A model generated the notes under the pieces. That model saw only the letters and a program-made list of their open reading frames with translations. It was not told the origin of the DNA and did not search any database. DNA of 64,000 nucleotides from Paracoccus saliphilus. GTDB lineage: Bacteria > Pseudomonadota > Alphaproteobacteria > Rhodobacterales > Rhodobacteraceae. Position numbers and translations under genes: made by a program. Every line of letters starts with the position of its first letter. Position 1 is the first letter of the stretch. Shown piece by piece: positions 1 through 64,000 of this stretch. The stretch covers positions 1,798,001 to 1,862,000 of the forward strand of contig NZ_CP067140.1 in the NCBI RefSeq assembly GCF_028553805.1, read 5' to 3'.

Positions 1-534
1 GATCAAGTCTGCCGTATGCTTATCTAGCATTGCCGTGAAATGCATTGTAAACGGAGATATACTTCCGGGCTTCCTAACCTCACCGGCCAGTATCTTACCG
101 AACAGCGTGCGCAGATCATCGCTAGAAGCGTCCTCTGCGTATCTTTCAAACTTATTCATGAAATCATCTGATGGGCCTTCGGATTCAGGCGGAGGTGGGG
201 TTTCTATCAGCTCCCCTACCGCTATCCTTGCCACGGCTTCTTTGTTAACTTGGGTCCTGTAGGATTTATTAATTAAGCTATTTTTTGCCCTCTCAATTAT
301 CTGCTCATCAGAAGCCGACACTTGGGCGACAGAATCAACAATGGCATTATTAACATTGCGTTTTGCATTTGCTTCATCGTGTATCGCTTGTGCTTTTACT
401 TCAAGCCATGCAGCAGGTATGTCAACTGCCGCTCCAATCAAGCGACTAATGGCCTTTCCTGCCGGTCCCGCTATAATCTGTGGCAATCCACCTGATGCGA
501 TATTTGAGAGCCAATTTTCTGATTCGTCAGACAT
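1..534 (-). CDS. DUF2806-like protein, C-terminus beyond window edge
   Basis: The reading frame is open from an ATG at 534 to the window edge, giving 178 codons with no stop. The protein begins MSDESENWLSNIASG. Its last third contains the stretch LFGKILAGEVRKPGSIS, which resembles the core of the DUF2806 family; I know no defined activity for that family. The middle is rich in charged, helix-forming residues. The gene is AT-richer than the backbone and lies beyond the integrase of the tRNA-Val island, so it is probably island cargo. The family call rests on one motif and the product is incomplete. Confidence 0.6.
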   Translation of the reverse strand, partial: MSDESENWLSNIASGGLPQIIAGPAGKAISRLIGAAVDIPAAWLEVKAQAIHDEANAKRNVNNAIVDSVAQVSASDEQIIERAKNSLINKSYRTQVNKEAVARIAVGELIETPPPPESEGPSDDFMNKFERYAEDASSDDLRTLFGKILAGEVRKPGSISPFTMHFTAMLDKHTADLI

Positions 535-683
535 TCTTCCACCCCTGTTCCGCGATTAGAGTGACGGGACAGCAGGCACATTGACAAGTGCTTCGATTAA
601 TGGAACCGGAAAATGATCCGAAATAGGCACGTAACACCGTGGCAACGGCGTGCATCAGTCGGCATCGCGCCCCCGAGAAAAGG

Positions 684-707
684 GGCCATGCCGTGACGGG
701 GTTTTCG
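684..707. repeat. 24-nt sequence shared with the tRNA-Asn element
   Basis: The sequence running from GGCC to GTTTTCG matches 9966-9989 at 22 of 24 positions. Both copies are preceded by a CCCC...GAGAAAA stretch, so the similarity reaches about 45 nt. Each copy lies in a non-coding gap of an integrated element. Function is unknown; it could be a regulatory or terminator remnant from a shared phage ancestor. Confidence 0.5.
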
Positions 708-808
708 CTATGCCAGCGCGCACTCGCCGTCTGATCGCAATGCCGTTCGCCCGCTGTTTGACATTCGGGCAGGGTCGGCATCGAACCCTATTCTTGACGA
801 TCCGCCGG

Positions 809-2344
809 TCAGGCGGTGTCTGTGTCGATGCTGATGTTGATGACGTTCTTGACCGGCTCAGGCAGCGTGACGCCTAGATCGGCCATCGTGACCGTGGGGT
901 GATCCTTGGCGAGTGCCTCCAAGCGCAAGCCCGCAGCCATACTCTCGCGACAGGATTCAGGCATCACGCCCATTTCGGCCATTTGCTCGTTGGCCATTTC
1001 GCGGGCGACCTCGGTAAGCTGGTCGCCGTCGATCAGCGCGGCTGCCTGTTTAAGCAGGATTGACCTCGCCAGATTGTCGCGCAGGTTGAACCCTTCCGCA
1101 ACAACTTGTCGGTGCAGTGGCACATCGCGCCACTGACCAGTTTTAGTGCTACCAGCGTCAGGGCTAATTCGGATCACCCACCTGTCGCCTTCCTTGCGAA
1201 TGTCCTCTTTTCGAAGCTGGGTAATCTCGCTGACCCGTGCTCCGGTATGAGCGCATAGCAAAGGCACCCATTGCTTCGCTGCAACCGAATGTGGCGTTTC
1301 GCGAACGTATCCGAATTCATCGGCCTTGGCTTGATATGAGCGCGATGCTTTCAGGACAGTGACAGCCTCTGCATCGGTATAGCCCGCCTCGCGCGTTCGC
1401 TGCACCCGGCGCGGCTTGGCTTGCTTGACGGTCGCAGCGACATTCTCCGCCAGCAATTCATTCTCACATGCCCAACCGAGCAAAGACCGGATGGTCGATA
1501 GATAAATCCCGCTGACAGTTCTGGCAGACAGCTTGTCTACACTCATCAGGTGATCGCGCCACGCCAGCAGGTCTTTTCGCGTGATGCGTCGGGCGTCATT
1601 GTGCTTTAGGAATTTGCGCAAGCTGTCGATGACCGGGCGCTGACGCCTACCGCCATCCTTCATGAAGCCTGCCGTTGTGCGGGCCTTGATATAGTCATTC
1701 CACAGCTTGGACAGGCTAACCGGATCAGGTTCGTCCTCTGGCGGCTGTGCGTTCGCGATCAATGGATGTTCTGGCTTGCCAGTGAAGTCTCCCTCGTCAC
1801 GCTCTGCAACTCTGGCGAGGGCTTCAAGCTCACCGACGGCCAACTTTCGGGCGATAGTGCGCCATTCGTCGCTGCCCGGCTCGGCGGTATGGTTGCCTAG
1901 ATAGCGGAACCGCTCAATATGCTCACCCATCAGCGCCTGCAATTCGGGATCGCTCAACTTGCCTGCGATAGCGTTCCGAAGGTCGGCGACGTAGATTTCA
2001 TCGATGTATCCGAAAGATGCATAGCGATGATCTTGCCGGAGTTCCTCATCGAAGGCGAGGCGGCGCGCGTAATGCCGGGCTGCGATCTGATCTGGCGCGA
2101 GAGGATACCTGCCGAATTGGATCGGCTTCGCCCCAGAGGCAGCAAGCTGTCGCTCGGCACGTGCAAGCTGATCTTGCATGACTGCAACGGCACCCGGCAG
2201 GTGCTTCATGGCGGTGCGCCGATCAGGGCCTAGCGAGCTGCGCAGTTCGGTTTTGCCAATGATCTTCCGCAGGTCTTTCGGCACGACCAGTCGCGCGAAG
2301 AATCGTCCATCTCGGTTCTGTAGGTATCGCGTCGCGCCAGCCAT
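809..2344 (-). CDS. Tyrosine-type integrase, C-terminal catalytic part missing
   Basis: The 511-residue protein starts MAGATRYLQNRDGRFFARL, like integrases with a DUF6538-type N-terminus. A SAM-like core-binding domain follows at about residues 210-310. The catalytic domain starts with the first active-site Arg in HTGARVSEITQL near residue 370. After PLHRQVVAEGF the expected HxxR box, second His and nucleophilic Tyr do not appear. Instead there are about 90 residues of unrelated sequence ending NISIDTDTA. This looks like a deletion or fusion, so the protein should be unable to recombine DNA. Its position beside tRNA-Val fits an island integrase. Confidence 0.8.
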   Translation of the reverse strand: MAGATRYLQNRDGRFFARLVVPKDLRKIIGKTELRSSLGPDRRTAMKHLPGAVAVMQDQLARAERQLAASGAKPIQFGRYPLAPDQIAARHYARRLAFDEELRQDHRYASFGYIDEIYVADLRNAIAGKLSDPELQALMGEHIERFRYLGNHTAEPGSDEWRTIARKLAVGELEALARVAERDEGDFTGKPEHPLIANAQPPEDEPDPVSLSKLWNDYIKARTTAGFMKDGGRRQRPVIDSLRKFLKHNDARRITRKDLLAWRDHLMSVDKLSARTVSGIYLSTIRSLLGWACENELLAENVAATVKQAKPRRVQRTREAGYTDAEAVTVLKASRSYQAKADEFGYVRETPHSVAAKQWVPLLCAHTGARVSEITQLRKEDIRKEGDRWVIRISPDAGSTKTGQWRDVPLHRQVVAEGFNLRDNLARSILLKQAAALIDGDQLTEVAREMANEQMAEMGVMPESCRESMAAGLRLEALAKDHPTVTMADLGVTLPEPVKNVINISIDTDTA

Positions 2345-2358
2345 TTTCGGAGGTCCGT

Positions 2359-2378
2359 TTGTAACAGTGATTGTAACA
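2359..2378. repeat. Tandem TTGTAACA motif upstream of the tRNA-Val integrase
   Basis: Two copies of TTGTAACA start at 2359 and 2371, 12 bp apart and so on nearly the same face of the helix. They lie between the integrase start (2344) and the tRNA 3' end. They may be arm-type integrase or excisionase sites, or an operator. Confidence 0.4.
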
Positions 2379-2435
2379 TCAAAGCGACCAAAGGCCCTGA
2401 ATACAAGCGTTTTTTAGCAATTGCTGGGGGTATCA

Positions 2436-2511
<76 letters not shown>

Positions 2512-2540
2512 CCGGCGGTGCTTTTAGCCTGTTGTGATGG

Positions 2541-3092
2541 CTAACGCCAGACCTCATGAACAGCTTTTCGAACAACATGGACCACCCCTTGTTCGACGGG
2601 TAACTCCTCCAGTCGCGAATGTGGCAAGCCAAGTGCGAGAATGCGCAACATTCGAAGAGTAATCCCATGTGTTACGATCAGGGCCGGGCCGGTCAGATCA
2701 TTCAGAAAGCTTTGGCAACGGGCCGACAGTTGCGCAAAATTCTCGCCGCCCGGCGTGCGGTCATACCAATCGAGAGGTGAGCCTTCGAAAAATTCCGGAC
2801 GGTTCTGCCGCAATTCCTCTATCATTCGTCCGGTGAACTCGCCGGTGTCGATTTCGCATAGACGTGAATCGGTTGTGTACCCCCTTTCGGCAAATACGAT
2901 CTCTGCGGTCTGGATCGCGCGGCCCTGAGGGCTCGAGAAGCGTGTCGCTGTCAGTTCAGAGATCAGTTCGGATTGCCGCGTAGCCTGCGATATGCCCAGT
3001 TGCGTCAGCGGCGAATCCAATCGCCCCTGCATTCGCCCAACCAGGTTCCATTCGGTCTGCCCGTGGCGCATCATGTAAAGATCGGGATACAT
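2541..3092 (-). CDS. Histidine phosphatase family protein
   Basis: The 183-residue cytosolic protein opens with LYMMRHGQTEWN, the RHG catalytic motif of the phosphoglycerate-mutase-like histidine phosphatases. The second catalytic His is in PALIVTHGITLRML near residue 140. The length fits the small single-domain branch (CobC/GpmB-like). The substrate cannot be told from sequence and there is no cobalamin context. It lies between two tRNA-Val genes and 12 bp after the preceding hypothetical gene, so the two may be co-transcribed. Confidence 0.85.
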   Translation of the reverse strand: MYPDLYMMRHGQTEWNLVGRMQGRLDSPLTQLGISQATRQSELISELTATRFSSPQGRAIQTAEIVFAERGYTTDSRLCEIDTGEFTGRMIEELRQNRPEFFEGSPLDWYDRTPGGENFAQLSARCQSFLNDLTGPALIVTHGITLRMLRILALGLPHSRLEELPVEQGVVHVVRKAVHEVWR

Positions 3093-3104
3093 CCGGATTC
3101 TTCC

Positions 3105-3614
3105 TCAAATCAACGCATCATAGGCCCATTGCAGCAAGGCCTGCCTCTGGCGTGGACGACAGAATACATCTGCGGGATAGCAATTCTTGCGGACCTGTGC
3201 CTGATGGCGGGCAAAGGCGCGCCATCTCTTGATCTGCCAGTTATCTACTGTGGGGATACGCCGCCCTCGGTAATAACGGCAATACCATTGGAACCAACCT
3301 CGGGGATCGGGCTCGACGATCCAGCCCTTTTGCCGCCAATGCGCCAATGACTGACGGCTCTTGATCCCGAAATAGTTGAGGGAAGGGTCCGGTTCACTGT
3401 TGATTCTTGCATTCTTGTACCAGTCCACAGGAAACTCATCCCGGCAATCGTTGAGATATTTTCCCTCGAACACACCAAGTTCCAACATCTGCCTGGGCGT
3501 ATAATATGGTGTGAAGCGGCTGTCGAAATTCGCGCCTTCGGGGGCTGACAGGACATAGGTGTAGTCGCTTTGAAAGCGGTCAGAGACACGAACAACTTCG
3601 GTACCGTCTTGCAA
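3105..3614 (-). CDS. Conserved hypothetical protein
   Basis: I do not recognise the function of this 169-residue protein. It is rich in aromatic and basic residues and contains YYTPRQMLELGVFEGKYLND and a C-terminal block with many Tyr, Trp and Arg (GWFQWYCRYYRGRR, then WRAFARHQAQV). No signal peptide or membrane segment is seen. The only in-frame start is TTG at 3614, preceded by GAGGGC; no ATG or GTG lies upstream before the stop. The histidine phosphatase follows 12 bp later. Confidence 0.65.
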   Translation of the reverse strand: MQDGTEVVRVSDRFQSDYTYVLSAPEGANFDSRFTPYYTPRQMLELGVFEGKYLNDCRDEFPVDWYKNARINSEPDPSLNYFGIKSRQSLAHWRQKGWIVEPDPRGWFQWYCRYYRGRRIPTVDNWQIKRWRAFARHQAQVRKNCYPADVFCRPRQRQALLQWAYDALI

Positions 3615-3664
3615 TTTGCCCTCGTCCTTCTGCTGGTCCCCGCGCGCTTTATCATGACCGCATC

Positions 3665-3701
3665 AAAAAAGGCGTCGGGCATTTATGCCTCGGCGCCTTT
3701 T
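3665..3701 (-). terminator. Rho-independent terminator downstream of tRNA-Val(CAC)
   Basis: On the minus strand an imperfect stem built from GGCGCCGAGGC and GCCCGACGCC is followed by a run of six T. It lies just beyond the 3' end of tRNA-Val(CAC). Confidence 0.7.
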
Positions 3702-3709
3702 CCGGAATC

Positions 3710-3784
3710 TGGTGGGTGATAGAAGGATCGAACTTCTGACATCTTCGATGTGAACGAAGCGCTCTACCGCTGAGCTAATCACCC
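3710..3784 (-). tRNA. tRNA-Val (anticodon CAC)
   Basis: The 75-nt cloverleaf reads leftward with encoded CCA. The acceptor stem is GGGTGAT/ATCACCC with discriminator A. The anticodon stem CTTCG/CGAAG is the same as in the TAC isoacceptor and encloses the loop TTCACAT, giving CAC for GUG. It lies 1.2 kb from the other valine tRNA and shows no sign of integration. Confidence 0.95.
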
Positions 3785-3858
3785 GTGGGAGCGGGATTTA
3801 GCAGCAACCACGAAAGGCCGCAAGACCAGAGATGCGGTTGATTTAAACCCTGGTGGCA

Positions 3859-3889
3859 AATGAGCCGGAAATGTCGGGTCCGGCTCATT
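3859..3889 (-). terminator. Hairpin after lon, possible terminator
   Basis: A perfect 11-bp inverted repeat (AATGAGCCGGA and its complement, 9-nt loop) lies 17 bp beyond the lon stop. Only a weak T-rich stretch follows on the minus strand, so it may act as a 3' stabiliser rather than a strong terminator. Confidence 0.5.
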
Positions 3890-3905
3890 TTCCGTCACAT
3901 GGCGA

Positions 3906-6326
3906 TCAATGTGCGACGGCGCCGCCGCCTGACATATTGTCGCCCTTGGCCGGCACACGTGCGGCTTCTGCGGCGGCTTCCTCCGCCGCTTCGTCCCATT
4001 CGATCGCATCGGGCATCTGAATCAGCGCGTGACCCAATACTTCCCGGACATTGCCGACCGGTATGATCTTGAGCCCGGTTTTCACATTGTCCGGGATCTC
4101 GGTCAGATCCTTTTCGTTATCGGCCGGGATCAACACCGTCTTGATGCCTCCGCGCAGCGCCGCCAACAGTTTTTCCTTGAGCCCGCCAATGGCCAGTACA
4201 TTACCACGGAGCGTGACCTCGCCGGTCATGGCCACATCCTTGCGCACGGGAATCCCGGTCATCACCGACACGACCGAGGTCACCATGGCGATGCCCGCAG
4301 ATGGCCCGTCCTTGGGTGTGGCGCCTTCGGGAACGTGGACATGGATGTCGCGCTTGTCGAATTCCGGCGGCCTCACCCCGATCTCGGGCGAGATCGAACG
4401 CACGAAGCTGGAAGCCGCGTCGATCGATTCCTTCATCACGTCGCCCAGCTTGCCAGTCGTCTTCATCCGGCCCTTGCCGGGCAGGCGCAACGCCTCGATC
4501 TGCAGCAGGTCGCCGCCGACCGATGTCCATGCCAGTCCGGTGACCACGCCGATCTGATCCTCTTTCTCGGCCAGTCCATAGCGATGGCGGCGCACCCCCA
4601 GGAATTCCTCGGCCTTTTCGGGCGTAACTTCGACCGATTTGACTTTGCCCTTGAGGATTTCAGTCACGGATTTGCGGGCCAGTTTGGCGATCTCGCGCTC
4701 AAGCGAGCGGACACCGGCTTCGCGGGTGTAATACCGGATGACATGGGTCAGCGCCTCGTCCGATATCGAGAACTCACCCTTGCGCAACCCGTTGGCCTTG
4801 ATCTGCTTGGACAACAGGTGCTGGCGGGCGATTTCGCGCTTTTCGTCCTCGGTATAACCGGCCAGCGGAATGACCTCCATCCGGTCGAGCAGGGGGCCCG
4901 GCATGTTGTAGCTGTTGGCCGTGGTCAGGAACATCACGTTCGACAGGTCGTATTCCACCTCGAGATAGTGGTCCACGAAGGTCGAGTTCTGCTCCGGGTC
5001 CAGGACCTCGAGCATGGCCGAAGCCGGATCGCCGCGGAAATCCTGCCCCATCTTGTCGATCTCATCGAGCAGGATCAGCGGATTGGTCGTCTTGGCCTTT
5101 TTCAGCGCCTGGATGATCTTGCCGGGCATGGAGCCGATATAGGTCCGCCGGTGACCGCGAATCTCGGATTCGTCGCGCACGCCGCCAAGGCTGATACGGA
5201 TGAATTCACGCCCGGTCGCGCGTGCAACCGACCGCCCGAGCGAGGTCTTGCCCACGCCCGGAGGACCGACAAGGCACAGGATCGGGCCTTTCAGCTTCTG
5301 GCTGCGCGCCTGAACGGCCAGGTATTCGACAATGCGTTCCTTGACCTTTTCCAGCCCGTAGTGATCCTCGTCCAGAACCTTTTCGGCCCGGCCCAGATCC
5401 TTGCGGGTGCGCGATTTTACGCCCCAAGGCAGGGCCAGTAACCAGTCCAGGTAGTTGCGGCTGACCGTTGCCTCCGCCGACATCGGAGACATGGATTTCA
5501 GTTTCTTCAGCTCAGCCTCGGCCTTTTCGCGGGCCTCCTTGCTGAACTTGGTCTCGGCGATTTTCTCTTCGAGTTCGGTGATTTCGTTCTGACCGTCTTC
5601 ACCGTCGCCAAGTTCCTTCTGAATGGCCTTCATCTGCTCATTCAGATAGTATTCGCGTTGTGTCTTCTCCATCTGGGTCTTGACGCGCGACTTGATCTTT
5701 TTCTCGACCTGCAGGACCGACATTTCCCCCTGCATGGAAGAGTAAATCTTCTCCAGCCGGGTCGCCACTTCCAGCGTATCCAGAAGCTCCTGTTTCTTGT
5801 CCAGATCGATGCCCATATGGCCCGCGACCAGATCGGCCAGCTTGCCGGGTTCGCGCGCGTCGGCAACGGCGGTGACGACCTCTTCCGGGATGTTCTTGCG
5901 AACCTTGACGTAACGCTCGAATTCCTCGGTCACGGTGCGAACAAGTGCTGTCACCGTCGCCTCATCGCCCAGAGTCTCCGAGATGACCTCGGCCGCCGCC
6001 TCGAAATAATCGTCATTCGGCACGAAATCAGTGATCTGTACGCGTTCGCGGCCTTCGACCAGCACTTTCACCGTGCCATCGGGGAGTTTCAGCAATTGCA
6101 ATACATTGGCCAGAACACCGGTGCGATAGATGCCGTCTTCCGCTGGCTCGTCGACCGATGCGTCCATTTGCGCCGACAGCAGAATCGGGCTGTCGGTTTC
6201 CATGACCGCTTCCAGCGCGCGCACAGATTTCTCGCGGCCCACGAAAAGAGGCACGATCATATGTGGAAAGACGACGATGTCCCGCAAAGGCAACACCGGG
6301 TAGGTCTGAGTTGCGAAATCGTTCAT
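3906..6326 (-). CDS. lon: ATP-dependent protease Lon
   Basis: The 806-residue protein has the full Lon layout. The N-terminal substrate-binding domain begins YPVLPLRDIVVFPHMIVPLFVGR. A coiled coil leads to the AAA+ domain with Walker A GPPGVGKTSLGRS near residue 355 and Walker B ILLDEID. The C-terminal protease domain has the catalytic Ser in PKDGPSAGIAM and the Lys in GGLKEKLLAA. Lon degrades misfolded and regulatory proteins in the cytosol. The ATG at 6326 follows an AGGAAAGGAA ribosome site. The length matches the bacterial family. Confidence 0.98.
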   Translation of the reverse strand: MNDFATQTYPVLPLRDIVVFPHMIVPLFVGREKSVRALEAVMETDSPILLSAQMDASVDEPAEDGIYRTGVLANVLQLLKLPDGTVKVLVEGRERVQITDFVPNDDYFEAAAEVISETLGDEATVTALVRTVTEEFERYVKVRKNIPEEVVTAVADAREPGKLADLVAGHMGIDLDKKQELLDTLEVATRLEKIYSSMQGEMSVLQVEKKIKSRVKTQMEKTQREYYLNEQMKAIQKELGDGEDGQNEITELEEKIAETKFSKEAREKAEAELKKLKSMSPMSAEATVSRNYLDWLLALPWGVKSRTRKDLGRAEKVLDEDHYGLEKVKERIVEYLAVQARSQKLKGPILCLVGPPGVGKTSLGRSVARATGREFIRISLGGVRDESEIRGHRRTYIGSMPGKIIQALKKAKTTNPLILLDEIDKMGQDFRGDPASAMLEVLDPEQNSTFVDHYLEVEYDLSNVMFLTTANSYNMPGPLLDRMEVIPLAGYTEDEKREIARQHLLSKQIKANGLRKGEFSISDEALTHVIRYYTREAGVRSLEREIAKLARKSVTEILKGKVKSVEVTPEKAEEFLGVRRHRYGLAEKEDQIGVVTGLAWTSVGGDLLQIEALRLPGKGRMKTTGKLGDVMKESIDAASSFVRSISPEIGVRPPEFDKRDIHVHVPEGATPKDGPSAGIAMVTSVVSVMTGIPVRKDVAMTGEVTLRGNVLAIGGLKEKLLAALRGGIKTVLIPADNEKDLTEIPDNVKTGLKIIPVGNVREVLGHALIQMPDAIEWDEAAEEAAAEAARVPAKGDNMSGGGAVAH

Positions 6327-6485
6327 GTTATATATTCCTTTCCTGCCCGAAGCCGCGGCCCCGTGATTAGCAACGCGCGGCCCCTGCGTCGCGACAACTT
6401 ATGTGTCCAAGCATTGCCGTTCAATAGAACATCGAGACAGGTTGAATTTAACACAGAAGCGAAATCGCGTCAGTTGCCAGCAATT

Positions 6486-7838
6486 TCAACGCGGTATAAC
6501 GATTTCAGCCCTGAGTCCGCCCAATCGCGATCCGCGCCCAAGTCGCAACTGCCCGCCATGCCCGCGTGTGACATCGGCGGCAATGGCCAGCCCCAGCCCC
6601 GCGCCCTGGCCATGATTGCGATTGCGCGAACTGTCGAGCTGCGTGAATGGCCGCATTGCCGTCTCGACCGCTTCGTCCGGGATGCCCGGTCCGTCATCCT
6701 CGATTCCGATTCGCAGACTGCGCGGGCCCAATGCCGCGTCGATCTCGGCGCGTTTGCCGTATCGGACCGCGTTTCCGATCAGGTTGTCCAATGCGCGGCG
6801 CAACATGTCGGGGCGACAGGTCACCAGCCCTGAATCGCCCTGCGTGCCGGCCAGAGTGACATCTTGTCCGGCACGTTGCGCATCAGACACAATGCTGTGC
6901 AGAAATTCGAACGGATCGATGTCTTGTGTCGGGCTTTCCCGGGCATCGTCGCGCGCATAGTCCAGAAATGCGTCGACCATATGGGTCATCTCGCCGATAT
7001 CCGCATCCATCGCGGCGATATCTTCCTCGTCGGGCGGCGTAGCTGGGGTCATCATCGACAGGCCGAGGCGCAGCCGCGTCAACGGAGTACGTAGATCATG
7101 ACTGATTCCCGAGAGCATTACCTTGCGCTGTTCGTTCTGCCGCTCCAGGCGGTTGCGCATATCCAGGAAAGCCGTGCCCGCACTACGGATCTCGACCGCT
7201 CCGCCAGGGTAATAGGGTTCGACCCGGCCCTTGCCATAGGCTTCGGCTGCCCGCGCAAGGCGTCGGATCGGGCGAAGCTGGTTGCGCAGGAAGATTGTCG
7301 CGATACCTGACATCAGGAGCGAGGTGAATACCATCAGCACCAGCAATTGATGTGGGTTCGAGGCGCTGACCCGTCTTCGGTCGAATGACAGGGAATAGGG
7401 GCCGAACTTGCCATTCATGGTCACATCGACGCGCTTGTCGTCGGTTGCGAGATCGATGCCGGTCACCTCGGGAAGGCTGCCGCGTAATTCTTCGATCACG
7501 ACACGGCCCGAGAAATCGTAAAAGAGGCGCCTGTCTTCCTGGGTCGGCCGGGCGGGCATCCGCAATGTCAGCCCCAGGGGGGCGGCGATGGTCTGGCCCG
7601 CCAGAAGTGCCACGGCGGAATTTTCGGCCCGGTCGATGCGCCTGGCGACGAATCCGAGTTCCCGCGCCATGCTGTCGGTCATTTGCTGGGTCACATCCTC
7701 GAAATGTCGCTGAAGGAAGGTGACGCTGACAACCAGAGTGACGACCACGACCGGTAGAATCAGGATAAGTGCCGCGCGACCATATAGCCCCCGCGGAAAC
7801 ATCCGTTTCAACCAGCCGAATTCGGGTTCTTTCGCCAT
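6486..7838 (-). CDS. EnvZ-like sensor histidine kinase
   Basis: The 450-residue inner-membrane kinase has a transmembrane helix at about residues 20-43, a periplasmic domain of about 125 residues and a second helix near 165-187. A HAMP linker follows, then the H-box GISHDLRTPLTRLRLGL near residue 245. The ATPase part has N (LIGNAVRYG), G1 (DDGPGIP) and G2 (GQGAGLGLAIA) boxes. This is the EnvZ-type order. No response regulator lies next to it, so its partner must be encoded elsewhere. The stimulus is unknown. Confidence 0.88.
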   Translation of the reverse strand: MAKEPEFGWLKRMFPRGLYGRAALILILPVVVVTLVVSVTFLQRHFEDVTQQMTDSMARELGFVARRIDRAENSAVALLAGQTIAAPLGLTLRMPARPTQEDRRLFYDFSGRVVIEELRGSLPEVTGIDLATDDKRVDVTMNGKFGPYSLSFDRRRVSASNPHQLLVLMVFTSLLMSGIATIFLRNQLRPIRRLARAAEAYGKGRVEPYYPGGAVEIRSAGTAFLDMRNRLERQNEQRKVMLSGISHDLRTPLTRLRLGLSMMTPATPPDEEDIAAMDADIGEMTHMVDAFLDYARDDARESPTQDIDPFEFLHSIVSDAQRAGQDVTLAGTQGDSGLVTCRPDMLRRALDNLIGNAVRYGKRAEIDAALGPRSLRIGIEDDGPGIPDEAVETAMRPFTQLDSSRNRNHGQGAGLGLAIAADVTRGHGGQLRLGRGSRLGGLRAEIVIPR

Positions 7839-7872
7839 GGAAAACCTGCCTGCCTCGATCTAGGCTACTCGT

Positions 7873-8736
7873 ATGAGTCGCATGAAGAAAGAGCCACGCT
7901 GCATTCTTGCACCCAATCCTTCGCCCCTGACCGGGCCAGGGACCAACAGTTTTCTGATCGGCCATGATCACGTCGCAGTCATCGATCCCGGTCCCGATGA
8001 TCCCGGTCATCTGAAGGCGATCCAGCAGGCCGGGGCAGGGCGGATCAGTCATATCTTCGTCACCCATGCCCATCGGGACCACAGCGCGGGTGCAGCCGCC
8101 CTGGCGAAGATGACCGGCGCACCCGTTCTGGCTTTCGGCGGGGCCGAAGCAGGTCGTTCTCCGATCATGCAACGCCTCGCTTCCAGCGGCCTGGTTGGTG
8201 GAGGCGAGGGGCTGGATATGGGCTTCCAGCCAGATATCCTGCTGTCAGACGGTCAGGAGATCGAGACCGCCGACTGGACGCTCCGCGCTCTCCACACCCC
8301 CGGGCATTGCGGAAATCATCTTTGTTTTCAGTGGGGTGATGTCATGTTCTGCGGTGATATCGTGCTGGGCTGGTCCTCGACCCTGATTTCTCCGCCCGAT
8401 GGGGATCTGGCGGATTTCTTCCGGTCGCTTGACAGGATCGAGATCGCCGCGCCGCGCCGATTGCTGACGGCGCATGGCGATCCGGTCGAGGAACCATCGG
8501 CAAGGCTGGCCGAACTGGCCGCGCATCGTCGCGAGCGTACTGCCCAGATCCTCGAATCCCTTCGCAAAGAGTCTGCCGAGGCTGCCACACTCGCAAAACG
8601 GATCTATGACGTCCCCCCCAAACTTCTTCCAGCCGCGACGCGCAACGTCCTCGCACATCTGGTCGCATTGGCCAGCCTTGGCGCTGTGAATTGCGATGGG
8701 GAACTGACGGCGGGATCGATTTTCAGGGCTGTATAA
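7873..8736 (+). CDS. MBL-fold metallo-hydrolase (LACTB2-like)
   Basis: The 287-residue protein carries the metal motif THAHRDHSAG near residue 60, a further His in HTPGHCGNHLCF, and an Asp in FCGDIVLG. These are the zinc ligands of the metallo-beta-lactamase fold. A C-terminal helical extension (AHRRERTAQILESL) is typical of LACTB2/glyoxalase-II-like hydrolases, some of which are ribonucleases. The substrate is not predictable. The gene is divergent from the kinase and lies just before tRNA-Asn. Confidence 0.85.
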   Translation: MSRMKKEPRCILAPNPSPLTGPGTNSFLIGHDHVAVIDPGPDDPGHLKAIQQAGAGRISHIFVTHAHRDHSAGAAALAKMTGAPVLAFGGAEAGRSPIMQRLASSGLVGGGEGLDMGFQPDILLSDGQEIETADWTLRALHTPGHCGNHLCFQWGDVMFCGDIVLGWSSTLISPPDGDLADFFRSLDRIEIAAPRRLLTAHGDPVEEPSARLAELAAHRRERTAQILESLRKESAEAATLAKRIYDVPPKLLPAATRNVLAHLVALASLGAVNCDGELTAGSIFRAV

Positions 8737-8795
8737 AAAATTGTCGCAAAGCCTCTGGACGGCTCTGAAACACATTGCTATATCCCGCCTCGTGT

Positions 8796-8870
8796 TCCGG
8801 CGTAGCTCAGCGGTAGAGCAGTTGACTGTTAATCAATTGGTCGTAGGTTCGATCCCTACCGCCGGAGCCA
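8796..8870 (+). tRNA. tRNA-Asn (anticodon GTT)
   Basis: The 75-nt cloverleaf has acceptor TCCGGCG/CGCCGGA, discriminator G and encoded CCA. The anticodon loop CTGTTAA gives GTT for asparagine. The 3' half of the gene is repeated at 19197-19252, so the gene is the attachment site of the 10.4-kb element and was left intact by integration. Confidence 0.97.
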
Positions 8871-8879
8871 AATCATCCT
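8824..8879. repeat. attL: 56-bp direct repeat in tRNA-Asn
   Basis: Positions 8824-8879 are identical to 19197-19252 over 56 bp, running from the anticodon arm to 9 bp beyond the tRNA. The copies diverge on both sides. This marks the left attachment site. Confidence 0.95.
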
Positions 8880-8933
8880 TTATGATCAAGTAGCTACCCA
8901 ACGGCAGAATGTGCTTTCGTTGCCAAGCCTGTG

Positions 8934-8957
8934 CCGGGGTAACGCTTGGGGTAACGG
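8934..8957. repeat. Left arm-type site (GGGGTAAC pair)
   Basis: Two GGGGTAAC units sit 12 bp apart, 54 bp inside attL. The 24-bp block matches 19037-19060 at 21 of 24 positions and has the same orientation. Such paired motifs at both ends are typical of integrase arm-binding sites. Confidence 0.6.
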
Positions 8958-8993
8958 CTTCGGCTTCATAAGTGTGGCAAAATTGCCGACCGT

Positions 8994-9026
8994 AAAGAAA
9001 GCCCAATACACCGTCATCGGAGCTTT
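8994..9026 (-). terminator. Terminator after the HNH gene at 9058
   Basis: On the minus strand AAAGCTCCGA and TTGGGCTTT form an imperfect stem followed by CTTTAC. The sequence closely resembles a second hairpin at 9884-9920. Both lie downstream of minus-strand genes. Confidence 0.5.
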
Positions 9027-9057
9027 CGCTAACTTAAGAGTGTTCCGGCGCTTGCCT

Positions 9058-9795
9058 TCATGCGTGACCTAGGGCTGCACGTGCCTGCTCCAGGGTCCAC
9101 CACGGGCGAGACGCATGAATCATTCGATGACAATTGGCACAGACCAGTGCTAGGTCGCGGAGCTTGGTAGTTGCACCACATTCAAGCAGCGATACGGGTA
9201 GGGTGTGGTGGCACTCGATAAATCCGCGTCCGCGTTCGCCATAGACCGCCTCAAAGTTGAAACCGCAGACCTCGCAGACAAGGCAGCCGTCCTTATTAAG
9301 GGCGCTGGCCTTCTTCCTTTCGATTAGCCTGCGGTTCCGTTCACGACTTCTATGGATACGGACTAATAGGCGGCCTTCGGGAGCCTCGAAGTCATCTTCA
9401 CCAGGCGAAGGTATTTCTTCTGAAGCTGCGGCGCGAACGATATTCGCTACAATACGCCGCAAATCGTGTTGCCTGTTCTCAAACTCCTTCCAGACTTCAG
9501 CTTCCAGTCTATTTCCTCGCTGAAGCCCAACCTGGTGTTTCGACTGATAGTATGAATCATGTCGTCTGAAGTTTAGTAGTTTCATCGAAACGCCGTTAGC
9601 ATTACGCAATGTATCGCTTCCGGTTATCCCGAGCGCCTTCGCAACTCGTCCAATTTGCCCGGTAAGTTCCTGGACAGACGGTTTGCTTGGATCAGGATTT
9701 TCACGAGGGTGACGGAAATAGTAGTCCAGGGCGAGAAGTAATTCATCGCGTGTCCATACTGGGTTGCGCTTCTGGCGCTGAGTTTCGGTAACCAT
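9058..9795 (-). CDS. HNH endonuclease, McrA-like
   Basis: The C-terminal third of this 245-residue protein carries an HNH fold: CEVCGF, then GRGFIECHHTLPVSLL near residue 195, then LRDLALVCANCHRMIH. It contains two CxxC zinc pairs. This arrangement is typical of McrA-type nucleases that act on modified DNA. The N-terminal 100 residues (VWTRDELLLALDYYF...) resemble the DNA-binding part of predicted HNH restriction enzymes. The gene lies at the attL end, separate from the packaging genes, so it is more likely defence cargo than part of head assembly. The modified-DNA target is inferred. Confidence 0.75.
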   Translation of the reverse strand: MVTETQRQKRNPVWTRDELLLALDYYFRHPRENPDPSKPSVQELTGQIGRVAKALGITGSDTLRNANGVSMKLLNFRRHDSYYQSKHQVGLQRGNRLEAEVWKEFENRQHDLRRIVANIVRAAASEEIPSPGEDDFEAPEGRLLVRIHRSRERNRRLIERKKASALNKDGCLVCEVCGFNFEAVYGERGRGFIECHHTLPVSLLECGATTKLRDLALVCANCHRMIHASRPWWTLEQARAALGHA

Positions 9796-9883
9796 TCCTT
9801 CACCATAATATCTTGGGCTGTCCCTAGCTTACTCTAAGCGGTAACGAGGCGCGCACAAGCGGGAACGGAAGTGTTCATTCGGA

Positions 9884-9920
9884 AATAAAGAAAGCCCCGA
9901 TGCGTCAGCACCGGAGCCTT
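9884..9920 (-). terminator. Terminator-like hairpin downstream of 10101
   Basis: On the minus strand AAGGCTCCGG pairs, with one bulge, with CGGGGCTT and is followed by TCTTTATTT. It resembles the hairpin at 8994-9026. The rest of the 9796-10100 gap holds the 24-nt shared repeat and no gene that I can support. Confidence 0.5.
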
Positions 9921-9965
9921 CATTAGCCAGAGAAATTGCGGCGCCGCACCCCAGAGAAAAATAGA

Positions 9966-9989
9966 GGCCGTGCCGTGACGGTGTTTTCG
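9966..9989. repeat. 24-nt sequence shared with the tRNA-Val island
   Basis: This is the second copy of the sequence at 684-707, matching at 22 of 24 positions. It lies in the gap between two minus-strand genes of the tRNA-Asn element. Confidence 0.5.
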
Positions 9990-10100
9990 GCGATATGAAC
10001 TAGGCACTGACCGTTTTATCCCAACACGTTTGGCGGTTTGGCGACCGCCGAGTGTGTCGGACAGTATGCTATGGTTATACCCTGATCTTTGATAATCGTT

Positions 10101-10325
10101 TCATGGATTGCGATAGCTATATGACTCTTTAGTCATTTTAAGCCAGCGTTCAAATGTTGCTGGATCGTCAGTCCATGACTTGAATTCTTGCTCATTCCTT
10201 AGATTTGCCGCGGCGATCAGATGGCAAATAGTATGAGTTGCTTTGTCCTGCGACACCTCGCCTGATTTATGGGCTTCAAGAATCTTTCCGATAAGATTTT
10301 CAAGATTATCGAAGTTGATTTTCAT
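10101..10325 (-). CDS. Small hypothetical protein
   Basis: The product has 74 residues and starts MKINFDNLENLIGKILEAH. I chose the ATG at 10325 because GAGGG stands 7-8 nt before it; an in-frame extension to 10379 has no comparable site. The protein is helical and charged, with no recognised domain. The G+C content is lower than in the backbone. It lies downstream of another small gene and the inverted repeat at 10725, possibly in one transcript. Confidence 0.55.
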   Translation of the reverse strand: MKINFDNLENLIGKILEAHKSGEVSQDKATHTICHLIAAANLRNEQEFKSWTDDPATFERWLKMTKESYSYRNP

Positions 10326-10422
10326 ATGGTTCCCTCGTTTCTTGGTCCTGCCCAAACCGGGTGACGATCTGGACAGCAACTCTATAAATGCATCGGCGGA
10401 TTATTGCCAACCGGGTTTCTGG

Positions 10423-10608
10423 TTACGCCGCTTCCTCGACCTCGTAGACCTGCCGCAAGACGCGCTCATAGTCGCCAAGCGCGACTTCAAAGGCCGCGCG
10501 TGCCTGTTCCAGCATCTGATCCACGGTCAGGTCGTCATTGACGACAAACATCGCGTCAAACCCGGCATCCGGGTGCTCGATCATGACTTTGCCGATATTC
10601 GTTTTCAT
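10423..10608 (-). CDS. Small hypothetical protein
   Basis: The product has 61 residues, starts MKTNIGKVMIEHPDAGFDAM and ends in a Glu-rich helix (YEVEEAA). The ATG at 10608 is preceded by AGGA. No family is recognised. It is the first gene downstream of a perfect 10-bp inverted repeat (10725-10750), so it may be a regulated early gene of the element. Confidence 0.55.
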   Translation of the reverse strand: MKTNIGKVMIEHPDAGFDAMFVVNDDLTVDQMLEQARAAFEVALGDYERVLRQVYEVEEAA

Positions 10609-10724
10609 CGTTCGTATCCTTGTATCTGGGTTCGAAGCTTCATGCCTCGACACACAGATTCTATACGCGGGTGATTCGGGTGCGCAACAGGGATTTTCTA
10701 TCTAACCATAGGAATATAAACGAT

Positions 10725-10750
10725 TTTACGTAAGTAAGCGCTTACGTAAA
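10725..10750. promoter_or_regulatory. Perfect inverted repeat, probable operator
   Basis: Two 10-bp arms, TTTACGTAAG and CTTACGTAAA, flank a 6-bp spacer. It lies 117 bp upstream of the small gene at 10608. No T-run follows on the minus strand, which argues against a terminator. The element has no visible repressor, so a host or helper-phage protein could bind here. Confidence 0.6.
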
Positions 10751-10838
10751 GATGGTGCCCGACAGGTTCATCCGATTTTTCCACGGATGGATTCCGGCGC
10801 GATGCCAATATTGGCCAGCCTCTTGATGGCGGCATCAG

Positions 10839-11291
10839 TCACGTCACCGGCGGTGCGGTGATCCGCTGCAACCGCCGCCTGATCCGGGTGCGGTTCAATC
10901 GATAGGCCGGATTGAAAAACGGCTTCGCGGGCATCCTGCCGGTCGGCGTGCCGTCCTTGTGCTGGCGCTCATCGGTGCCGCCCTCGACCAGATGACTGTG
11001 GCGGGTGTCGCTGTCACCGGACGTAACGAGCACCTCGTATTCGCCAGCCTTACGCTGACCGCCATCGGCAGAATGTGCGGGCGTCGTCTCACCGGGGCCG
11101 GTGACATGGATGGACTCGATCAGGTCGCCACTGCGCCGGGACGATTCAGCAAGCTGGCGCATGTCGGCGGCAAGTTCCTCGCCGGACTTGACCAGTGCAG
11201 GGCGCAGCTTCTCGGCAGCCGCGATCTTGGCGCGTTCGAATTTCCGGGCGATATCATCGGCACCGATGACGTATTGACGACGCTGTGCCAT
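10839..11291 (-). CDS. HK97 gp10-family phage protein
   Basis: The 150-residue protein resembles the HK97-gp10 head-completion/tail-connection family: an N-terminal helix with AAAEKLRPALVKSGEELAADMRQLA, then a beta-rich segment YEVLVTSGDSDTRHSHLVEGGT, then MPAKPFFNPAYR. In phages these proteins join heads to tails. The start codon touches the stop of the connector gene upstream, as in HK97-like morphogenesis operons. That suits an element that completes heads so that they can accept tails. Confidence 0.75.
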   Translation of the reverse strand: MAQRRQYVIGADDIARKFERAKIAAAEKLRPALVKSGEELAADMRQLAESSRRSGDLIESIHVTGPGETTPAHSADGGQRKAGEYEVLVTSGDSDTRHSHLVEGGTDERQHKDGTPTGRMPAKPFFNPAYRLNRTRIRRRLQRITAPPVT

Positions 11292-11590
11292 CAGCTTGCC
11301 TCCGCGACATGACCGGTGATGCGGTCTTTCAGCGGCGACAGCAGGTCGGTCACGCCATAGGGCAGCGAATACGGATTGGCGAAGGTGACGCCCTCGCGGT
11401 TCTCATACTGATGGGCGATCAGCAGCAGTGCCGCTTGAATCATCAGGGCGTTGGTTTCGTCAAAGGTCGCGCCGGTATAAGCCGCAACCCATGCAGCGGC
11501 TACGTTGCTGTAATGGGTCAAAAGCCGGTCGTCGTCGCTATGGTCAAGATTCAGATGCGACCGGATCAGGTCGAGGGACAGGGCAGGCAT
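11291..11590 (-). CDS. Head-tail connector (gp6-like)
   Basis: From the ATG at 11590 the product has 99 residues and starts MPALSLDLIRSHLNLD. It continues DDRLLTHYSNVAAAWVAAYTGATF, the signature of gp6-like connectors, and ends with SLPYGVTDLLSPLKDR. An in-frame extension to 11653 reads unlike the family and is probably not translated. No good ribosome site is visible. The AT-rich ATPase-TOPRIM insert lies just upstream and may have separated this gene from its original leader. Confidence 0.75.
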   Translation of the reverse strand: MPALSLDLIRSHLNLDHSDDDRLLTHYSNVAAAWVAAYTGATFDETNALMIQAALLLIAHQYENREGVTFANPYSLPYGVTDLLSPLKDRITGHVAEAS

Positions 11591-11732
11591 ACAAGGAAAC
11601 TCGCAACAAACATAGATAGGCTTGAATATAACATCCAATCGTTGCAACCGCAACGATCAGAAAAATCTATTTCGACCGTATCTTGTGTGCGCCTCACATC
11701 GCCGGTTCTGTGATAGAGAGCAAAATCCCAGA

Positions 11733-12404
11733 CTATCCCGGGGTTTGCTTTTCCTCCCATTCTAGTTCGACAACGTTACGAACAAATCTAGAAAACTCTG
11801 GAATAGAATCTAATTGAAACGGAATGATATTGTCGTAAAATGCCCATCCCACGGTAGGTCGTAAATTGGCTGAAGCACCCGCCAAATAGGCTTGGACTGT
11901 CCTTTTGCTTAGCTTGTTTAACTCGCCATCAGAGTTTGCCAATTCAATAAATTTTTGAGCCTCAGATAACACTTCACTTTCCGGAGATATCTCTAATGCT
12001 AAGTCCTCCAAACTTCCCGCTTCTTTAGGTCTTGGGAAGGAGTAAAAACTGAATTTCTTTCCGTTCGCAATTTCGGTATCTCCCGCTAATACTCTAGGGA
12101 GTCCATTTTTCTCAAAGTTTCTGATTGCCTCGTCACGGCAAGAGTCTGCATTATTGTCTGCATCAACGATAACAGCGAGTGATTTCACCGTTGAACTGAA
12201 ATGAGCAGACTTTATAACTAACGATAGATGCGTCCAAACGGAGCTTTTCCCACCGCAAACGATCACACGGCATATATTCTGCTCGACTTCCAGCTGCTCT
12301 AACACGCGATCAAGAAATATCGCGTCATCCTGCCCCTCAACCAATATAAGAATAGCATAGTTATATTCGGGTTTCTTTGAGTCGAAATATTTTCCTTTCA
12401 TCAC
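11733..12404 (-). CDS. TOPRIM protein (DUF3226-like), partner of the ATPase
   Basis: The 223-residue protein shows a TOPRIM layout: LILVEGQDDAIFLDRVL near residue 20 (Glu plus acidic pair), SLAVIVDADNNADSCRD near 75 (DxD), and GSLEDLALE near 130. These match the metal-binding acids of OLD-type and DUF3226 nucleases. It overlaps the ATPase gene by 4 bp, so the two are translationally coupled. ATPase-TOPRIM pairs such as OLD, Gabija and PARIS block phage; PARIS uses a DUF4435 TOPRIM, which this resembles only in outline. The G+C content is low for this genome, which suggests transfer. Confidence 0.7.
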   Translation of the reverse strand: MMKGKYFDSKKPEYNYAILILVEGQDDAIFLDRVLEQLEVEQNICRVIVCGGKSSVWTHLSLVIKSAHFSSTVKSLAVIVDADNNADSCRDEAIRNFEKNGLPRVLAGDTEIANGKKFSFYSFPRPKEAGSLEDLALEISPESEVLSEAQKFIELANSDGELNKLSKRTVQAYLAGASANLRPTVGWAFYDNIIPFQLDSIPEFSRFVRNVVELEWEEKQTPG

Positions 12405-13483
12405 CGAATCTCCACATTTAGATCCAGCGCACTATGGACTTCGTCGGTGCTGTAAGTCACACATTTATGAAATTCATCAAATTCATCAACTCTGATATAC
12501 TGATAATCAGAGCTGCGTTTAGCATTGTCCACTCCAGTTGCTGTCGCTCTAATAGATTCACGACTATGTGTGATCGCAAATAACTGAACTTCTTCTGTTA
12601 ACGAGATCTCCGCCAATATTTCCCAAAGTTTAGGTATAATGGAAAAGTGTAATGCTGAATCCAATTCATCAATGAACACGACTCCACCATGGGAAATCAT
12701 GACTGATGAAACAATTTCCGCTAATGCGCGCAAACCTCCTCCCATCAAGGCGAGAGGGGTAAACATCTCTCCCAAGGTGGAAACATATAATTGAGCATTA
12801 TTTGCATCTTGCAGGACAATAATATCAGAAATATTTGGGTTTAATATTCTTAGATATTCTATGAATTTATCTTTCTTCCCCATCTTCACGAGCTTACTAA
12901 AACGGTCTGATATCTCGCGCGGATGGCTAGGAGCGAATTGAGAAAGGTAAACGCCTGTTGAGGTAAAAGCGGTTCCATAGTTTGCCGATGTGGTGTTTAT
13001 ATTTTCTCCTGCCTGCGTGGAGAACATATGTAACTTCCCAGTTGAGTTCTCTCCATATTTCGCAGATAAGTTAATCCCATCAACTGCTTGAGCGTTTAGT
13101 TGATTAAGTGCCGCCTTGGCTTCATTACTGACATTTGTTGAGATCGATACCTTTAGATCATCATCCGGCTTCCCATAATTCATGATGATTTCTAATGGGC
13201 CATGTTTGGTTTCGACTCGAATCTGCGCTTCGTCATGAATGTTTGGAAGTAGAATTTTAAGATCATCACCACTTAATGGTATGCCGCGCCAATTAAAAGG
13301 TCGTATCAGGCAAATTGGATTCGCCAAATCAATAGACAAGAATAGCGTTTCTAAAATGGCTGATTTTCCGCTGCCATTAATTCCACTAAATATGTTTATG
13401 CCTTTTAGTTCATTAATTTCAAGGCTCTTAAAAATTCTGAAATTCTTCACATCAAGGGAGTGGAAGAAATAATTGCTTCCCAT
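12401..13483 (-). CDS. OLD-like AAA ATPase of a two-gene defence module
   Basis: The 360-residue protein has Walker A GINGSGKSAILE near residue 35, a degenerate ABC-type signature in LALMGGGLRALAEI near 245, Walker B GGVVFIDELDSALH near 268, and an H-loop in FAITHSRESI. This is the ABC/SMC-like ATPase architecture of OLD and AriA-type proteins. The TOPRIM nuclease domain that OLD carries in one chain is encoded here by the next gene. The pair is AT-rich and interrupts the packaging genes, as expected of inserted cargo. The anti-phage role is inferred. Confidence 0.75.
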   Translation of the reverse strand: MGSNYFFHSLDVKNFRIFKSLEINELKGINIFSGINGSGKSAILETLFLSIDLANPICLIRPFNWRGIPLSGDDLKILLPNIHDEAQIRVETKHGPLEIIMNYGKPDDDLKVSISTNVSNEAKAALNQLNAQAVDGINLSAKYGENSTGKLHMFSTQAGENINTTSANYGTAFTSTGVYLSQFAPSHPREISDRFSKLVKMGKKDKFIEYLRILNPNISDIIVLQDANNAQLYVSTLGEMFTPLALMGGGLRALAEIVSSVMISHGGVVFIDELDSALHFSIIPKLWEILAEISLTEEVQLFAITHSRESIRATATGVDNAKRSSDYQYIRVDEFDEFHKCVTYSTDEVHSALDLNVEIR

Positions 13484-13524
13484 TATTTATTGCCCTCCTA
13501 TAGCTCCCACTATCTCTATCGTGC

Positions 13525-13884
13525 CTAACTTTGCCGGGCAAGAAGTGTTTTGATGCGCTCCTGCCTTTGCTTGTGGCGGTCGTGACAAGGCTTGCACAAC
13601 GGCTGCCAGTTGCTGTGATTCCAGAATAGCGCCTTGTCGCCCTTATGCGGTGTGATGTGATCTACAACGGTCGCTGTATCGCCGCACATCCGGCATACCG
13701 GGTGATAGCGCAGGTAGTCGGCACGGGCCTTTTCCCATTCGCGCGTATAGCCACGCTGCCGGGATGACGGTCTGCGCTGATCGTGGCGGCGTTTGCGTTC
13801 GCGGGTCTTTTCGACCTGACAGGCACAAATCTGATCACCGGGCACGATGGCACCGCATGAGCATAATCTTGGCGGACGTGGCAT
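13525..13884 (-). CDS. Phage HNH endonuclease (packaging type)
   Basis: The 119-residue protein has CSCGAIVPGDQICAC at the start. Then comes RGYTREWEKARADYLRYHP, with VCRMCGDTATVVDHITPHKG near residue 66 and WNHSNWQPLCKPCHDRH near 88. This is the small HNH family found beside terminase and capsid genes in HK97-like phages and in capsid-forming satellites, where it helps the terminase cut DNA. No terminase is present here. It starts on the stop codon of the preceding gene. Confidence 0.8.
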   Translation of the reverse strand: MPRPPRLCSCGAIVPGDQICACQVEKTRERKRRHDQRRPSSRQRGYTREWEKARADYLRYHPVCRMCGDTATVVDHITPHKGDKALFWNHSNWQPLCKPCHDRHKQRQERIKTLLARQS

Positions 13885-14528
13885 TAGAGACTCTTGAGGC
13901 GCTGTAACCCGGCCCGGTCATAGGCAGGATCGAAACCCTGTTCCTCGATCTGGCGAAGCTGTTCCGGTGTGTAAGCGGTGCTGGTCTTGGGCTGATCGTC
14001 AGCGTCGTCATTGGACAGACTGGGCGTCAGCTTCATCAGCCGATCGATATGGGCCGTGAATGCTGCCTCTATCTCTGCCGGTGAAGCTGCCCATGTCTCA
14101 GCAGGTGACCAGCCAAGCCAGCCCGTCGCGTAACTGTAGAGGGTTTTGAAATACTCGCGCAGCGGCACCGGTTCTTGGGTGCCGCTGTTGCTGGCGCGGC
14201 TAGATGCTTCATTGTCAGCATCATCATCGCCGGAGGTGAGCACGGCAGCGATGACAGCCAGACAAGCGGCTTGCGTAGAAAGGATAAAAGACGCAAGCGG
14301 CTTGTCTGACCAGTGGGCGAGGTAAGCGTGGGCCTCGCCCTGATCCGTCGCGGTGGCGAGTATAACCGCGCGGAATGTCGTGAAGGACTGCTTCAACAGC
14401 CCATCATATGCACCGGCGATACCGCCGGGCAGGTTGTCGAGTGCGACAGCAGCCCGCAGCGATGCCCGAAGCGTGAGTGACGTGTCATCACGTTCCAAGG
14501 TCACCTCATATGCGGGCTGCATGGTCAT
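13884..14528 (-). CDS. Tail-assembly-chaperone-like phage protein
   Basis: The 214-residue protein seems to have two parts. The N-terminal part (YEVTLERDDTSLTLRASLRAAVAL) resembles the beta-rich GTA gp10-like domain also seen at 16069. The middle part, LGWSPAETWAASPAEIEAAFTAHIDRL near residue 140, resembles GTA/phage tail chaperones with the P-x-E-x-W-x-A-T/S-P pattern. The C-terminus is polar. In phages these proteins guide tail tape-measure assembly; no tape-measure gene is present here. The assignment comes from motif likeness only. Confidence 0.5.
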   Translation of the reverse strand: MTMQPAYEVTLERDDTSLTLRASLRAAVALDNLPGGIAGAYDGLLKQSFTTFRAVILATATDQGEAHAYLAHWSDKPLASFILSTQAACLAVIAAVLTSGDDDADNEASSRASNSGTQEPVPLREYFKTLYSYATGWLGWSPAETWAASPAEIEAAFTAHIDRLMKLTPSLSNDDADDQPKTSTAYTPEQLRQIEEQGFDPAYDRAGLQRLKSL

Positions 14529-14531
14529 GGA

Positions 14532-16076
14532 TCAGGCAGCAGCCATGACCAGTTTCTTGAAGGCGTCCGGACGCACAACGCCAGCGCCGACACGGCGGCG
14601 GGCATGGTAGCGCATGAGACCATTGACGCGGACGCTGTAAGGGTCAGCCAGCATCGCCAGCGACACCCGGTCATAGATGCGGTAACCGCGCTTGAAGTCA
14701 CCAAAGATGATCGGCGCTTCCGTGGTCGCGACATCCGGCATATCGATAGCCTCGATCACCGGACGGCCCAGAATCGTTTCCGGCTGACCTGCCTGATAGG
14801 ATGGCTGCCACAGGTAATTGCCGTGGCCGTCTTTCAGGGTGCGGATCGCCGCAAGGGTGCTGCCATTCATGACCCACGTGCCGGCGTTCCGGTAAGTCGC
14901 AGGCATCGAATACATCAGGGCAATCAGTTCGTCCGGATCGATGTCGGTCGCGCTGACTGCGGCAAGCGTGTCGATGTTGGCATCCGTCATGAAGCCCGCA
15001 GGTTCATCATTGGCGGCAACGCCCTCGACAAACGCCAGCGCCTCTTTCTGTCCGAAGTCCTCGGCCAGTGCCAGATTGACCTCGGACAGCACATTGGCGG
15101 AATCCTCGACAAGCTGAAGGCTGATATCGACATAGGTGGCGATCTCATTGACCGACAGTTTCATCTGCCCAAAGGTCGGCTGGCTGCCGGTGCGGGTTGC
15201 GGTCTCGCCAACCCAAGCGGCATTAGTAACACCGGTGCGCTTCGGCAGGACGAGGCTGGCCGAAGCGGTCTGGCGCACGTCAGCGATGGCGCGGATGGGC
15301 GAGTATTCGACCAGATTGCGCAGGAATTCGGCGCTGACTTCCTCGGGGGCCAGAACGTGGTTGGCGGTATCGTTCGCCGTGGACAGTGCCTTGGTTTCGA
15401 CACCGGTCTGCAGGTATTCGATGAATGCCGATTTCTGTTCAAAGTCGCCTTGAATGACGGCAGGTGCCTTGATCGCCGATTTGGCTTCCAGCTTTTCAAG
15501 CCGTGCCTTCATGGCGTCGAAAGTCTTCATGTCGATACCCGGCGCGTCATTGGCCGGAGCCTCTGCCTTGGTTTCGACTTCGTCTTTGACCTCGGGGGTC
15601 GCTTCTTCGTTTTCCACTACAAAATTCTCCTGATTACTCGTGGATTTTACTGAGGTGATCTGCGCATCCGGATGGCTCGGGATGGCAACAATGCTGACTT
15701 CGCGAAGGTCGAGGGCGGTAATGGTCCGGCCCTTGCCATGTCGCTGCGCCTGCTTGGTGACGAAACCGATGGACAGACCAGACACGGCACCGGCCTTGAT
15801 CATGGCGTGAACCTCGCGGGCGCGCTCGACACTCTCGACCAGCAGCTTGCCCTTGACGGTCAGTCCTTCGGCGGATTCTTCAATCTGGTCCCATACGCCG
15901 ACGACCTCGGCCTGATCATGCGACCAGAGCATCGGCAGCTTGTCAGGTGCGGTGAAGGCACCTTTCTGGATCAGGTCGCCAACGCGATCAGGACCAGAGA
16001 AAGGCCAAGCGGTGCCGGTGATTTCGCCAGCGTCACTGACTTCAAGCGCGGCTTTGATTTCCAGACGTTCACTCAT
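14532..16076 (-). CDS. Fused HK97 prohead protease and major capsid protein
   Basis: From the ATG at 16076 (AAGAAGG 8 nt upstream) the product has 514 residues. Residues 1-150 are an S78 prohead protease with His in LWSHDQAEVVG and Ser in SGLSIGFVTK. An acidic linker and a coiled-coil delta region (MKTFDAMKARLEKLEAKS) follow. From about residue 215 comes the HK97 capsid fold, including VEYSPIRAIADVRQT, WVGETATRTGSQPTFGQ, ETILGRPVIEA and FGDFKRGYRIYDR. The protease would have to cut itself free during head maturation. The start overlaps the upstream gene by 8 bp. Confidence 0.88.
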   Translation of the reverse strand: MSERLEIKAALEVSDAGEITGTAWPFSGPDRVGDLIQKGAFTAPDKLPMLWSHDQAEVVGVWDQIEESAEGLTVKGKLLVESVERAREVHAMIKAGAVSGLSIGFVTKQAQRHGKGRTITALDLREVSIVAIPSHPDAQITSVKSTSNQENFVVENEEATPEVKDEVETKAEAPANDAPGIDMKTFDAMKARLEKLEAKSAIKAPAVIQGDFEQKSAFIEYLQTGVETKALSTANDTANHVLAPEEVSAEFLRNLVEYSPIRAIADVRQTASASLVLPKRTGVTNAAWVGETATRTGSQPTFGQMKLSVNEIATYVDISLQLVEDSANVLSEVNLALAEDFGQKEALAFVEGVAANDEPAGFMTDANIDTLAAVSATDIDPDELIALMYSMPATYRNAGTWVMNGSTLAAIRTLKDGHGNYLWQPSYQAGQPETILGRPVIEAIDMPDVATTEAPIIFGDFKRGYRIYDRVSLAMLADPYSVRVNGLMRYHARRRVGAGVVRPDAFKKLVMAAA

Positions 16077-16395
16077 CGGCGTTACCTTCTTCATCGTCAC
16101 CGCCCCAACGTGCGGCCAGAATGTCCATAGCCAGCGGCAGGGTCTCTGCGATGGGTCGATTGCGGGCGTAAGTCTCGATCAGCCGGGCGGCTTCCTCGGG
16201 ATTCGTATCTGCGCCGATCATTCCAAGCCGGATGATTTCGATCAGGTCGGACAGCCGGAAGTCGCCGCGCGTCAGGCGCAGAAACAGATTGCCGACGCCG
16301 GTGCTGGTCAGGCGTTCCAGTTCGATCACTATTGGATCGGTCAGGGTGAAATTGCGTTCCCCGTCGCCGAAGAACGCGCGATGCGTGATGGTCAT
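16069..16395 (-). CDS. GTA gp10-like tail assembly chaperone
   Basis: The 108-residue protein reads TITHRAFFGDGERNFTLTDPIVIELE, then LRLTRGDFRLSDLIEIIRLGMIG, then ARLIETYARNRPIAETLPLAMDILAARWG. This closely follows the gp10 protein of the Rhodobacter gene transfer agent (Phage_TAC_11-like). It overlaps the portal stop by 4 bp and the capsid start by 8 bp, so the three are one translational unit. In the GTA it acts with tail genes, which are absent here. Confidence 0.7.
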   Translation of the reverse strand: MTITHRAFFGDGERNFTLTDPIVIELERLTSTGVGNLFLRLTRGDFRLSDLIEIIRLGMIGADTNPEEAARLIETYARNRPIAETLPLAMDILAARWGGDDEEGNADE

Positions 16396-17606
16396 TCGTC
16401 ATTCTCATCTGTGGAATCTGCCGGTGTGGGTGCTGCGCCGGTCGAAGTATAAGGATTGTCGAGGCTGTCACCGCCGGTGATCGGCGGCATGTTCATGCGC
16501 TGCCTGACATCGTTCGCGGTCATTACGCCCATGCTGCGATACTGACCGAAGGCGGTAGCACGGGCAGCATGATCCACCGACAGCATGTCGTCGGCGTTGC
16601 CCTCGATATAGAAGGCAGCGCGATCCTCGGGTGCGATCAGGGCGCGGCTATACGCAGCCTGCCAGCGTGCGATCCACGGGCGCAGGGTGCCGGTCAGAAA
16701 CTCGCGCTGTGCCTGTTCGTAATTCGACCAGGTGGCGCGGCTCATCTCAAACAACGATGACGGCGGCACGCCGAAAGCTCGGGCGATCTCGCGAATCTGT
16801 TCGCGCCGGACCTCGGAGAATTCGGAATCCGCCAGCTTGTGGGCGATCTCTTGAAAATCCATGCCTTCATCAAGGATCGCGGTCGATCCTGAATTCTCAC
16901 CGCCATGCGCGTTGAACCAGCTTGCCTCAATTTTCTTTGAGGCTTCGACATCCAGAGCCTTTTCATGCTTGATGACGCCGGAAGGACGACCGCCATTCTT
17001 GAAGAATCCGGACAGGTGCTTTTCGGCAGCGATAGTCAAGCCGATGGCGTCTTTCGCCAAGGTGATCGGGCTGATGCCACCAAGGGCCTGAATGTGCAGA
17101 ATCTCGGAGTAGGGCAGAACCTGATCGCCGCCATCTTGAAGCCGGATGCGGTAGCTGGGTTCCCCGTAAGGGTCGAGTTCGATGCTGACGGCTCCGGGCG
17201 CGATCCGCAGCATGAACAGCGGGGTGCCATCTTGACTGCGACCAATCTGCGCAAAGCCGTTACCGTGCAGCAGGGCATCGGTCGTGATCTGTTCGCGGAA
17301 GGCTTCGGCGCTGGTCCAGTCATTGCTGTGATCATGGATCAGCGGATAGGCCGGGTGATCCTTGGCAGCCTCGCGCGTCTCTTGATCGTAGACCTTGAAG
17401 GGCAAGGTGGCGACAGATTCAGCGATCAGCGAAACAGCACGCCGGACAGCAGGCACCTGCATCGCCGATTGCGCGGTGACGCTGATACCGGTGCTGGATG
17501 GTGTGATACCGAAAATCTCATACGCTGCCGGATCGGTCAGCGTGACAGCGGATTTCGTTTCGATGGGATCGGATTGCCCGAATACACGGGCAATCCGCTG
17601 GAACAT
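16392..17606 (-). CDS. HK97-family portal protein
   Basis: The protein of about 404 residues has portal-family blocks: VPAVRRAVSLIAESVATLPFKVY near residue 55, LLHGNGFAQIGRS near 110, LSGFFKNGGRPSGVIKH near 215, and EIARAFGVPPSSLFEMSRATWSNYEQAQREF near 285. The portal forms the DNA entry ring of the head and the dock for the terminase. I prefer the ATG at 17606 over a GTG two codons upstream. It is the first gene after a promoter-like sequence, at the start of the head operon. Confidence 0.88.
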   Translation of the reverse strand: MFQRIARVFGQSDPIETKSAVTLTDPAAYEIFGITPSSTGISVTAQSAMQVPAVRRAVSLIAESVATLPFKVYDQETREAAKDHPAYPLIHDHSNDWTSAEAFREQITTDALLHGNGFAQIGRSQDGTPLFMLRIAPGAVSIELDPYGEPSYRIRLQDGGDQVLPYSEILHIQALGGISPITLAKDAIGLTIAAEKHLSGFFKNGGRPSGVIKHEKALDVEASKKIEASWFNAHGGENSGSTAILDEGMDFQEIAHKLADSEFSEVRREQIREIARAFGVPPSSLFEMSRATWSNYEQAQREFLTGTLRPWIARWQAAYSRALIAPEDRAAFYIEGNADDMLSVDHAARATAFGQYRSMGVMTANDVRQRMNMPPITGGDSLDNPYTSTGAAPTPADSTDENDE

Positions 17607-17642
17607 AGACACAGGGCAACTCGCTACAACTCAACAGGTAAT

Positions 17643-17671
17643 AATATAACATTACATAAAATTATGAGCAA
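17643..17671 (-). promoter_or_regulatory. Sigma70-type promoter before the head operon
   Basis: On the minus strand TTGCTC (17671-17666) and TATATT (17648-17643) are separated by exactly 17 bp in an AT-rich stretch. They lie 37 bp upstream of the portal start. Confidence 0.5.
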
Positions 17672-17693
17672 GCGCCATTACATGCATTTTTTG

Positions 17694-19007
17694 TTATGAC
17701 TGGCAGTGCTGCTCCCACGCGTCATCTAGGCGAACTGTTCGACGGTTGGGCAGGTCAAACCTCGCTTGAGGCGACGGGTTTTCCATGTCTATCAGGTCCA
17801 TGACAAACTGGCTCCACTTCTCCAAAGCTTCTGCCTTTTCAGATGCGTAATCATGCCGCTGATAGATCGCGACAATACCGCCGCCGGTGCCGCTGACATG
17901 GTTTAAGACTGCTTCGGTCACTCGCACCGGAACACCTAAACGCGCCATGCCAGTCGCTGCCGTCCGCCGAAGATCATGGAAATTCCACTTGGGTATCTCG
18001 ACCGTTGTCCGCCGCTCCTTTGACGCGATAGCTTCCATCTGCTTCGCGATGTGATGCCGCCCTTTATGAAAACCGCTCACAGGGCTTCTGCCGGTCGTGG
18101 TGAAAATGAACTGCACATTGCTGCTGCGGCACCTGATCCGCTCGATCTTCGCCAGAACTGACTGCGCAAGGTTAGACAGCGGCACGTCATGTGCGCGACG
18201 GTTCTTCGTGCGATCCGATGACAGGTGCCATACGTTGCCGGTGATTTCAGCCTCGGTCATTTGCGCGACCTCGTTCAGTCGTTGTCCGGTAAGTAAGAGC
18301 ATCTTGCTGAACGGCCCCCACGGGTGACCCAGATCGTCGCAGGCTTGCCAAAACCACCGGACTTCATCATCAGTCAGAACCCTGTCGCGACTGGCTTCCT
18401 TCGCCACCGGTTTAACGCCGGTCGCAGGACTCATGGCGAGAATATCCCGTTCGACCAGCCAATTCAGAAACTTGTTGAGATATGAGCGAAGGCGGTTTGC
18501 CGAGACCACGCGGCCACTGTCCGCAATATCGTCTAGCAGATCGATAACATCACGCTTGGTGATCTCATGGATGTTGCGATCACCCCATTGCGCTACAACG
18601 AAACGATCAAGCTCGCGCCGGACCGTCTTACCGGTCCGAAGTGCCGAAAGGTGCCGCTTGTCGAATTGCTCGATAAGCGTTTTGACCTTGTTGCGCTCCT
18701 CCTGTTGCGCTTTCAGCTTCGCCGCCTTGGTCGCCTGCTTTTCTGCCGATGGGTCATCGCCGTGCTGAACGGCTTCGATAGCCTCGGACGCTGCTTTGCG
18801 AGCGTCAGATATACCCATGATCGGCCATCGTCCCAAGGTGAGCTTCTTCGGCTTACCATCGAATCGATACCGGAGCGCCCATGTCTTCAACCCGCTTGGA
18901 TGCAGCGCGAGGTAAAGACCGATCAGCGCGGGGTCCGGCACCTCGATGCGCTTGACCGGATCGGGTTTCATTTTCTCGATTGTGCTTGTCGTCAGAACCT
19001 TCGCCAT
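17694..19007 (-). CDS. int: Tyrosine integrase of the tRNA-Asn element
   Basis: The 437-residue protein begins with a DUF4102-type arm-binding domain (LALHPSGLKTWALRYRFDGKPKKLTLGRWP). A SAM-like core domain follows at about residues 115-205. The catalytic domain has Arg in LLLTGQRLNEVAQM, the HDLRRTAATGM box, NHVSGTGGG, and the nucleophile in IYQRHDY. All expected catalytic residues are present, so it should be active. It lies at the attR end, about 190 bp from the repeat, and is transcribed toward the cargo. Confidence 0.93.
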   Translation of the reverse strand: MAKVLTTSTIEKMKPDPVKRIEVPDPALIGLYLALHPSGLKTWALRYRFDGKPKKLTLGRWPIMGISDARKAASEAIEAVQHGDDPSAEKQATKAAKLKAQQEERNKVKTLIEQFDKRHLSALRTGKTVRRELDRFVVAQWGDRNIHEITKRDVIDLLDDIADSGRVVSANRLRSYLNKFLNWLVERDILAMSPATGVKPVAKEASRDRVLTDDEVRWFWQACDDLGHPWGPFSKMLLLTGQRLNEVAQMTEAEITGNVWHLSSDRTKNRRAHDVPLSNLAQSVLAKIERIRCRSSNVQFIFTTTGRSPVSGFHKGRHHIAKQMEAIASKERRTTVEIPKWNFHDLRRTAATGMARLGVPVRVTEAVLNHVSGTGGGIVAIYQRHDYASEKAEALEKWSQFVMDLIDMENPSPQARFDLPNRRTVRLDDAWEQHCQS

Positions 19008-19036
19008 CGACCATCCCGCAGCAGAAAAACCATCAG

Positions 19037-19097
19037 CCGGGGTAACGTCTGGGGTAACAGATTGGTCAGTTTCGATCCGCTTCCGCCGTTACCCGGC
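19037..19097. repeat. Right arm-type sites (GGGGTAAC pair plus inverted copy)
   Basis: The block at 19037-19060 repeats the left-end GGGGTAAC pair (21 of 24 identical). An inverted copy, CCGTTACCCGGC, lies at 19086-19097. They stand between the integrase start and attR and are probably integrase arm-binding sites. Confidence 0.55.
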
Positions 19098-19196
19098 AGT
19101 TAAGCAAAGGACGGCACGTGCGGTAAGCGCAAGTATTCGCTGGAATTTTTCCGAACTCCTGCTTTTCAGGGTTTGGTCAAAAAATCTTACCGATGC

Positions 19197-19252
19197 GACT
19201 GTTAATCAATTGGTCGTAGGTTCGATCCCTACCGCCGGAGCCAAATCATCCT
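19197..19252. repeat. attR: 56-bp direct repeat of the tRNA-Asn 3' half
   Basis: It is identical to 8824-8879. It lacks the 5' half of the tRNA, so it is an attachment remnant and not a gene. Sequence from 19253 to 19383 shows no feature. Confidence 0.95.
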
Positions 19253-19383
19253 AAGCGGTTGCTTATATTTGAAATTTCCGAATTTTGGATCGGAGTTTCG
19301 ATGAGATGGCAAACAAGTTTCCGAGATGCGTAAGCCAAGTTTGAACCGATGGCTGGAGCGTGCGGCGGGCCCATATACGCGTT

Positions 19384-20160
19384 TCAGGCCCGCTCCAAAT
19401 TGACATCGATCAGCCCGGCAACCTCATCTGGATGGGTGATCGGCAGCATATGCCCCGCGTCCGGCACGGTAGCACGCCCGACATCGGGCAGGCGCGCGGC
19501 AAGTGCTTCGGCGATATCGTGAATCACCTGAGGCGAGTCACCGCCAGCAATCAGCAGCACCGGCGCATCGATCGATTCGAGCCCACCTTCACGCAAGATT
19601 CGCGGACGGTCATCGGCAAGCGTCGGCGTGCATTCCGCAACCAATCCGATCCGTGCCCGCATCTGAGCCTGTATTCGCTCTGACAGATCGTCATAACCCT
19701 GCGAGCCCCAGGCCGACAGGAACCCCCGTGTGGCATCCTCCTCGCGGCCTTCGGCAAGCAGGCGGTCGATCTGCATTTCGGGCTGTGCCTGCGCGGCTGC
19801 GGGAACGGCGGCGAACAGGACGGGCTCGATCAGGGTCAGGCTGCGAACGGCCTCGGGGGCCGCAACCGCGATGCGCAGGGCGACGGTGGCGCCCATGCTG
19901 TGCCCGATCAGATCCAGCGGGCGGTTGATGAAGCTGGCCGCAATACGGGTGACGGCGGTATGGTAATCCGGATCATCAGGCTCCGGGCTCCAGGGATCGC
20001 TGCGTCCGTGGCCGGGCATGTCGAAGCCTTGCAGGTCGATCCGCCCCTCCAGGCGCTCCGAGATTGGTCCCCAGTAGCTGCCCGAGGCCAACATGCAATG
20101 CAAAGCCAGTGCCGGACGCTCGGTGTCGCCCGGCCAATGCCGCCTATGAACCCCGCTCAC
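19384..20160 (-). CDS. Alpha/beta hydrolase
   Basis: From the GTG at 20160, which overlaps the isomerase stop by 4 bp, the product has 258 residues. The nucleophile elbow is DLIGHSMGATVALRIA near residue 85. The oxyanion region is ALHCMLASGSYWGP at the start, the acid is probably in VLLIAGGDSPQ, and the catalytic His is in DAGHMLPITHP near the end. The fold and length match small esterase or C-C hydrolase enzymes. The frame stays open upstream to 20550, but that part is the antisense-like shadow of the isomerase. The coupled isomerase suggests a shared aromatic or glutathione-linked pathway, which is inferred. Confidence 0.82.
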   Translation of the reverse strand: MSGVHRRHWPGDTERPALALHCMLASGSYWGPISERLEGRIDLQGFDMPGHGRSDPWSPEPDDPDYHTAVTRIAASFINRPLDLIGHSMGATVALRIAVAAPEAVRSLTLIEPVLFAAVPAAAQAQPEMQIDRLLAEGREEDATRGFLSAWGSQGYDDLSERIQAQMRARIGLVAECTPTLADDRPRILREGGLESIDAPVLLIAGGDSPQVIHDIAEALAARLPDVGRATVPDAGHMLPITHPDEVAGLIDVNLERA

Positions 20161-20756
20161 AGCGACGCGAGATGCCGGTCGAGGAAGTCCAGCCGATCCT
20201 GCCCCCAGAAACGCTGACCGGTTTCGCGTACGACATAGAAGGGCGCTCCGAAGGCCCCGGTCTCGACCGCCTCTTCCAGGTTGCGGCCATAAGTCTCGGC
20301 GCCCGCCAGCAGGCCCTTGTCGGCCAGCGCCGGGTCGAAGCCATGCGTGCCCAGAAGTTCGCGGATCACCGAATCGTCGCTGATATCGCGCTCTTCCGCC
20401 CAGACAGCGCGGGTGAAACCATGGGCAAGTCCGCCCAGATTGCCGCCGCCGGCCTGTTGCGCGGCGATGACGGCATAGGACGATGGCGCCATGTTGACCG
20501 GCCAATGCGCGGGCTTGATATTGAACGGAACCTGAAGGTAATCGGCCCAACGCAGAAGTTCCTGCGTTCGGTATTCCATCCGGCTGACATGGCGGTCGGC
20601 GGGGCGAATCCCTCCGGTCCGGTCGAAAAGCTGCAGCAGGTCCACCGGCTTGTAGGTGACGCTTGCATCGTGCTTTTCGGCGAGTTCCTCCAGTTTTTTA
20701 CCGGCGAGATAGCAATATGGGCTGATTGTACCCAGATAATAGTCGATGCTGGCCAT
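20157..20756 (-). CDS. DsbA-family 2-hydroxychromene-2-carboxylate isomerase-like protein
   Basis: The 199-residue protein starts MASIDYYLGTISPYCYLAGKKLEEL. A Ser-Pro replaces the CxxC active site, as in kappa-class glutathione transferases and HCCA isomerase. VTYKPVDLLQLFDRTGG and FGAPFYVV (cis-Pro loop) complete the thioredoxin-like pattern, and FWGQDRLDFLDRHL is the usual end. The second ATG is preferred because AAGG stands 8 nt before it. It is coupled to the hydrolase gene. Confidence 0.82.
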   Translation of the reverse strand: MASIDYYLGTISPYCYLAGKKLEELAEKHDASVTYKPVDLLQLFDRTGGIRPADRHVSRMEYRTQELLRWADYLQVPFNIKPAHWPVNMAPSSYAVIAAQQAGGGNLGGLAHGFTRAVWAEERDISDDSVIRELLGTHGFDPALADKGLLAGAETYGRNLEEAVETGAFGAPFYVVRETGQRFWGQDRLDFLDRHLASL

Positions 20757-20843
20757 GCGCATGTCCTTCTTGGTTTGCCCGGAGGTTAACCGGGTGCTAA
20801 GGGCTGTGCAATCTCACGAATCCCGCCAGAGGCCCTGCATTCC

Positions 20844-21863
20844 ATGCCCGTCATGACCGAACCCAAGCTTATTTCCGGAAACGCCAACACTCCCCTTGCC
20901 GCCGCCATTGCGCGCCGCATGTCGATGCATCGCGGCATGAATGTGGGTCTTTGCGACGCGCGGATCGAACGCTTCAACGACCAGGAGATCTTCGTCGAGG
21001 TCTTCGAGAATGTCCGGGGCGAGGACATGTATGTCATCCAGCCCACCTCGAACCCGGCGAATGACAACCTGATGGAGCTACTGATCATCGCCGATGCGCT
21101 GCGCCGGTCCTCGGCGGATCGGATCACGGCGGTGATCCCCTATTTCGGTTACGCGCGGCAGGATCGCCGTGCCAAGGCCCGCACGCCGATCTCGGCCAAG
21201 CTGGTGGCCAACCTGTTGACAGAGGCCGGAGTGGACCGGGTGCTGACCATGGATCTGCATGCCACGCAGATCCAGGGGTTCTTCGATATTCCGGTGGACA
21301 ACCTTTATGCCGCGCCGATCTTTGCGCTGGATATGCAGCATCATTTCAGGGGGCGTATGGACGATCTGATGGTCGTCTCGCCCGATGTCGGCGGCGTGGC
21401 CCGGGCGCGGGAACTGGCGCAGCGTATCGGCGCACCGCTGTCGATCGTGGACAAGCGGCGCGAGAAGGCGGGCGAAGTGGCCGAGATGACGGTCATCGGC
21501 GACGTCAAGGGCAAGGCCTGCATCATCGTGGACGATATCTGCGACACGGCAGGCACGCTGGTCAAGGCTGCGCAGGTACTGACCGATCAGGGCGCGACCG
21601 AGGTGCATGCCTATATCACCCATGGCGTGCTGTCCGGCCCGGCGGTCGAGCGGGTGTCGAAATCGGTGATGAAATCGCTGGTGATCACCGACTCGATCCA
21701 GCCGACCGAAGCGGTGAAGGCGGCTCCGAATATCCGTATCGTGCCGACTGCACCAATGTTCACGCAGGCGATCCTGAATATCTGGAACGGCACCTCGGTC
21801 AGCTCGCTTTTCGAGACCGACACCCTGCTGCCGATTTACGAAGGCCTGTATTCGACCGATTGA
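20844..21863 (+). CDS. prs: Ribose-phosphate pyrophosphokinase
   Basis: The 339-residue enzyme makes PRPP from ribose 5-phosphate and ATP for nucleotide and His/Trp synthesis. It carries [20 protein letters not shown], the ATP-loop sequence [40 protein letters not shown] and the PRPP-binding motif [19 protein letters not shown]. All are in family order. The gene converges on purD, another user of the PRPP pathway, across a 75-bp gap. Confidence 0.97.
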
Positions 21864-21882
21864 CCTCTTGCCGGATTGCCCT

Positions 21883-21920
21883 GCCGGATGCCTCCGGCGG
21901 GGATATTTGCATGAAGAAGA
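21883..21920. repeat. Intergenic GC-rich motif of Rhodobacteraceae type
   Basis: The sequence GCCTCCGGCGGGGATATTTG follows the convergent prs/purD ends. Similar motifs are, from memory, very common in intergenic DNA of Rhodobacteraceae. It contains a short hairpin. This supports the taxonomic guess but is not proof. Confidence 0.35.
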
Positions 21921-21938
21921 TCCGGTAACTTCTAAAAA

Positions 21939-23207
21939 TTACTCGGCATTCGAAAGGGCGCGCCAACCGATATCACGGCGGTAAAAGCCCTCGGGCCAAT
22001 CGATGGCATCGACAAGACGATATGCGCGCGCATGAGCCTCTGCCAGGGTTGCCCCGCGACCGGTACAGGCGAGTACCCGGCCGCCCGATGCGGTGACTCG
22101 TCCATCCGCCTCGGTGGTTCCGGCGTGGAAAACCATCTCGAAACTGGATTCGGTTACCTGGGAAAGGCCGTTGATTGCGCTGCCTTTTTCATATGATCCG
22201 GGATAGCCCTTCGCCGCCATGACGACGGTCAGCGCGTGATCATCGGCCCAATTGACCGAAGTTTCGGCCAGGCGTCCTGTCGCGCAGGCCAGCAGCAGGT
22301 CCAGTGCCTGCGCCCCGAGCCGGATCATCAGCGCCTGGCATTCCGGGTCGCCGAAGCGGACATTATACTCGACCAACCGGGCATGACCTCCATCGATCAT
22401 CAAACCTGCATAAAGAATGCCCTGGAACGGGCTGTTTCTACGTGCCATTTCCGTGACCGTGGGGCGGATGATCTGTTCCATCACCTGTGCCTGCAAGGTC
22501 TCGCTCAGTACGGGCGCGGGACTGTAGGCCCCCATCCCGCCGGTATTGGGGCCGGTATCGCCTTCACCGACACGCTTGTGATCCTGGGCGGTTCCGATCG
22601 GGAGGCAATCCTTGCCATCGCAAAGAACAAAGAAACTGGCTTCCTCGCCGGTCATGTATTCCTCGATGACGATCGAGGTATCGCCGAATTCCCCGTCGAA
22701 AATCAAGTCGATGGCGTCACAAGCTTGTGCGACGGTTTCGGCGACGGTCACGCCCTTGCCCGCGGCCAGCCCATCGGCCTTGATGACGATTGGTGCGCCA
22801 AGGGCGATGACATGAGCGCGTGCGGCGGCGGCTTCGGTGAAACGCTCCCATGCGGCGGTGGGGGCGCCGCAGGCGTCGCAGACCTCCTTGGTGAAGGTCT
22901 TCGACGCTTCGAGCTGAGCGGCCGCCTGACTGGGGCCGAAGACCAGGAAGCCCGCGCCACGCAGCGCATCCGAGACACCTGCGGCCAGCGGGGCCTCGGG
23001 GCCGATCACCACGAAATCGATGGCGTTGTCCTGTGCGAATTCAAGGACATCGGCCCGGGAATTAATGTCAAGCTTGGCGCAATCCGCTACCCCGGAGATA
23101 CCCGCATTTCCGGGTGCGACGATCAATCGGTCACATTTCGGGTTCTGCCGGATCGCCCAGGCCAGGGCATGTTCGCGCCCGCCGCCGCCGAGGATGAGGA
23201 TATTCAT
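21939..23207 (-). CDS. purD: Phosphoribosylamine-glycine ligase (GARS)
   Basis: From the ATG at 23207 the product has 422 residues and starts MNILILGGGGREHALAW, the family's N-terminal signature. An in-frame extension to 23264 has no family likeness. The ATP-grasp part has APIVIKADGLAAGKGVTVAE and GDPECQALMIRLGAQALDLL near the metal site. The enzyme joins phosphoribosylamine and glycine in purine synthesis. The gene is divergent from xseA. Confidence 0.97.
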   Translation of the reverse strand: MNILILGGGGREHALAWAIRQNPKCDRLIVAPGNAGISGVADCAKLDINSRADVLEFAQDNAIDFVVIGPEAPLAAGVSDALRGAGFLVFGPSQAAAQLEASKTFTKEVCDACGAPTAAWERFTEAAAARAHVIALGAPIVIKADGLAAGKGVTVAETVAQACDAIDLIFDGEFGDTSIVIEEYMTGEEASFFVLCDGKDCLPIGTAQDHKRVGEGDTGPNTGGMGAYSPAPVLSETLQAQVMEQIIRPTVTEMARRNSPFQGILYAGLMIDGGHARLVEYNVRFGDPECQALMIRLGAQALDLLLACATGRLAETSVNWADDHALTVVMAAKGYPGSYEKGSAINGLSQVTESSFEMVFHAGTTEADGRVTASGGRVLACTGRGATLAEAHARAYRLVDAIDWPEGFYRRDIGWRALSNAE

Positions 23208-23269
23208 CTGCCGCCCTTTCGCTTGCTGTCGCGGCGTTCTAATCTGGCTGGCGAAGGGGAACAAGCCGC

Positions 23270-24829
23270 ATGGATCTGATCGACGACACTCCGGGCAACA
23301 ATGCCCATGAATTCACCGTCTCGGAACTGTCGGGAGCGGTAAAGCGCAATATCGAGGATCAGTTCGGCCGGGTCCGGGTGCGCGGCGAGATCGGCCGGGT
23401 GTCGCGGCCGTCCTCGGGACATCTCTATTTCGATCTCAAGGACGACCGTTCGATCCTGGCGGCGGTCAGCTGGAAAGGACAGGCGGCGAAGCTAGCGCAG
23501 CGTCCGGAGGAGGGGATGGAGGTCGTGGCCACCGGGCGGATGACCACCTTTCCCGGCCAGTCCAAATACCAGTTGATCGTCGACCAGATCGAGCCCGCCG
23601 GGATGGGTGCCTTGATGGCGATGCTGGAAAAACGCCGCAAGGCGCTGGCTGCCGAAGGGTTGTTCGACCAGGAGCGCAAGCGTGCGCTGCCGTTCCTTCC
23701 ACGGGTCATCGGTGTGGTTACATCGCCTTCGGGCGCGGTAATCCGCGATATCCTGCACCGGCTCCGCGACCGGTTTCCGACCCGCGTTCTGATCTGGCCC
23801 GTCGCCGTGCAGGGAGAGGGTTGCGCGCCACAGGTCGCGGCCGCCATTCACGGCTTCAATGACTTGCCGGAGGGGGGAACGATCCCGCGGCCCGACCTGA
23901 TCATCGTTGCGCGGGGCGGGGGCAGTCTAGAGGATCTCTGGGGGTTCAACGAGGAAGAGGTTGTGCGCGCCGCCGCCGGCAGCGCCATTCCGTTGATCTC
24001 GGCGGTGGGGCACGAAACGGATACCACGCTGATCGATTTCGCATCGGACAGGCGCGCCCCGACGCCGACGGCGGCGGCCGAGCTTGCCGTTCCGGTTCGC
24101 GCCGATCTCGCGGCGCGCCTGGCAGAGGCGGGCGCGCGCATGTCCCGCGCCAGCGGCCAGAGGATCGAGCGTCCCCGGCAACGGCTACGGGATCTGTCAC
24201 GGGCGATGGGGAGGCCTGCCGCCTTGACCGAGGGGGCACGGCAGCGTCTGGATCTGTGGGCTGCTCGGCTGGAGCCCGCGCTTCACGGGTTGGTGCGGGC
24301 GAGGCGGCAACAATTGGCGTCACGCCCGATGCCAGCGGCGACCCTGCGGCAGTTCACCTCTAGCAAGCGGCATATGATGGATCGTGTCGTGACGCGGCTT
24401 GAAGGTAGCCGTGAGCGGCAGATGGAGCGCCGCAAGGATCGTCTGGCACAATTGCAGGAACGGCTGGACAGTTCGCTGCGCCGGGTTGCGGCAGTTACGC
24501 GGCGGGCAATCGACACGCAATCCGAACGCCTCTCCGGGTTGGGCGCGCGGCTGGAGAATGGCGGGCGACGGGTTATCCGCCAACGGCGCGAGGTACTGAT
24601 GCGGCTTGACCGGATGCGGCATACATTGGGCTATGAGCAGACATTGAAGCGCGGCTTTGCCGTCGTGCATGGCGGCGGTAGCGTGGTGACATCGGCCGCA
24701 GAGGCAGGCAAACTCACGCATTTCGAGATCGAATTCGCCGATGGGCGGATCGCGGCGGCGCCGGGAAAAGCACGCCCGGACACAGGACGCAAGAAGCGGG
24801 GCGGACCGGCCCAAGGCTCGCTGTTCTGA
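23270..24829 (+). CDS. xseA: Exodeoxyribonuclease VII large subunit
   Basis: The 519-residue protein starts with an OB-fold (EFTVSELSGAVKRNIEDQFGRVRVRGEI). It then has the family core RVIGVVTSPSGAVIRDILHRLRDRFP and IIVARGGGSLEDLWGFNEEEVVRA, and HETDTTLIDFASDRRAPTPTAAAELA. A long Arg-rich coiled coil fills the rest. With XseB, which is not in this window, it degrades single-stranded DNA. Confidence 0.96.
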   Translation: MDLIDDTPGNNAHEFTVSELSGAVKRNIEDQFGRVRVRGEIGRVSRPSSGHLYFDLKDDRSILAAVSWKGQAAKLAQRPEEGMEVVATGRMTTFPGQSKYQLIVDQIEPAGMGALMAMLEKRRKALAAEGLFDQERKRALPFLPRVIGVVTSPSGAVIRDILHRLRDRFPTRVLIWPVAVQGEGCAPQVAAAIHGFNDLPEGGTIPRPDLIIVARGGGSLEDLWGFNEEEVVRAAAGSAIPLISAVGHETDTTLIDFASDRRAPTPTAAAELAVPVRADLAARLAEAGARMSRASGQRIERPRQRLRDLSRAMGRPAALTEGARQRLDLWAARLEPALHGLVRARRQQLASRPMPAATLRQFTSSKRHMMDRVVTRLEGSRERQMERRKDRLAQLQERLDSSLRRVAAVTRRAIDTQSERLSGLGARLENGGRRVIRQRREVLMRLDRMRHTLGYEQTLKRGFAVVHGGGSVVTSAAEAGKLTHFEIEFADGRIAAAPGKARPDTGRKKRGGPAQGSLF

Positions 24830-24913
24830 AACGGTCAACAGTGTTAACTGGGGGTTGAGGTTGTCAATTCAAGAGGTTGTGCCCGGCGCGTGATCGCCAT
24901 AGGTTGTGCCTTG

Positions 24914-24928
24914 GTACATTGGCTGTAC
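24914..24928. promoter_or_regulatory. Inverted repeat upstream of the RND operon
   Basis: GTACA and TGTAC flank 5 bp, 57 bp before the adaptor start. A second short palindrome, AATGAA/TTCATT, lies at 24955-24968. Such sites upstream of efflux operons often bind TetR or MarR repressors, but no such gene is nearby. Confidence 0.35.
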
Positions 24929-24985
24929 AGATTTCATTTCCATTGTGCCAATAAAATGAATTTTCATTGAATACAGGCCGCGGGC

Positions 24986-26329
24986 ATGATCACACATACT
25001 CGAATTCTCGTTGCTGCATCTGCAGTTGGCGCGATGCTGTGGGCTGGGACCGGACTGGCTCAGCAGGAAGGCGAAATGCCTCCGCCGGCCGTCACGGTCG
25101 TCACGCTGGAAGCCGAGGACGTCACCCTGACGGTAACCTTGCCGGGACGTGTCGTGGCTTCGGCAGAGGCAGATTTGCGCCCGCAGGTCAACGGTCTCAT
25201 CACCGAGCGTCTGTTTGACGAGGGTAGCGTCGTCAAAGAAGGCGATCCGCTCTACCGGATCGATCCACGCAGTTACCAGGCTGCCGTGGCACAGGCAGAG
25301 GCATCGCTGGCGCAGGCAAAGGCACAGGCAGAATCCGCCCGGCGCGATGCAGAGCGGGTGGCGGCGCTGCGTGATCGGCGTGTGGCCAGCGAACAGAACC
25401 AGGACAGCGCCATAGCTGCGCGCGACGCTGCTGAAGCGGCGGTGAAGGCAGCAGAGGCGCAATTGCAGGCGGCGCAGATCGATCTGGACCGCACGACGAT
25501 CACGGCTCCGATCGATGGGGTGATCGGCTTGGCGCAGGCGTCGCAAGGGGCACTGGTGACAGCATCGCAAGCGACACCGCTGGCGGTCATCCGGCGGATC
25601 GATCCGGTCCATGTGGACGTGACCCAATCGGCGGCCGAGATTATCCGCTGGCAGCGCCAGGGCGCTCAGGCGGCGCTGCCCGAGGGGGCGGATCGCACCG
25701 TGACCTTGCATCTCGCCGACGGCACCGAATTCGAGAATACCGGCTCGCTGACAGCGGCAGAGCCGCATGTCGACGAGACCACCGGCGTCGTCACGCTACG
25801 GATGGAGTTTGCCAATTCCGATAACCTGCTCTTGCCCGGAATGTATGTCCTGGCCGAAATTCCGCAGGCGCAATTGCAGGACGTAATCCTTGCTCCGCAG
25901 GAAGGGGTGACACGGGATCGCCGGGGCCGTCCCGTCGCCATGGTCGTGAATGACGAGAACATCGTCGAGATGCGGCAATTGGAGATCGTTCAGGACCGCG
26001 GCAATTCGTGGGTGGTGCGTGAAGGTCTGGAAGATGGCGACCGGCTGATCGTGGCCGGCTTCCAGCGCATCGGCGAGGGTATGCCCGTGACCCCTGAGGA
26101 GCGCGGCGAGGAGCCTCCGGCAGATGAGGCTGCTGCACCGCAGGAGGAAGGGGCCGCTCCGGAGGCTTCGGAAGGTGCAACCGACGGGGAGCAATCCGCC
26201 GAAGGTGAGGCACCGCCTGCGGAACCCACCGGCGAAGACGAGGAAGCCGCCGCGGCCGGGCAGGGCGAGGCCGCCTCAACCGAACAGGCCGCCAAAGAGG
26301 CAGCCCAGGACGACGACACCGGCAACTGA
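24986..26329 (+). CDS. RND efflux periplasmic adaptor
   Basis: The 447-residue protein has a signal peptide (ILVAASAVGAMLWAGTGLAQQ). A lipoyl/barrel-sandwich part (LRPQVNGLITERLFDEGSVVKEGDPLYRIDP) encloses an Ala/Gln-rich hairpin coiled coil, and beta-barrel and membrane-proximal domains follow. This is the AcrA/MexA layout. It ends with about 85 residues very rich in Glu, Ala and Pro, an unusual acidic tail of unknown role. It forms an operon with the RND pump 25 bp downstream. No outer-membrane channel gene is adjacent. Confidence 0.92.
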   Translation: MITHTRILVAASAVGAMLWAGTGLAQQEGEMPPPAVTVVTLEAEDVTLTVTLPGRVVASAEADLRPQVNGLITERLFDEGSVVKEGDPLYRIDPRSYQAAVAQAEASLAQAKAQAESARRDAERVAALRDRRVASEQNQDSAIAARDAAEAAVKAAEAQLQAAQIDLDRTTITAPIDGVIGLAQASQGALVTASQATPLAVIRRIDPVHVDVTQSAAEIIRWQRQGAQAALPEGADRTVTLHLADGTEFENTGSLTAAEPHVDETTGVVTLRMEFANSDNLLLPGMYVLAEIPQAQLQDVILAPQEGVTRDRRGRPVAMVVNDENIVEMRQLEIVQDRGNSWVVREGLEDGDRLIVAGFQRIGEGMPVTPEERGEEPPADEAAAPQEEGAAPEASEGATDGEQSAEGEAPPAEPTGEDEEAAAAGQGEAASTEQAAKEAAQDDDTGN

Positions 26330-26354
26330 CGGCCGGATCAGCGCGAGAGATATC

Positions 26355-29300
26355 ATGGCCCGTTTCTTCATCGACCGACCGGTATTTGCCTGGGTGATCT
26401 CGATCATCATCATGGGGATCGGCATATTGTCGATCACGACGTTGCCGGTCGCACAATATCCGCAGATCGCACCGCCCTCGGTGACGATCCGCGCGACCTA
26501 TCCCGGAGCTTCGGCAGATACCGTGGCGAATACGGTCACGCAGGTCATCGAACAGCAGATGACCGGGCTTGACGGGATGCGCTACATGTCGTCCAACTCG
26601 ACCTCGGACGGGACCTCCTCGACCACGCTGACCTTCGAGACCGGCACCGATGTCGATATCGCTCAGGTGCAGGTCCAGAACAAGCTGTCGCAGGCCACGC
26701 CGCTACTGCCAGAACCAGTGCAGAGGCAGGGTGTCAGGGTCGAGAAAGCCGCGTCGGGTTTTCTGATGGTGGTCGGCCTGATCGGGGACGAGAATTTCAA
26801 CGCGACCGATCTGAGCGACTACATGGTCACCAACCTTGTCGATGATCTCAGCCGGGTCGAAGGGATCGGCAGCGTGCAGGTTTTCGGCGCGCAATATGCC
26901 ATGCGCATCTGGCTGGATCCTGCCAAGCTCGCCGCCTACGAACTCGCGCCATCCGATGTTGTCGGGGCGGTTTCGGCGCAGAACACCCAGATTTCCGCGG
27001 GGGCATTCGGGGGTTTGCCCGCGGTTGACGGCCAGATGCTGAACGCCACCGTCACGGCGCAATCCCTGCTGTCCACGCCCGAGGATTTCCGCCAGATCGT
27101 TCTTCGCGCCGAAGAGAATGGCGGGCTGGTCCTGCTACAGGATGTCGCCCGGGTCGAAATCGGGGCCGAAACCTATGGCGGCGATCCGACCTATAACGGT
27201 CGACCCGCTTCCGGCATGGCGCTCAGCCTTGCGCCGGGGGCTAACGCGCTGGACACCGCCGAACGCGTGAAGGAGCGCATGGAGGAATTCGCGGAGTTCT
27301 TCCCCGAGGGCGTCGATTACGTGATCCCCTTCGATACCGCGCCATTCGTCGAGATCTCGATCGAGGAGGTGGTGCATACGCTGATCGAGGCCATCGTGCT
27401 GGTCTTCCTGGTCATGTATCTCTTTCTGCAGAATTGGCGGGCGACGCTGATTCCGACACTGGCGGTGCCTATCGTTCTGCTGGGGACGTTCGGGATCATG
27501 GCGGCCTTCGGCTTCACCATCAACACGCTGACCATGCTGGCCATGGTGCTGGCCATCGGCCTTCTGGTCGATGACGCCATCGTCGTGGTGGAGAATGTCG
27601 AGCGGATCATGGAGGAAGACGGGCTGCCTCCGCGCGAGGCGACCCGCAAATCCATGGGCCAGATCACCGGCGCCCTGATCGGGATTGCGCTGGTGTTGTC
27701 GGCGGTGTTTGTGCCGATGGCCTTTTTCGGCGGTTCGACCGGGGTGATCTATCAGCAATTCGCGATCACCATCGTGTCCGCCATGGCACTATCGGTTGTC
27801 GTCGCGTTGACCTTGACGCCGGCGCTCTGCGCGTCGTTGCTGCGACCGGCCCAGCATGGCGAGAAGCGCGGCTTCTTCGGCTTGTTCAATCGCGGTTTCG
27901 ACCGCACATCGCGCGGTTATACCGGTGCGGTGGGCTGGATCGTGCGCCGTCCGCTGCGGACTTTGCTGGTCTATATCGGGCTCGGAACGGTCATGGCGCT
28001 CCTGTTTATTCGCACGCCGGAAGGTTTCCTGCCCGATGAGGATCAGGGCATCATGTTCGTGCTGATCCAGGGCCCGACCGGTGCCACCGTCGAACGGACC
28101 GAGGCGGTTATCGATCAGGTCGAGAATTACTTCCTCAACGAAGAGGCCGAATCCGTCGATTCGATGTTCGGTGTGGCGGGTTTCAGCTTTGCCGGATCCG
28201 GGCAGAATGTCGGCATGGCATTCGTGCGGCTGAAGGATTGGGACGAACGACCATCGCCAGAGCAATCGGTGCAGGCCATCGCGGGCCGCGCCTTTGGGGC
28301 ACTGAGCCAGATCCGCGACGCGATGGTTTTCCCGGTCGTGCCGCCCGCAGTGATCGAACTGGGTAATGTCTCGGGCTTCGATTTCTACCTGCAGGCGCGG
28401 GGCGGGCAATCGCATGAACAGTTGCTTGAAGCGCGCAACCAGTTGATCGGCATGGCGACCGAAAGCCCGATGATCGCGCAGGTCCGCCCTTCGGGGCTGG
28501 AGGATGCGGCCCAGTATCGGCTGAATGTCGATTGGCGCAAGGCAGGTGCGATGGGGGTGACGGCCACCGATGTCGCCAACCTGATGCAGATCGCCTGGAC
28601 CGGGAATTACGTGAATGACTTCATCGACCGTGGACGGATCAAGAAGGTCTATGTCCAGGGCGAGGCAGATGCCCGTTCCGTGCCAAGCGATTTCGACAAA
28701 TGGCGGGTGCGCAATGCGACCGGCGGGCTGGTGCCATTCTCGAATTTTGCAGAAGGAGAATGGACCTTCGGTCCGCAGGGGCTGAGCCGTTATAACGGGA
28801 TGCCATCGATGCAAATCCAGGGCAGCCCGGTACCAGGTGTCAGCTCGGGCGATGCGATGGCCGAAATGGAACGGCTGACGGGCCAGCTTCCGGCGGGCTT
28901 CAATATTTCCTGGACAGGTTTGTCGCTCGAGGAACGCGAATCCGGCGACCAGACGACATTGCTTTACGCGCTGTCTCTGGCGGCGGTGTTCCTGTGCCTT
29001 GCCGCGCTTTACGAAAGCTGGGCGATCCCGCTGGCGGTGATCCTGGTCATGCCCATCGGTGTTCTCGGCGCGCTGGTCGGGGCCTATCTGGGCAAGTTCG
29101 ACAATGGGGTATTCTTCCAGGTCGGCTTGCTGACGGTGATCGGCCTGACCGGCAAGAACGCCATCCTGATCGTGGAATTCGCGCGAGAGCAGTCGCAGGC
29201 CGGGGTGCCGCTTTACAACGCCGTGGTCGAAGCCGCTCGCCAACGTTTCCGCCCGATTATCATGACTTCGATAGCCTTCTCGCTCGGGGTTCTGCCGCTG

Positions 29301-29486
29301 GTGCTATCCACCGGTGCGGGTGCGAATGGCCGCAACGCGATCGGTGCGACTGTGATGGGTGGAACACTGGCGGCAACGGCGATGGGTATCCTCTTTGCTC
29401 CGCTCTTCTTCGTGCTGATGCGCAGGATGTTGGGCCGCAAGGACACATGGGAAGACACGTCGGCAAGCACTGAAACCGCGCAGTGA
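26355..29486 (+). CDS. RND multidrug efflux permease (AcrB-like)
   Basis: From the ATG at 26355 the protein has 1043 residues, the normal size of hydrophobe/amphiphile RND pumps. It starts MARFFIDRPVFAWVISIIIMG and shows the family's transmembrane acids in LAIGLLVDDAIVVVENVERIM near residue 400. Twelve membrane helices and two large periplasmic loops are evident. The pump exports drugs or hydrophobic compounds by proton motive force with the adaptor. Open frame upstream of 26355 overlaps the adaptor and is not likely to be translated. Confidence 0.96.
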   Translation: MARFFIDRPVFAWVISIIIMGIGILSITTLPVAQYPQIAPPSVTIRATYPGASADTVANTVTQVIEQQMTGLDGMRYMSSNSTSDGTSSTTLTFETGTDVDIAQVQVQNKLSQATPLLPEPVQRQGVRVEKAASGFLMVVGLIGDENFNATDLSDYMVTNLVDDLSRVEGIGSVQVFGAQYAMRIWLDPAKLAAYELAPSDVVGAVSAQNTQISAGAFGGLPAVDGQMLNATVTAQSLLSTPEDFRQIVLRAEENGGLVLLQDVARVEIGAETYGGDPTYNGRPASGMALSLAPGANALDTAERVKERMEEFAEFFPEGVDYVIPFDTAPFVEISIEEVVHTLIEAIVLVFLVMYLFLQNWRATLIPTLAVPIVLLGTFGIMAAFGFTINTLTMLAMVLAIGLLVDDAIVVVENVERIMEEDGLPPREATRKSMGQITGALIGIALVLSAVFVPMAFFGGSTGVIYQQFAITIVSAMALSVVVALTLTPALCASLLRPAQHGEKRGFFGLFNRGFDRTSRGYTGAVGWIVRRPLRTLLVYIGLGTVMALLFIRTPEGFLPDEDQGIMFVLIQGPTGATVERTEAVIDQVENYFLNEEAESVDSMFGVAGFSFAGSGQNVGMAFVRLKDWDERPSPEQSVQAIAGRAFGALSQIRDAMVFPVVPPAVIELGNVSGFDFYLQARGGQSHEQLLEARNQLIGMATESPMIAQVRPSGLEDAAQYRLNVDWRKAGAMGVTATDVANLMQIAWTGNYVNDFIDRGRIKKVYVQGEADARSVPSDFDKWRVRNATGGLVPFSNFAEGEWTFGPQGLSRYNGMPSMQIQGSPVPGVSSGDAMAEMERLTGQLPAGFNISWTGLSLEERESGDQTTLLYALSLAAVFLCLAALYESWAIPLAVILVMPIGVLGALVGAYLGKFDNGVFFQVGLLTVIGLTGKNAILIVEFAREQSQAGVPLYNAVVEAARQRFRPIIMTSIAFSLGVLPLVLSTGAGANGRNAIGATVMGGTLAATAMGILFAPLFFVLMRRMLGRKDTWEDTSASTETAQ

Positions 29487-29550
29487 CCGGTCCATCGCTT
29501 GACCCGGCTCCGCCGATCACGCTTGATGAAACGCGTGAAAGGGGGCCAAG

Positions 29551-30453
29551 GTGATCGACAAGCTCGAGATGTTTCTGGCGGTGACCAAGGAGGGTCATTT
29601 CGGACGTGCCGCCGCCAGTCTGGGGATCACTCAGCCGACGCTCTCGGCCGGGATCAAGCAACTCGAGGAGCAGCTTGGGGTTTTGCTGATCTTTCGCGGC
29701 TCGCGCTATGGCGGCTTGACCCCCGAAGGGCAGAGCGCGCTGATATGGGCGCGCCGGATCGTCGGTGATACCAGGCAGTTGCGTGAGGAAATGCGGGCGA
29801 CTCGGCACGGGCTGTCCGGACGCTTGAGGATCGCGGCCATTCCCACGGCGCTGACCTGGGCCGCCAAGCTCAGTGCCCGTTTCGGGGCCATGCATCCGAA
29901 TGTCAGTTTCACGATCCTGTCGCGCACCTCCATCGATATCCTGCAAATGATCGACGATCTCGATATCGATGCCGGGATCTCCTATCTCGACAATGAACCC
30001 TTGGGCAAGGTGAGCACGGTTCCCTTGTATGACGAGCGTTACATGCTGGTTTGCGGAGAGGAGACCGAGTTTGCGAAACGTACCAGCATGGCATGGGCTG
30101 ATCTCGACGGGCAAAGGCTCTGCCTTCTGACTTCGGACATGCAAAACCGACGGATCATCAACCGCAATCTCGCCACCGCCGGGGTGACGCCGCTGGCAAT
30201 GGTCGAATCGACTTCAACCGTGGTGCTGGTTTCGCATGTCGTGGCGGGGGGGTGGCTGACCATCCTGCCCGAGGATATCGCGATTTTCCTCGCGCAGGGA
30301 AAGGCATTGCGGGTGGTTCCGATGCAAGGCGAGGACAGCACCCATGCCGTTGGCCTGGTGGCACCCTGGCGCGAGCCGCATACCCCGGTGCTCGAGGCGC
30401 TTTTGACGGAGGCGCGCCGAATGGGTGCGCGCCGGATGCGGACGAAGAAATGA
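29551..30453 (+). CDS. LysR-family transcriptional regulator
   Basis: The 300-residue regulator starts at GTG 29551 with the winged helix MIDKLEMFLAVTKEGHFGRAAASLGITQPTLSAGIKQLEEQLG. The substrate-binding domain follows from about residue 90. The N-terminal sequence resembles, from memory, regulators found with NAD-dependent formate dehydrogenase operons. Formate dehydrogenase needs molybdenum, and modABC lies next door in convergent orientation, so a role in Mo or formate metabolism is possible. Control of the RND operon upstream is the alternative. Confidence 0.85.
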   Translation: MIDKLEMFLAVTKEGHFGRAAASLGITQPTLSAGIKQLEEQLGVLLIFRGSRYGGLTPEGQSALIWARRIVGDTRQLREEMRATRHGLSGRLRIAAIPTALTWAAKLSARFGAMHPNVSFTILSRTSIDILQMIDDLDIDAGISYLDNEPLGKVSTVPLYDERYMLVCGEETEFAKRTSMAWADLDGQRLCLLTSDMQNRRIINRNLATAGVTPLAMVESTSTVVLVSHVVAGGWLTILPEDIAIFLAQGKALRVVPMQGEDSTHAVGLVAPWREPHTPVLEALLTEARRMGARRMRTKK

Positions 30454-30490
30454 TTTCGATCAAGTGACGGGCAGAGATAAATCCTTTCTG

Positions 30491-31594
30491 TCAAGGCTGT
30501 GAACCGACTAAACGCTCCGCGCCTCCGATGCTCCCCGGAGCGACCGAGACCGCCTTGAGTACCGCGTGAACCGGTTTGCCGGGCTCCAGTGCCAACGCCT
30601 TCGCCGAACGCCGGGTGATCCGCGCGAGGATGGCTTCGCCGCCTGCATCGAGCCGGACGAGCATGCCGATATCCGTTTCGGTCAGATCGCGAACAACCGC
30701 CGGCAGCACATTCAGCGCAGAGATCCCCTTGGGCCGGTCCAGCGCAATCATGACGTCCTGCGCAAGGATTCGCAGGCGCATGACAGCTCGCGGTGCGGCC
30801 CCGACATATGGCAAAAAGATCGTCCCGGTGGCGGTGCCAAGCCGGGTCAGCCCATCCGCTTCATGAGCCTCGATCCGGGCGGTGATGATCGCGCCGGTTT
30901 CGCGCAGGCCCAGTACCGGAGCGATGGCCGGATCGGACAGGATTTCGGCGGCAGTTCCCGCGCGTATGACATGACCGGATTCGATCAGGACAATACTGGT
31001 GGCCAGCCGGGCAATCTCGGCCGGCGCATGGCTGACATAGAGGATCGGCAGCCCGGTTTCGTCCCGCAGCCGCTCCAGATAGGGCAGGATCTCGGCCTTG
31101 CGCGCCTCGTCCAGCGCGGCCAGCGGCTCGTCCATCAAGAGCAGGCGCGGATCGGACAGGATCGCGCGTCCCAAGGCCACCCGCTGCCTTTCGCCCCCGG
31201 ACAGGGCCACGGGGCGTCGGCTTAGCAAGTGACCGATCCCGAGCATTTCGACGATCCGCGCGAAACCGGCGCGGTCGTGACGGCCCGAGAACCAGCGCCC
31301 GTAAAGCAGGTTCTGCCGTACCGTCAGATGGGGGAAAAGCCGTGCTTCTTGAAAGACATAGCCCATACCGCGCCGGTGTGGCGGCAGAAAGCGCCCGGTT
31401 TCACTGTCCGAAAGTAACCGCCCGTCCATCTCGATCCGGCCCCCATCGGGGCGCATCAGCCCGGCGACGGCGTTGACGATACTGGTCTTGCCCGAGCCCG
31501 AGCGTCCGAACAGCGCGGTCACGCCGGGCGGCGCCTCGAATGCGGCGTCCAGCGTGAAATCGGGAAAGCGGTGGCGGATCGAAACGGATAGCAT
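30491..31594 (-). CDS. modC: Molybdate ABC transporter ATP-binding protein
   Basis: From the ATG at 31594, which shares one base with the modB stop, the product has 367 residues. It has Walker A GRSGSGKTSIVNAV near residue 34, signature LSGGERQRVALGRA, and Walker B LLLMDEPLAALDEA. A C-terminal molybdate-binding (MOP/TOBE) domain includes VRLDAGGEAILARITRRSAKAL. It powers molybdate uptake. The open frame beyond 31594 reads through modB in another frame and is not part of the protein. Confidence 0.95.
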   Translation of the reverse strand: MLSVSIRHRFPDFTLDAAFEAPPGVTALFGRSGSGKTSIVNAVAGLMRPDGGRIEMDGRLLSDSETGRFLPPHRRGMGYVFQEARLFPHLTVRQNLLYGRWFSGRHDRAGFARIVEMLGIGHLLSRRPVALSGGERQRVALGRAILSDPRLLLMDEPLAALDEARKAEILPYLERLRDETGLPILYVSHAPAEIARLATSIVLIESGHVIRAGTAAEILSDPAIAPVLGLRETGAIITARIEAHEADGLTRLGTATGTIFLPYVGAAPRAVMRLRILAQDVMIALDRPKGISALNVLPAVVRDLTETDIGMLVRLDAGGEAILARITRRSAKALALEPGKPVHAVLKAVSVAPGSIGGAERLVGSQP

Positions 31595-32289
31595 CAGCGC
31601 GCCCCGATCCGCCGGGCGACCGCCCGCGCCAGCCATTCGGACAGGAACAGCGCCCCCATCGCGATCACCACCGCGACCAGCACAAGGCGCAGCGCCGAGT
31701 CCTCTCCCCCCGGCACCTGCAGGAAGGCGTAGACGGCAGAGGGCAGGGTCTGGGTCTGGCCGGGGATATTCGAGACGAAGGTGATCGTCGCGCCGAATTC
31801 CCCCACCGCCTTGGCGAAGCCCAGCACCATCCCGGCCATGATCCCCGGCAGGATCAACGGCAGGGTAATCGTGGCAAAGACCCAGATGCGCGGCGCGCCG
31901 AGCGTTGAGGCGGCCTGTTCCAGCTTCGGGTCCACCGCCTCGATGGCGAGGCGGATGGCGCGAACCATCAGGGGAAATCCCATGATCGCGGCTGCCAGCG
32001 CGGCACCCGTCCAGCGGAAGGCAAGCACGATGCCGATCTGGTCGAGGAATTGCCCGATCATGCCGCGCCGTCCGAAGGTCAGCAGCAGCAGATAGCCGGT
32101 CACCACCGGGGGCAGTACCAGCGGCAGATGCACGAGTACATTCAGCAGGCCACGTCCCGGAAAGCGCCAGCGTGCCAGGGCATAGGCCACCAGCAGCCCG
32201 AAAGGCAGGCTGGCCATCACCGCCACGGTCGAGACACGCAACGACAGGGCAACCGCCTGCCATTCCTCGGGGGATAGCCAGCCGCTCAT
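31594..32289 (-). CDS. modB: Molybdate ABC transporter permease
   Basis: The 231-residue inner-membrane protein has about five helices and the permease EAA-like loop in EAVDPKLEQAASTLGAPRIWVFATITLPLILPGI. It starts MSGWLSPEEWQAVALSLRV, typical of ModB. It is coupled to modC by a 1-bp overlap and follows modA by 3 bp. Confidence 0.95.
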   Translation of the reverse strand: MSGWLSPEEWQAVALSLRVSTVAVMASLPFGLLVAYALARWRFPGRGLLNVLVHLPLVLPPVVTGYLLLLTFGRRGMIGQFLDQIGIVLAFRWTGAALAAAIMGFPLMVRAIRLAIEAVDPKLEQAASTLGAPRIWVFATITLPLILPGIMAGMVLGFAKAVGEFGATITFVSNIPGQTQTLPSAVYAFLQVPGGEDSALRLVLVAVVIAMGALFLSEWLARAVARRIGAR

Positions 32290-32292
32290 GGA

Positions 32293-33069
32293 TCAGTCCG
32301 GCACGGTAAAGCCATGCCGGACGAAAACCTGTGCTGCGGCCTCGTCCGAAAGGGCGTCATGGAACTGACGATCGGCCTTATCCCGGGCGTCGGAAAGCAG
32401 CCCGGCGGGATAAATGATCGGGGGGTGGCTGGCGGCGGGAAACTCGCCGATCACGGTCACATTCTCGTCGGCCAGCGCGTCGCTGGCATAGACGATCCCA
32501 TATGGAGCCTCGCCGGTCGAAACCAGCGCCAGTGCCGTCCGGACGTTATCCGTTTGCGCAACATCCTCGACGACCCTGCCCCACAGCCCCAACTGGACCA
32601 GCGCGGCCTTGCCATATTGCCCTGCCGGAACCGAGTCCACCAATGCCATGGCCAGCTTGCCGCCGTCCAGCAATGCGGGCAGATCCGTCTCTGGTCCGAT
32701 CTCTTCCAGTTTGGATGCCTCCGGATCAGAGGCGATCAGGACCAGCCTGTTGCCCAGAATATCCTTGCGTCCGTCCTTGGCCAGAAGCCCGGCTTTCTCG
32801 ACCTCGTCCATCCATTCGACATTGGCCGAAACGAACAGATCCGCCGGAGCCCCGGCAAGGATTTGCTTGGCCAGTTGCCCGGAACCCGCATAGGAGATCG
32901 TAACCTCATGCCCTGTATCCGCGGCGAAACCTTCGGCCACCTCGTCCAGCGCGTTCTTCAGCGAGGCGGCCGCGAAAACCACCACTTCCTCGGCATTCGC
33001 GGATGCGGCGGCAATCAGCAGGATCGCGGGCATAAGGAAGGTGCGGAGAACTTGCATCGGCATATCCAT
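32293..33069 (-). CDS. modA: Molybdate-binding periplasmic protein
   Basis: The product of about 258 residues has a signal peptide (FLMPAILLIAAASANAEE) followed by VVVFAAASLKNALDEVAEGFAADTGHEVTISYAGSGQLAKQI, the ModA start with its Ser ligands. VSTGEAPYGIVYASDA near residue 180 is a further family block. I place the start at 33069, with 33063 and 33057 as alternatives. An upstream start at 33141 would put the Mo-box inside the gene. Confidence 0.93.
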   Translation of the reverse strand: MDMPMQVLRTFLMPAILLIAAASANAEEVVVFAAASLKNALDEVAEGFAADTGHEVTISYAGSGQLAKQILAGAPADLFVSANVEWMDEVEKAGLLAKDGRKDILGNRLVLIASDPEASKLEEIGPETDLPALLDGGKLAMALVDSVPAGQYGKAALVQLGLWGRVVEDVAQTDNVRTALALVSTGEAPYGIVYASDALADENVTVIGEFPAASHPPIIYPAGLLSDARDKADRQFHDALSDEAAAQVFVRHGFTVPD

Positions 33070-33074
33070 GGCTT

Positions 33075-33098
33075 CGATATGTTTAGGTGGATATATCG
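33075..33098. promoter_or_regulatory. Mo-box, probable ModE-type operator for modABC
   Basis: CGATATGT and ATATATCG flank 8 bp and form a near-perfect inverted repeat, 6 bp upstream of the modA start. Sequence and place agree with Mo-boxes bound by molybdate-loaded ModE/MopAB repressors, which shut off uptake when molybdate is plentiful. No modE gene is in the window. Confidence 0.65.
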
Positions 33099-33349
33099 CC
33101 TGCCCGATCCCGGCATGCAAGCGATATTTCCAGACGGACATAACCCGCGAATGCGCGCTTTACGGTTGATCTTTGCCGCGTCAAGGATTATTTGGGCCCC
33201 AGTCAATCGGGCGACATGGTCACAACAGGCCACAAGAATACGGGTCGGGCGCATAGCCACGACCCTTTGTCGTTACTGAAAGGCATCTAACAGACCGGCG
33301 GAGCCAACCGTCAGGCCAGATAAACAGACGTAAAGGAAACTGAAAACGC

Positions 33350-35029
33350 ATGTGCGCTAAAGCGACCATGGAGGAATTCGAAGCCCTCCTCAACGAAAGC
33401 TTCGACATGGACACGCCCGATGAGGGCAGTGTCGTCAAAGGCCGCGTCATCGCCATCGAGGCGGGACAAGCCATCATCGATGTCGGCTACAAGATGGAAG
33501 GCCGCGTCGATCTGAAAGAATTCGCAAATCCCGGCGAGGACGCCAATATCTCGGTCGGCGACGAAGTCGAGGTCTATCTGGACCGTGTCGAGAACGCCCG
33601 TGGCGAAGCCTCGATCAGCCGTGAAAAGGCCCGCCGCGAAGAAGCCTGGGATCGCCTGGAGAAAGCCTATGCCGATGAAGAGCGCGTCGAAGGCGCCATC
33701 TTCGGTCGCGTCAAGGGTGGCTTCACGGTCGATCTGGGCGGTGCCGTGGCCTTCCTGCCCGGCAGCCAGGTCGATGTCCGCCCCGTGCGCGACGCTGGCC
33801 CGCTGATGGGTCTGAAGCAGCCCTTCCAGATCCTGAAAATGGATCGCCGCCGTGGCAACATCGTTGTCTCGCGTCGCGCCATCCTGGAAGAAAGCCGCGC
33901 CGAACAGCGTGCCGAGGTTATCGCCAACCTGACCGAAGGCCAGAGCGTGGACGGTGTTGTCAAGAACATCACCGAATACGGCGCCTTCGTCGATCTGGGC
34001 GGTGTTGACGGTCTGCTGCATGTCACCGACATGGCATGGCGCCGCGTGAACCACCCCTCGGAAATCCTGTCGATCGGAGAGACCGTCAAGGTTCAGGTCA
34101 TCAAGATCAACAAGGAAAGCCACCGCATCAGCCTCGGCATGAAGCAGTTGCAGGACGATCCCTGGGATACCGTGGCCGACAAGTTCCCGCTCGGTTCGGT
34201 TCACCATGGCCGCGTGACCAACATCACCGATTACGGCGCCTTCGTGGAGCTGGAAGCCGGTGTCGAAGGCCTGGTCCATGTCTCGGAAATGAGCTGGACC
34301 AAGAAGAACGTCCATCCGGGCAAGATCGTCTCGACCTCGCAAGAGGTGGACGTCATGGTTCTGGAAATCGACGAAGCCAAGCGCCGCGTCAGCCTCGGTC
34401 TGAAGCAGACCATGCGCAACCCGTGGGAAGTCTTTGCCGAGACCCATCCGTCGGGCACCGTCATCGAAGGCGAAGTCAAGAACATCACCGAATTCGGTCT
34501 GTTCGTCGGCCTCGAAGGCGATATCGACGGCATGGTTCACCTGTCGGATATCAGCTGGGATGCCCGTGGCGAGGACGCCATCCAGGACTTCCGCAAGGGC
34601 GATGTCGTCAAGGCCGTCGTGCAGGACGTGGATGTCGAGAAAGAGCGCATCTCGCTGTCCATCAAGGCGCTTGAGAACGAGCATATGGCTGAAGCCGTTG
34701 ACGGCGTGAAGCGTGGCTCGATCGTCACCGTCGAAGTGACCGCGATCGAGGATGGCGGCGTCGAGGTGGAATATAACGGCGTCAAGTCGTTCATCCGCCG
34801 CAGCGACCTGGCCCGCGACCGTCAGGACCAGCGCCCCGAGCGCTTCCAGGTCGGCGACAAGGTCGATGCCCGCGTCACCAATGTCGACACCAAGACCCGT
34901 CGTCTCGGCCTGTCGATCAAGGCGCGCGAGATCGCCGAAGAGAAAGAGGCGATCGACCAGTATGGCAGCTCGGATTCGGGTGCCTCGCTTGGCGACATCC
35001 TCGGCGCAGCGCTGAAGCGCGACGAGTAA
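33350..35029 (+). CDS. rpsA: 30S ribosomal protein S1
   Basis: The 559-residue protein has six S1 RNA-binding repeats with recurring blocks such as VKNITEYGAFVDLGGVDGLLHVTDMAW, VTNITDYGAFVELEAGVEGLVHVSEMSW and VKNITEFGLFVGLEGDIDGMVHLSDISW. It helps load mRNA onto the 30S subunit. The ATG at 33350 follows GTAAAGGAAAC. The usual upstream neighbour cmk is missing; modA lies there instead, divergently. Confidence 0.98.
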   Translation: MCAKATMEEFEALLNESFDMDTPDEGSVVKGRVIAIEAGQAIIDVGYKMEGRVDLKEFANPGEDANISVGDEVEVYLDRVENARGEASISREKARREEAWDRLEKAYADEERVEGAIFGRVKGGFTVDLGGAVAFLPGSQVDVRPVRDAGPLMGLKQPFQILKMDRRRGNIVVSRRAILEESRAEQRAEVIANLTEGQSVDGVVKNITEYGAFVDLGGVDGLLHVTDMAWRRVNHPSEILSIGETVKVQVIKINKESHRISLGMKQLQDDPWDTVADKFPLGSVHHGRVTNITDYGAFVELEAGVEGLVHVSEMSWTKKNVHPGKIVSTSQEVDVMVLEIDEAKRRVSLGLKQTMRNPWEVFAETHPSGTVIEGEVKNITEFGLFVGLEGDIDGMVHLSDISWDARGEDAIQDFRKGDVVKAVVQDVDVEKERISLSIKALENEHMAEAVDGVKRGSIVTVEVTAIEDGGVEVEYNGVKSFIRRSDLARDRQDQRPERFQVGDKVDARVTNVDTKTRRLGLSIKAREIAEEKEAIDQYGSSDSGASLGDILGAALKRDE

Positions 35030-35059
35030 TCAAGGCATCAGCCTTGGAAATGTGATTGG

Positions 35060-35090
35060 CCCGTCCCCGGATAGGGGGCGGGTTTTCTTT
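35060..35090 (+). terminator. Rho-independent terminator of rpsA
   Basis: CCCGTCCCC and GGGGGCGGG form a strong stem with a 5-nt loop, followed by TTTTCTTTGTCTTTT. It lies 31 bp after the rpsA stop. Confidence 0.9.
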
Positions 35091-35168
35091 GTCTTTTGTC
35101 TTTTCGGATTGCTTCTGCCGCTCGACCGGCTCATTTTGCCCCTCGGGATCGTGACAGGAGGCAAGGTG

Positions 35169-35810
35169 ATGGGTTGGGCCGAAATCGCGGCATTCGCACT
35201 GGCAACCGCATTGCTGGTTGCATCACCCGGACCGAATGGCGTGCTGATCGCCCGCACCGTCCCGACATCGGGACCTGCGGCCGGCCTTGCCAACATCGCC
35301 GGCTTCTTCACCGCCTTCTATATCCATGGTGCCCTGTCGATCCTCGGCATTGCGATCATCCTGCTGCAATCGGCCACAGCTTTCATGATCGTCAAGTACC
35401 TGGGCGCGGCCTATCTGTTCTGGATCGGGATCAAGTCTTTGCTTCAGGCCATCCGGGGTGAGATTGCGACTCCCGGCAGCGTGCGACCCGCGCAGCGGAA
35501 ACGAAGCTTGTGGCGCGCCTATGTCGAGGGATTGCTGACCAATGGGCTGAATCCCAAGGTTTCGATGTTCTATCTCGCGGTGTTTCCACAGTTCATCCCG
35601 GCCAGCGCTCACCCGACAGCCTCGGCATTCCTGCTGGTCTTCGTGCATTCGGCGATCAACGTGATCTGGTTCGGCGCGATGGTCATGCTGTTTTCGCGTC
35701 TGACAGGGCTGGCACGCAGCAACCGGGTTCAGCGCTGGTTGAAAGGCGTGACCGGGATCGTCTTCATCGGATTCGGCGCCAAGCTGGCAAGCTGGCGCGC
35801 CGCGATCTGA
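35169..35810 (+). CDS. LysE-family amino-acid exporter
   Basis: From the ATG at 35169 (AGGAGG 7 nt upstream) the product has 213 residues with about six membrane helices. The start MGWAEIAAFALATALLVASPGPNGVLIARTVP contains the PGPN motif of the LysE/RhtB family, and TNGLNPKVSMFYLAVFPQF is the second family block. Such proteins export amino acids or homoserine lactones. The track upstream to 35052 overlaps the rpsA terminator and is not coding. Confidence 0.9.
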   Translation: MGWAEIAAFALATALLVASPGPNGVLIARTVPTSGPAAGLANIAGFFTAFYIHGALSILGIAIILLQSATAFMIVKYLGAAYLFWIGIKSLLQAIRGEIATPGSVRPAQRKRSLWRAYVEGLLTNGLNPKVSMFYLAVFPQFIPASAHPTASAFLLVFVHSAINVIWFGAMVMLFSRLTGLARSNRVQRWLKGVTGIVFIGFGAKLASWRAAI

Positions 35811-35885
35811 CCGGTGATGCTTGCCGGTCAGACCGCCACTCCATATGCTGCCCCGGCATAAACCATCTTCTTCCAAGGATCGCCA

Positions 35886-36941
35886 ATGAACGCCCCAACC
35901 GCATCCGAACCCCGGCTGACTTCGCTTTCCCACGGAGGCGGCTGCGGCTGCAAGATCGCGCCCGGCGTATTGACGGGGCTGCTGCGCGGCACCGCGATGC
36001 TACCTGTTCCCGAGGCGCTTCTGGTCGGCATCGAAACCTCGGACGACGCAGCCGTCTACCGGTTGAACGATCATCAGGCGTTGGTGGCGACGACCGACTT
36101 CTTCATGCCCATCGTTGACGATCCGCTGGATTTCGGCCGGATCGCGGCAACCAATGCGATCAGCGATGTCTATGCGATGGGAGCCACGCCAATCATGGCG
36201 CTGTCGCTGGTGGGGATGCCGATCAACACGCTGTCTTCTGAAACCATTGCCCGAATTCTCGAAGGCGGCGCGATGGCCTGCCGGGATGCGGGCATTCCTA
36301 TCGGAGGCGGCCATACGATCGACTCGGTCGAGGCCATCTATGGGCTGGTTGCCATGGGGCTGGTCGACCCGGCCGATGTCAAACGCAATACCGGAGCGAG
36401 GGTCGGCGATGTCCTGATCCTTGGCAAACCGCTTGGTGTCGGTGTCATGTCGGCTGCCCTGAAGAAAGAGGCCTTGGGGAGCCAGGGTTACAAGCAGATG
36501 ATCGCTGCGACGACGCGACTAAACACCCCCGGCCCGGATCTTGCCCGGTTGCAGGGGGTTCAGGCGATGACCGATGTGACTGGTTTCGGTCTTGCCGGAC
36601 ATATGCTGGAGATGGCGCGGGGATCGAATTGCGAATTGCGGCTGGATTGGGACAGGGTGCCGCTGCTGCCAGGCGCGCGTGAACTTGCCTTGAACGGTTT
36701 CGTAACAGGGGCGTCGGGGCGCAACTGGAGCAGCTATGGCGATGATGTGAGTCTGCCTGAAGGATTTGCCGAGGTGGATCGGGCGTTGCTTTCCGATCCG
36801 CAGACCAGTGGTGGATTACTGGTGTCCTGCACCGAAGAAAGCGCCGAGGCAGTTCTCGCGATCTTCAACGATCACGGCTTTGCGGATGCGACTGTGATCG
36901 GACAGGCACATGAGGGGGCAGGGCGGCTTGTGATCGAATAG
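35886..36941 (+). CDS. selD: Selenide, water dikinase
   Basis: The 351-residue enzyme makes selenophosphate from selenide and ATP. The N-terminal loop SHGGGCGCKIAP carries the catalytic Cys and Lys in the Cys form of the protein. DDAAVYRL, NAISDVYAMGATP and GGGHTIDSVEAIYGL are the nucleotide and metal blocks. MTDVTGFGLAGHMLEMARGS and LSDPQTSGGLLVS complete the family pattern. Selenophosphate is used for selenocysteine or selenouridine; no selA, selB or selU is in the window. Confidence 0.96.
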   Translation: MNAPTASEPRLTSLSHGGGCGCKIAPGVLTGLLRGTAMLPVPEALLVGIETSDDAAVYRLNDHQALVATTDFFMPIVDDPLDFGRIAATNAISDVYAMGATPIMALSLVGMPINTLSSETIARILEGGAMACRDAGIPIGGGHTIDSVEAIYGLVAMGLVDPADVKRNTGARVGDVLILGKPLGVGVMSAALKKEALGSQGYKQMIAATTRLNTPGPDLARLQGVQAMTDVTGFGLAGHMLEMARGSNCELRLDWDRVPLLPGARELALNGFVTGASGRNWSSYGDDVSLPEGFAEVDRALLSDPQTSGGLLVSCTEESAEAVLAIFNDHGFADATVIGQAHEGAGRLVIE

Positions 36942-37045
36942 CAACCGCGCTGCCTCAAGGGTCGGTGAGCACCGTAACCCTTCTTGATGTTCGAAAACCA
37001 GCCGATGCCGGGATATGAAATTCTCGGCACCGGCGTTGTCTGCTA

Positions 37046-38242
<1,197 letters not shown>

Positions 38243-38430
38243 TCACGGGCCGCAGTTTAGCCGGAGATCGGCGGCTGTCGAGGGGGCATGAGAACATGTG
38301 GAGTGAAAAAACATCGGCACCCCATCCACTTTCTAGAATTTTACCTTAACATATTAATAAGACAAGTAATTATCGCACCTTATTTGGAGAGGCGCGAGGC
38401 CCTCGCCAGAGAGGCAAGGGCCAAAATTTC

Positions 38431-39753
<1,323 letters not shown>

Positions 39754-39774
39754 TCAAGCCGAAAGCAGCAATCG

Positions 39775-40455
39775 TCATGCAAATCCGATATCTGCCCAGA
39801 TTGGCAGGTGGTCCGAAGCGTCGCGCGCCTGCGCCCCATTGCCGACTCCTGACGCGATGATTTCCAGTCCGGGCGAGATGGCGAAACGGTCAAGTTTCAG
39901 GCGCGGCAAAGGTGCGGGATATGACGGCCCCGGCGCTACGACCCTGAATCCCGAGAGCATTTCCAGCCCCCGATCATCGCGCCATTCGTTGAAATCGCCC
40001 ATCATCACGATATGATCCCCGCCGATCCGGCCGGCCTGTGCCGAGACACGGGCAAGCTGCGCTCGGCGAGAGGATCGCGTCAGCCCCAGATGCAGGCCGA
40101 TCACCGTCAATTCAGGTAAACGCAAGGCAACGGCCCCACGCGGTTCCAGGCCCGGCAGTGGAAGACGCCGCAAAACGGCTGCCTCGGCCAGATCGGGACG
40201 CATCAGGATCGTCTGGCCATGCCAACCCAGGGAGTTCTCGCCCGTTCCGTTGATATCGGCGGGGACCAGCCCGGTCTCGCGCTCGATCAACGATCGGGGC
40301 AGGGCTTCGGGCCGCGTACCAAGACGGAAATCAACCTCCTGCAAGGCGATGATGTCCGGCCTGAGTTCGCGAATGACGGCAAGGTTGCGTTCTGGCGCAT
40401 GTGGACCGGCAAGGCCACGGCACTTGTGCAGATTGTAACTGGCCAGTCTCAACAC
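39775..40455 (-). CDS. Endonuclease/exonuclease/phosphatase family protein
   Basis: The 226-residue protein starts LRLASYNLHKCRGLAG and has IIALQEVDFRLG (metal Glu), HIVMMGDFNEWRDD (catalytic Asp and Asn) and DASDHLPIWADI (catalytic His). These are the DNase-I-fold active-site motifs. The substrate could be a nucleic acid or a phospholipid headgroup and is not predictable. It is shorter than ExoA-type DNA repair enzymes. Confidence 0.85.
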   Translation of the reverse strand: MLRLASYNLHKCRGLAGPHAPERNLAVIRELRPDIIALQEVDFRLGTRPEALPRSLIERETGLVPADINGTGENSLGWHGQTILMRPDLAEAAVLRRLPLPGLEPRGAVALRLPELTVIGLHLGLTRSSRRAQLARVSAQAGRIGGDHIVMMGDFNEWRDDRGLEMLSGFRVVAPGPSYPAPLPRLKLDRFAISPGLEIIASGVGNGAQARDASDHLPIWADIGFA

Positions 40456-40529
40456 GACCCCGTTCCCCTTTTACCTTCCCGCAGATTATGCCGGGATCGG
40501 GTCGTTGCAAAGGCTGGGTCACATCAACT

Positions 40530-41933
40530 TCACGTTCCGCAAAAGGTCTGCCGGACGATCTCCTCGGGACGGGGAGGGGAGGCAAGATCGCTCCATTCCG
40601 GGCGGTCCTCATGCGGGTGGATCACCGCATCTAGCAGTCGTTCGAACGGGGTCAGATCATTCGCGACTGCCGACTCGATGGCCTCTTCCACGCGGTGATT
40701 GCGCGGAATGCGCAACGGGTTGGCTTTGGCCATCACATTGTCATCCGGGCAAAAAGATCGCCAATCCTCGACCCATTCGTCAAATTGTGCCGGGTCCGGG
40801 AACTCGTCCCGTGCCGAGCCGTCTGCCAAGCCACGGAAAACCCGTGTGAAATCGGCGCGCTGCCGGGCCATGATGGTTAGCAGGCGCTCGATCAGCGGCT
40901 GGATGTTCTCGCCCGCGTCGCTCAGTCCCAATTTCTCGCCGAACCGCCTTAGCCATGCCGTTTGGTAGAGGGGTGCGAAACGATGCACCGACCGGGTTGC
41001 CGCCTCGATGGCAGCGTCCCGTTCGCCCATCAACGGGATCAGGCAGGTTGCCAGTTGCGCAAGATTCCAGACCGCCACCTGCGGCTGCTGCGCCCAAGCG
41101 TATCGCCCCATCTGATCTATCGAGGAAAAGACCGTATCGGGATGATATGCATCCATGAATGCACAAGGGCCATAATCGATGGTTTCGCCCGATACTGCCA
41201 TGTTGTCGGTATTCATGACCCCGTGAATAAAGCCGAGCGCCATCCATTGCGCGATGGTTTCGGCCTGCCGCTCCACCACCTTGTCCAGCATGTCCAGAGG
41301 TCCCGATGCCTCGGGATAATGCCGCGCGATGACATGATCGGTCAGCGCGGCCAGTGCATCCTCGCGTCCCCGAACGGCGAAATACTGGAACGTGCCGACC
41401 CTGATATGGCTGGAGGCAGTTCGGGTCAGCAACGCTCCCGGCAGGGCGGTTTCGCGCCAGACCGTTTCGCCGGTCATCACCGCTGCGAGTGCCCGCGTTG
41501 TCGGCACGCCCATCGCAGCCATGAATTCGCTGACGACATATTCACGCAGTACGGGCCCCAACCATGCCCGGCCATCGCCCATCCGCGAGAACGGAGTCTT
41601 GCCGCTGCCCTTGAGTTGGATATCGAAGCGCACACCGTCCGGCGCCACCACCTCGCCCAGCAAGACGGCCCGGCCGTCGCCAAGCTGCGGTACGAACCCT
41701 CCGAACTGGTGTCCGGCATAGGCCTGTGCGATCGGCTCGGCACCTGCAGGCAGTGCATTGCCGGCCAGCATCGCCACGCCATCGGGGCCACGCAGCCAAT
41801 CCACATCCACTCCCAACCGCTCGGCCAGTTCTGCATTCAGGGCAATCAGGCGCGCGTCGGATACCGGGGTCGGATCGATACGGGCGAAGAACCCCTTTGG
41901 CAGGCGCGCATAGCTGTTGTCGAAATGGATCAT
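40530..41933 (-). CDS. selO: Protein adenylyltransferase SelO (YdiU family)
   Basis: The 467-residue pseudokinase-fold protein has family blocks: [97 protein letters not shown]. SelO transfers AMP from ATP to Ser, Thr or Tyr of redox proteins. The protein ends TFCGT, keeping the conserved C-terminal Cys that replaces selenocysteine in bacterial forms. It lies in a stretch with selD and a SelW-like gene, none in one operon. Confidence 0.93.
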
Positions 41934-42039
41934 GAAGGTCTCCTTTCTCTCTAGATAAGCAGAACAGCGCGATTTGCCATCCCTTGCGTGAGACGCCGCA
42001 TCCGCGTATCGCCTGCAGGAAAAGGAGCATCAGTGGATC

Positions 42040-42486
42040 ATGGATCAGGCAGAGCGCAACAATGCCGCCTCGAACGGCGGGAGACCCGAGGGCGGTTTTG
42101 CGGCGATGGTGCCCGAACTTGATGTGACCGACCTCGGTGAAAGCCTGCGGTTCTGGTGCGATTTGCTGGGCTTTTCGGTTGCCTATTCCCGACCGGACGC
42201 GGGATTTGCCTATCTTCAACGAGGCCCGCTGCAGATCATGCTATGCCGGTTCAACGGGGATTGGGCCACAGGTCCTCTGGAACCTCCCCTTGGTCGGGGT
42301 GTGAATTTCCAGATGAGCGTCGACGCGGTCGAGCCGATTGCGGGCACTCTGGAAAAGGCCGGATGGGCGCTGTTCCGTCCGGTCGAAGAGAAAAGATATC
42401 GTGTGGGTGACAGTTGGTCTGTAACTCGCGAATTTCTGGTTCAGGATCTGGATGGATACCTGCTGCGCTTCCAGGCCAGCGCATAG
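42040..42486 (+). CDS. VOC/glyoxalase-fold protein
   Basis: The 148-residue protein has the vicinal-oxygen-chelate start MVPELDVTDLGESLRFWCDLLGFSVAYSRPD and end SVTREFLVQDLDGYLLRFQAS, with a Glu metal ligand in the last strand block. It resembles bleomycin-resistance-like proteins. Substrate is unknown. It lies 32 bp upstream of obgE. Confidence 0.8.
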   Translation: MDQAERNNAASNGGRPEGGFAAMVPELDVTDLGESLRFWCDLLGFSVAYSRPDAGFAYLQRGPLQIMLCRFNGDWATGPLEPPLGRGVNFQMSVDAVEPIAGTLEKAGWALFRPVEEKRYRVGDSWSVTREFLVQDLDGYLLRFQASA

Positions 42487-42494
42487 CCGCCTGA

Positions 42495-44650
<2,156 letters not shown>

Positions 44651-44667
44651 CGGAAAGGAGCACGTAT

Positions 44668-44937
44668 ATGCCAAATCTGGTCATCACCTATTGCACCGGC
44701 TGCAACTGGTTGCTGAGGGCAGGTTGGTATGCGCAGGAATGCCTGTCGACCTTCGGCACGGCTATCAGCGTCACCCTGATTCCAGACGATTCCGGCGGTA
44801 TTTTCGAGATCTCGCTTGATGGCGCGACGATATGGGAGCGCAAGCGCGATGGCGGCTTTCCCGATATCAAGGCCCTGAAGCAGCGGGTCCGGGATCGGAT
44901 CGACCCCGGACTCTCGCTTGGACATTCGGACAAGTAA
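44668..44937 (+). CDS. SelT/SelW/SelH-family (Rdx) protein, Cys form
   Basis: From the ATG at 44668 (AAAGGAG 7 nt upstream) the 89-residue protein starts MPNLVITYCTGCNWLLRAGWYAQECLSTFG. The CxxC motif stands where animal SelW has CxxU. FEISLDGATIWERKRDGGFPDIKALKQRVRD is the rest of the thioredoxin-like Rdx fold. A redox role is likely from the family. It follows proB by 17 bp and probably shares its transcript. Confidence 0.88.
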   Translation: MPNLVITYCTGCNWLLRAGWYAQECLSTFGTAISVTLIPDDSGGIFEISLDGATIWERKRDGGFPDIKALKQRVRDRIDPGLSLGHSDK

Positions 44938-45026
44938 CTGCCTTTGCACCGATGCGGCAGGTCGGAACCACGACCTCGCATTCTTTGGGGCGCCTGACCG
45001 AAGCCAGGCCTCAAGTCATCGAATAA

Positions 45027-45248
45027 TCAGCGTTTTCCGCGGGGCTTGGATTTGCCGCCCTTCGCTGCCATCTTCCGCGCGGCTTCGGCCGCTGCAAGCA
45101 ATTCTTCGGCAATTTCGGTCGCTTCCTCTGGGTCGAAATCCAGCGGCAGATCGAGGCCCTCGCCTTCGACATAGATTCTTACCATGCCCTGATCCGTCGG
45201 CCCGACCTGCAGATTGGCGGCTATTTCGCTTTGGCTGTTGATGCTCAC
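45027..45248 (-). CDS. Small conserved protein (DUF6324-like)
   Basis: From the GTG at 45248, preceded by AGGA, the product has 73 residues. It reads SINSQSEIAANLQVGPTDQGMVRIYVEGEGLDLPLDFDPEEATEIAEEL and ends with a Lys/Gly-rich tail. I recall similar short proteins in Rhodobacteraceae annotated as DUF6324; no function is known. The frame extends to 45305, but the extension is unlike the core. Confidence 0.65.
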   Translation of the reverse strand: MSINSQSEIAANLQVGPTDQGMVRIYVEGEGLDLPLDFDPEEATEIAEELLAAAEAARKMAAKGGKSKPRGKR

Positions 45249-45351
45249 GGTCCTGACCCCTGTCTTTAGAAAGCTTTCTGTAGCCTGTTGCAAATTTCCC
45301 GGCAAGTCGGGCTTGCAACCTTTGCTTACCGGGTTTAGAGAACGCTTCCGT

Positions 45352-45428
45352 GCCGCCTTAGCTCAGTTGGTTAGAGCGCTGGATTGTGGATCCAGAGGTC
45401 CCCCGTTCAAGCCGGGGAGGCGGTACCA
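45352..45428 (+). tRNA. tRNA-His (anticodon GTG), lacking G-1
   Basis: The 77-nt cloverleaf has anticodon stem CTGGA/TCCAG with loop TTGTGGA, giving GTG. The acceptor stem GCCGCCT pairs with AGGCGGT, starting with a G-T pair. The base before it is T, and the discriminator is A. The universal G-1:C73 pair is thus absent, as known for many alphaproteobacterial tRNA-His genes. CCA is encoded. The 3' part is repeated at 52428-52474. Confidence 0.95.
45382..45428. repeat. attL: 47-bp direct repeat in tRNA-His
   Basis: It is identical to 52428-52474, from the anticodon loop to the CCA end. The copies diverge on both sides. Confidence 0.93.
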
Positions 45429-45465
45429 ATAATTTCAATGACTTAAGTGAATGTGCTCAATTCAG

Positions 45466-45510
45466 GTTGAGAGGTGGTTGAGAGGCCAGTTGAGAGTATC
45501 GATTCTCAAC
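45466..45510. repeat. Three GTTGAGAG arm-type repeats plus inverted copy
   Basis: GTTGAGAG starts at 45466, 45477 and 45489, at helical spacing, and its complement CTCAAC lies at 45505-45510. The last pair forms GTTGAGA-8 bp-TCTCAAC. They lie between attL and the end of the integrase gene, as expected of arm-type integrase sites. Confidence 0.6.
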
Positions 45511-46606
45511 GTTCCTTTTGCGTTCCAATCCGCATCTGGATGACCTGATTGATGCTTTCCGATCTGGACCTGGAATAACGGTCTGTCGTGGTCACGGATG
45601 CATGGTTCGCAGCGTCGCGGAGCTACATGGGAGTTGCGCCCGCGTTCCTGGCATGTGTGATCGCCGCGGCGCGCGTGTCGCGGACCCAGATATGCGATGG
45701 CACGCCAGCGGCATCACGGTATTCGCACCACTTGTCTCGCCACCTGTAGCGATCGAACGGCAGTCCAGTGTTCGGGTTCACAATCACGGGGCCGACGCGA
45801 CTTTCCCTCGGTATCGACAGCAAGCGGCTGCGGAGTTGAGGAAGCGGTGTCAGATTGAAGACCAGCTCATCGGGAAGGTCATCTTCCGTTTTCGATGGCG
45901 TCTTGCGTACCTCCGACACATCGCGATCAATCATCGCCCAGGTCAGGCCGTCGGCCCACCGGAAGTTTCCGCGAATGATGCCGCTGTCGCGGGGATCATC
46001 CTTGCCGAGGCGCAACCACTGACCAATCACATCAACACCGCGAAGACTCAGCCACCATTGCAGTGACACGCCCAAGGCGAACATGGCGTCACCGGCATCG
46101 TCAGCTTTCTGGATGACCGCCTCGACCTGTTGCGATGTCGGCGCAACGGTCCGGGGTTTTGGCCCCTTGATCCGCATTTCGGACAGGACATCCTTGATTG
46201 CAGCGCAGCCAGAAACGTTCAGCGCCTTTCCATATCCGACCAGTATCCGAAGCATGGTGAACTGCGCCTTGATGTAGTGCTGGCTTCGACCGTTGTCCTT
46301 CATTGCCTTTTGCCATCGCTTCAGTTCGGCAAAGTCTACGTCTGCGATGAAGCCCTGGCCGATCGCTTCTTCCCAGCTGGCAAGGCGGGACCGGTAGCTG
46401 TCCTGGGTAACCGACTTCACCTCGTGGAATGGAGAAATCTCGTCGGCCAGGTACCGACCGATCAGCCATTTCCATGTTCCCGGCTCTACCTTCGGCGAGT
46501 CGTCATCGAACCAGCAAATCATTTCCCTGGTCAGTTCGCGTGCGAGCCGAGCCCGCTCGGCATCTTGCCCGTCACCGATCTCACCGGGCAGCCGGACATT
46601 CTTCAC
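45506..46606 (-). pseudogene. Tyrosine integrase with in-frame amber before the catalytic Tyr
   Basis: The frame from the GTG at 46606 runs 367 codons to TGA at 45508-45506, broken once by TAG at 45625-45623. Upstream of the TAG are the core-binding domain and the Arg box. The HxxR box is reduced to HIWVRDTRAAAITHARNAGATPM. Downstream, still in frame, come DAANHASVTTTDRYSRS with the nucleophilic Tyr, and MRIGTQKER. A single change such as GAG to TAG explains the stop. Family-like residues (WLYWKAPAKYREAGYAV) also extend upstream of the GTG without a start codon, so the N-terminus may be damaged too. Confidence 0.85.
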
Positions 46607-46743
46607 GGCATATCCGGCCTCTCGGTATTTCGCGGGGGCCTTCCAGTAAAGCCAGTTCCTTGTTCTGGCCGTGTGAGGGGCAAAGAGCGGATCGCTCCCG
46701 TCCCATAATCTATTCTCTGCGGTTCATGCATATGCACTCCTGT

Positions 46744-47028
46744 TCAGAAGGCGCGGAGGTTGATCCTCTGCCCTTTGTCGTCGGGCTTTTCATGGGCCCG
46801 AACCTGAACAGGATCAGCAACGCGCCGTCTCTTGGCAAGCCAGGCGTCGACATCGGCCTTCAAGGTGAAGCCGGTGAGCGGGTCGCGGGGTGGGAATCCT
46901 TCACTCTCCAGGCGCTTTCGTTCCCGCTTCAGCCAGTCATGGGATCGCCCGAACCGCGCAGCGATCCAGTGCTCCGAACCATAGGCTGCAACAGGATCAA
47001 AGGTTTTGTCGTTGGTTGGGCATGCCAT
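46744..47028 (-). CDS. Excisionase-like small HTH protein
   Basis: The 94-residue protein from the ATG at 47028 (AGGAGG 7 nt upstream) reads EHWIAARFGRSHDWLKRERKRLESEGFPPRDPLTGFTLKADVDAWLAKRRR. This resembles the winged-helix of AlpA/Xis-type proteins placed beside integrases. Its position between the integrase and the early genes fits an excisionase. It shares one base with the methyltransferase stop. Confidence 0.55.
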   Translation of the reverse strand: MACPTNDKTFDPVAAYGSEHWIAARFGRSHDWLKRERKRLESEGFPPRDPLTGFTLKADVDAWLAKRRRVADPVQVRAHEKPDDKGQRINLRAF

Positions 47029-47600
47029 CATCCCACCTCCTGAAACTTCTCGACTTCATTGCCCCAGTTCGCCCAGCCTTCACGGCGCTGGCGGCTAAAT
47101 AGTTCGATGCGCCTGGCGTCCGACATCAGCCGCTCGGCCTCGGTGAATGCCTCGTCGGGCTTGCGGCTATGCTCGCGAACCGGGCCCATGATGACCGGGC
47201 GAACCGACCGGCTGGTCTTCGGCGATCCGCGGGTTCCGATCAGGAACGGCTCACCCGCACAGCGCAGGATGTATCCGGTCCCGAAGGCCAGCTTGCCGTG
47301 CTTTGTGGTTTTCACCCAATGGCCGGCCGTCTTTCGATTGAAGCCCCAGGCATCCATAATGTCGAAGGCCTCGCGCAGGAGCGGGTTGGTGGCCCAGAGC
47401 CACAGGACGCAATTGTCGGACGCCAGGGCAGAGACGGGTAGGGCGGCGATGTCATCGAGTGACATGCAGGCGTATTGCGCCTTGGCGTTCTTCGCTTCGC
47501 CCGCGGATGAGTAGTTGTCGAACGATCAGGGCGGGTCGGCCATGATCAGGTCGAAGCCGCCGAAGGGGCGCAGGGCGTGGAATGTGTGGAGCGGGCTCAC
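47028..47600 (-). pseudogene. MT-A70 family DNA adenine methyltransferase with TGA in the DPPW motif
   Basis: From the GTG at 47600 the frame reads MSPLHTFHALRPFGGFDLIMADPP, then TGA at 47528-47526, then SFDNYSSAGEAKNAKAQYACMSLDDIAALP and so on to 47028. The stop takes the place of the Trp in the DPPW catalytic motif, TGG to TGA. The rest, including VLWLWATNPLLREAFDIMDAWGFNRKTAGHWVKTTKHG and GYILRCAGEPFLIGTRGSPK, is intact for about 165 residues. Downstream restart would give a protein without the motif. Phage enzymes of this family methylate N6-adenine. Confidence 0.85.
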
Positions 47601-47656
47601 GTATGCATACTCCGAAACGCGTTCAGGTCTTTCAGAAGGTCAAGCCCCTCGCCAAC

Positions 47657-47986
47657 CTAGACGTACACATACGCAGCACCAAGTGGCCTCGCGCCGATCT
47701 TTATCCACGCATCGGGCCGACCATCGGCTACCGGATCGTGGCAAGCCCAAAATGTAGAGCCCTTATATTTGCCATCGGTCCATTTCCATTTCGCGGCAAT
47801 TATTTGATCGCCGACCGGGGCGCTAAGTCCCGCCGATACAACCCAACGTCCGAACGCCTCGGCCAGCGCGATCTGCGCCGCCTGAACCGATCTCGCGGTG
47901 CCCCGTTCGTCGGTGCGATCCAGCTCCCATGTGGCGCGGCCATCGCCGAGCGGATTGATACGCCCGATATATGCCTTGCTCGGCAA
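47657..47986 (-). CDS. Hypothetical phage protein
   Basis: The 109-residue product reads AYIGRINPLGDGRATWELDRTDERGTARSVQAAQIALAEAFGRWVVSAGL and ends with LGAAYVYV. The only start seen is TTG at 47986, with no ribosome site. It overlaps the upstream gene by 164 bp in another frame. It may have been fused to or separated from that gene by a frameshift. No known family is recognised. Confidence 0.5.
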   Translation of the reverse strand: MPSKAYIGRINPLGDGRATWELDRTDERGTARSVQAAQIALAEAFGRWVVSAGLSAPVGDQIIAAKWKWTDGKYKGSTFWACHDPVADGRPDAWIKIGARPLGAAYVYV

Positions 47987-48164
47987 ACAGTTTTGCGGCT
48001 TTCAGCTGGAGGTCGGCATTTCCTACGATCTGATCCGCGACAGAGACGATGGCCTCAGTCCGTTTGACCTCCTGATCGATCTGTTCGGCCGAGATGCCCT
48101 CGTCGGACAGCCGCTCGAGCTGCGCAAAAAGGTGGTTGTTCAAATCACCAAGCTTGTTTCTCAT
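47823..48164 (-). CDS. Hypothetical phage early protein, tail probably frameshifted
   Basis: The first 63 residues (MRNKLGDLNNHLFAQLERLSDEGISAEQIDQEVKRTEAIVSVADQIVGNADLQLKAAKLFAEQ) are charged and helical and resemble small proteins of temperate phages. The remaining 50 residues look like an off-frame reading (Arg-, Gly- and His-rich) of the next gene. A small deletion may have joined two genes. Start ATG at 48164 is 4 bp after the preceding stop. Confidence 0.5.
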   Translation of the reverse strand: MRNKLGDLNNHLFAQLERLSDEGISAEQIDQEVKRTEAIVSVADQIVGNADLQLKAAKLFAEQGIYRAYQSARRWPRHMGAGSHRRTGHREIGSGGADRAGRGVRTLGCIGGT

Positions 48165-48167
48165 GGT

Positions 48168-48470
48168 TCACGCTCTCTGCTGCTGCGCCAACCGCTTTTC
48201 GGCGGCGGCAATCCAATTGCTGAAGGCACCCTGCAATCCGCTCGTGCTGGTCGAGCTTATCCGGCGCATGGTGATACGGTTGTTCTCGGCTCTCTCCGCG
48301 ACCTGGGCGCCGTAGGTGGCGGTCAGGTACTCGCCGAGTTCGACCGCGGCTTTCCGGTGTCGGCGGTGCTGATCCATGATGTCGCCGCGGCGAGAGTCGA
48401 TTGTTGGCAGCTGCGAGATGCGTGCGCGAAGATCGGCGATGATGTCGGGAAGGGCGGTTGTGTCGGTCAT
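48168..48470 (-). CDS. Hypothetical phage protein
   Basis: The 100-residue product is helical and rich in Arg and Ala (DIIADLRARISQLP, RKAAVELGEYLTATYGAQVAERAENN). It contains RGDIMDQHRRHRKAAVELG and ends in GAFSNWIAAAEKRLAQQQRA. No domain is recognised. It belongs to a run of tightly packed minus-strand genes. Confidence 0.55.
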   Translation of the reverse strand: MTDTTALPDIIADLRARISQLPTIDSRRGDIMDQHRRHRKAAVELGEYLTATYGAQVAERAENNRITMRRISSTSTSGLQGAFSNWIAAAEKRLAQQQRA

Positions 48471-48871
48471 TACATTCTCCTTGTCCCGTCGATGATGCGG
48501 TCAAGCCATACGGGCTTGTTGTCACGCTGACGGCCAATCAGGGCTTCGCCGGCCCGAATTGCCTTGATGATCGGATTGGCAAAACGTTTTTCGTGAGCAT
48601 GCATAGATCCCTCGCGAGGTATCATGCGGTCCTCGCCATCCAGGCCGTCCGGTAAACTCGCGGATTCTATGATGGTGTGCAGGTCGTCACGCAGGCACGG
48701 CAAGGCAAGGCGGACCGCATTTTCCAGTGCATCGATCCGCTCAGCCGTCCCACCCGGCTTCCGTGCCCTGGCCCGCCATTCGGCGCGACAGTCGGGGCAG
48801 GCCCGGTAATGATCGTCGGGCTTTGGCCCGCCGCAATTGTTGCAGAGGACGGCGACGTCAGACCGTCGCAT
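48470..48871 (-). CDS. Zinc-ribbon hypothetical protein
   Basis: From the ATG at 48871 (GAGGAGGG upstream) the product has 133 residues. It starts MRRSDVAVLCNNCGGPKPDDHYRACPDCRAEWR; the two CxxC pairs suggest a zinc ribbon. The C-terminal half is helical and ends KPVWLDRIIDGTRRM. It overlaps the preceding gene by 14 bp. Function is unknown. Confidence 0.6.
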   Translation of the reverse strand: MRRSDVAVLCNNCGGPKPDDHYRACPDCRAEWRARARKPGGTAERIDALENAVRLALPCLRDDLHTIIESASLPDGLDGEDRMIPREGSMHAHEKRFANPIIKAIRAGEALIGRQRDNKPVWLDRIIDGTRRM

Positions 48872-49076
48872 TGTGGCCCTCCTCGTCAACCGCCCGCCCG
48901 ATCTCGGCCGCCAGCCGTTCGATCATGTCGTCATCGGCGACGGTGCCATCCTGTTCTAGCAACGCCATCGCAGCTGCGGTGCGCCCCATGTCGCCGCAAT
49001 AGTCTTGGCGGACCTGGAAGGCGTAAGCCTCGCGGAGCTGATCGTCGGTGAAGGTGGAAAGGGTAGGGATACTCAT
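48858..49076 (-). CDS. Small hypothetical protein
   Basis: The 72-residue product from the ATG at 49076 reads MSIPTLSTFTDDQLREAYAFQVRQDYCGDMGRTAAAMALLEQDGTVADDDMIERLAAEIGRAVDEEG. It is acidic and helical, with no recognised domain. It overlaps both neighbours. Confidence 0.55.
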   Translation of the reverse strand: MSIPTLSTFTDDQLREAYAFQVRQDYCGDMGRTAAAMALLEQDGTVADDDMIERLAAEIGRAVDEEGHNATV

Positions 49077-49294
49077 TTCAGCCACCATGCGGCCAGCGCG
49101 CCGCCCGCGAAGGTCCCGAACATGCCCACGGCGATGTAGATCAGATCGCAGGCCTTGATGGATTGCAGCGGCGACGGCACCTCGTGGTCCTCGACGGCCG
49201 GCAGGTCGATCGGCAGTGGATTGCCTGGCGCTTCGCTTTCCGGTCCCTGCCGCGTGCTGCGGCCAGCGTGGCGGGTGACGATACGCTCCTCCAT
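49073..49294 (-). CDS. Small predicted membrane protein
   Basis: The 73-residue product starts MEERIVTRHAGRSTRQGPESEAPG. It ends with one hydrophobic helix, LIYIAVGMFGTFAGGALAAWWLK, so it is probably a single-pass membrane protein. It begins on the stop codon of the upstream gene. Confidence 0.5.
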   Translation of the reverse strand: MEERIVTRHAGRSTRQGPESEAPGNPLPIDLPAVEDHEVPSPLQSIKACDLIYIAVGMFGTFAGGALAAWWLK

Positions 49295-49491
49295 TACCTT
49301 GCCCCCTCGTGACCGATCGGCGGGCGATGGCACTGCCGAAGGGTGCGGCCCTCTGCATTCGATCGGATGTACCAGGCGAGCCTGCGTGCGACCGGGCCAG
49401 CGGCTGCGGCTGCCTCGGGGTCGGTCAGAACCTTCCGGACCTGATCATGGATCGGATGCCGGGCAAGGGCGTCGTCGGGAAGAATTGACAT
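49294..49491 (-). CDS. Small hypothetical protein, first gene of the leftward operon
   Basis: From the ATG at 49491 (GGAG 9 nt upstream) the product has 65 residues: SILPDDALARHPIHDQVRKVLTDPEAAAAAGPVARRLAWYIRSNAEGRTLRQC and so on. No family is recognised. Operator-like half-sites lie 39 bp upstream, so it is the likely first gene of the repressed early operon. Confidence 0.5.
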   Translation of the reverse strand: MSILPDDALARHPIHDQVRKVLTDPEAAAAAGPVARRLAWYIRSNAEGRTLRQCHRPPIGHEGAR

Positions 49492-49529
49492 GGCGATGGT
49501 CTCCATCGGGTTGCGATGGGCCAAGATGC

Positions 49530-49548
49530 ATTCCAGATAAAATGGAAC
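49530..49548. promoter_or_regulatory. Operator-like site before the leftward operon
   Basis: ATTCCA and TGGAAC flank 7 bp, and another TGGAAT lies near 49572. The half-sites are the same as in the operator at 50088-50111, which suggests that one repressor controls both. The 49549-49708 gap has no gene. Confidence 0.4.
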
Positions 49549-49708
49549 ATCAATATATACATTACAAAAAAAATGGAATACTAGATTGCGCGTCTTGCAG
49601 TATCGGCAAATGTTCGCTTATTGTTCTTGCGGTGGAGTGAGGGGGAGAAAATCGATGAGCAGAGTCATGTTCGCAATAGGCGCAGTGGCGTATCGCTTGG
49701 GAATGACC

Positions 49709-50044
49709 TCAATCTGCTGTTTGCTCCCATTCACTGTTTGCGACTTCGAGTGCGGGGAAGAGACGATCCTGAACGTCGCCAGGTAGCTGAGAATAGTGAC
49801 CGCTCATCAGGAAGTTGAAGTCTATTCTGTGCTCTTTGAAGAAGTAGCTCATAATTTCCCTGTTCGGGAATGTGTGAGCCTTTTCCATGTTGCTAATGTT
49901 CGTGGTTCTTTTTAGCCCTAAGCTTCTCGCCAGTTCGGTCTGCATCAAATTTGCCGCATATCTGGCGGCTTTCAGCCGAATTGCACATGCAACAATGCCC
50001 ATGTCGCCAGTGTGCGCAAGTGAATGTTTTTGTTCGCTGTTCAT
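49709..50044 (-). CDS. XRE-family phage repressor
   Basis: From the ATG at 50044 the product has 111 residues. IVACAIRLKAARYAANLMQTELARSLGLKRTTNISNMEKAHTFPNREIMSYFF is a lambda-repressor-type helix-turn-helix. It has no C-terminal cleavage domain, so it is a short CI/C2-like protein. It stands divergent from a Cro-like gene with clear operators between them. An upstream start at 50134 would cover the operators and is less likely. Confidence 0.75.
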   Translation of the reverse strand: MNSEQKHSLAHTGDMGIVACAIRLKAARYAANLMQTELARSLGLKRTTNISNMEKAHTFPNREIMSYFFKEHRIDFNFLMSGHYSQLPGDVQDRLFPALEVANSEWEQTAD

Positions 50045-50070
50045 GTCGGCCTTGTAGTCCGTTTTCAGAA

Positions 50071-50111
50071 ATTCTGGAATGAATCTGTTCTGGAATATTG
50101 ACATTCCAGAA
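50071..50111. promoter_or_regulatory. Operators between repressor and Cro genes
   Basis: TTCTGGAAT (50088-50096) and ATTCCAGAA (50103-50111) form a perfect 9-bp inverted repeat with a 6-bp spacer. An extra ATTCTGGAAT lies at 50071-50080. They occupy the whole gap between the divergent regulators. Confidence 0.75.
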
Positions 50112-50132
50112 AAACTGGATGATCTATCGGAC

Positions 50133-50387
50133 ATGACTCAGGCATCCGACATCACCACGGCCCAAGTATGCGACGCGATTGGTCGATCGACCATCGCTCG
50201 TTCGCTTGGCGTAAAGGTTACCGCGGTAAGTAATGCGGTGACGGACGGCAAGTTTCCGGCGAGGTGGTTTCTGGTCATCAATAAATTTTGCGAAGGTGAC
50301 GGCATTCCATGTCCAGATCGCCTTTTCAGCTTTGTTGGTGCGGATGCGGTGGGTCGGCAAATATCCATCCAAAGGCGATGCCGGTGA
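50133..50387 (+). CDS. Cro-like regulator, end altered by the IS insertion
   Basis: From the ATG at 50133 the product has 84 residues. ITTAQVCDAIGRSTIARSLGVKVTAVSNAVTDGKFPARWFLVINKFCEGDG is a helix-turn-helix with a Cro-type layout. The stop at 50385-50387 touches the left IS end, so the C-terminus (ISIQRRCR) may be non-native. It is divergent from the repressor. Confidence 0.6.
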   Translation: MTQASDITTAQVCDAIGRSTIARSLGVKVTAVSNAVTDGKFPARWFLVINKFCEGDGIPCPDRLFSFVGADAVGRQISIQRRCR

Positions 50388-50635
50388 TGCTCCCCCATTG
50401 GATTGGTCCACCGTTATGTTTAGGAAAACGGAGGATCAGAAATGGCGAACAAGCGTCACAAACCCGAAGAAATTGTCACGAAGTTGCGGCAAGTTGAGGT
50501 CTTGGTCGGCCAAGGAATGTCGCGTGTCGATGCGATCCGTGAAGTTCGCGTTACCGAACAGACCTATTACCGTTGGCGCAAGCAATATGGCGGTATGGGA
50601 AGCGACCAACTGAAAGAACTCAAGCGACTTCAGAA

Positions 50636-50675
50636 TTGAGCCTGTGAACGCCACCGGTTCGAGAGAGCAGGCGAA
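50636..50675 (+). repeat. 40-nt hairpin insert 1 in IS3 orfA
   Basis: It starts TTGAG and ends GCGAA. GCCTG (50640-50644) pairs with CAGGC (50668-50672), with an inner stem GAAC/GTTC around the loop GCCACCG. TGA at 50637-50639 is in frame with orfA. It aligns without gaps to insert 2, with 27 of 40 identical. Confidence 0.7.
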
Positions 50676-50735
50676 CAATGAACGGCTGAGAAGGGCTGTG
50701 TCGGAGCTGACGTTGGACAAGCTGATCTTGGGGGA

Positions 50736-50775
50736 ATGAGGCATGGAATGCCACTGGTTCGAATGACATGCCGAA
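50736..50775 (+). repeat. 40-nt hairpin insert 2 in IS3 orfA
   Basis: It starts ATGAG and ends CCGAA. GGCAT (50740-50744) pairs with ATGCC (50768-50772), with inner GAAT/GTTC around GCCACTG. The stem bases differ from insert 1 but the pairing is kept. The TGA is again in frame. Removal restores the orfA end GNF-stop. Confidence 0.7.
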
Positions 50776-51059
50776 TGCCAAGGGAAACTTCTGAGCCCCG
50801 CTCGCCGTCGCGCCTGCATCGATCATGTGCGCAGCCAGATGAAGGTTTCCGAGCGTCGTGTGTGTCGTGTGCTGGGCCAACATCGCTCCACCCAAAGATA
50901 TCCACCGCAAGGACGTGCCGACGAAGAGCGGCTGGTCGCAGACATGATCGAACTGGCCCGTCAATATGGCAGCTCAGGCTATCGTCGGATCGCAGCTCTG
51001 CTGAGAGAAGCTGGATGGCAGGTGAACGATAAACGCGTCGAAAGGCTGTGGCGGCGAGA

Positions 51060-51105
51060 CTGAGGAGGATCAGGAAACAGTCCGGGGGACTGTTTGCCCG
51101 ACGAA
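51060..51105 (+). repeat. 46-nt hairpin insert 3 in IS3 orfB
   Basis: It starts CTGAG and ends ACGAA, the same ends as inserts 1 and 2. Inside, AAACAGTCC and GGACTGTTT form a perfect 9-bp hairpin with loop GGG (51075-51095). TGA at 51061-51063 is in frame with orfB. Removal rejoins orfB in frame. Confidence 0.65.
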
Positions 51106-51754
51106 GCTTAAAGTGCCAATGAAACAACCGAAGAAAGGCCGGCTCTGGCTGAACGACGGATCATGCATCCGGCTCCGGCCGGAATATCGTGATCATGTCT
51201 GGTCCTATGATTTCGTTCATGGCCGCACCGATGATGGCAAGGTGTTCCGGACATTGAACATCCTGGATGAACACAGCCGGGAATGCCTGGCGATCAGGGT
51301 CAAGCGCAAGCTGAGTTCGAATGACGTGATCGATGCCTTGAGCGACCTGTTCATCATGCGGGGCGTGCCGGGGTTCATTCGCTCCGACAACGGCCCCGAG
51401 TTCGTGGCCCAGGCTGTTCAGGACTGGATCAAGGCTGTCGGTGCCAGAACGGCCTATATCGAGCCAGGTTCACCTTGGGAGAACGGCTATTGCGAGAGCT
51501 TCAATGCCCGGTTCAGGGATGAACTGCTCGACGGCGAGATCTTTTACAGCTTGCGAGAAGCACAAATCCTGATCGAACAATGGAGAAAACACTACAACAC
51601 GAAACGACCGCATAGTGCTCTGGGCTATCGCCCGCCGGCACCGGAAACCATCGTATCGATAGACCCGAGCCTGCTCATGCACTAACAATCAAACCGGACC
51701 AATCAGATGGGGCGGGCCAGCCGCATAGATAAGCCGACACCAGCTGCAGGGCGA

Positions 51755-52066
51755 ATGACACCAAGCATCAATATGGGCGACCTTAGGGGGCTCTCACTGA
51801 TCGCTTCAAACATTCCATCAGTCGATTATCTCGGTGAAGACCCAGTCACGTTTGGTACCCGCGACACAATATTGTGTTGGGAGTTAGATGAACAACGCAA
51901 AATGGTTGTAAACCGACGCAGTAAGAGACCTGACAAAGGTACTGAACTACCCGAAAATGCATTCAGCAATTGGTCACCCAATGATGCTATAGATATGACT
52001 ACCGGACCGCTCCTCAACAAATTTCGAAAGTCTTTAACACTCACCGGCTGGCCCTACGAAGACTGA
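51755..52066 (+). CDS. Hypothetical protein beside the IS
   Basis: The product has 103 residues if the ATG at 51755 is used; an earlier in-frame start at 51707 would lie inside the IS end. It reads GLSLIASNIPSVDYLGEDPVTFGTRDTILCWELDEQRKMVVNRR and ends LTLTGWPYED. The sequence is AT-richer than the backbone. No family is recognised. The IS may have removed its true start. Confidence 0.45.
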   Translation: MTPSINMGDLRGLSLIASNIPSVDYLGEDPVTFGTRDTILCWELDEQRKMVVNRRSKRPDKGTELPENAFSNWSPNDAIDMTTGPLLNKFRKSLTLTGWPYED

Positions 52067-52087
52067 AAAAGTCGAATAGACGACGTT

Positions 52088-52388
52088 TTCGGTTTTTTGC
52101 GGACTGCCCGTAAAAAAACCGAATCGAACATTCGCTGCGCCTCAATCGGGTGATCACATTGGGCTCAGAGCCGACCTTGCCGTCGCCAAGGATACGGCAT
52201 TCGATCCTTACGGAATCAGACGAACGGGAAGTCTGGATGAGCGGCGCAACTGCCTTCGAGGTTCAGCGGCCACTAGAGGTAGTCGCGGAATCTCGGATCA
52301 GCGATTAAAGGGATGGCCAGAATTGATTGATAAACCCAAGTGAACGGTACATCCGAAGTAGCTTGACCGGGCGGTATCCTGCCCGGTC
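52088..52388. other. Two inverted repeats in the gap before attR
   Basis: TTCGGTTTTTT (52088-52098) and AAAAAACCGAA (52113-52123) form a perfect 11-bp stem and may be a bidirectional terminator. GACCGGGC (52365-52372) and GCCCGGTC (52381-52388) form a perfect 8-bp stem 40 bp before attR. The stretch 52067-52581 holds no gene that I can support. Confidence 0.5.
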
Positions 52389-52427
52389 GCCTCTCAAACG
52401 TCATTGAAACCATTGGCAATACGCCGT

Positions 52428-52474
52428 GATTGTGGATCCAGAGGTCCCCCGTTCAAGCCGGGGAGGCGGTACCA
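52428..52474. repeat. attR: 47-bp direct repeat of the tRNA-His 3' part
   Basis: It is identical to 45382-45428. The 5' half of the tRNA is absent, so this is an attachment remnant. Backbone resumes to the right. Confidence 0.93.
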
Positions 52475-52581
52475 TCTTCTATTCCATGATATCCAATACG
52501 AATCCGACAGCGGTTTGGAACAAAGAACTGACTGATGTGTTTAGATCACGAAGGTGAACAAACACACCGAAAGGAAATCAC

Positions 52582-52962
52582 ATGGCTAACCGGACCACGA
52601 CCGCCGAAGACATCAAGCGTGACACCAAGGCCGCCGCCCGCGAAGCGCGGGAGGACTTGGAAGAGGGTGCCCGCAAGATCAAGGAGGACGGACGCGAAAC
52701 CCTGGAGGAACTGTCTAATAACCGGGCGGCCGAGCGTCTGCGCGAGCGCGGTGCGGAATTTGCCGAAACGGCCCGTGAAACAGGCCGCGAATATGCCGAC
52801 CGCGCACGCGCGGAGGCCGGGCGGATTTACCAAGAGGGCCAACGCAAGGCCGAAGAACGCTATGACGAATTGTCCGAACTGGTCCGCCGTCACCCGGCAA
52901 GATCACTGGGGGTTGCGGCCGGTGTCGGCTTCCTCGTCGGTCTGATCCTCGCGCGCCGCTGA
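52582..52962 (+). CDS. DUF883 (ElaB/YqjD) family membrane-anchored protein
   Basis: The 126-residue protein is a long charged amphipathic helix (AAAREAREDLEEGARKIKEDG and so on). It ends in a C-terminal anchor HPARSLGVAAGVGFLVGLILARR, the DUF883 signature. E. coli relatives bind ribosomes at the inner membrane in stationary phase. It precedes a holin-like membrane gene by 10 bp, as elaB/yqjD-yqjE do. Confidence 0.88.
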   Translation: MANRTTTAEDIKRDTKAAAREAREDLEEGARKIKEDGRETLEELSNNRAAERLRERGAEFAETARETGREYADRARAEAGRIYQEGQRKAEERYDELSELVRRHPARSLGVAAGVGFLVGLILARR

Positions 52963-52972
52963 GACCGGGCAT

Positions 52973-53539
52973 ATGTTCGATTACACCCGGCGTCTTCAAC
53001 TCGCCCTAGGAGACACGCTGCGACGTTCGGCCATGAAAATCGTGGCCGGCGTGGTAATTGCCATAGGGGCAGGGTTCCTGATCGCTGCATTGTGGACCTG
53101 GCTTGCCTATGGCCTGGAATGGGGCAGCATGTTTGCCTCACTGGCCATAGGTGGCGGGTTTCTGGTAATTGGGCTGCTTGTCCTGTTACTGGCGAAAACC
53201 CCTCGCCATCAGATGCCCACCAGCGATGAGTTGAAGCGCGAAGTCGATATGCGTGTCGGTCTTGCGACGGATATGGCAACCGAACGTGCGCGTGGCGAAG
53301 CTGCACGTATGGTGAGCATGGCCGAGAGCAAGCTGTTCTCGCTCTTTGGCGGTGCCAGAAAATCGGCGCGCAAGGCGGCCCGTACCCGGCGCAAGGTTTC
53401 TGCCGCGGCGAACAGCAATACCGGCAGCATGGTCAAGCTGCTGGTGGCTTTTGGCATTGGCGCTGCAGTTGCGTCCAAGCTGCGGGGCAGCGGTCGAGAT
53501 CGCGATGACGAAGGTGATTACGACGACGATCTGACGTGA
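52973..53539 (+). CDS. Phage-holin-superfamily / YqjE-like membrane protein
   Basis: The 188-residue protein has two hydrophobic helices (VAGVVIAIGAGFLIAALWTWLAY and LAIGGGFLVIGLLVLLLA). A basic cytosolic part with SLFGGARKSARKAARTRRK and a third weak helix near residue 160 follow. This is the layout of the YqjE family, which is classed with holins but chromosomal and not lytic. The C-terminus is acidic (RDDEGDYDDDLT). It is probably co-transcribed with the DUF883 gene. Confidence 0.8.
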   Translation: MFDYTRRLQLALGDTLRRSAMKIVAGVVIAIGAGFLIAALWTWLAYGLEWGSMFASLAIGGGFLVIGLLVLLLAKTPRHQMPTSDELKREVDMRVGLATDMATERARGEAARMVSMAESKLFSLFGGARKSARKAARTRRKVSAAANSNTGSMVKLLVAFGIGAAVASKLRGSGRDRDDEGDYDDDLT

Positions 53540-53551
53540 TCAGGCTCGGGT

Positions 53552-53911
53552 TCAGGGGCAGGGGCGCAGGATGATAGGCGCGCCGGGTGCCGCACCGATT
53601 TCGCGGCAGGCCTCCCCGTCGCAGATACGCCATGCTCCACCAGTCGCGCCGCTTGCCGCAAGCACCAGTTGCGGTTGAACCGGCAGATCCGGCGTCCAGA
53701 CCCACCAATCATCTTGCAGCTCGGCTCCCTCTCCGGGCTCCATCCCGGCGCCAGAGCCCTTGACCGCAGCCTTGGTCAAGCCAAGCCCACCCTCTTTGAT
53801 CCGCCAATATTCGCGCCAGGTGACCTTCTCGACCGAATGGGTCCATTCCAACCGGAAATCCGCGCCATTCAGGGCGATAGTCATCATCCCGGCCAGAAGG
53901 CATCCGTTCAT
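53552..53911 (-). CDS. DUF1850 protein of a TAXI-TRAP operon
   Basis: From the ATG at 53911, overlapping the permease stop by 4 bp, the product has 119 residues. FRLEWTHSVEKVTWREYWRIKEGGLGLTKAAVKGSGAGME is the DUF1850 core with its HS...E..W pattern. Such genes regularly follow fused TRAP permeases. The role is unknown. There is a weak signal-like N-terminus. Confidence 0.82.
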   Translation of the reverse strand: MNGCLLAGMMTIALNGADFRLEWTHSVEKVTWREYWRIKEGGLGLTKAAVKGSGAGMEPGEGAELQDDWWVWTPDLPVQPQLVLAASGATGGAWRICDGEACREIGAAPGAPIILRPCP

Positions 53912-55992
53912 GCGCGAGATTTCCTCCACCACAAGAGCGCGAACAGGGCTGCGAGGGCCAAGCCGATCTCATCGGTCATTGGCATCGCGGCGATCAGGGT
54001 AAATGCAGCAATGGCAGCCAGAACACGCTCCCATACAGCCAGATTGTGCTGCAACCAGCCGATGACCGCAATCCCCCACAAGCCTATCGCGATTACGCAT
54101 TTCAACACGATATAGGCGACGGCAGAGGCATAGCCGATGGATCCGGCCAAAGGCCCGCCATCCTGAAGCATCAGGGCCGGGGTATAGATCGCCATATAGG
54201 GAATCACGAAACCCGCCGCGGCGACCTTGAGTGCCTCGAAGCTGATCTTGAGGCCGCCTTCCTTCGCAATCGGAGCCGCGGCAAAGCAGGCCAGCGCCAC
54301 GGGCGGAGTCAGATCGGCCATGATGCCGAAATAGAAGACGAACATGTGGCTGACGATCAGCGGCACGCCCAGTTCCAGCAGGGCGGGGGCGGCGATGGTC
54401 GAGGTGATGATGTAATTCGGTATGGTCGGGATTCCCATGCCAAGGACAAGGCAGGTCAGCATGGTCAGGACCAGCGACAGGAACAGGCTGTTCTGACCGA
54501 CCGAGACGATATAGAGGCCGAATGTATTGGCGGCGCCCGTCAGGGTCATGGTGCCGATGATCACGCCGACCAAAGCGCAGGCCACGCCGACGGGCAGGGC
54601 GGTCTTGGCCCCCTCGGCAAGGCTGTCCACGACCTGCCGGATCGTCGCCCGCCCGCCTTGGCTGATCGCGTTCCAGATCAGCAGCACGGCGATCCCGGCC
54701 CATAGGGCGTTGTTGCCGAATTTCAGGAAGCTGGCAGCGACCAGCCCCAGCCCGATCCAGAAGATCGTCTTGAGCAATGGCGAGGGCAAGCCGAGCGCGG
54801 CCGAAGCACCGAGGATCAGCATCATCGTCAGTGCAAGCCCGACGGTCCCCGCGAAAAGCGGCGTATAGCCCGTGAACAGCAGGTAGACCAGAACCGCCAG
54901 CGGCAGGATCAGGTACCAGCCCTCGCGCAATGCCTTGATGGTCGAGGGCAATTCATCCTCGGCCATGCCGCGCAAATTGCGGCGGCCGGCCTCCAGATGG
55001 ACCATCCAGAAGGCCGAGGCGAAATAGAGGATGGCAGGGATGATCGCGGCGCGGACGACTTCGATATAGGCGACCCCAAGGGTTTCGGCCATGATGAAAG
55101 CCACCGCACCCATCACCGGCGGCATGATCTGTCCGCCCATCGAGGCGGTGGACTCGACCCCTCCGGCAAAGGCGGCTCGATAACCGAAGCTTTTCATCAG
55201 CGGAATGGTGAACTGGCCGGTGGTGACGACATTGGCCACCCCGGATCCCGAGATCGTGCCCATGAGCCCCGAGCTGACAACCGACACCTTGGCCGCGCCG
55301 CCCATCCGATGACCGACCATCCCCAGGGAAACGTCGGTGAACAGCTTGATCATCCCGGCCTTTTCCAGGAAAGCGCCGAACAGGATGAACAGGAAGATAT
55401 AAGTCGCCGAGACATAGAGCGGCGTGCCATAGATGCCCTCGGTGCCGAAGCTCATCTGTTCGACCACCTGGGCCAGCTCATAGCCGCGCGTGACCATGGG
55501 GCCGGGGAAGTATTCGCCGAAAAGTGCGTAAATCAGAAAGAACCCGGCGACGATGGGCAGGGCAGGGCCCATCACCACCCATGCGGCGGCGAATGTCCCA
55601 ACCAAGGCGATGATGCCGATCACCACATCGATTTGGTTCAGCGATCCCGAACGCATCATCAGTGGCACATATTCCACCCATTGATATCCCGCGACAACCA
55701 CGCCCAATGCCGCCATGATCCAGGCGACGATCTGCCCGACCGGGCCTTGTTTGCGGAGGGCGGCCAACAGTGGAAAACACAAGAGCATCAGGAAACCGAG
55801 ATGCAGCGCCCGCTGTATCTGGCTGGAAAGGTTCACGATATGCGCGGCAATGGCAATCTGGTAGAGCGAGAAGGCGACCGCGATCCAATAGAGTATCCTG
55901 CCCTGAAAACCAGCAGGAAAGCTTTCGGTCAGTGGGTCATGAAGACCCGCGTCGACATGTTCCGCGCGGGCAGGATGCTGAGATTCGGCCAT
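53908..55992 (-). CDS. TRAP transporter fused permease (TAXI type)
   Basis: The 694-residue inner-membrane protein joins the small (4-helix) and large (12-helix) TRAP subunits. MGGAAKVSVVSSGLMGTISGSGVANVVTTGQFTIPLMKSFGY and ASMGGQIMPPVMGAVAFIMAE are the DctM motifs. ALACFAAAPIAKEGGLKISFEALKVAAAGFVIPY is near the end. It imports organic acids or amino acids with the TAXI binding protein encoded just upstream. The three genes form an operon. Confidence 0.95.
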   Translation of the reverse strand: MAESQHPARAEHVDAGLHDPLTESFPAGFQGRILYWIAVAFSLYQIAIAAHIVNLSSQIQRALHLGFLMLLCFPLLAALRKQGPVGQIVAWIMAALGVVVAGYQWVEYVPLMMRSGSLNQIDVVIGIIALVGTFAAAWVVMGPALPIVAGFFLIYALFGEYFPGPMVTRGYELAQVVEQMSFGTEGIYGTPLYVSATYIFLFILFGAFLEKAGMIKLFTDVSLGMVGHRMGGAAKVSVVSSGLMGTISGSGVANVVTTGQFTIPLMKSFGYRAAFAGGVESTASMGGQIMPPVMGAVAFIMAETLGVAYIEVVRAAIIPAILYFASAFWMVHLEAGRRNLRGMAEDELPSTIKALREGWYLILPLAVLVYLLFTGYTPLFAGTVGLALTMMLILGASAALGLPSPLLKTIFWIGLGLVAASFLKFGNNALWAGIAVLLIWNAISQGGRATIRQVVDSLAEGAKTALPVGVACALVGVIIGTMTLTGAANTFGLYIVSVGQNSLFLSLVLTMLTCLVLGMGIPTIPNYIITSTIAAPALLELGVPLIVSHMFVFYFGIMADLTPPVALACFAAAPIAKEGGLKISFEALKVAAAGFVIPYMAIYTPALMLQDGGPLAGSIGYASAVAYIVLKCVIAIGLWGIAVIGWLQHNLAVWERVLAAIAAFTLIAAMPMTDEIGLALAALFALLWWRKSRA

Positions 55993-56051
55993 GTTTTTGT
56001 TCCTGGCGAAAGTTGGGCCGGAGACAATTCCGGCCCAATCAATCGAGATGT

Positions 56052-57008
56052 TTATTCAGCTTTGACGCCAATTTCATCATAGTAGCGCTGCGCGCCCGGA
56101 TGCACCGGAATCGGCATGCCTTTCAGGGCGTTCTGAACATCCATGCTGGAGGTTGCCGCATGCGTCGCCTTGAGAGCGTCCAGATTGTCATACATCAGCT
56201 TGGTCATCTGGTAGGCGAGATCGTCGCTGACCGCCTCGGAGCTGACCAGGAAGTTGATCACCGCAACGGTCGGCACATCTTCAGCCTGCCCATCATAAGT
56301 CTCGGCCGGGATCGTTTCCGCGACATAGGGCGCACCAAGATTCGACGCCACCTCTTCGGGAACCGACACGACCGTGATCGGGATTGAGGTCGAGAGGTCC
56401 TTGAGCGATGCCACACCCAGCCCTGCAGATTGCAGTGTCGCGTCAAGCTGGCGGTTCTTCATCAGTTCGACCGATTCCGCGAAGGGCAGGTACTCGACCT
56501 TACCGAGATCGTCATAGCTCATGCCTGCCGCTTCCAGGATTGCCCGCGCATTCAGCTCGGTCCCCGATTTCGGAGCGCCGACCGACAGCGCCTTTCCCTT
56601 CAGATCCTCGAGCGTCTTGATGCCCGATTCCTCACTGGCAACGATCTGTATGAAGTTCGGATACATGGCCGAGATGCCGCGCAGCTTGTCCAGCGGCTCG
56701 GGGAAGCCGACATCGGCATTGCCCTCTGCCGCGAACTTCACCGAATCCCCAAGCGCAATTCCGATTTCCCCCTTGCCTTGTTGCAGCAGGTTCAGGTTCT
56801 CGACACTGGCCTTGGTGGATTGCACCTGAACCTTCGCATCGGGAATGCCATCGGTGTAGATCTTCGACAGCGCGCCACCGACCGGATAATAGACACCAGA
56901 GGTGCCGCCAGTCAGTATATTAATGAATTCCTGGGCGCCCGCCGTCATGGGTGCCGCACCGAAAACCATGGCCGTAGCGAGTGCTGCGACCCTTGTGCGA
57001 ATGGTCAT
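56052..57008 (-). CDS. TAXI-family TRAP solute-binding protein
   Basis: The 318-residue protein has a signal peptide (VAALATAMVFGAAPMTAGAQ). The TAXI start FINILTGGTSGVYYPVGGALSKIYTD follows, then ENLNLLQQGKGEIGIALGDSV and LKGKALSVGAPKSGTELNARAILEAAGM. Ligand is unknown; relatives bind glutamate or similar acids. It precedes the fused permease by 59 bp. Confidence 0.94.
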   Translation of the reverse strand: MTIRTRVAALATAMVFGAAPMTAGAQEFINILTGGTSGVYYPVGGALSKIYTDGIPDAKVQVQSTKASVENLNLLQQGKGEIGIALGDSVKFAAEGNADVGFPEPLDKLRGISAMYPNFIQIVASEESGIKTLEDLKGKALSVGAPKSGTELNARAILEAAGMSYDDLGKVEYLPFAESVELMKNRQLDATLQSAGLGVASLKDLSTSIPITVVSVPEEVASNLGAPYVAETIPAETYDGQAEDVPTVAVINFLVSSEAVSDDLAYQMTKLMYDNLDALKATHAATSSMDVQNALKGMPIPVHPGAQRYYDEIGVKAE

Positions 57009-57177
57009 GAAGTCCTCCCTTGGAACTTGTTTGGATCGTTGAAGATTAAACCGGCGAAGCTACCCCGTCAAAAACCAAAATCATCTGGGCGTATAAACTT
57101 GTTGATAATCACGATCTAAAAAGGGTGCCGCGAAGGAAATTCGCAGACACCCTTGTTTTGGCGTTGAATTTTGACGA

Positions 57178-57540
57178 TCAGGCGTTGGCTTCGCGGATTT
57201 TTTCGGCAGCATCCTTGTCATAACCAACTGCTTTTTGGTCAAATAGCTGATCCAACTCGCCCGACAGGGTCATCTCGGTGATGATATCGCAGCCACCCAC
57301 GAACTCACCCTTGACGTAAAGCTGCGGAATCGTCGGCCAGTCCGAAAATTCCTTGATGCCTTGACGGATGCCGTCATCGGCCAGCACATTCACATCGCGA
57401 AAGCTGACCCCCATGTAATTCAGAACACCTGCAACTCGGCTGGAAAAGCCACATTGCGGCATTTCCTTGGTGCCTTTCATGAACAATACGACGTCATTGG
57501 AGGAGATCGTATCCTGGATCTGCGTGTTCACATCGCTCAT
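57178..57540 (-). CDS. grxD: Monothiol glutaredoxin (Grx4-type)
   Basis: The 120-residue protein has the monothiol CGFS site in [20 protein letters not shown], the cis-Pro motif [19 protein letters not shown], and a glutathione-binding Lys. It carries an Fe-S cluster and works with BolA in iron-sulphur trafficking. bolA lies upstream on the same strand, the usual pairing. Confidence 0.95.
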
Positions 57541-57622
57541 TGCGTTGTCCTTCCGGTCACGTGCCCGCCTTTGGCGGGCTATGTCAAATATCGTCCGATA
57601 TGCGGGGTAGGGACCGCATTTC

Positions 57623-57865
57623 CTATTCCGGCGCCTTCGTGGTCAGGGCCAATGCATGCAATTCGCCGGCCGGGCCATCCATCTTGCCTTGCAACGCGGC
57701 ATAGACCGCCCGCTGCTGCTGAACCCGGTTCTTGCCACGGAAGCTTTCGTCGATCACCTCGGCCGCGTAATGATTTCCATCTCCGGCAAGATCAGTGATC
57801 GTGACTTGCGCGTCGGGAAATTCCGCACGAATGAGCGCTTCGATGTCATGGGCTTCCATTGCCAT
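57623..57865 (-). CDS. BolA-family protein (IbaG-like)
   Basis: From the ATG at 57865 the product has 80 residues: [61 protein letters not shown]. The conserved His is in GNHYAA and the family signature in [15 protein letters not shown]. It is the partner of the glutaredoxin downstream. The open frame to 57937 covers the leader and is not likely translated. Confidence 0.92.
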
Positions 57866-58081
57866 ATGGGTTTCCTTCTGCCGTTGTCTACAGATGTAGG
57901 GGAAGCCCGGATGACCCGCAAGGGCGGTGTCCGACAACCGAAATACTGGCCACTATGGGTATCTGGGTTGCATATAACTAATTGATTTTATTATGATCAG
58001 GAAAGCCTTGTTTTGAGTTTTGTCCACTTTACATGCATTTCGTGGCCATAGAAATATTGCGACGCGACCAATAAAACGGCA

Positions 58082-58106
58082 AACAAAAAGCCGCCCGAAG
58101 GCGGCT
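58082..58106 (-). terminator. Rho-independent terminator after tniQ
   Basis: On the minus strand GCCGCC-TTCG-GGCGGC is followed by TTTTTGTTTG. It lies about 50 bp beyond the tniQ stop and ends the transposition operon. Confidence 0.85.
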
Positions 58107-58157
58107 GGATGGAAAATCTGAGTTTTTGGAAGGTGAGGTGGGAACGATCCCGCCGGT

Positions 58158-59102
58158 CTATTTTGCCGTGAAAAGCCTTGCGATATGCTCTTTGAGCAGG
58201 CGTCGGATAGGAGCATGCCCGCCGGGATAATGCGCATCGTCCAGCAGGTTGCCGAAGCTGTTCTGGATCGATCGCCTCGTCATCAAGCCCTTGGGGGCGC
58301 CTCGAGCCTGCAACAGACGGAACGCACGGCGGATGCCGTGTTCTCCCCTGGAGGTGAAGCGCCAACCAAGGGCCGATGCGGCGTCTCGTTCCTTGTTGGA
58401 AAGATCGTCGATGAACGTATACGGTTCGAAGGCAAGAGCGGTGCCCAGCAACTTCGTGGCGCGGATGGCCTGTTCGAGTGGCTGGTCGTCGAGCCATGCC
58501 GGGCCGGAGCGCCCTCCGATCCTACCGGCAATATAGCTCTGCAGCGGTGATTTTGGGCATGGCTCAGTGTTTACCGCGATATCTTTCAGCATGGGTGTGG
58601 TTTCAGGAACGCTTCCGCCGAATACGCCCGTTTCTTCTGATCCCTCGGGCCGATCCCGACGGATCAAGGACAGTGCGTGGACCGGACAAATCCGGATCGG
58701 TTTCATTCGCCAGATCAGCCGTTCACGCCGATGGATGGATGTATCCTGCCCGACCGCGCATGCAGCCGCATCATCCTCTGCCAGGCAGGCCGGGCAGAAA
58801 CGGAGGTCTCGCGGCGGGCACAGGCTGTCGATCAGGGTTTGATCGCCGAGCCGATAAACCCGCCGGATATGCTGGATCGGGGTATTGCGCAGCACTGTCT
58901 CCGGTTCCTGCCCTGCCAGATTGCATAGGCGTGTCACCTCATCGGGTTGACCAAGGGAAACGAGAAAGGGGTCGAGACCGAGATCGCGCAGAAAGGTGTT
59001 GACCGACCCGCGGATGTGGAAGGCGGCCATGCGCGCGGCCCAGGACCAGTGGGTCTCATCCACCTTAAACGGCAGCAAGGGAAAGAGACGGGCCATGGTC
59101 AC
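58158..59102 (-). CDS. tniQ: TniQ/TnsD-like target-selection protein
   Basis: The 314-residue protein starts LFPLLPFKVDETHWSWAARMAAFH, as in TniQ proteins. It has zinc-finger residues in LRFCPACLAEDD and PIRICPVHALSLI near residue 130-150. TniQ bridges a target site to the TniB/TnsC ATPase. Length 314 fits the short TniQ type rather than full TnsD. It overlaps tniB by 4 bp. Confidence 0.85.
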   Translation of the reverse strand: MTMARLFPLLPFKVDETHWSWAARMAAFHIRGSVNTFLRDLGLDPFLVSLGQPDEVTRLCNLAGQEPETVLRNTPIQHIRRVYRLGDQTLIDSLCPPRDLRFCPACLAEDDAAACAVGQDTSIHRRERLIWRMKPIRICPVHALSLIRRDRPEGSEETGVFGGSVPETTPMLKDIAVNTEPCPKSPLQSYIAGRIGGRSGPAWLDDQPLEQAIRATKLLGTALAFEPYTFIDDLSNKERDAASALGWRFTSRGEHGIRRAFRLLQARGAPKGLMTRRSIQNSFGNLLDDAHYPGGHAPIRRLLKEHIARLFTAK

Positions 59103-60064
59103 TTCCGACGACGACGACGGGCACGCGCGGGCAGGGCGAAATCGTCTTCTTCGTCACGGTCCGGATTAATTTGCGGCCAGTCCCGGGCGAGAAAAACGTT
59201 GCCGCCAAGCGGGCATCCCTCTTGCATGGCCCAGAACTCCGCGAAATGGTCGATGTCGAGCCGGTGCGCTCCACCTTCCAGCGCAAACTCGATCGCGCCG
59301 ATGATCGTCTCGACGCAACGACCGAAGCGATAGCGTGCCCCATGGAACAGGCGCGGGATCAGGTCGCCCTCCAGTGGCGGCTCCAGCCCGGCGATCCGGC
59401 AATATTCCCCGATCACGCCCTGGAAGCTCGCGCCGTCGGCGGCTTCCGCGACCGGCGGCAGGATCAGCGTGTTGAACCGGCGCTGGACCTGTGGGTCGGA
59501 GCGGACGATCTCATGCAGTCTCTCGGTTCCGGAGAGGATGGGAATGACCGCCTCATCGCCCTGCATGAGGGCCTTGAGGGCCCGCAGAATGAGGTTCTTG
59601 TCGGCGCAGAACAGGTCATGGGCCTCGTCGATCCAGAGAACGGTGATGCCGAGATTCTTGAGCCGACCCCTCAGCGTTTCCCACAGGCTCCAGCCCTCGC
59701 GGTTGGCGGTGATCACCGGATAGCCGCTGCGTTCGAGCAAGGTGCCGCCCATGCTCTTGAAGGTGGCGGGGCTGGGCACACTGGCCTCCAGATAGTGCCG
59801 CCCGTCAGGCCCGGTCAGGACCGGGTGCCGTTCCAGGGCACGCGCGATCAGCGTGGTCTTGCCGCCGCCGGCGCCATCGATGACCATCACACCGCGGGTC
59901 TCCCGCCCCAGGGAAAATCGCTGGGGCTCGTGCTGGAGATTGCCTTCCTCGTCCCGGCACAACAGCCGGTCGAGGCGGGAGATGAACGCGGTGTCCCTGG
60001 GCGTGTCGATACGAAGCTTGCGCAACTGATGGAGGATGCGGGCGTTTTCAGCGAGATTGGACAT
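59099..60064 (-). CDS. tniB: TniB/TnsC-like AAA+ ATPase
   Basis: From the ATG at 60064 the product has 321 residues. Walker A is VMVIDGAGGGKTTLIARAL near residue 65 and Walker B is ITVLWIDEAHDLFCADKN near 145. ILSGTERLHEIVRSDPQVQRRF is a further family block. It polymerises on DNA and links target selection to the transposase. It begins 4 bp after the tniA stop. Confidence 0.9.
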   Translation of the reverse strand: MSNLAENARILHQLRKLRIDTPRDTAFISRLDRLLCRDEEGNLQHEPQRFSLGRETRGVMVIDGAGGGKTTLIARALERHPVLTGPDGRHYLEASVPSPATFKSMGGTLLERSGYPVITANREGWSLWETLRGRLKNLGITVLWIDEAHDLFCADKNLILRALKALMQGDEAVIPILSGTERLHEIVRSDPQVQRRFNTLILPPVAEAADGASFQGVIGEYCRIAGLEPPLEGDLIPRLFHGARYRFGRCVETIIGAIEFALEGGAHRLDIDHFAEFWAMQEGCPLGGNVFLARDWPQINPDRDEEDDFALPARARRRRRK

Positions 60065-60068
60065 GAGG

Positions 60069-62282
60069 CTACTCCGTGATTTTCCAGGGATCCGCCGCAT
60101 GCGCGGAACCGGTCTGACTGGGGGTGTTGGCGGCATGGGGGTCTTCGGTGCGCGGCGGGACCGGCCCGGCGGGGACAGGTGGAGCGAGCGACTGAACGGG
60201 GGCCGGCTGGTGAGTTTTCAGGCCGGGAATGGAGCGCCCGATACCGTCGGTGGCAACGGCCCGCGCCGGCTTGTCGTCGGCACAGTTGAAGCCGATGAAG
60301 AGACGGTCCTCTTCCTGCTTGATCCGCTCTGGCGTCCAGTCATCAACCAGCAAGCCGGCCAGCCGGGTCGCCGCCGTGCTGCGCGCGTCGATCGCCTTGA
60401 TCGCCGCCATGACCACCTTACGGTCAGCAGTCTTGTGCTCGGCATTCGCTGCCTTCAGCTCGCGGACGCCCGCCACCCACTGACGGGCGGAGACACCTTC
60501 GAAGTCCGGCAGGACCGTTCCGACCTCGAATTTCTGCCTATCCGCATAGACGGTCACCGTGCCGATGTCGTCCGGATGCCAACGGACCTCGACGTTGCGC
60601 TCTTCCTTGCTGGCCATCAGGCGCGCCAGTGCCTCGGAGTGATAGCGCATACCCAGCACGGTCACCCCCTCCCTGGACAGCTTGCGCGGCAAGCGCTCAC
60701 CGAAGACCACTCGATGCGTATCCTTGTCGGGCGGCGGCTGCACACCCCATTCGCGAGTCAGGCGGCGCCAGCAATGAAGCGGGGTCTCACCGCCCAGCCC
60801 CGCATGAGGGGTATTGTGGTAGATGTCGACGATCCAGCGCACCAGGCAGAAGGCGAGGTCGTCGAAAGTCAGCGCGGCGCGCGCTTCCGGATCGGCATCG
60901 CCCTTCTCGCGAATGCTGCCGAAGGTTTGACCTGGCAGACGGGGCAGCAGGCCTGTGTTGAGGGTAAAGAAGAACCGTTCATTGCGGGCACGCACCTCTG
61001 CCAGACCCGCAGGAGCCCGCATCGTGGTGATACCCAGATCCGCACAAGCCACCCGGAAGCGCTCCGACTTGAAAGCCGGGCCATTGTCGGTGACGATAAG
61101 CGCAGGGGTGCCATGCATGTCCCAGGAACCGAGAGAACCCGCGGCATCGGCCCATTTCCCCTTGTCGCGCAAGATCATCTGCAGCACCTGCAGCGAGGCT
61201 TTCTCCTTGGCAGTGCGCGAGAAGGCCATGCCGAGGATGCAGCGCGTCGTGGCGCAGATGGCGACGGTCACAAACCAGCGTGCCTTGCTCCCATCGAGGC
61301 CGAGAATCTTGCGCTCTTCATCAGTCAGGAGCTGCAGCAGCCCCCAGGACTCCGTAAGCGAGATGATGTCGATGGTGTTCTCGTCGATTTCCACCCGTTC
61401 GAGCGGCCGGGTCAGGTGCAAGCCCTGGCCGACCGGCATGAACTTCTTGCGGGCAGCATCGACGCCTTCACGTGCAACCGCGACCGCATAAGGCTCGAGC
61501 ATGTGGATTGCCCGGCGCACGGTCTCGTAGCTCGGAATGGGGAAGGGAGGGAGGCCTTCTGCCACGCGCTCCTCGTTGCGCGCCTCGAAGGCCCCGACGA
61601 CATTCTCATGGATCTTCTTCATGGTCGGCCGGTCTTCGCTGGCATAGCGATTGACCTCGCACATCATCATGGCCAGCTGTTCGGGACCCATGAATCGGCT
61701 GCGATTCCCGCGCCGGTTCATCGCATCAATCAGGCCGCTCATGCCCATCGCCCGATATTCCGCCAGCCAGCGACGCAGCGTGCGCGGCGCAGGGCATTTG
61801 CTGAAATCCAGAGAGTGCTGGACATTTTCGCCACCATTGAACCGCGCCGCGTAGTCCATGGCTCGACCGCGCAACTCAAACTCGTTGGCTTTGATAACAA
61901 CGTCCGTGCGCTTGATGCGCTTCTCGCTTTCCATCGCCAGGAACGCCTCGATATAGGCGCTCTTTTTCGACACCCGAGCGCCAGATTTCGGCTCCAGCTC
62001 GGAGACAAGCACACCTCCGGTGAGAAGACGGTGTTTCGCGCTCTCCGGGGCATAGAAGTTATGCTCGACCCGGATGCGCTTCATCGATCCCAGGCGGCTC
62101 AACTCCTCATGTCTGAAGTTGCAGCAACGGCCGGAACCGTCATCCATTTCCAGCAGCCAGCCTTCTTCGTTTCGACCGCAAGGCGCGGTTCTGTAGGCCG
62201 TGCCCTCGATGGTCACGCGGTCATGCTTGCCGAAAGCATAGTGATGGCGGTCGGTGTCGAAGTCGAGATTGAACATATGCAT
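60069..62282 (-). CDS. tniA: TniA/TnsB-like DDE transposase
   Basis: The 737-residue protein has an N-terminal DNA-binding part and an RNase-H-like integrase core. The catalytic acids are in RVEIDENTIDI, ALIVTDNGPAFKS, and the Glu-rich AEVRARNERFFFT. A Mu-type beta-barrel follows (NVEVRWHPDDIGTVTVYADRQKFEV). It binds the transposon ends and joins strands. The end is Pro-rich and probably contacts TniB. It shares one base with the tnsA stop. Confidence 0.9.
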   Translation of the reverse strand: MHMFNLDFDTDRHHYAFGKHDRVTIEGTAYRTAPCGRNEEGWLLEMDDGSGRCCNFRHEELSRLGSMKRIRVEHNFYAPESAKHRLLTGGVLVSELEPKSGARVSKKSAYIEAFLAMESEKRIKRTDVVIKANEFELRGRAMDYAARFNGGENVQHSLDFSKCPAPRTLRRWLAEYRAMGMSGLIDAMNRRGNRSRFMGPEQLAMMMCEVNRYASEDRPTMKKIHENVVGAFEARNEERVAEGLPPFPIPSYETVRRAIHMLEPYAVAVAREGVDAARKKFMPVGQGLHLTRPLERVEIDENTIDIISLTESWGLLQLLTDEERKILGLDGSKARWFVTVAICATTRCILGMAFSRTAKEKASLQVLQMILRDKGKWADAAGSLGSWDMHGTPALIVTDNGPAFKSERFRVACADLGITTMRAPAGLAEVRARNERFFFTLNTGLLPRLPGQTFGSIREKGDADPEARAALTFDDLAFCLVRWIVDIYHNTPHAGLGGETPLHCWRRLTREWGVQPPPDKDTHRVVFGERLPRKLSREGVTVLGMRYHSEALARLMASKEERNVEVRWHPDDIGTVTVYADRQKFEVGTVLPDFEGVSARQWVAGVRELKAANAEHKTADRKVVMAAIKAIDARSTAATRLAGLLVDDWTPERIKQEEDRLFIGFNCADDKPARAVATDGIGRSIPGLKTHQPAPVQSLAPPVPAGPVPPRTEDPHAANTPSQTGSAHAADPWKITE

Positions 62283-62992
62283 CAGAGGTTGTTCCCTTTG
62301 TAGACGGCGGTGGTCCGGGTGATCCGTTCAGCCCGGAGGAGGTGAAGGTGACCGCTGCGAACCAGCCGCAGCAGTGCACGGAAACCGGCGGCTCCGAAGC
62401 CGGTCCGATCAGTGAGTTCGGCCAGGGTGGGGGTGCCGGACATTTCCGACAGGACCTGAGCGGCCATGGTATCGGCTTCCGGATCACCAGCGCGGATAGC
62501 GTGCAGAAGCCATGCGTTGTGCAGTTCGACCGGATCGAGATCCGCATCGGTCAGCAGACGCAGATCATCGGCAAAGCGGCTTTCACGCAGCTGGGAGGCG
62601 ATCTGTGGCATTTGCCGACCGAACCGGCCACCAACCCGGGCGGCGGGACGGACCGCACAAGCGATCCGGCTTCCATCCGTCCTGGTCACGAACAGATCGA
62701 AGTAGTGGGTGCGGCGCACGCCGTCCTCGTCGAACCATTCGAAACCCACTTGCTCGCGCAGATCGGCAATGTCGGGGCGGATTGAGAGACAGAGGCACCA
62801 GCAGAGTTCCAGATGGCTTTCCACCTGCACAATCCGGGCGGGGGAGCCGGAGACAGCGCCGCGACCTGAACCGTCACCGATCACGACATGGCCGCAAAAA
62901 TGGGCCTTGGAGGTGACCGCGACGGAACGGTGCGCAGTGCTGGGGAGCGGCATGGCAAAGCCAGCCGGGTTTTCACCAGAAATATGAAGCAT
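62282..62992 (-). CDS. tnsA: TnsA-like endonuclease, Arg at the catalytic Lys position
   Basis: From the ATG at 62992 the product has 236 residues. RIVQVESHLELCWCLCLSIRPDI gives the Glu, THYFDLFVTRTDG the Asp, and IACAVRP the V-K position of the PD-(D/E)xK fold, with Arg in place of Lys. The C-terminus has winged-helix-like sequence (TLAELTDRTGFGAAGFRALLRLVRSG). TnsA cuts the 5' ends for cut-and-paste transposition. If the Arg impairs cutting, the element may move by the replicative, cointegrate route. The start could also be 62953. Confidence 0.72.
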   Translation of the reverse strand: MLHISGENPAGFAMPLPSTAHRSVAVTSKAHFCGHVVIGDGSGRGAVSGSPARIVQVESHLELCWCLCLSIRPDIADLREQVGFEWFDEDGVRRTHYFDLFVTRTDGSRIACAVRPAARVGGRFGRQMPQIASQLRESRFADDLRLLTDADLDPVELHNAWLLHAIRAGDPEADTMAAQVLSEMSGTPTLAELTDRTGFGAAGFRALLRLVRSGHLHLLRAERITRTTAVYKGNNL

Positions 62993-63834
62993 TTCTTTTT
63001 TCTCACAGAGGTTTAGACCCCGCCCGAAATCGGACGGTGGCAGGCTTGCACCAGAACAGCCTCGGGCTGATCCGGATGAACCGCTTTCTCGGAAAACGGG
63101 CATGAAGGGCCGGTCCCCGCCTCGCCGGATTCACGGTCGAGGTTGGGTGAGCCTGTCAGCCAGTCCTGGAAAAGGGCCTATGGGTGAGGAAAACCGCTGC
63201 CCATGCGGATCCCTTGCGTTAGGTCGCGGGATCTGCTATGGAAAAAGAGCATTGATAGGCGGGCTTCGGTCTGCCTCGAAACGATCACGCCGGGATGCAC
63301 CAACATTCCGGTGTTTTCGTATCTGCAGGGTCAGGTCTTCATCGTTGCGCCCCTTTCATTTTAGGTCCTTAAGCGAGTTGCACTGTATCGTAATGCTCGC
63401 GCTCGCGAAAGAAGTATAGCAATATCATTGTCTTACGTGAGAATTGGAATTTACTTTCTACTCTTGTGCGGACCATCAGGCAAAGGAGGGAAGGTCTTGT
63501 GGACCATGCCTTCAATGCCACGACAGACAGTTATCAGGTGCCGGTCAGGGCCGGTCTCGTATTTATGCGAAAACGGCATGCCGGATTCACAAATTTTTGC
63601 ACGAACCGATGGAAGATGCCGGTATTCTCACGCCGCACGACTCGAACAGCCGCGGTTTCTATCGGATGATTCGTTGATTGTCGCGACAGCCTGAGGAGCG
63701 AAAAGTTTGACGAACTTCGCGCCCGATCCGGATGGATCAGCGTATGAACCCGGACTGGGTGAGAGGGCAGTGAAGTTTCATTTGCCTAACTTCGGTCATG
63801 ATCTCTTACCATTTCTTCTTGTGGCAACGACCGG
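62993..63834. other. Non-coding or unassigned stretch upstream of tnsA
   Basis: This stretch should hold the tnsA promoter and the right transposon end near 63100-63450, but I could not fix either. Several short open frames at 63430-63700 overlap one another and have no recognised domain. The sequence around 63400 becomes AT-richer, which may mark the border. Confidence 0.4.
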
Positions 63835-64000
63835 TCAACCGGGACGGATGATTTCCGCCAGCCGACGTATCAGCGCCTCGTCCAGTTTTACGCTACGCTC
63901 GAACACGGGACGTTCGGCATCATCGCCAACCGTCTGGTATTCGACCCGCAAAACCTCGCCGGGAACCCGGTAGACCAGTTTCGCGGTCGGTCCGACACTA
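63835..64000 (-). CDS. Unrecognised protein, N-terminus beyond the window
   Basis: The minus-strand frame is open from the right edge to TGA at 63837-63835, giving 54 residues: SVGPTAKLVYRVPGEVLRVEYQTVGDD and so on, ending LDEALIRRLAEIIRPG. Codon use looks coding. It may be a gene interrupted or bordered by the transposon. No family is recognised. Confidence 0.5.
   Translation of the reverse strand, partial: SVGPTAKLVYRVPGEVLRVEYQTVGDDAERPVFERSVKLDEALIRRLAEIIRPG

Follow-up and report, generated by a model that had tools for sequence, protein, structure and literature searches.

Very small hairpin elements, probably mobile and non-autonomous, in transposase genes of Rhodobacterales and in virus-like contigs

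Introduction

An IS3-family insertion sequence (IS) of Paracoccus saliphilus has transposase reading frames which are broken by short stretches able to fold back on themselves, and the question raised by this locus is what these stretches are and how they came to lie within a gene. The window analyzed here is a stretch of 64,000 nucleotides from the P. saliphilus genome (G000). The original prediction was that two 40-nt stretches in orfA, at 50636-50675 and 50736-50775, belong to a small mobile hairpin family which is kept by structure.

Results

The interrupted IS3 element

The features of the element are as follows.

50393..51712, + strand: IS3-family insertion sequence with three small inserts; imperfect inverted repeats at 50393-50409 and 51696-51712
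50442..50639, + strand: orfA, first part, 65 aa, HTH_Tnp_1 (E 7e-8); its stop is a TGA within insert 1
50636..50676, + strand: insert 1, a-type hairpin element, 41 nt, T-T-GA-stem-loop GCCACCGGTTCGA-stem-GA-A-C; replaces 4 nt
50736..50776, + strand: insert 2, a-type hairpin element, 41 nt, A-T-GA-stem-loop GCCACTGGTTCGA-stem-GA-A-T; replaces 4 nt
50827..51063, + strand: orfB, first part as listed, HTH_21; its stop is a TGA within insert 3
51060..51106, + strand: insert 3, b-type hairpin element, 47 nt, in orfB, C-T-GA-G..AAACAGTC CGGGG GACTGTTT..C-GA-A-G
51113..51685, + strand: orfB, second part, rve / rve_3 integrase core (Pfam), 190 aa

The gene order is orfA (HTH_Tnp_1) and then orfB (HTH_21 followed by rve/rve_3); the open reading frame of the first orfB part continues upstream of 50827, and the true ends of the IS probably lie a few bases beyond the inverted repeats. 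No lesion besides the three inserts was seen in these reading frames. The two predicted stretches were borne out in orfA, 100 bp apart and matching each other without gaps at 27 of 40 positions, and their spacing looks like a coincidence. Their location was correct but each proved one base longer at the 3' end, and removal of 40 nt, which had been proposed to restore orfA, does keep the frame as read from the sequence but does not recreate the empty site, since homologs give a net gain of 37 nt. Insert 3, which had been overlooked and has the core AAACAGTC-CGGGG-GACTGTTT, lies where intact homologs have GGGG. Insert 2 ends 5 nt before a GGGAAAC (50782) near the end of orfA. Within the window the pattern GCCACYGGTTCGA (at most 1 mismatch) was found in inserts 1 and 2 only, and two or more matches arose in 4 of 100 shuffles.

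Five intact IS3 homologs (G006, P. alcaliphilus, P. inhibens, Leisingera and Sulfitobacter) were without all three inserts in a seven-row alignment, from which a second G031 row on the wrong strand was left out. Each window insert stands in place of 4 homolog bases, with net gains of 37, 37 and 43 nt. The P. alcaliphilus homolog has an unrelated extra stretch near the insert 2 site, and an IS3 copy of G031 carries a b-type element at the insert 3 position and an a-type element elsewhere. The position of insert 2 is common to the IS copies of the window and of the loci L078, L082 and L087.

A second copy of the window IS in the P. saliphilus genome (G000:C1:883590-884889) was identical over 50421-51720 (1300 nt) and contained all three inserts between different flanks, indicating that the inserts were duplicated along with the IS; its left end appears truncated. 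No insert-free copy at high identity was found in this genome. Mobile copies of the same IS with the same stretches had been named beforehand as counting against insertion. Such a copy was found in part, in the form of this identical one, and it leaves insertion standing, since the corresponding positions are empty in homologous ISs. Another IS3, whose orfA holds an insert and an in-frame TGA, occurs at three sites (1 mismatch in 1559 nt), and five sites share its left end. These ISs were evidently duplicated with the inserts inside.

A covariance model matched insert 1 (G000:C1:1848636-1848676) at 59.6 bits and insert 2 at 59.8 bits, both elements being part of the model's training set, while Rfam gave no match at E ≤ 1 over 49800-52600 of the window. 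Folding z-scores against shuffles were -1.54, -1.65 and -1.42 as RNA and -1.02, -1.06 and -2.30 as DNA for inserts 1, 2 and 3, respectively. The folding energies of the window copies are not exceptional, and single-sequence folding is weak evidence.

Shared structure and covariation

Elements were filtered for GA on both feet and a stem score of at least 3.5, which gave 110 elements, or 70 sites after alike sites had been merged. The covariation set comprised 30 of these 70, all of length 41 with the loop at position 14. These 30 gap-free members from distinct sites share the plan N1-T-[GA]-G-stem-loop-stem-C-[GA]-A-N1', in which N1 precedes TGA and N1' follows GAA; because the filter demanded GA feet and a minimum stem score, the GA columns are invariant by design and pairing is partly favored.

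Covariation in this set was 0.901 compared with 0.195 after shuffling (none of 500 shuffles reached 0.901), and at most 0.138 when the arms were slid. Pairing was observed in 97.0% of cells, and changes on both sides in 94 cells compared with 28.7 in shuffles. Two of the five measures of the test did not stand out, namely the number of pairs with a double change (8 vs 6.6, matched by 57 of 500 shuffles) and the number of further pair types (24 vs 21.4, matched by 72 of 500). All four Watson-Crick types occur in columns 6-9 with 33-36, so that the outer stem proposed at the outset is real, and column 10-32 carries three types and a wobble. Columns 5-37 are always G-C, the filter fixes columns 3-39 as G.A and 4-38 as A.G, and columns 14-28, just outside the 13-nt loop, covary from C-G to T-A. 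The inner GAAY/GTTC stem of the original prediction did not hold up, since 84.2% of its cells pair with no pair changed on both sides and shuffles do equally well. Taken across members, the alignment indicates for the a-type stems that covary and a loop that is fixed.

N1 and N1' were complementary at 61 of the 70 sites (N1 was G in 44, A in 10, T in 9 and C in 7); insert 1, with T and C, is in the non-pairing minority. The pair outward of these was complementary in 2 of the 110 elements, because the left neighbor is A or G at 67 of 70 sites and the right neighbor G at 54 of 70. The foot N1-T-GA was present in 25 of the 30 aligned members, T being replaced by C or G in 5. The a-type is mostly 39-43 nt long and the b-type about 47 nt, and 18 b-type sites obtained by pattern search had the same foot, with variants.

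Abundance and distribution

The loop motif GCCACNGGTTCGA, with one base free, gave 45 matches in the P. saliphilus genome and the reversed pattern 1. Reading of their contexts placed 28 in an intergenic repeat and 14 in IS3-type transposases, and 3 looked like chance, one of them in a tRNA-Val gene. In the intergenic 28 the foot is Watson-Crick paired, not G.A, which may reflect a separate use of this hairpin. The intergenic repeat itself, pattern CTTCTTCTTCATNNAAATA (e.g., L094-L123), gave 159 matches with at most 1 mismatch, 72 forward and 87 reverse (reversed control, 0); G/C-rich hairpins follow it, 28 copies hold the a-type loop, and some have a changed 5' part. The tRNA-Val(GAC) gene (L081:483-557) contains an exact GCCACTGGTTCGA, and the loop may conceivably derive from a tRNA.

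Among 41 genomes of the genus an a-type 14-mer was found in 24 and the b-type in 17, with no match for either control. The 14-mer matched 36 times in G000, 29 times in G018 and 0-7 times in each of the others. When 30 loci among the matches listed were read, arms were present in most, absent in L128 and L143, and doubtful in L142 and L149; some matches, in G031 (L128; L149 is unclear), G035 (L142, one of two) and G061 (L143), are chance, the usual arms being lacking. Both G018 copies that were read are of the intergenic type, and single copies of this type also occur in G005, G016 and G022.

In an even draw over the class, the covariance model had hits at E ≤ 0.001 in the P. saliphilus genome and in 4 of 189 others, with at most 34 candidates scored per genome, so that weak copies may have escaped. 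Named genomes were also scanned with TGAG and the loop fixed and the 3' arm left free, which returned at least 120 stretches, other Rhodobacterales included. The exact 5-nt 3' arm was present in 47 of 80 loci among the matches listed. Alphaproteobacterial records accounted for 46 of these (out of 62), and the 18 records from elsewhere, a natural control for chance, for one (a Thiohalocapsa MAG). In virus-like contigs 57 of 94 matches had the 3' arm and a GA foot, and the remaining 37 were mostly one coding motif. The 3'-arm count and the viral-contig count are less affected by the selection for GA feet and stem score described above. Further members of the family, whose absence had been set beforehand as evidence against it, were thus found.

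A short gene with an a-type element at one place was seen in L129, L138, L145, L146, L196, L232, L238, L250 and many viral contigs among L344-L435, and both stem arms of this element change in matched fashion between the records.

Insertion mode and host genes

Empty homologs at 78% identity or more were at hand for 29 of the 70 sites. The element had replaced 4 target bases in 12 of these comparisons, 5 in 11 and other numbers in 6, two of the latter matching the same locus elsewhere. Where this is measurable, usually 4 or 5 target bases are replaced, the left neighbor being a purine and the right one mostly G. The target-site duplication expected of a MITE was not seen, 4-5 target bases being missing instead in 23 of the 29 comparisons. 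Net length modulo 3 was 0 at 9 sites, 1 at 11 and 2 at 9, as random, and the frame is therefore not generally kept.

Host frames were chosen by Pfam, G+C at codon positions having been dropped as it picked the antisense frame for known ISs. With 69 flanking segments per strand, most of which had no Pfam match, frames on the element strand matched 22 families, 16 of them transposase or HTH types (among them IS3, IS4/5, IS21 and Mutator), and frames on the opposite strand matched 10, of which 8 were transposase or HTH types (IS66 among them). GTA_TIM, ribonucleotide reductase, DAO, AAA_30, TACO1_YebC, TSC22, Fer2 and Fer2_3 were the other families near sites. By these Pfam matches, transposases of several IS families, on either strand, make up most of the identifiable host frames.

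Three copies were observed in frame. In L195 an a-type element lies stop-free in a gene matching the GTA TIM-barrel-like domain (GTA_TIM, E 1.5e-66), in L146 the element is stop-free in an 86-aa gene with no Pfam match, and in L193 a stop occurs further on. L299 and L382 are similar to the in-frame a-type sites of L195 and L193.

In diverged IS5-like copies (L061, L203, L205, L212, L274 and also L268) an a-type element with a common stem core, GTGGC/GCCAC, follows one and the same codon or lies near it, an arrangement that does not separate old insertion from repeated targeting. Third-position shares from these copies (0.42-0.48, leaving out L268 because its rows look misaligned) include non-coding sequence and were set aside.

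Recurrence at one orfB site and possible selection on interrupted genes

A b-type element was present at one orfB site in 7 of 15 IS3 rows, three of the seven being near-identical G031 copies. The tree of this site needs 4 changes, at least 3 of them forced on well supported branches, and a single clade of b-type rows was rejected (p-AU 2.7e-9, 15 rows), so that either this position was targeted more than once, or the insert moved between copies or was lost. Gene conversion or loss could account for part of this recurrence. L043, in which the region is deleted, was left out of the tree, and L046, a b-type variant outside the search pattern, was labelled as an insert by hand. The L046 variant occupies this IS3 orfB site too, ahead of the second orfB part, and its stem (AAAGGCCCAGTGGGGCGTTT) differs.

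Three inserts occupy identical positions in the IS copies of L082 and L087. Between these two copies 41 of 804 coding bases differ, 30 of them third positions, with 28 synonymous and 10 non-synonymous codon changes; a comparison with L043 (third-position share 0.36), which may be misaligned, was set aside. If the inserts are ancestral to both copies, the transposase would have been selected while interrupted. If they entered two already diverged copies later, the divergence says nothing on selection, and this second reading is kept alive by the recurrence of the orfB site. An IS in G020 looked decayed.

Discussion

Support for a small mobile hairpin family that is conserved in structure comes from copies in different genes, IS families, genera and virus-like contigs, in both orientations to transposase frames, and from empty homologous sites and strong covariation. 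We consider the inserts to be, with good probability, very small non-autonomous mobile hairpin elements of Rhodobacterales and virus-like contigs, as far as comparative sequence evidence can tell. Conservation of the loop, covariation of the stem and N1:N1' pairing suggest that it is a folded single strand that is recognized. The folded strand would be the mobile form, and a trans-acting factor might recognize the loop and the tandem G.A foot and join the element across a short gap. Transposase genes may accumulate copies because such genes are dispensable and multi-copy, and in functional genes copies may survive where the element reads in frame.

Byps of yeast mitochondria and T4 gene 60 are short hairpin inserts which break reading frames at many sites, and the inserts could likewise be tolerated parts of expressed genes, or miniature introns of transposase genes which return to fixed sites, with the insert removed from RNA or skipped by the ribosome. 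The interrupted genes would then stay selected and mobile, via a mechanism new to bacteria. The mostly synonymous divergence of L082 and L087 with their three shared inserts, the presence of insert-bearing ISs in several near-identical copies (two of the window IS, three of another IS3) and the common place of insert 2 in four ISs all speak for this, but the selection may predate insertion, the b-type site being a recurrent target. Elements also lie antisense to the host gene, their net lengths are random modulo 3, and there is no consistent landing codon, all of which sets them apart from byps. Insert 1 has matching take-off and landing codons in the required frame, but insert 3 and the L013 insert do not, and on these two translational bypassing fails; we regard removal or skipping of the inserts as unlikely. 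Chance similarity or the decay of one IS, to which the weak folding z-scores would be congenial, is scarcely credible given 45 loop matches against 1 for the reversed pattern, the genus counts with empty controls, the 3'-arm count among the matches listed and the covariation well above shuffles.

A main role of the hairpin as transcription terminator or RNA control element, its copies in genes being accidental, would fit the 28 of 45 P. saliphilus copies in the intergenic repeat CTTCTTCTTCAT..AAATA, and some of the 30 intergenic repeat copies that were read have other hairpins at the same place. We think this very unlikely, however, since gene copies occur in many genera, with their own foot and on either strand, most 14-mer matches come from G000 and G018, and the copies that were read are not followed by a run of T. 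REP-type palindromes moved by RAYT (Y1 tyrosine transposase) are of similarly short size, and the P. saliphilus genome has four Y1_Tnp matches (fragments, three above the family cut-off). Y1_Tnp (PF01797) was found in 5 of the 41 genus genomes, however, too few to explain elements whose 14-mer is in 24, and both occur together only in G000, G008 and G015; a GTAG start or CGTC tag was present in none of the 30 aligned members. Membership of the REP/RAYT group thus fails on tag and on enzyme and is highly improbable.

Rickettsia palindromic elements (RPE), which reportedly go back to Ogata 2000, are the closest kind in print. They are described as palindromic repeats within protein-coding genes of Rickettsia, some in frame (PMC2229807, PMC10969869), with lengths of 105-146 bp (PMC2229807). 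RPE and the hairpins described here are small alphaproteobacterial palindromes which are intragenic, some of them in frame, and have no enzyme of their own. Like RPE, the present hairpins are inserted in protein-coding genes, and L195 and L146 are in frame, although net lengths over the 29 sites are random modulo 3. They differ from RPE in their length of 39-47 nt, their occurrence mainly in Rhodobacterales, the tandem G.A foot, the fixed a-type loop, the replacement of 4-5 target bases and the fact that the genes identified are mostly transposases. Small dispersed repeats (SDR) of heterocystous cyanobacteria are reported (Elhai 2008) to be hairpins of about 21-27 nt with compensatory changes, and to be very small mobile repeats within other repeats. 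The likeness would lie in tiny hairpins with compensatory changes; SDR belong to another lineage and are shorter, and they are not known to show a transposase bias or a 4-5 nt replacement. REP, REPIN and CGTC-tagged palindromes are 20-40 nt long and some are intragenic (PMC3116915, PMC3733652), and REPs carry GTAG or CGTC (PMC3733652). The hairpins described here have no such tag, and Y1 transposases are in too few genomes. No description of this hairpin family was found in the titles and opening lines of abstracts of open-access literature, and the text of PMC3281130 contains none of the terms 'palindrom', 'hairpin' and 'stem-loop'.

Elements of about 40 bases would, to our knowledge, be among the smallest mobile elements. 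Their structure rule is precise enough for searching, and their insertion mode, in which 4-5 bases are replaced, is measurable. Copies could travel between genera because they are located in transposase, GTA and virus-like genes. The mostly synonymous divergence between L082 and L087 is a direct and testable puzzle, and the family would be a clean model for studying how a bare hairpin can move when it brings no enzyme.
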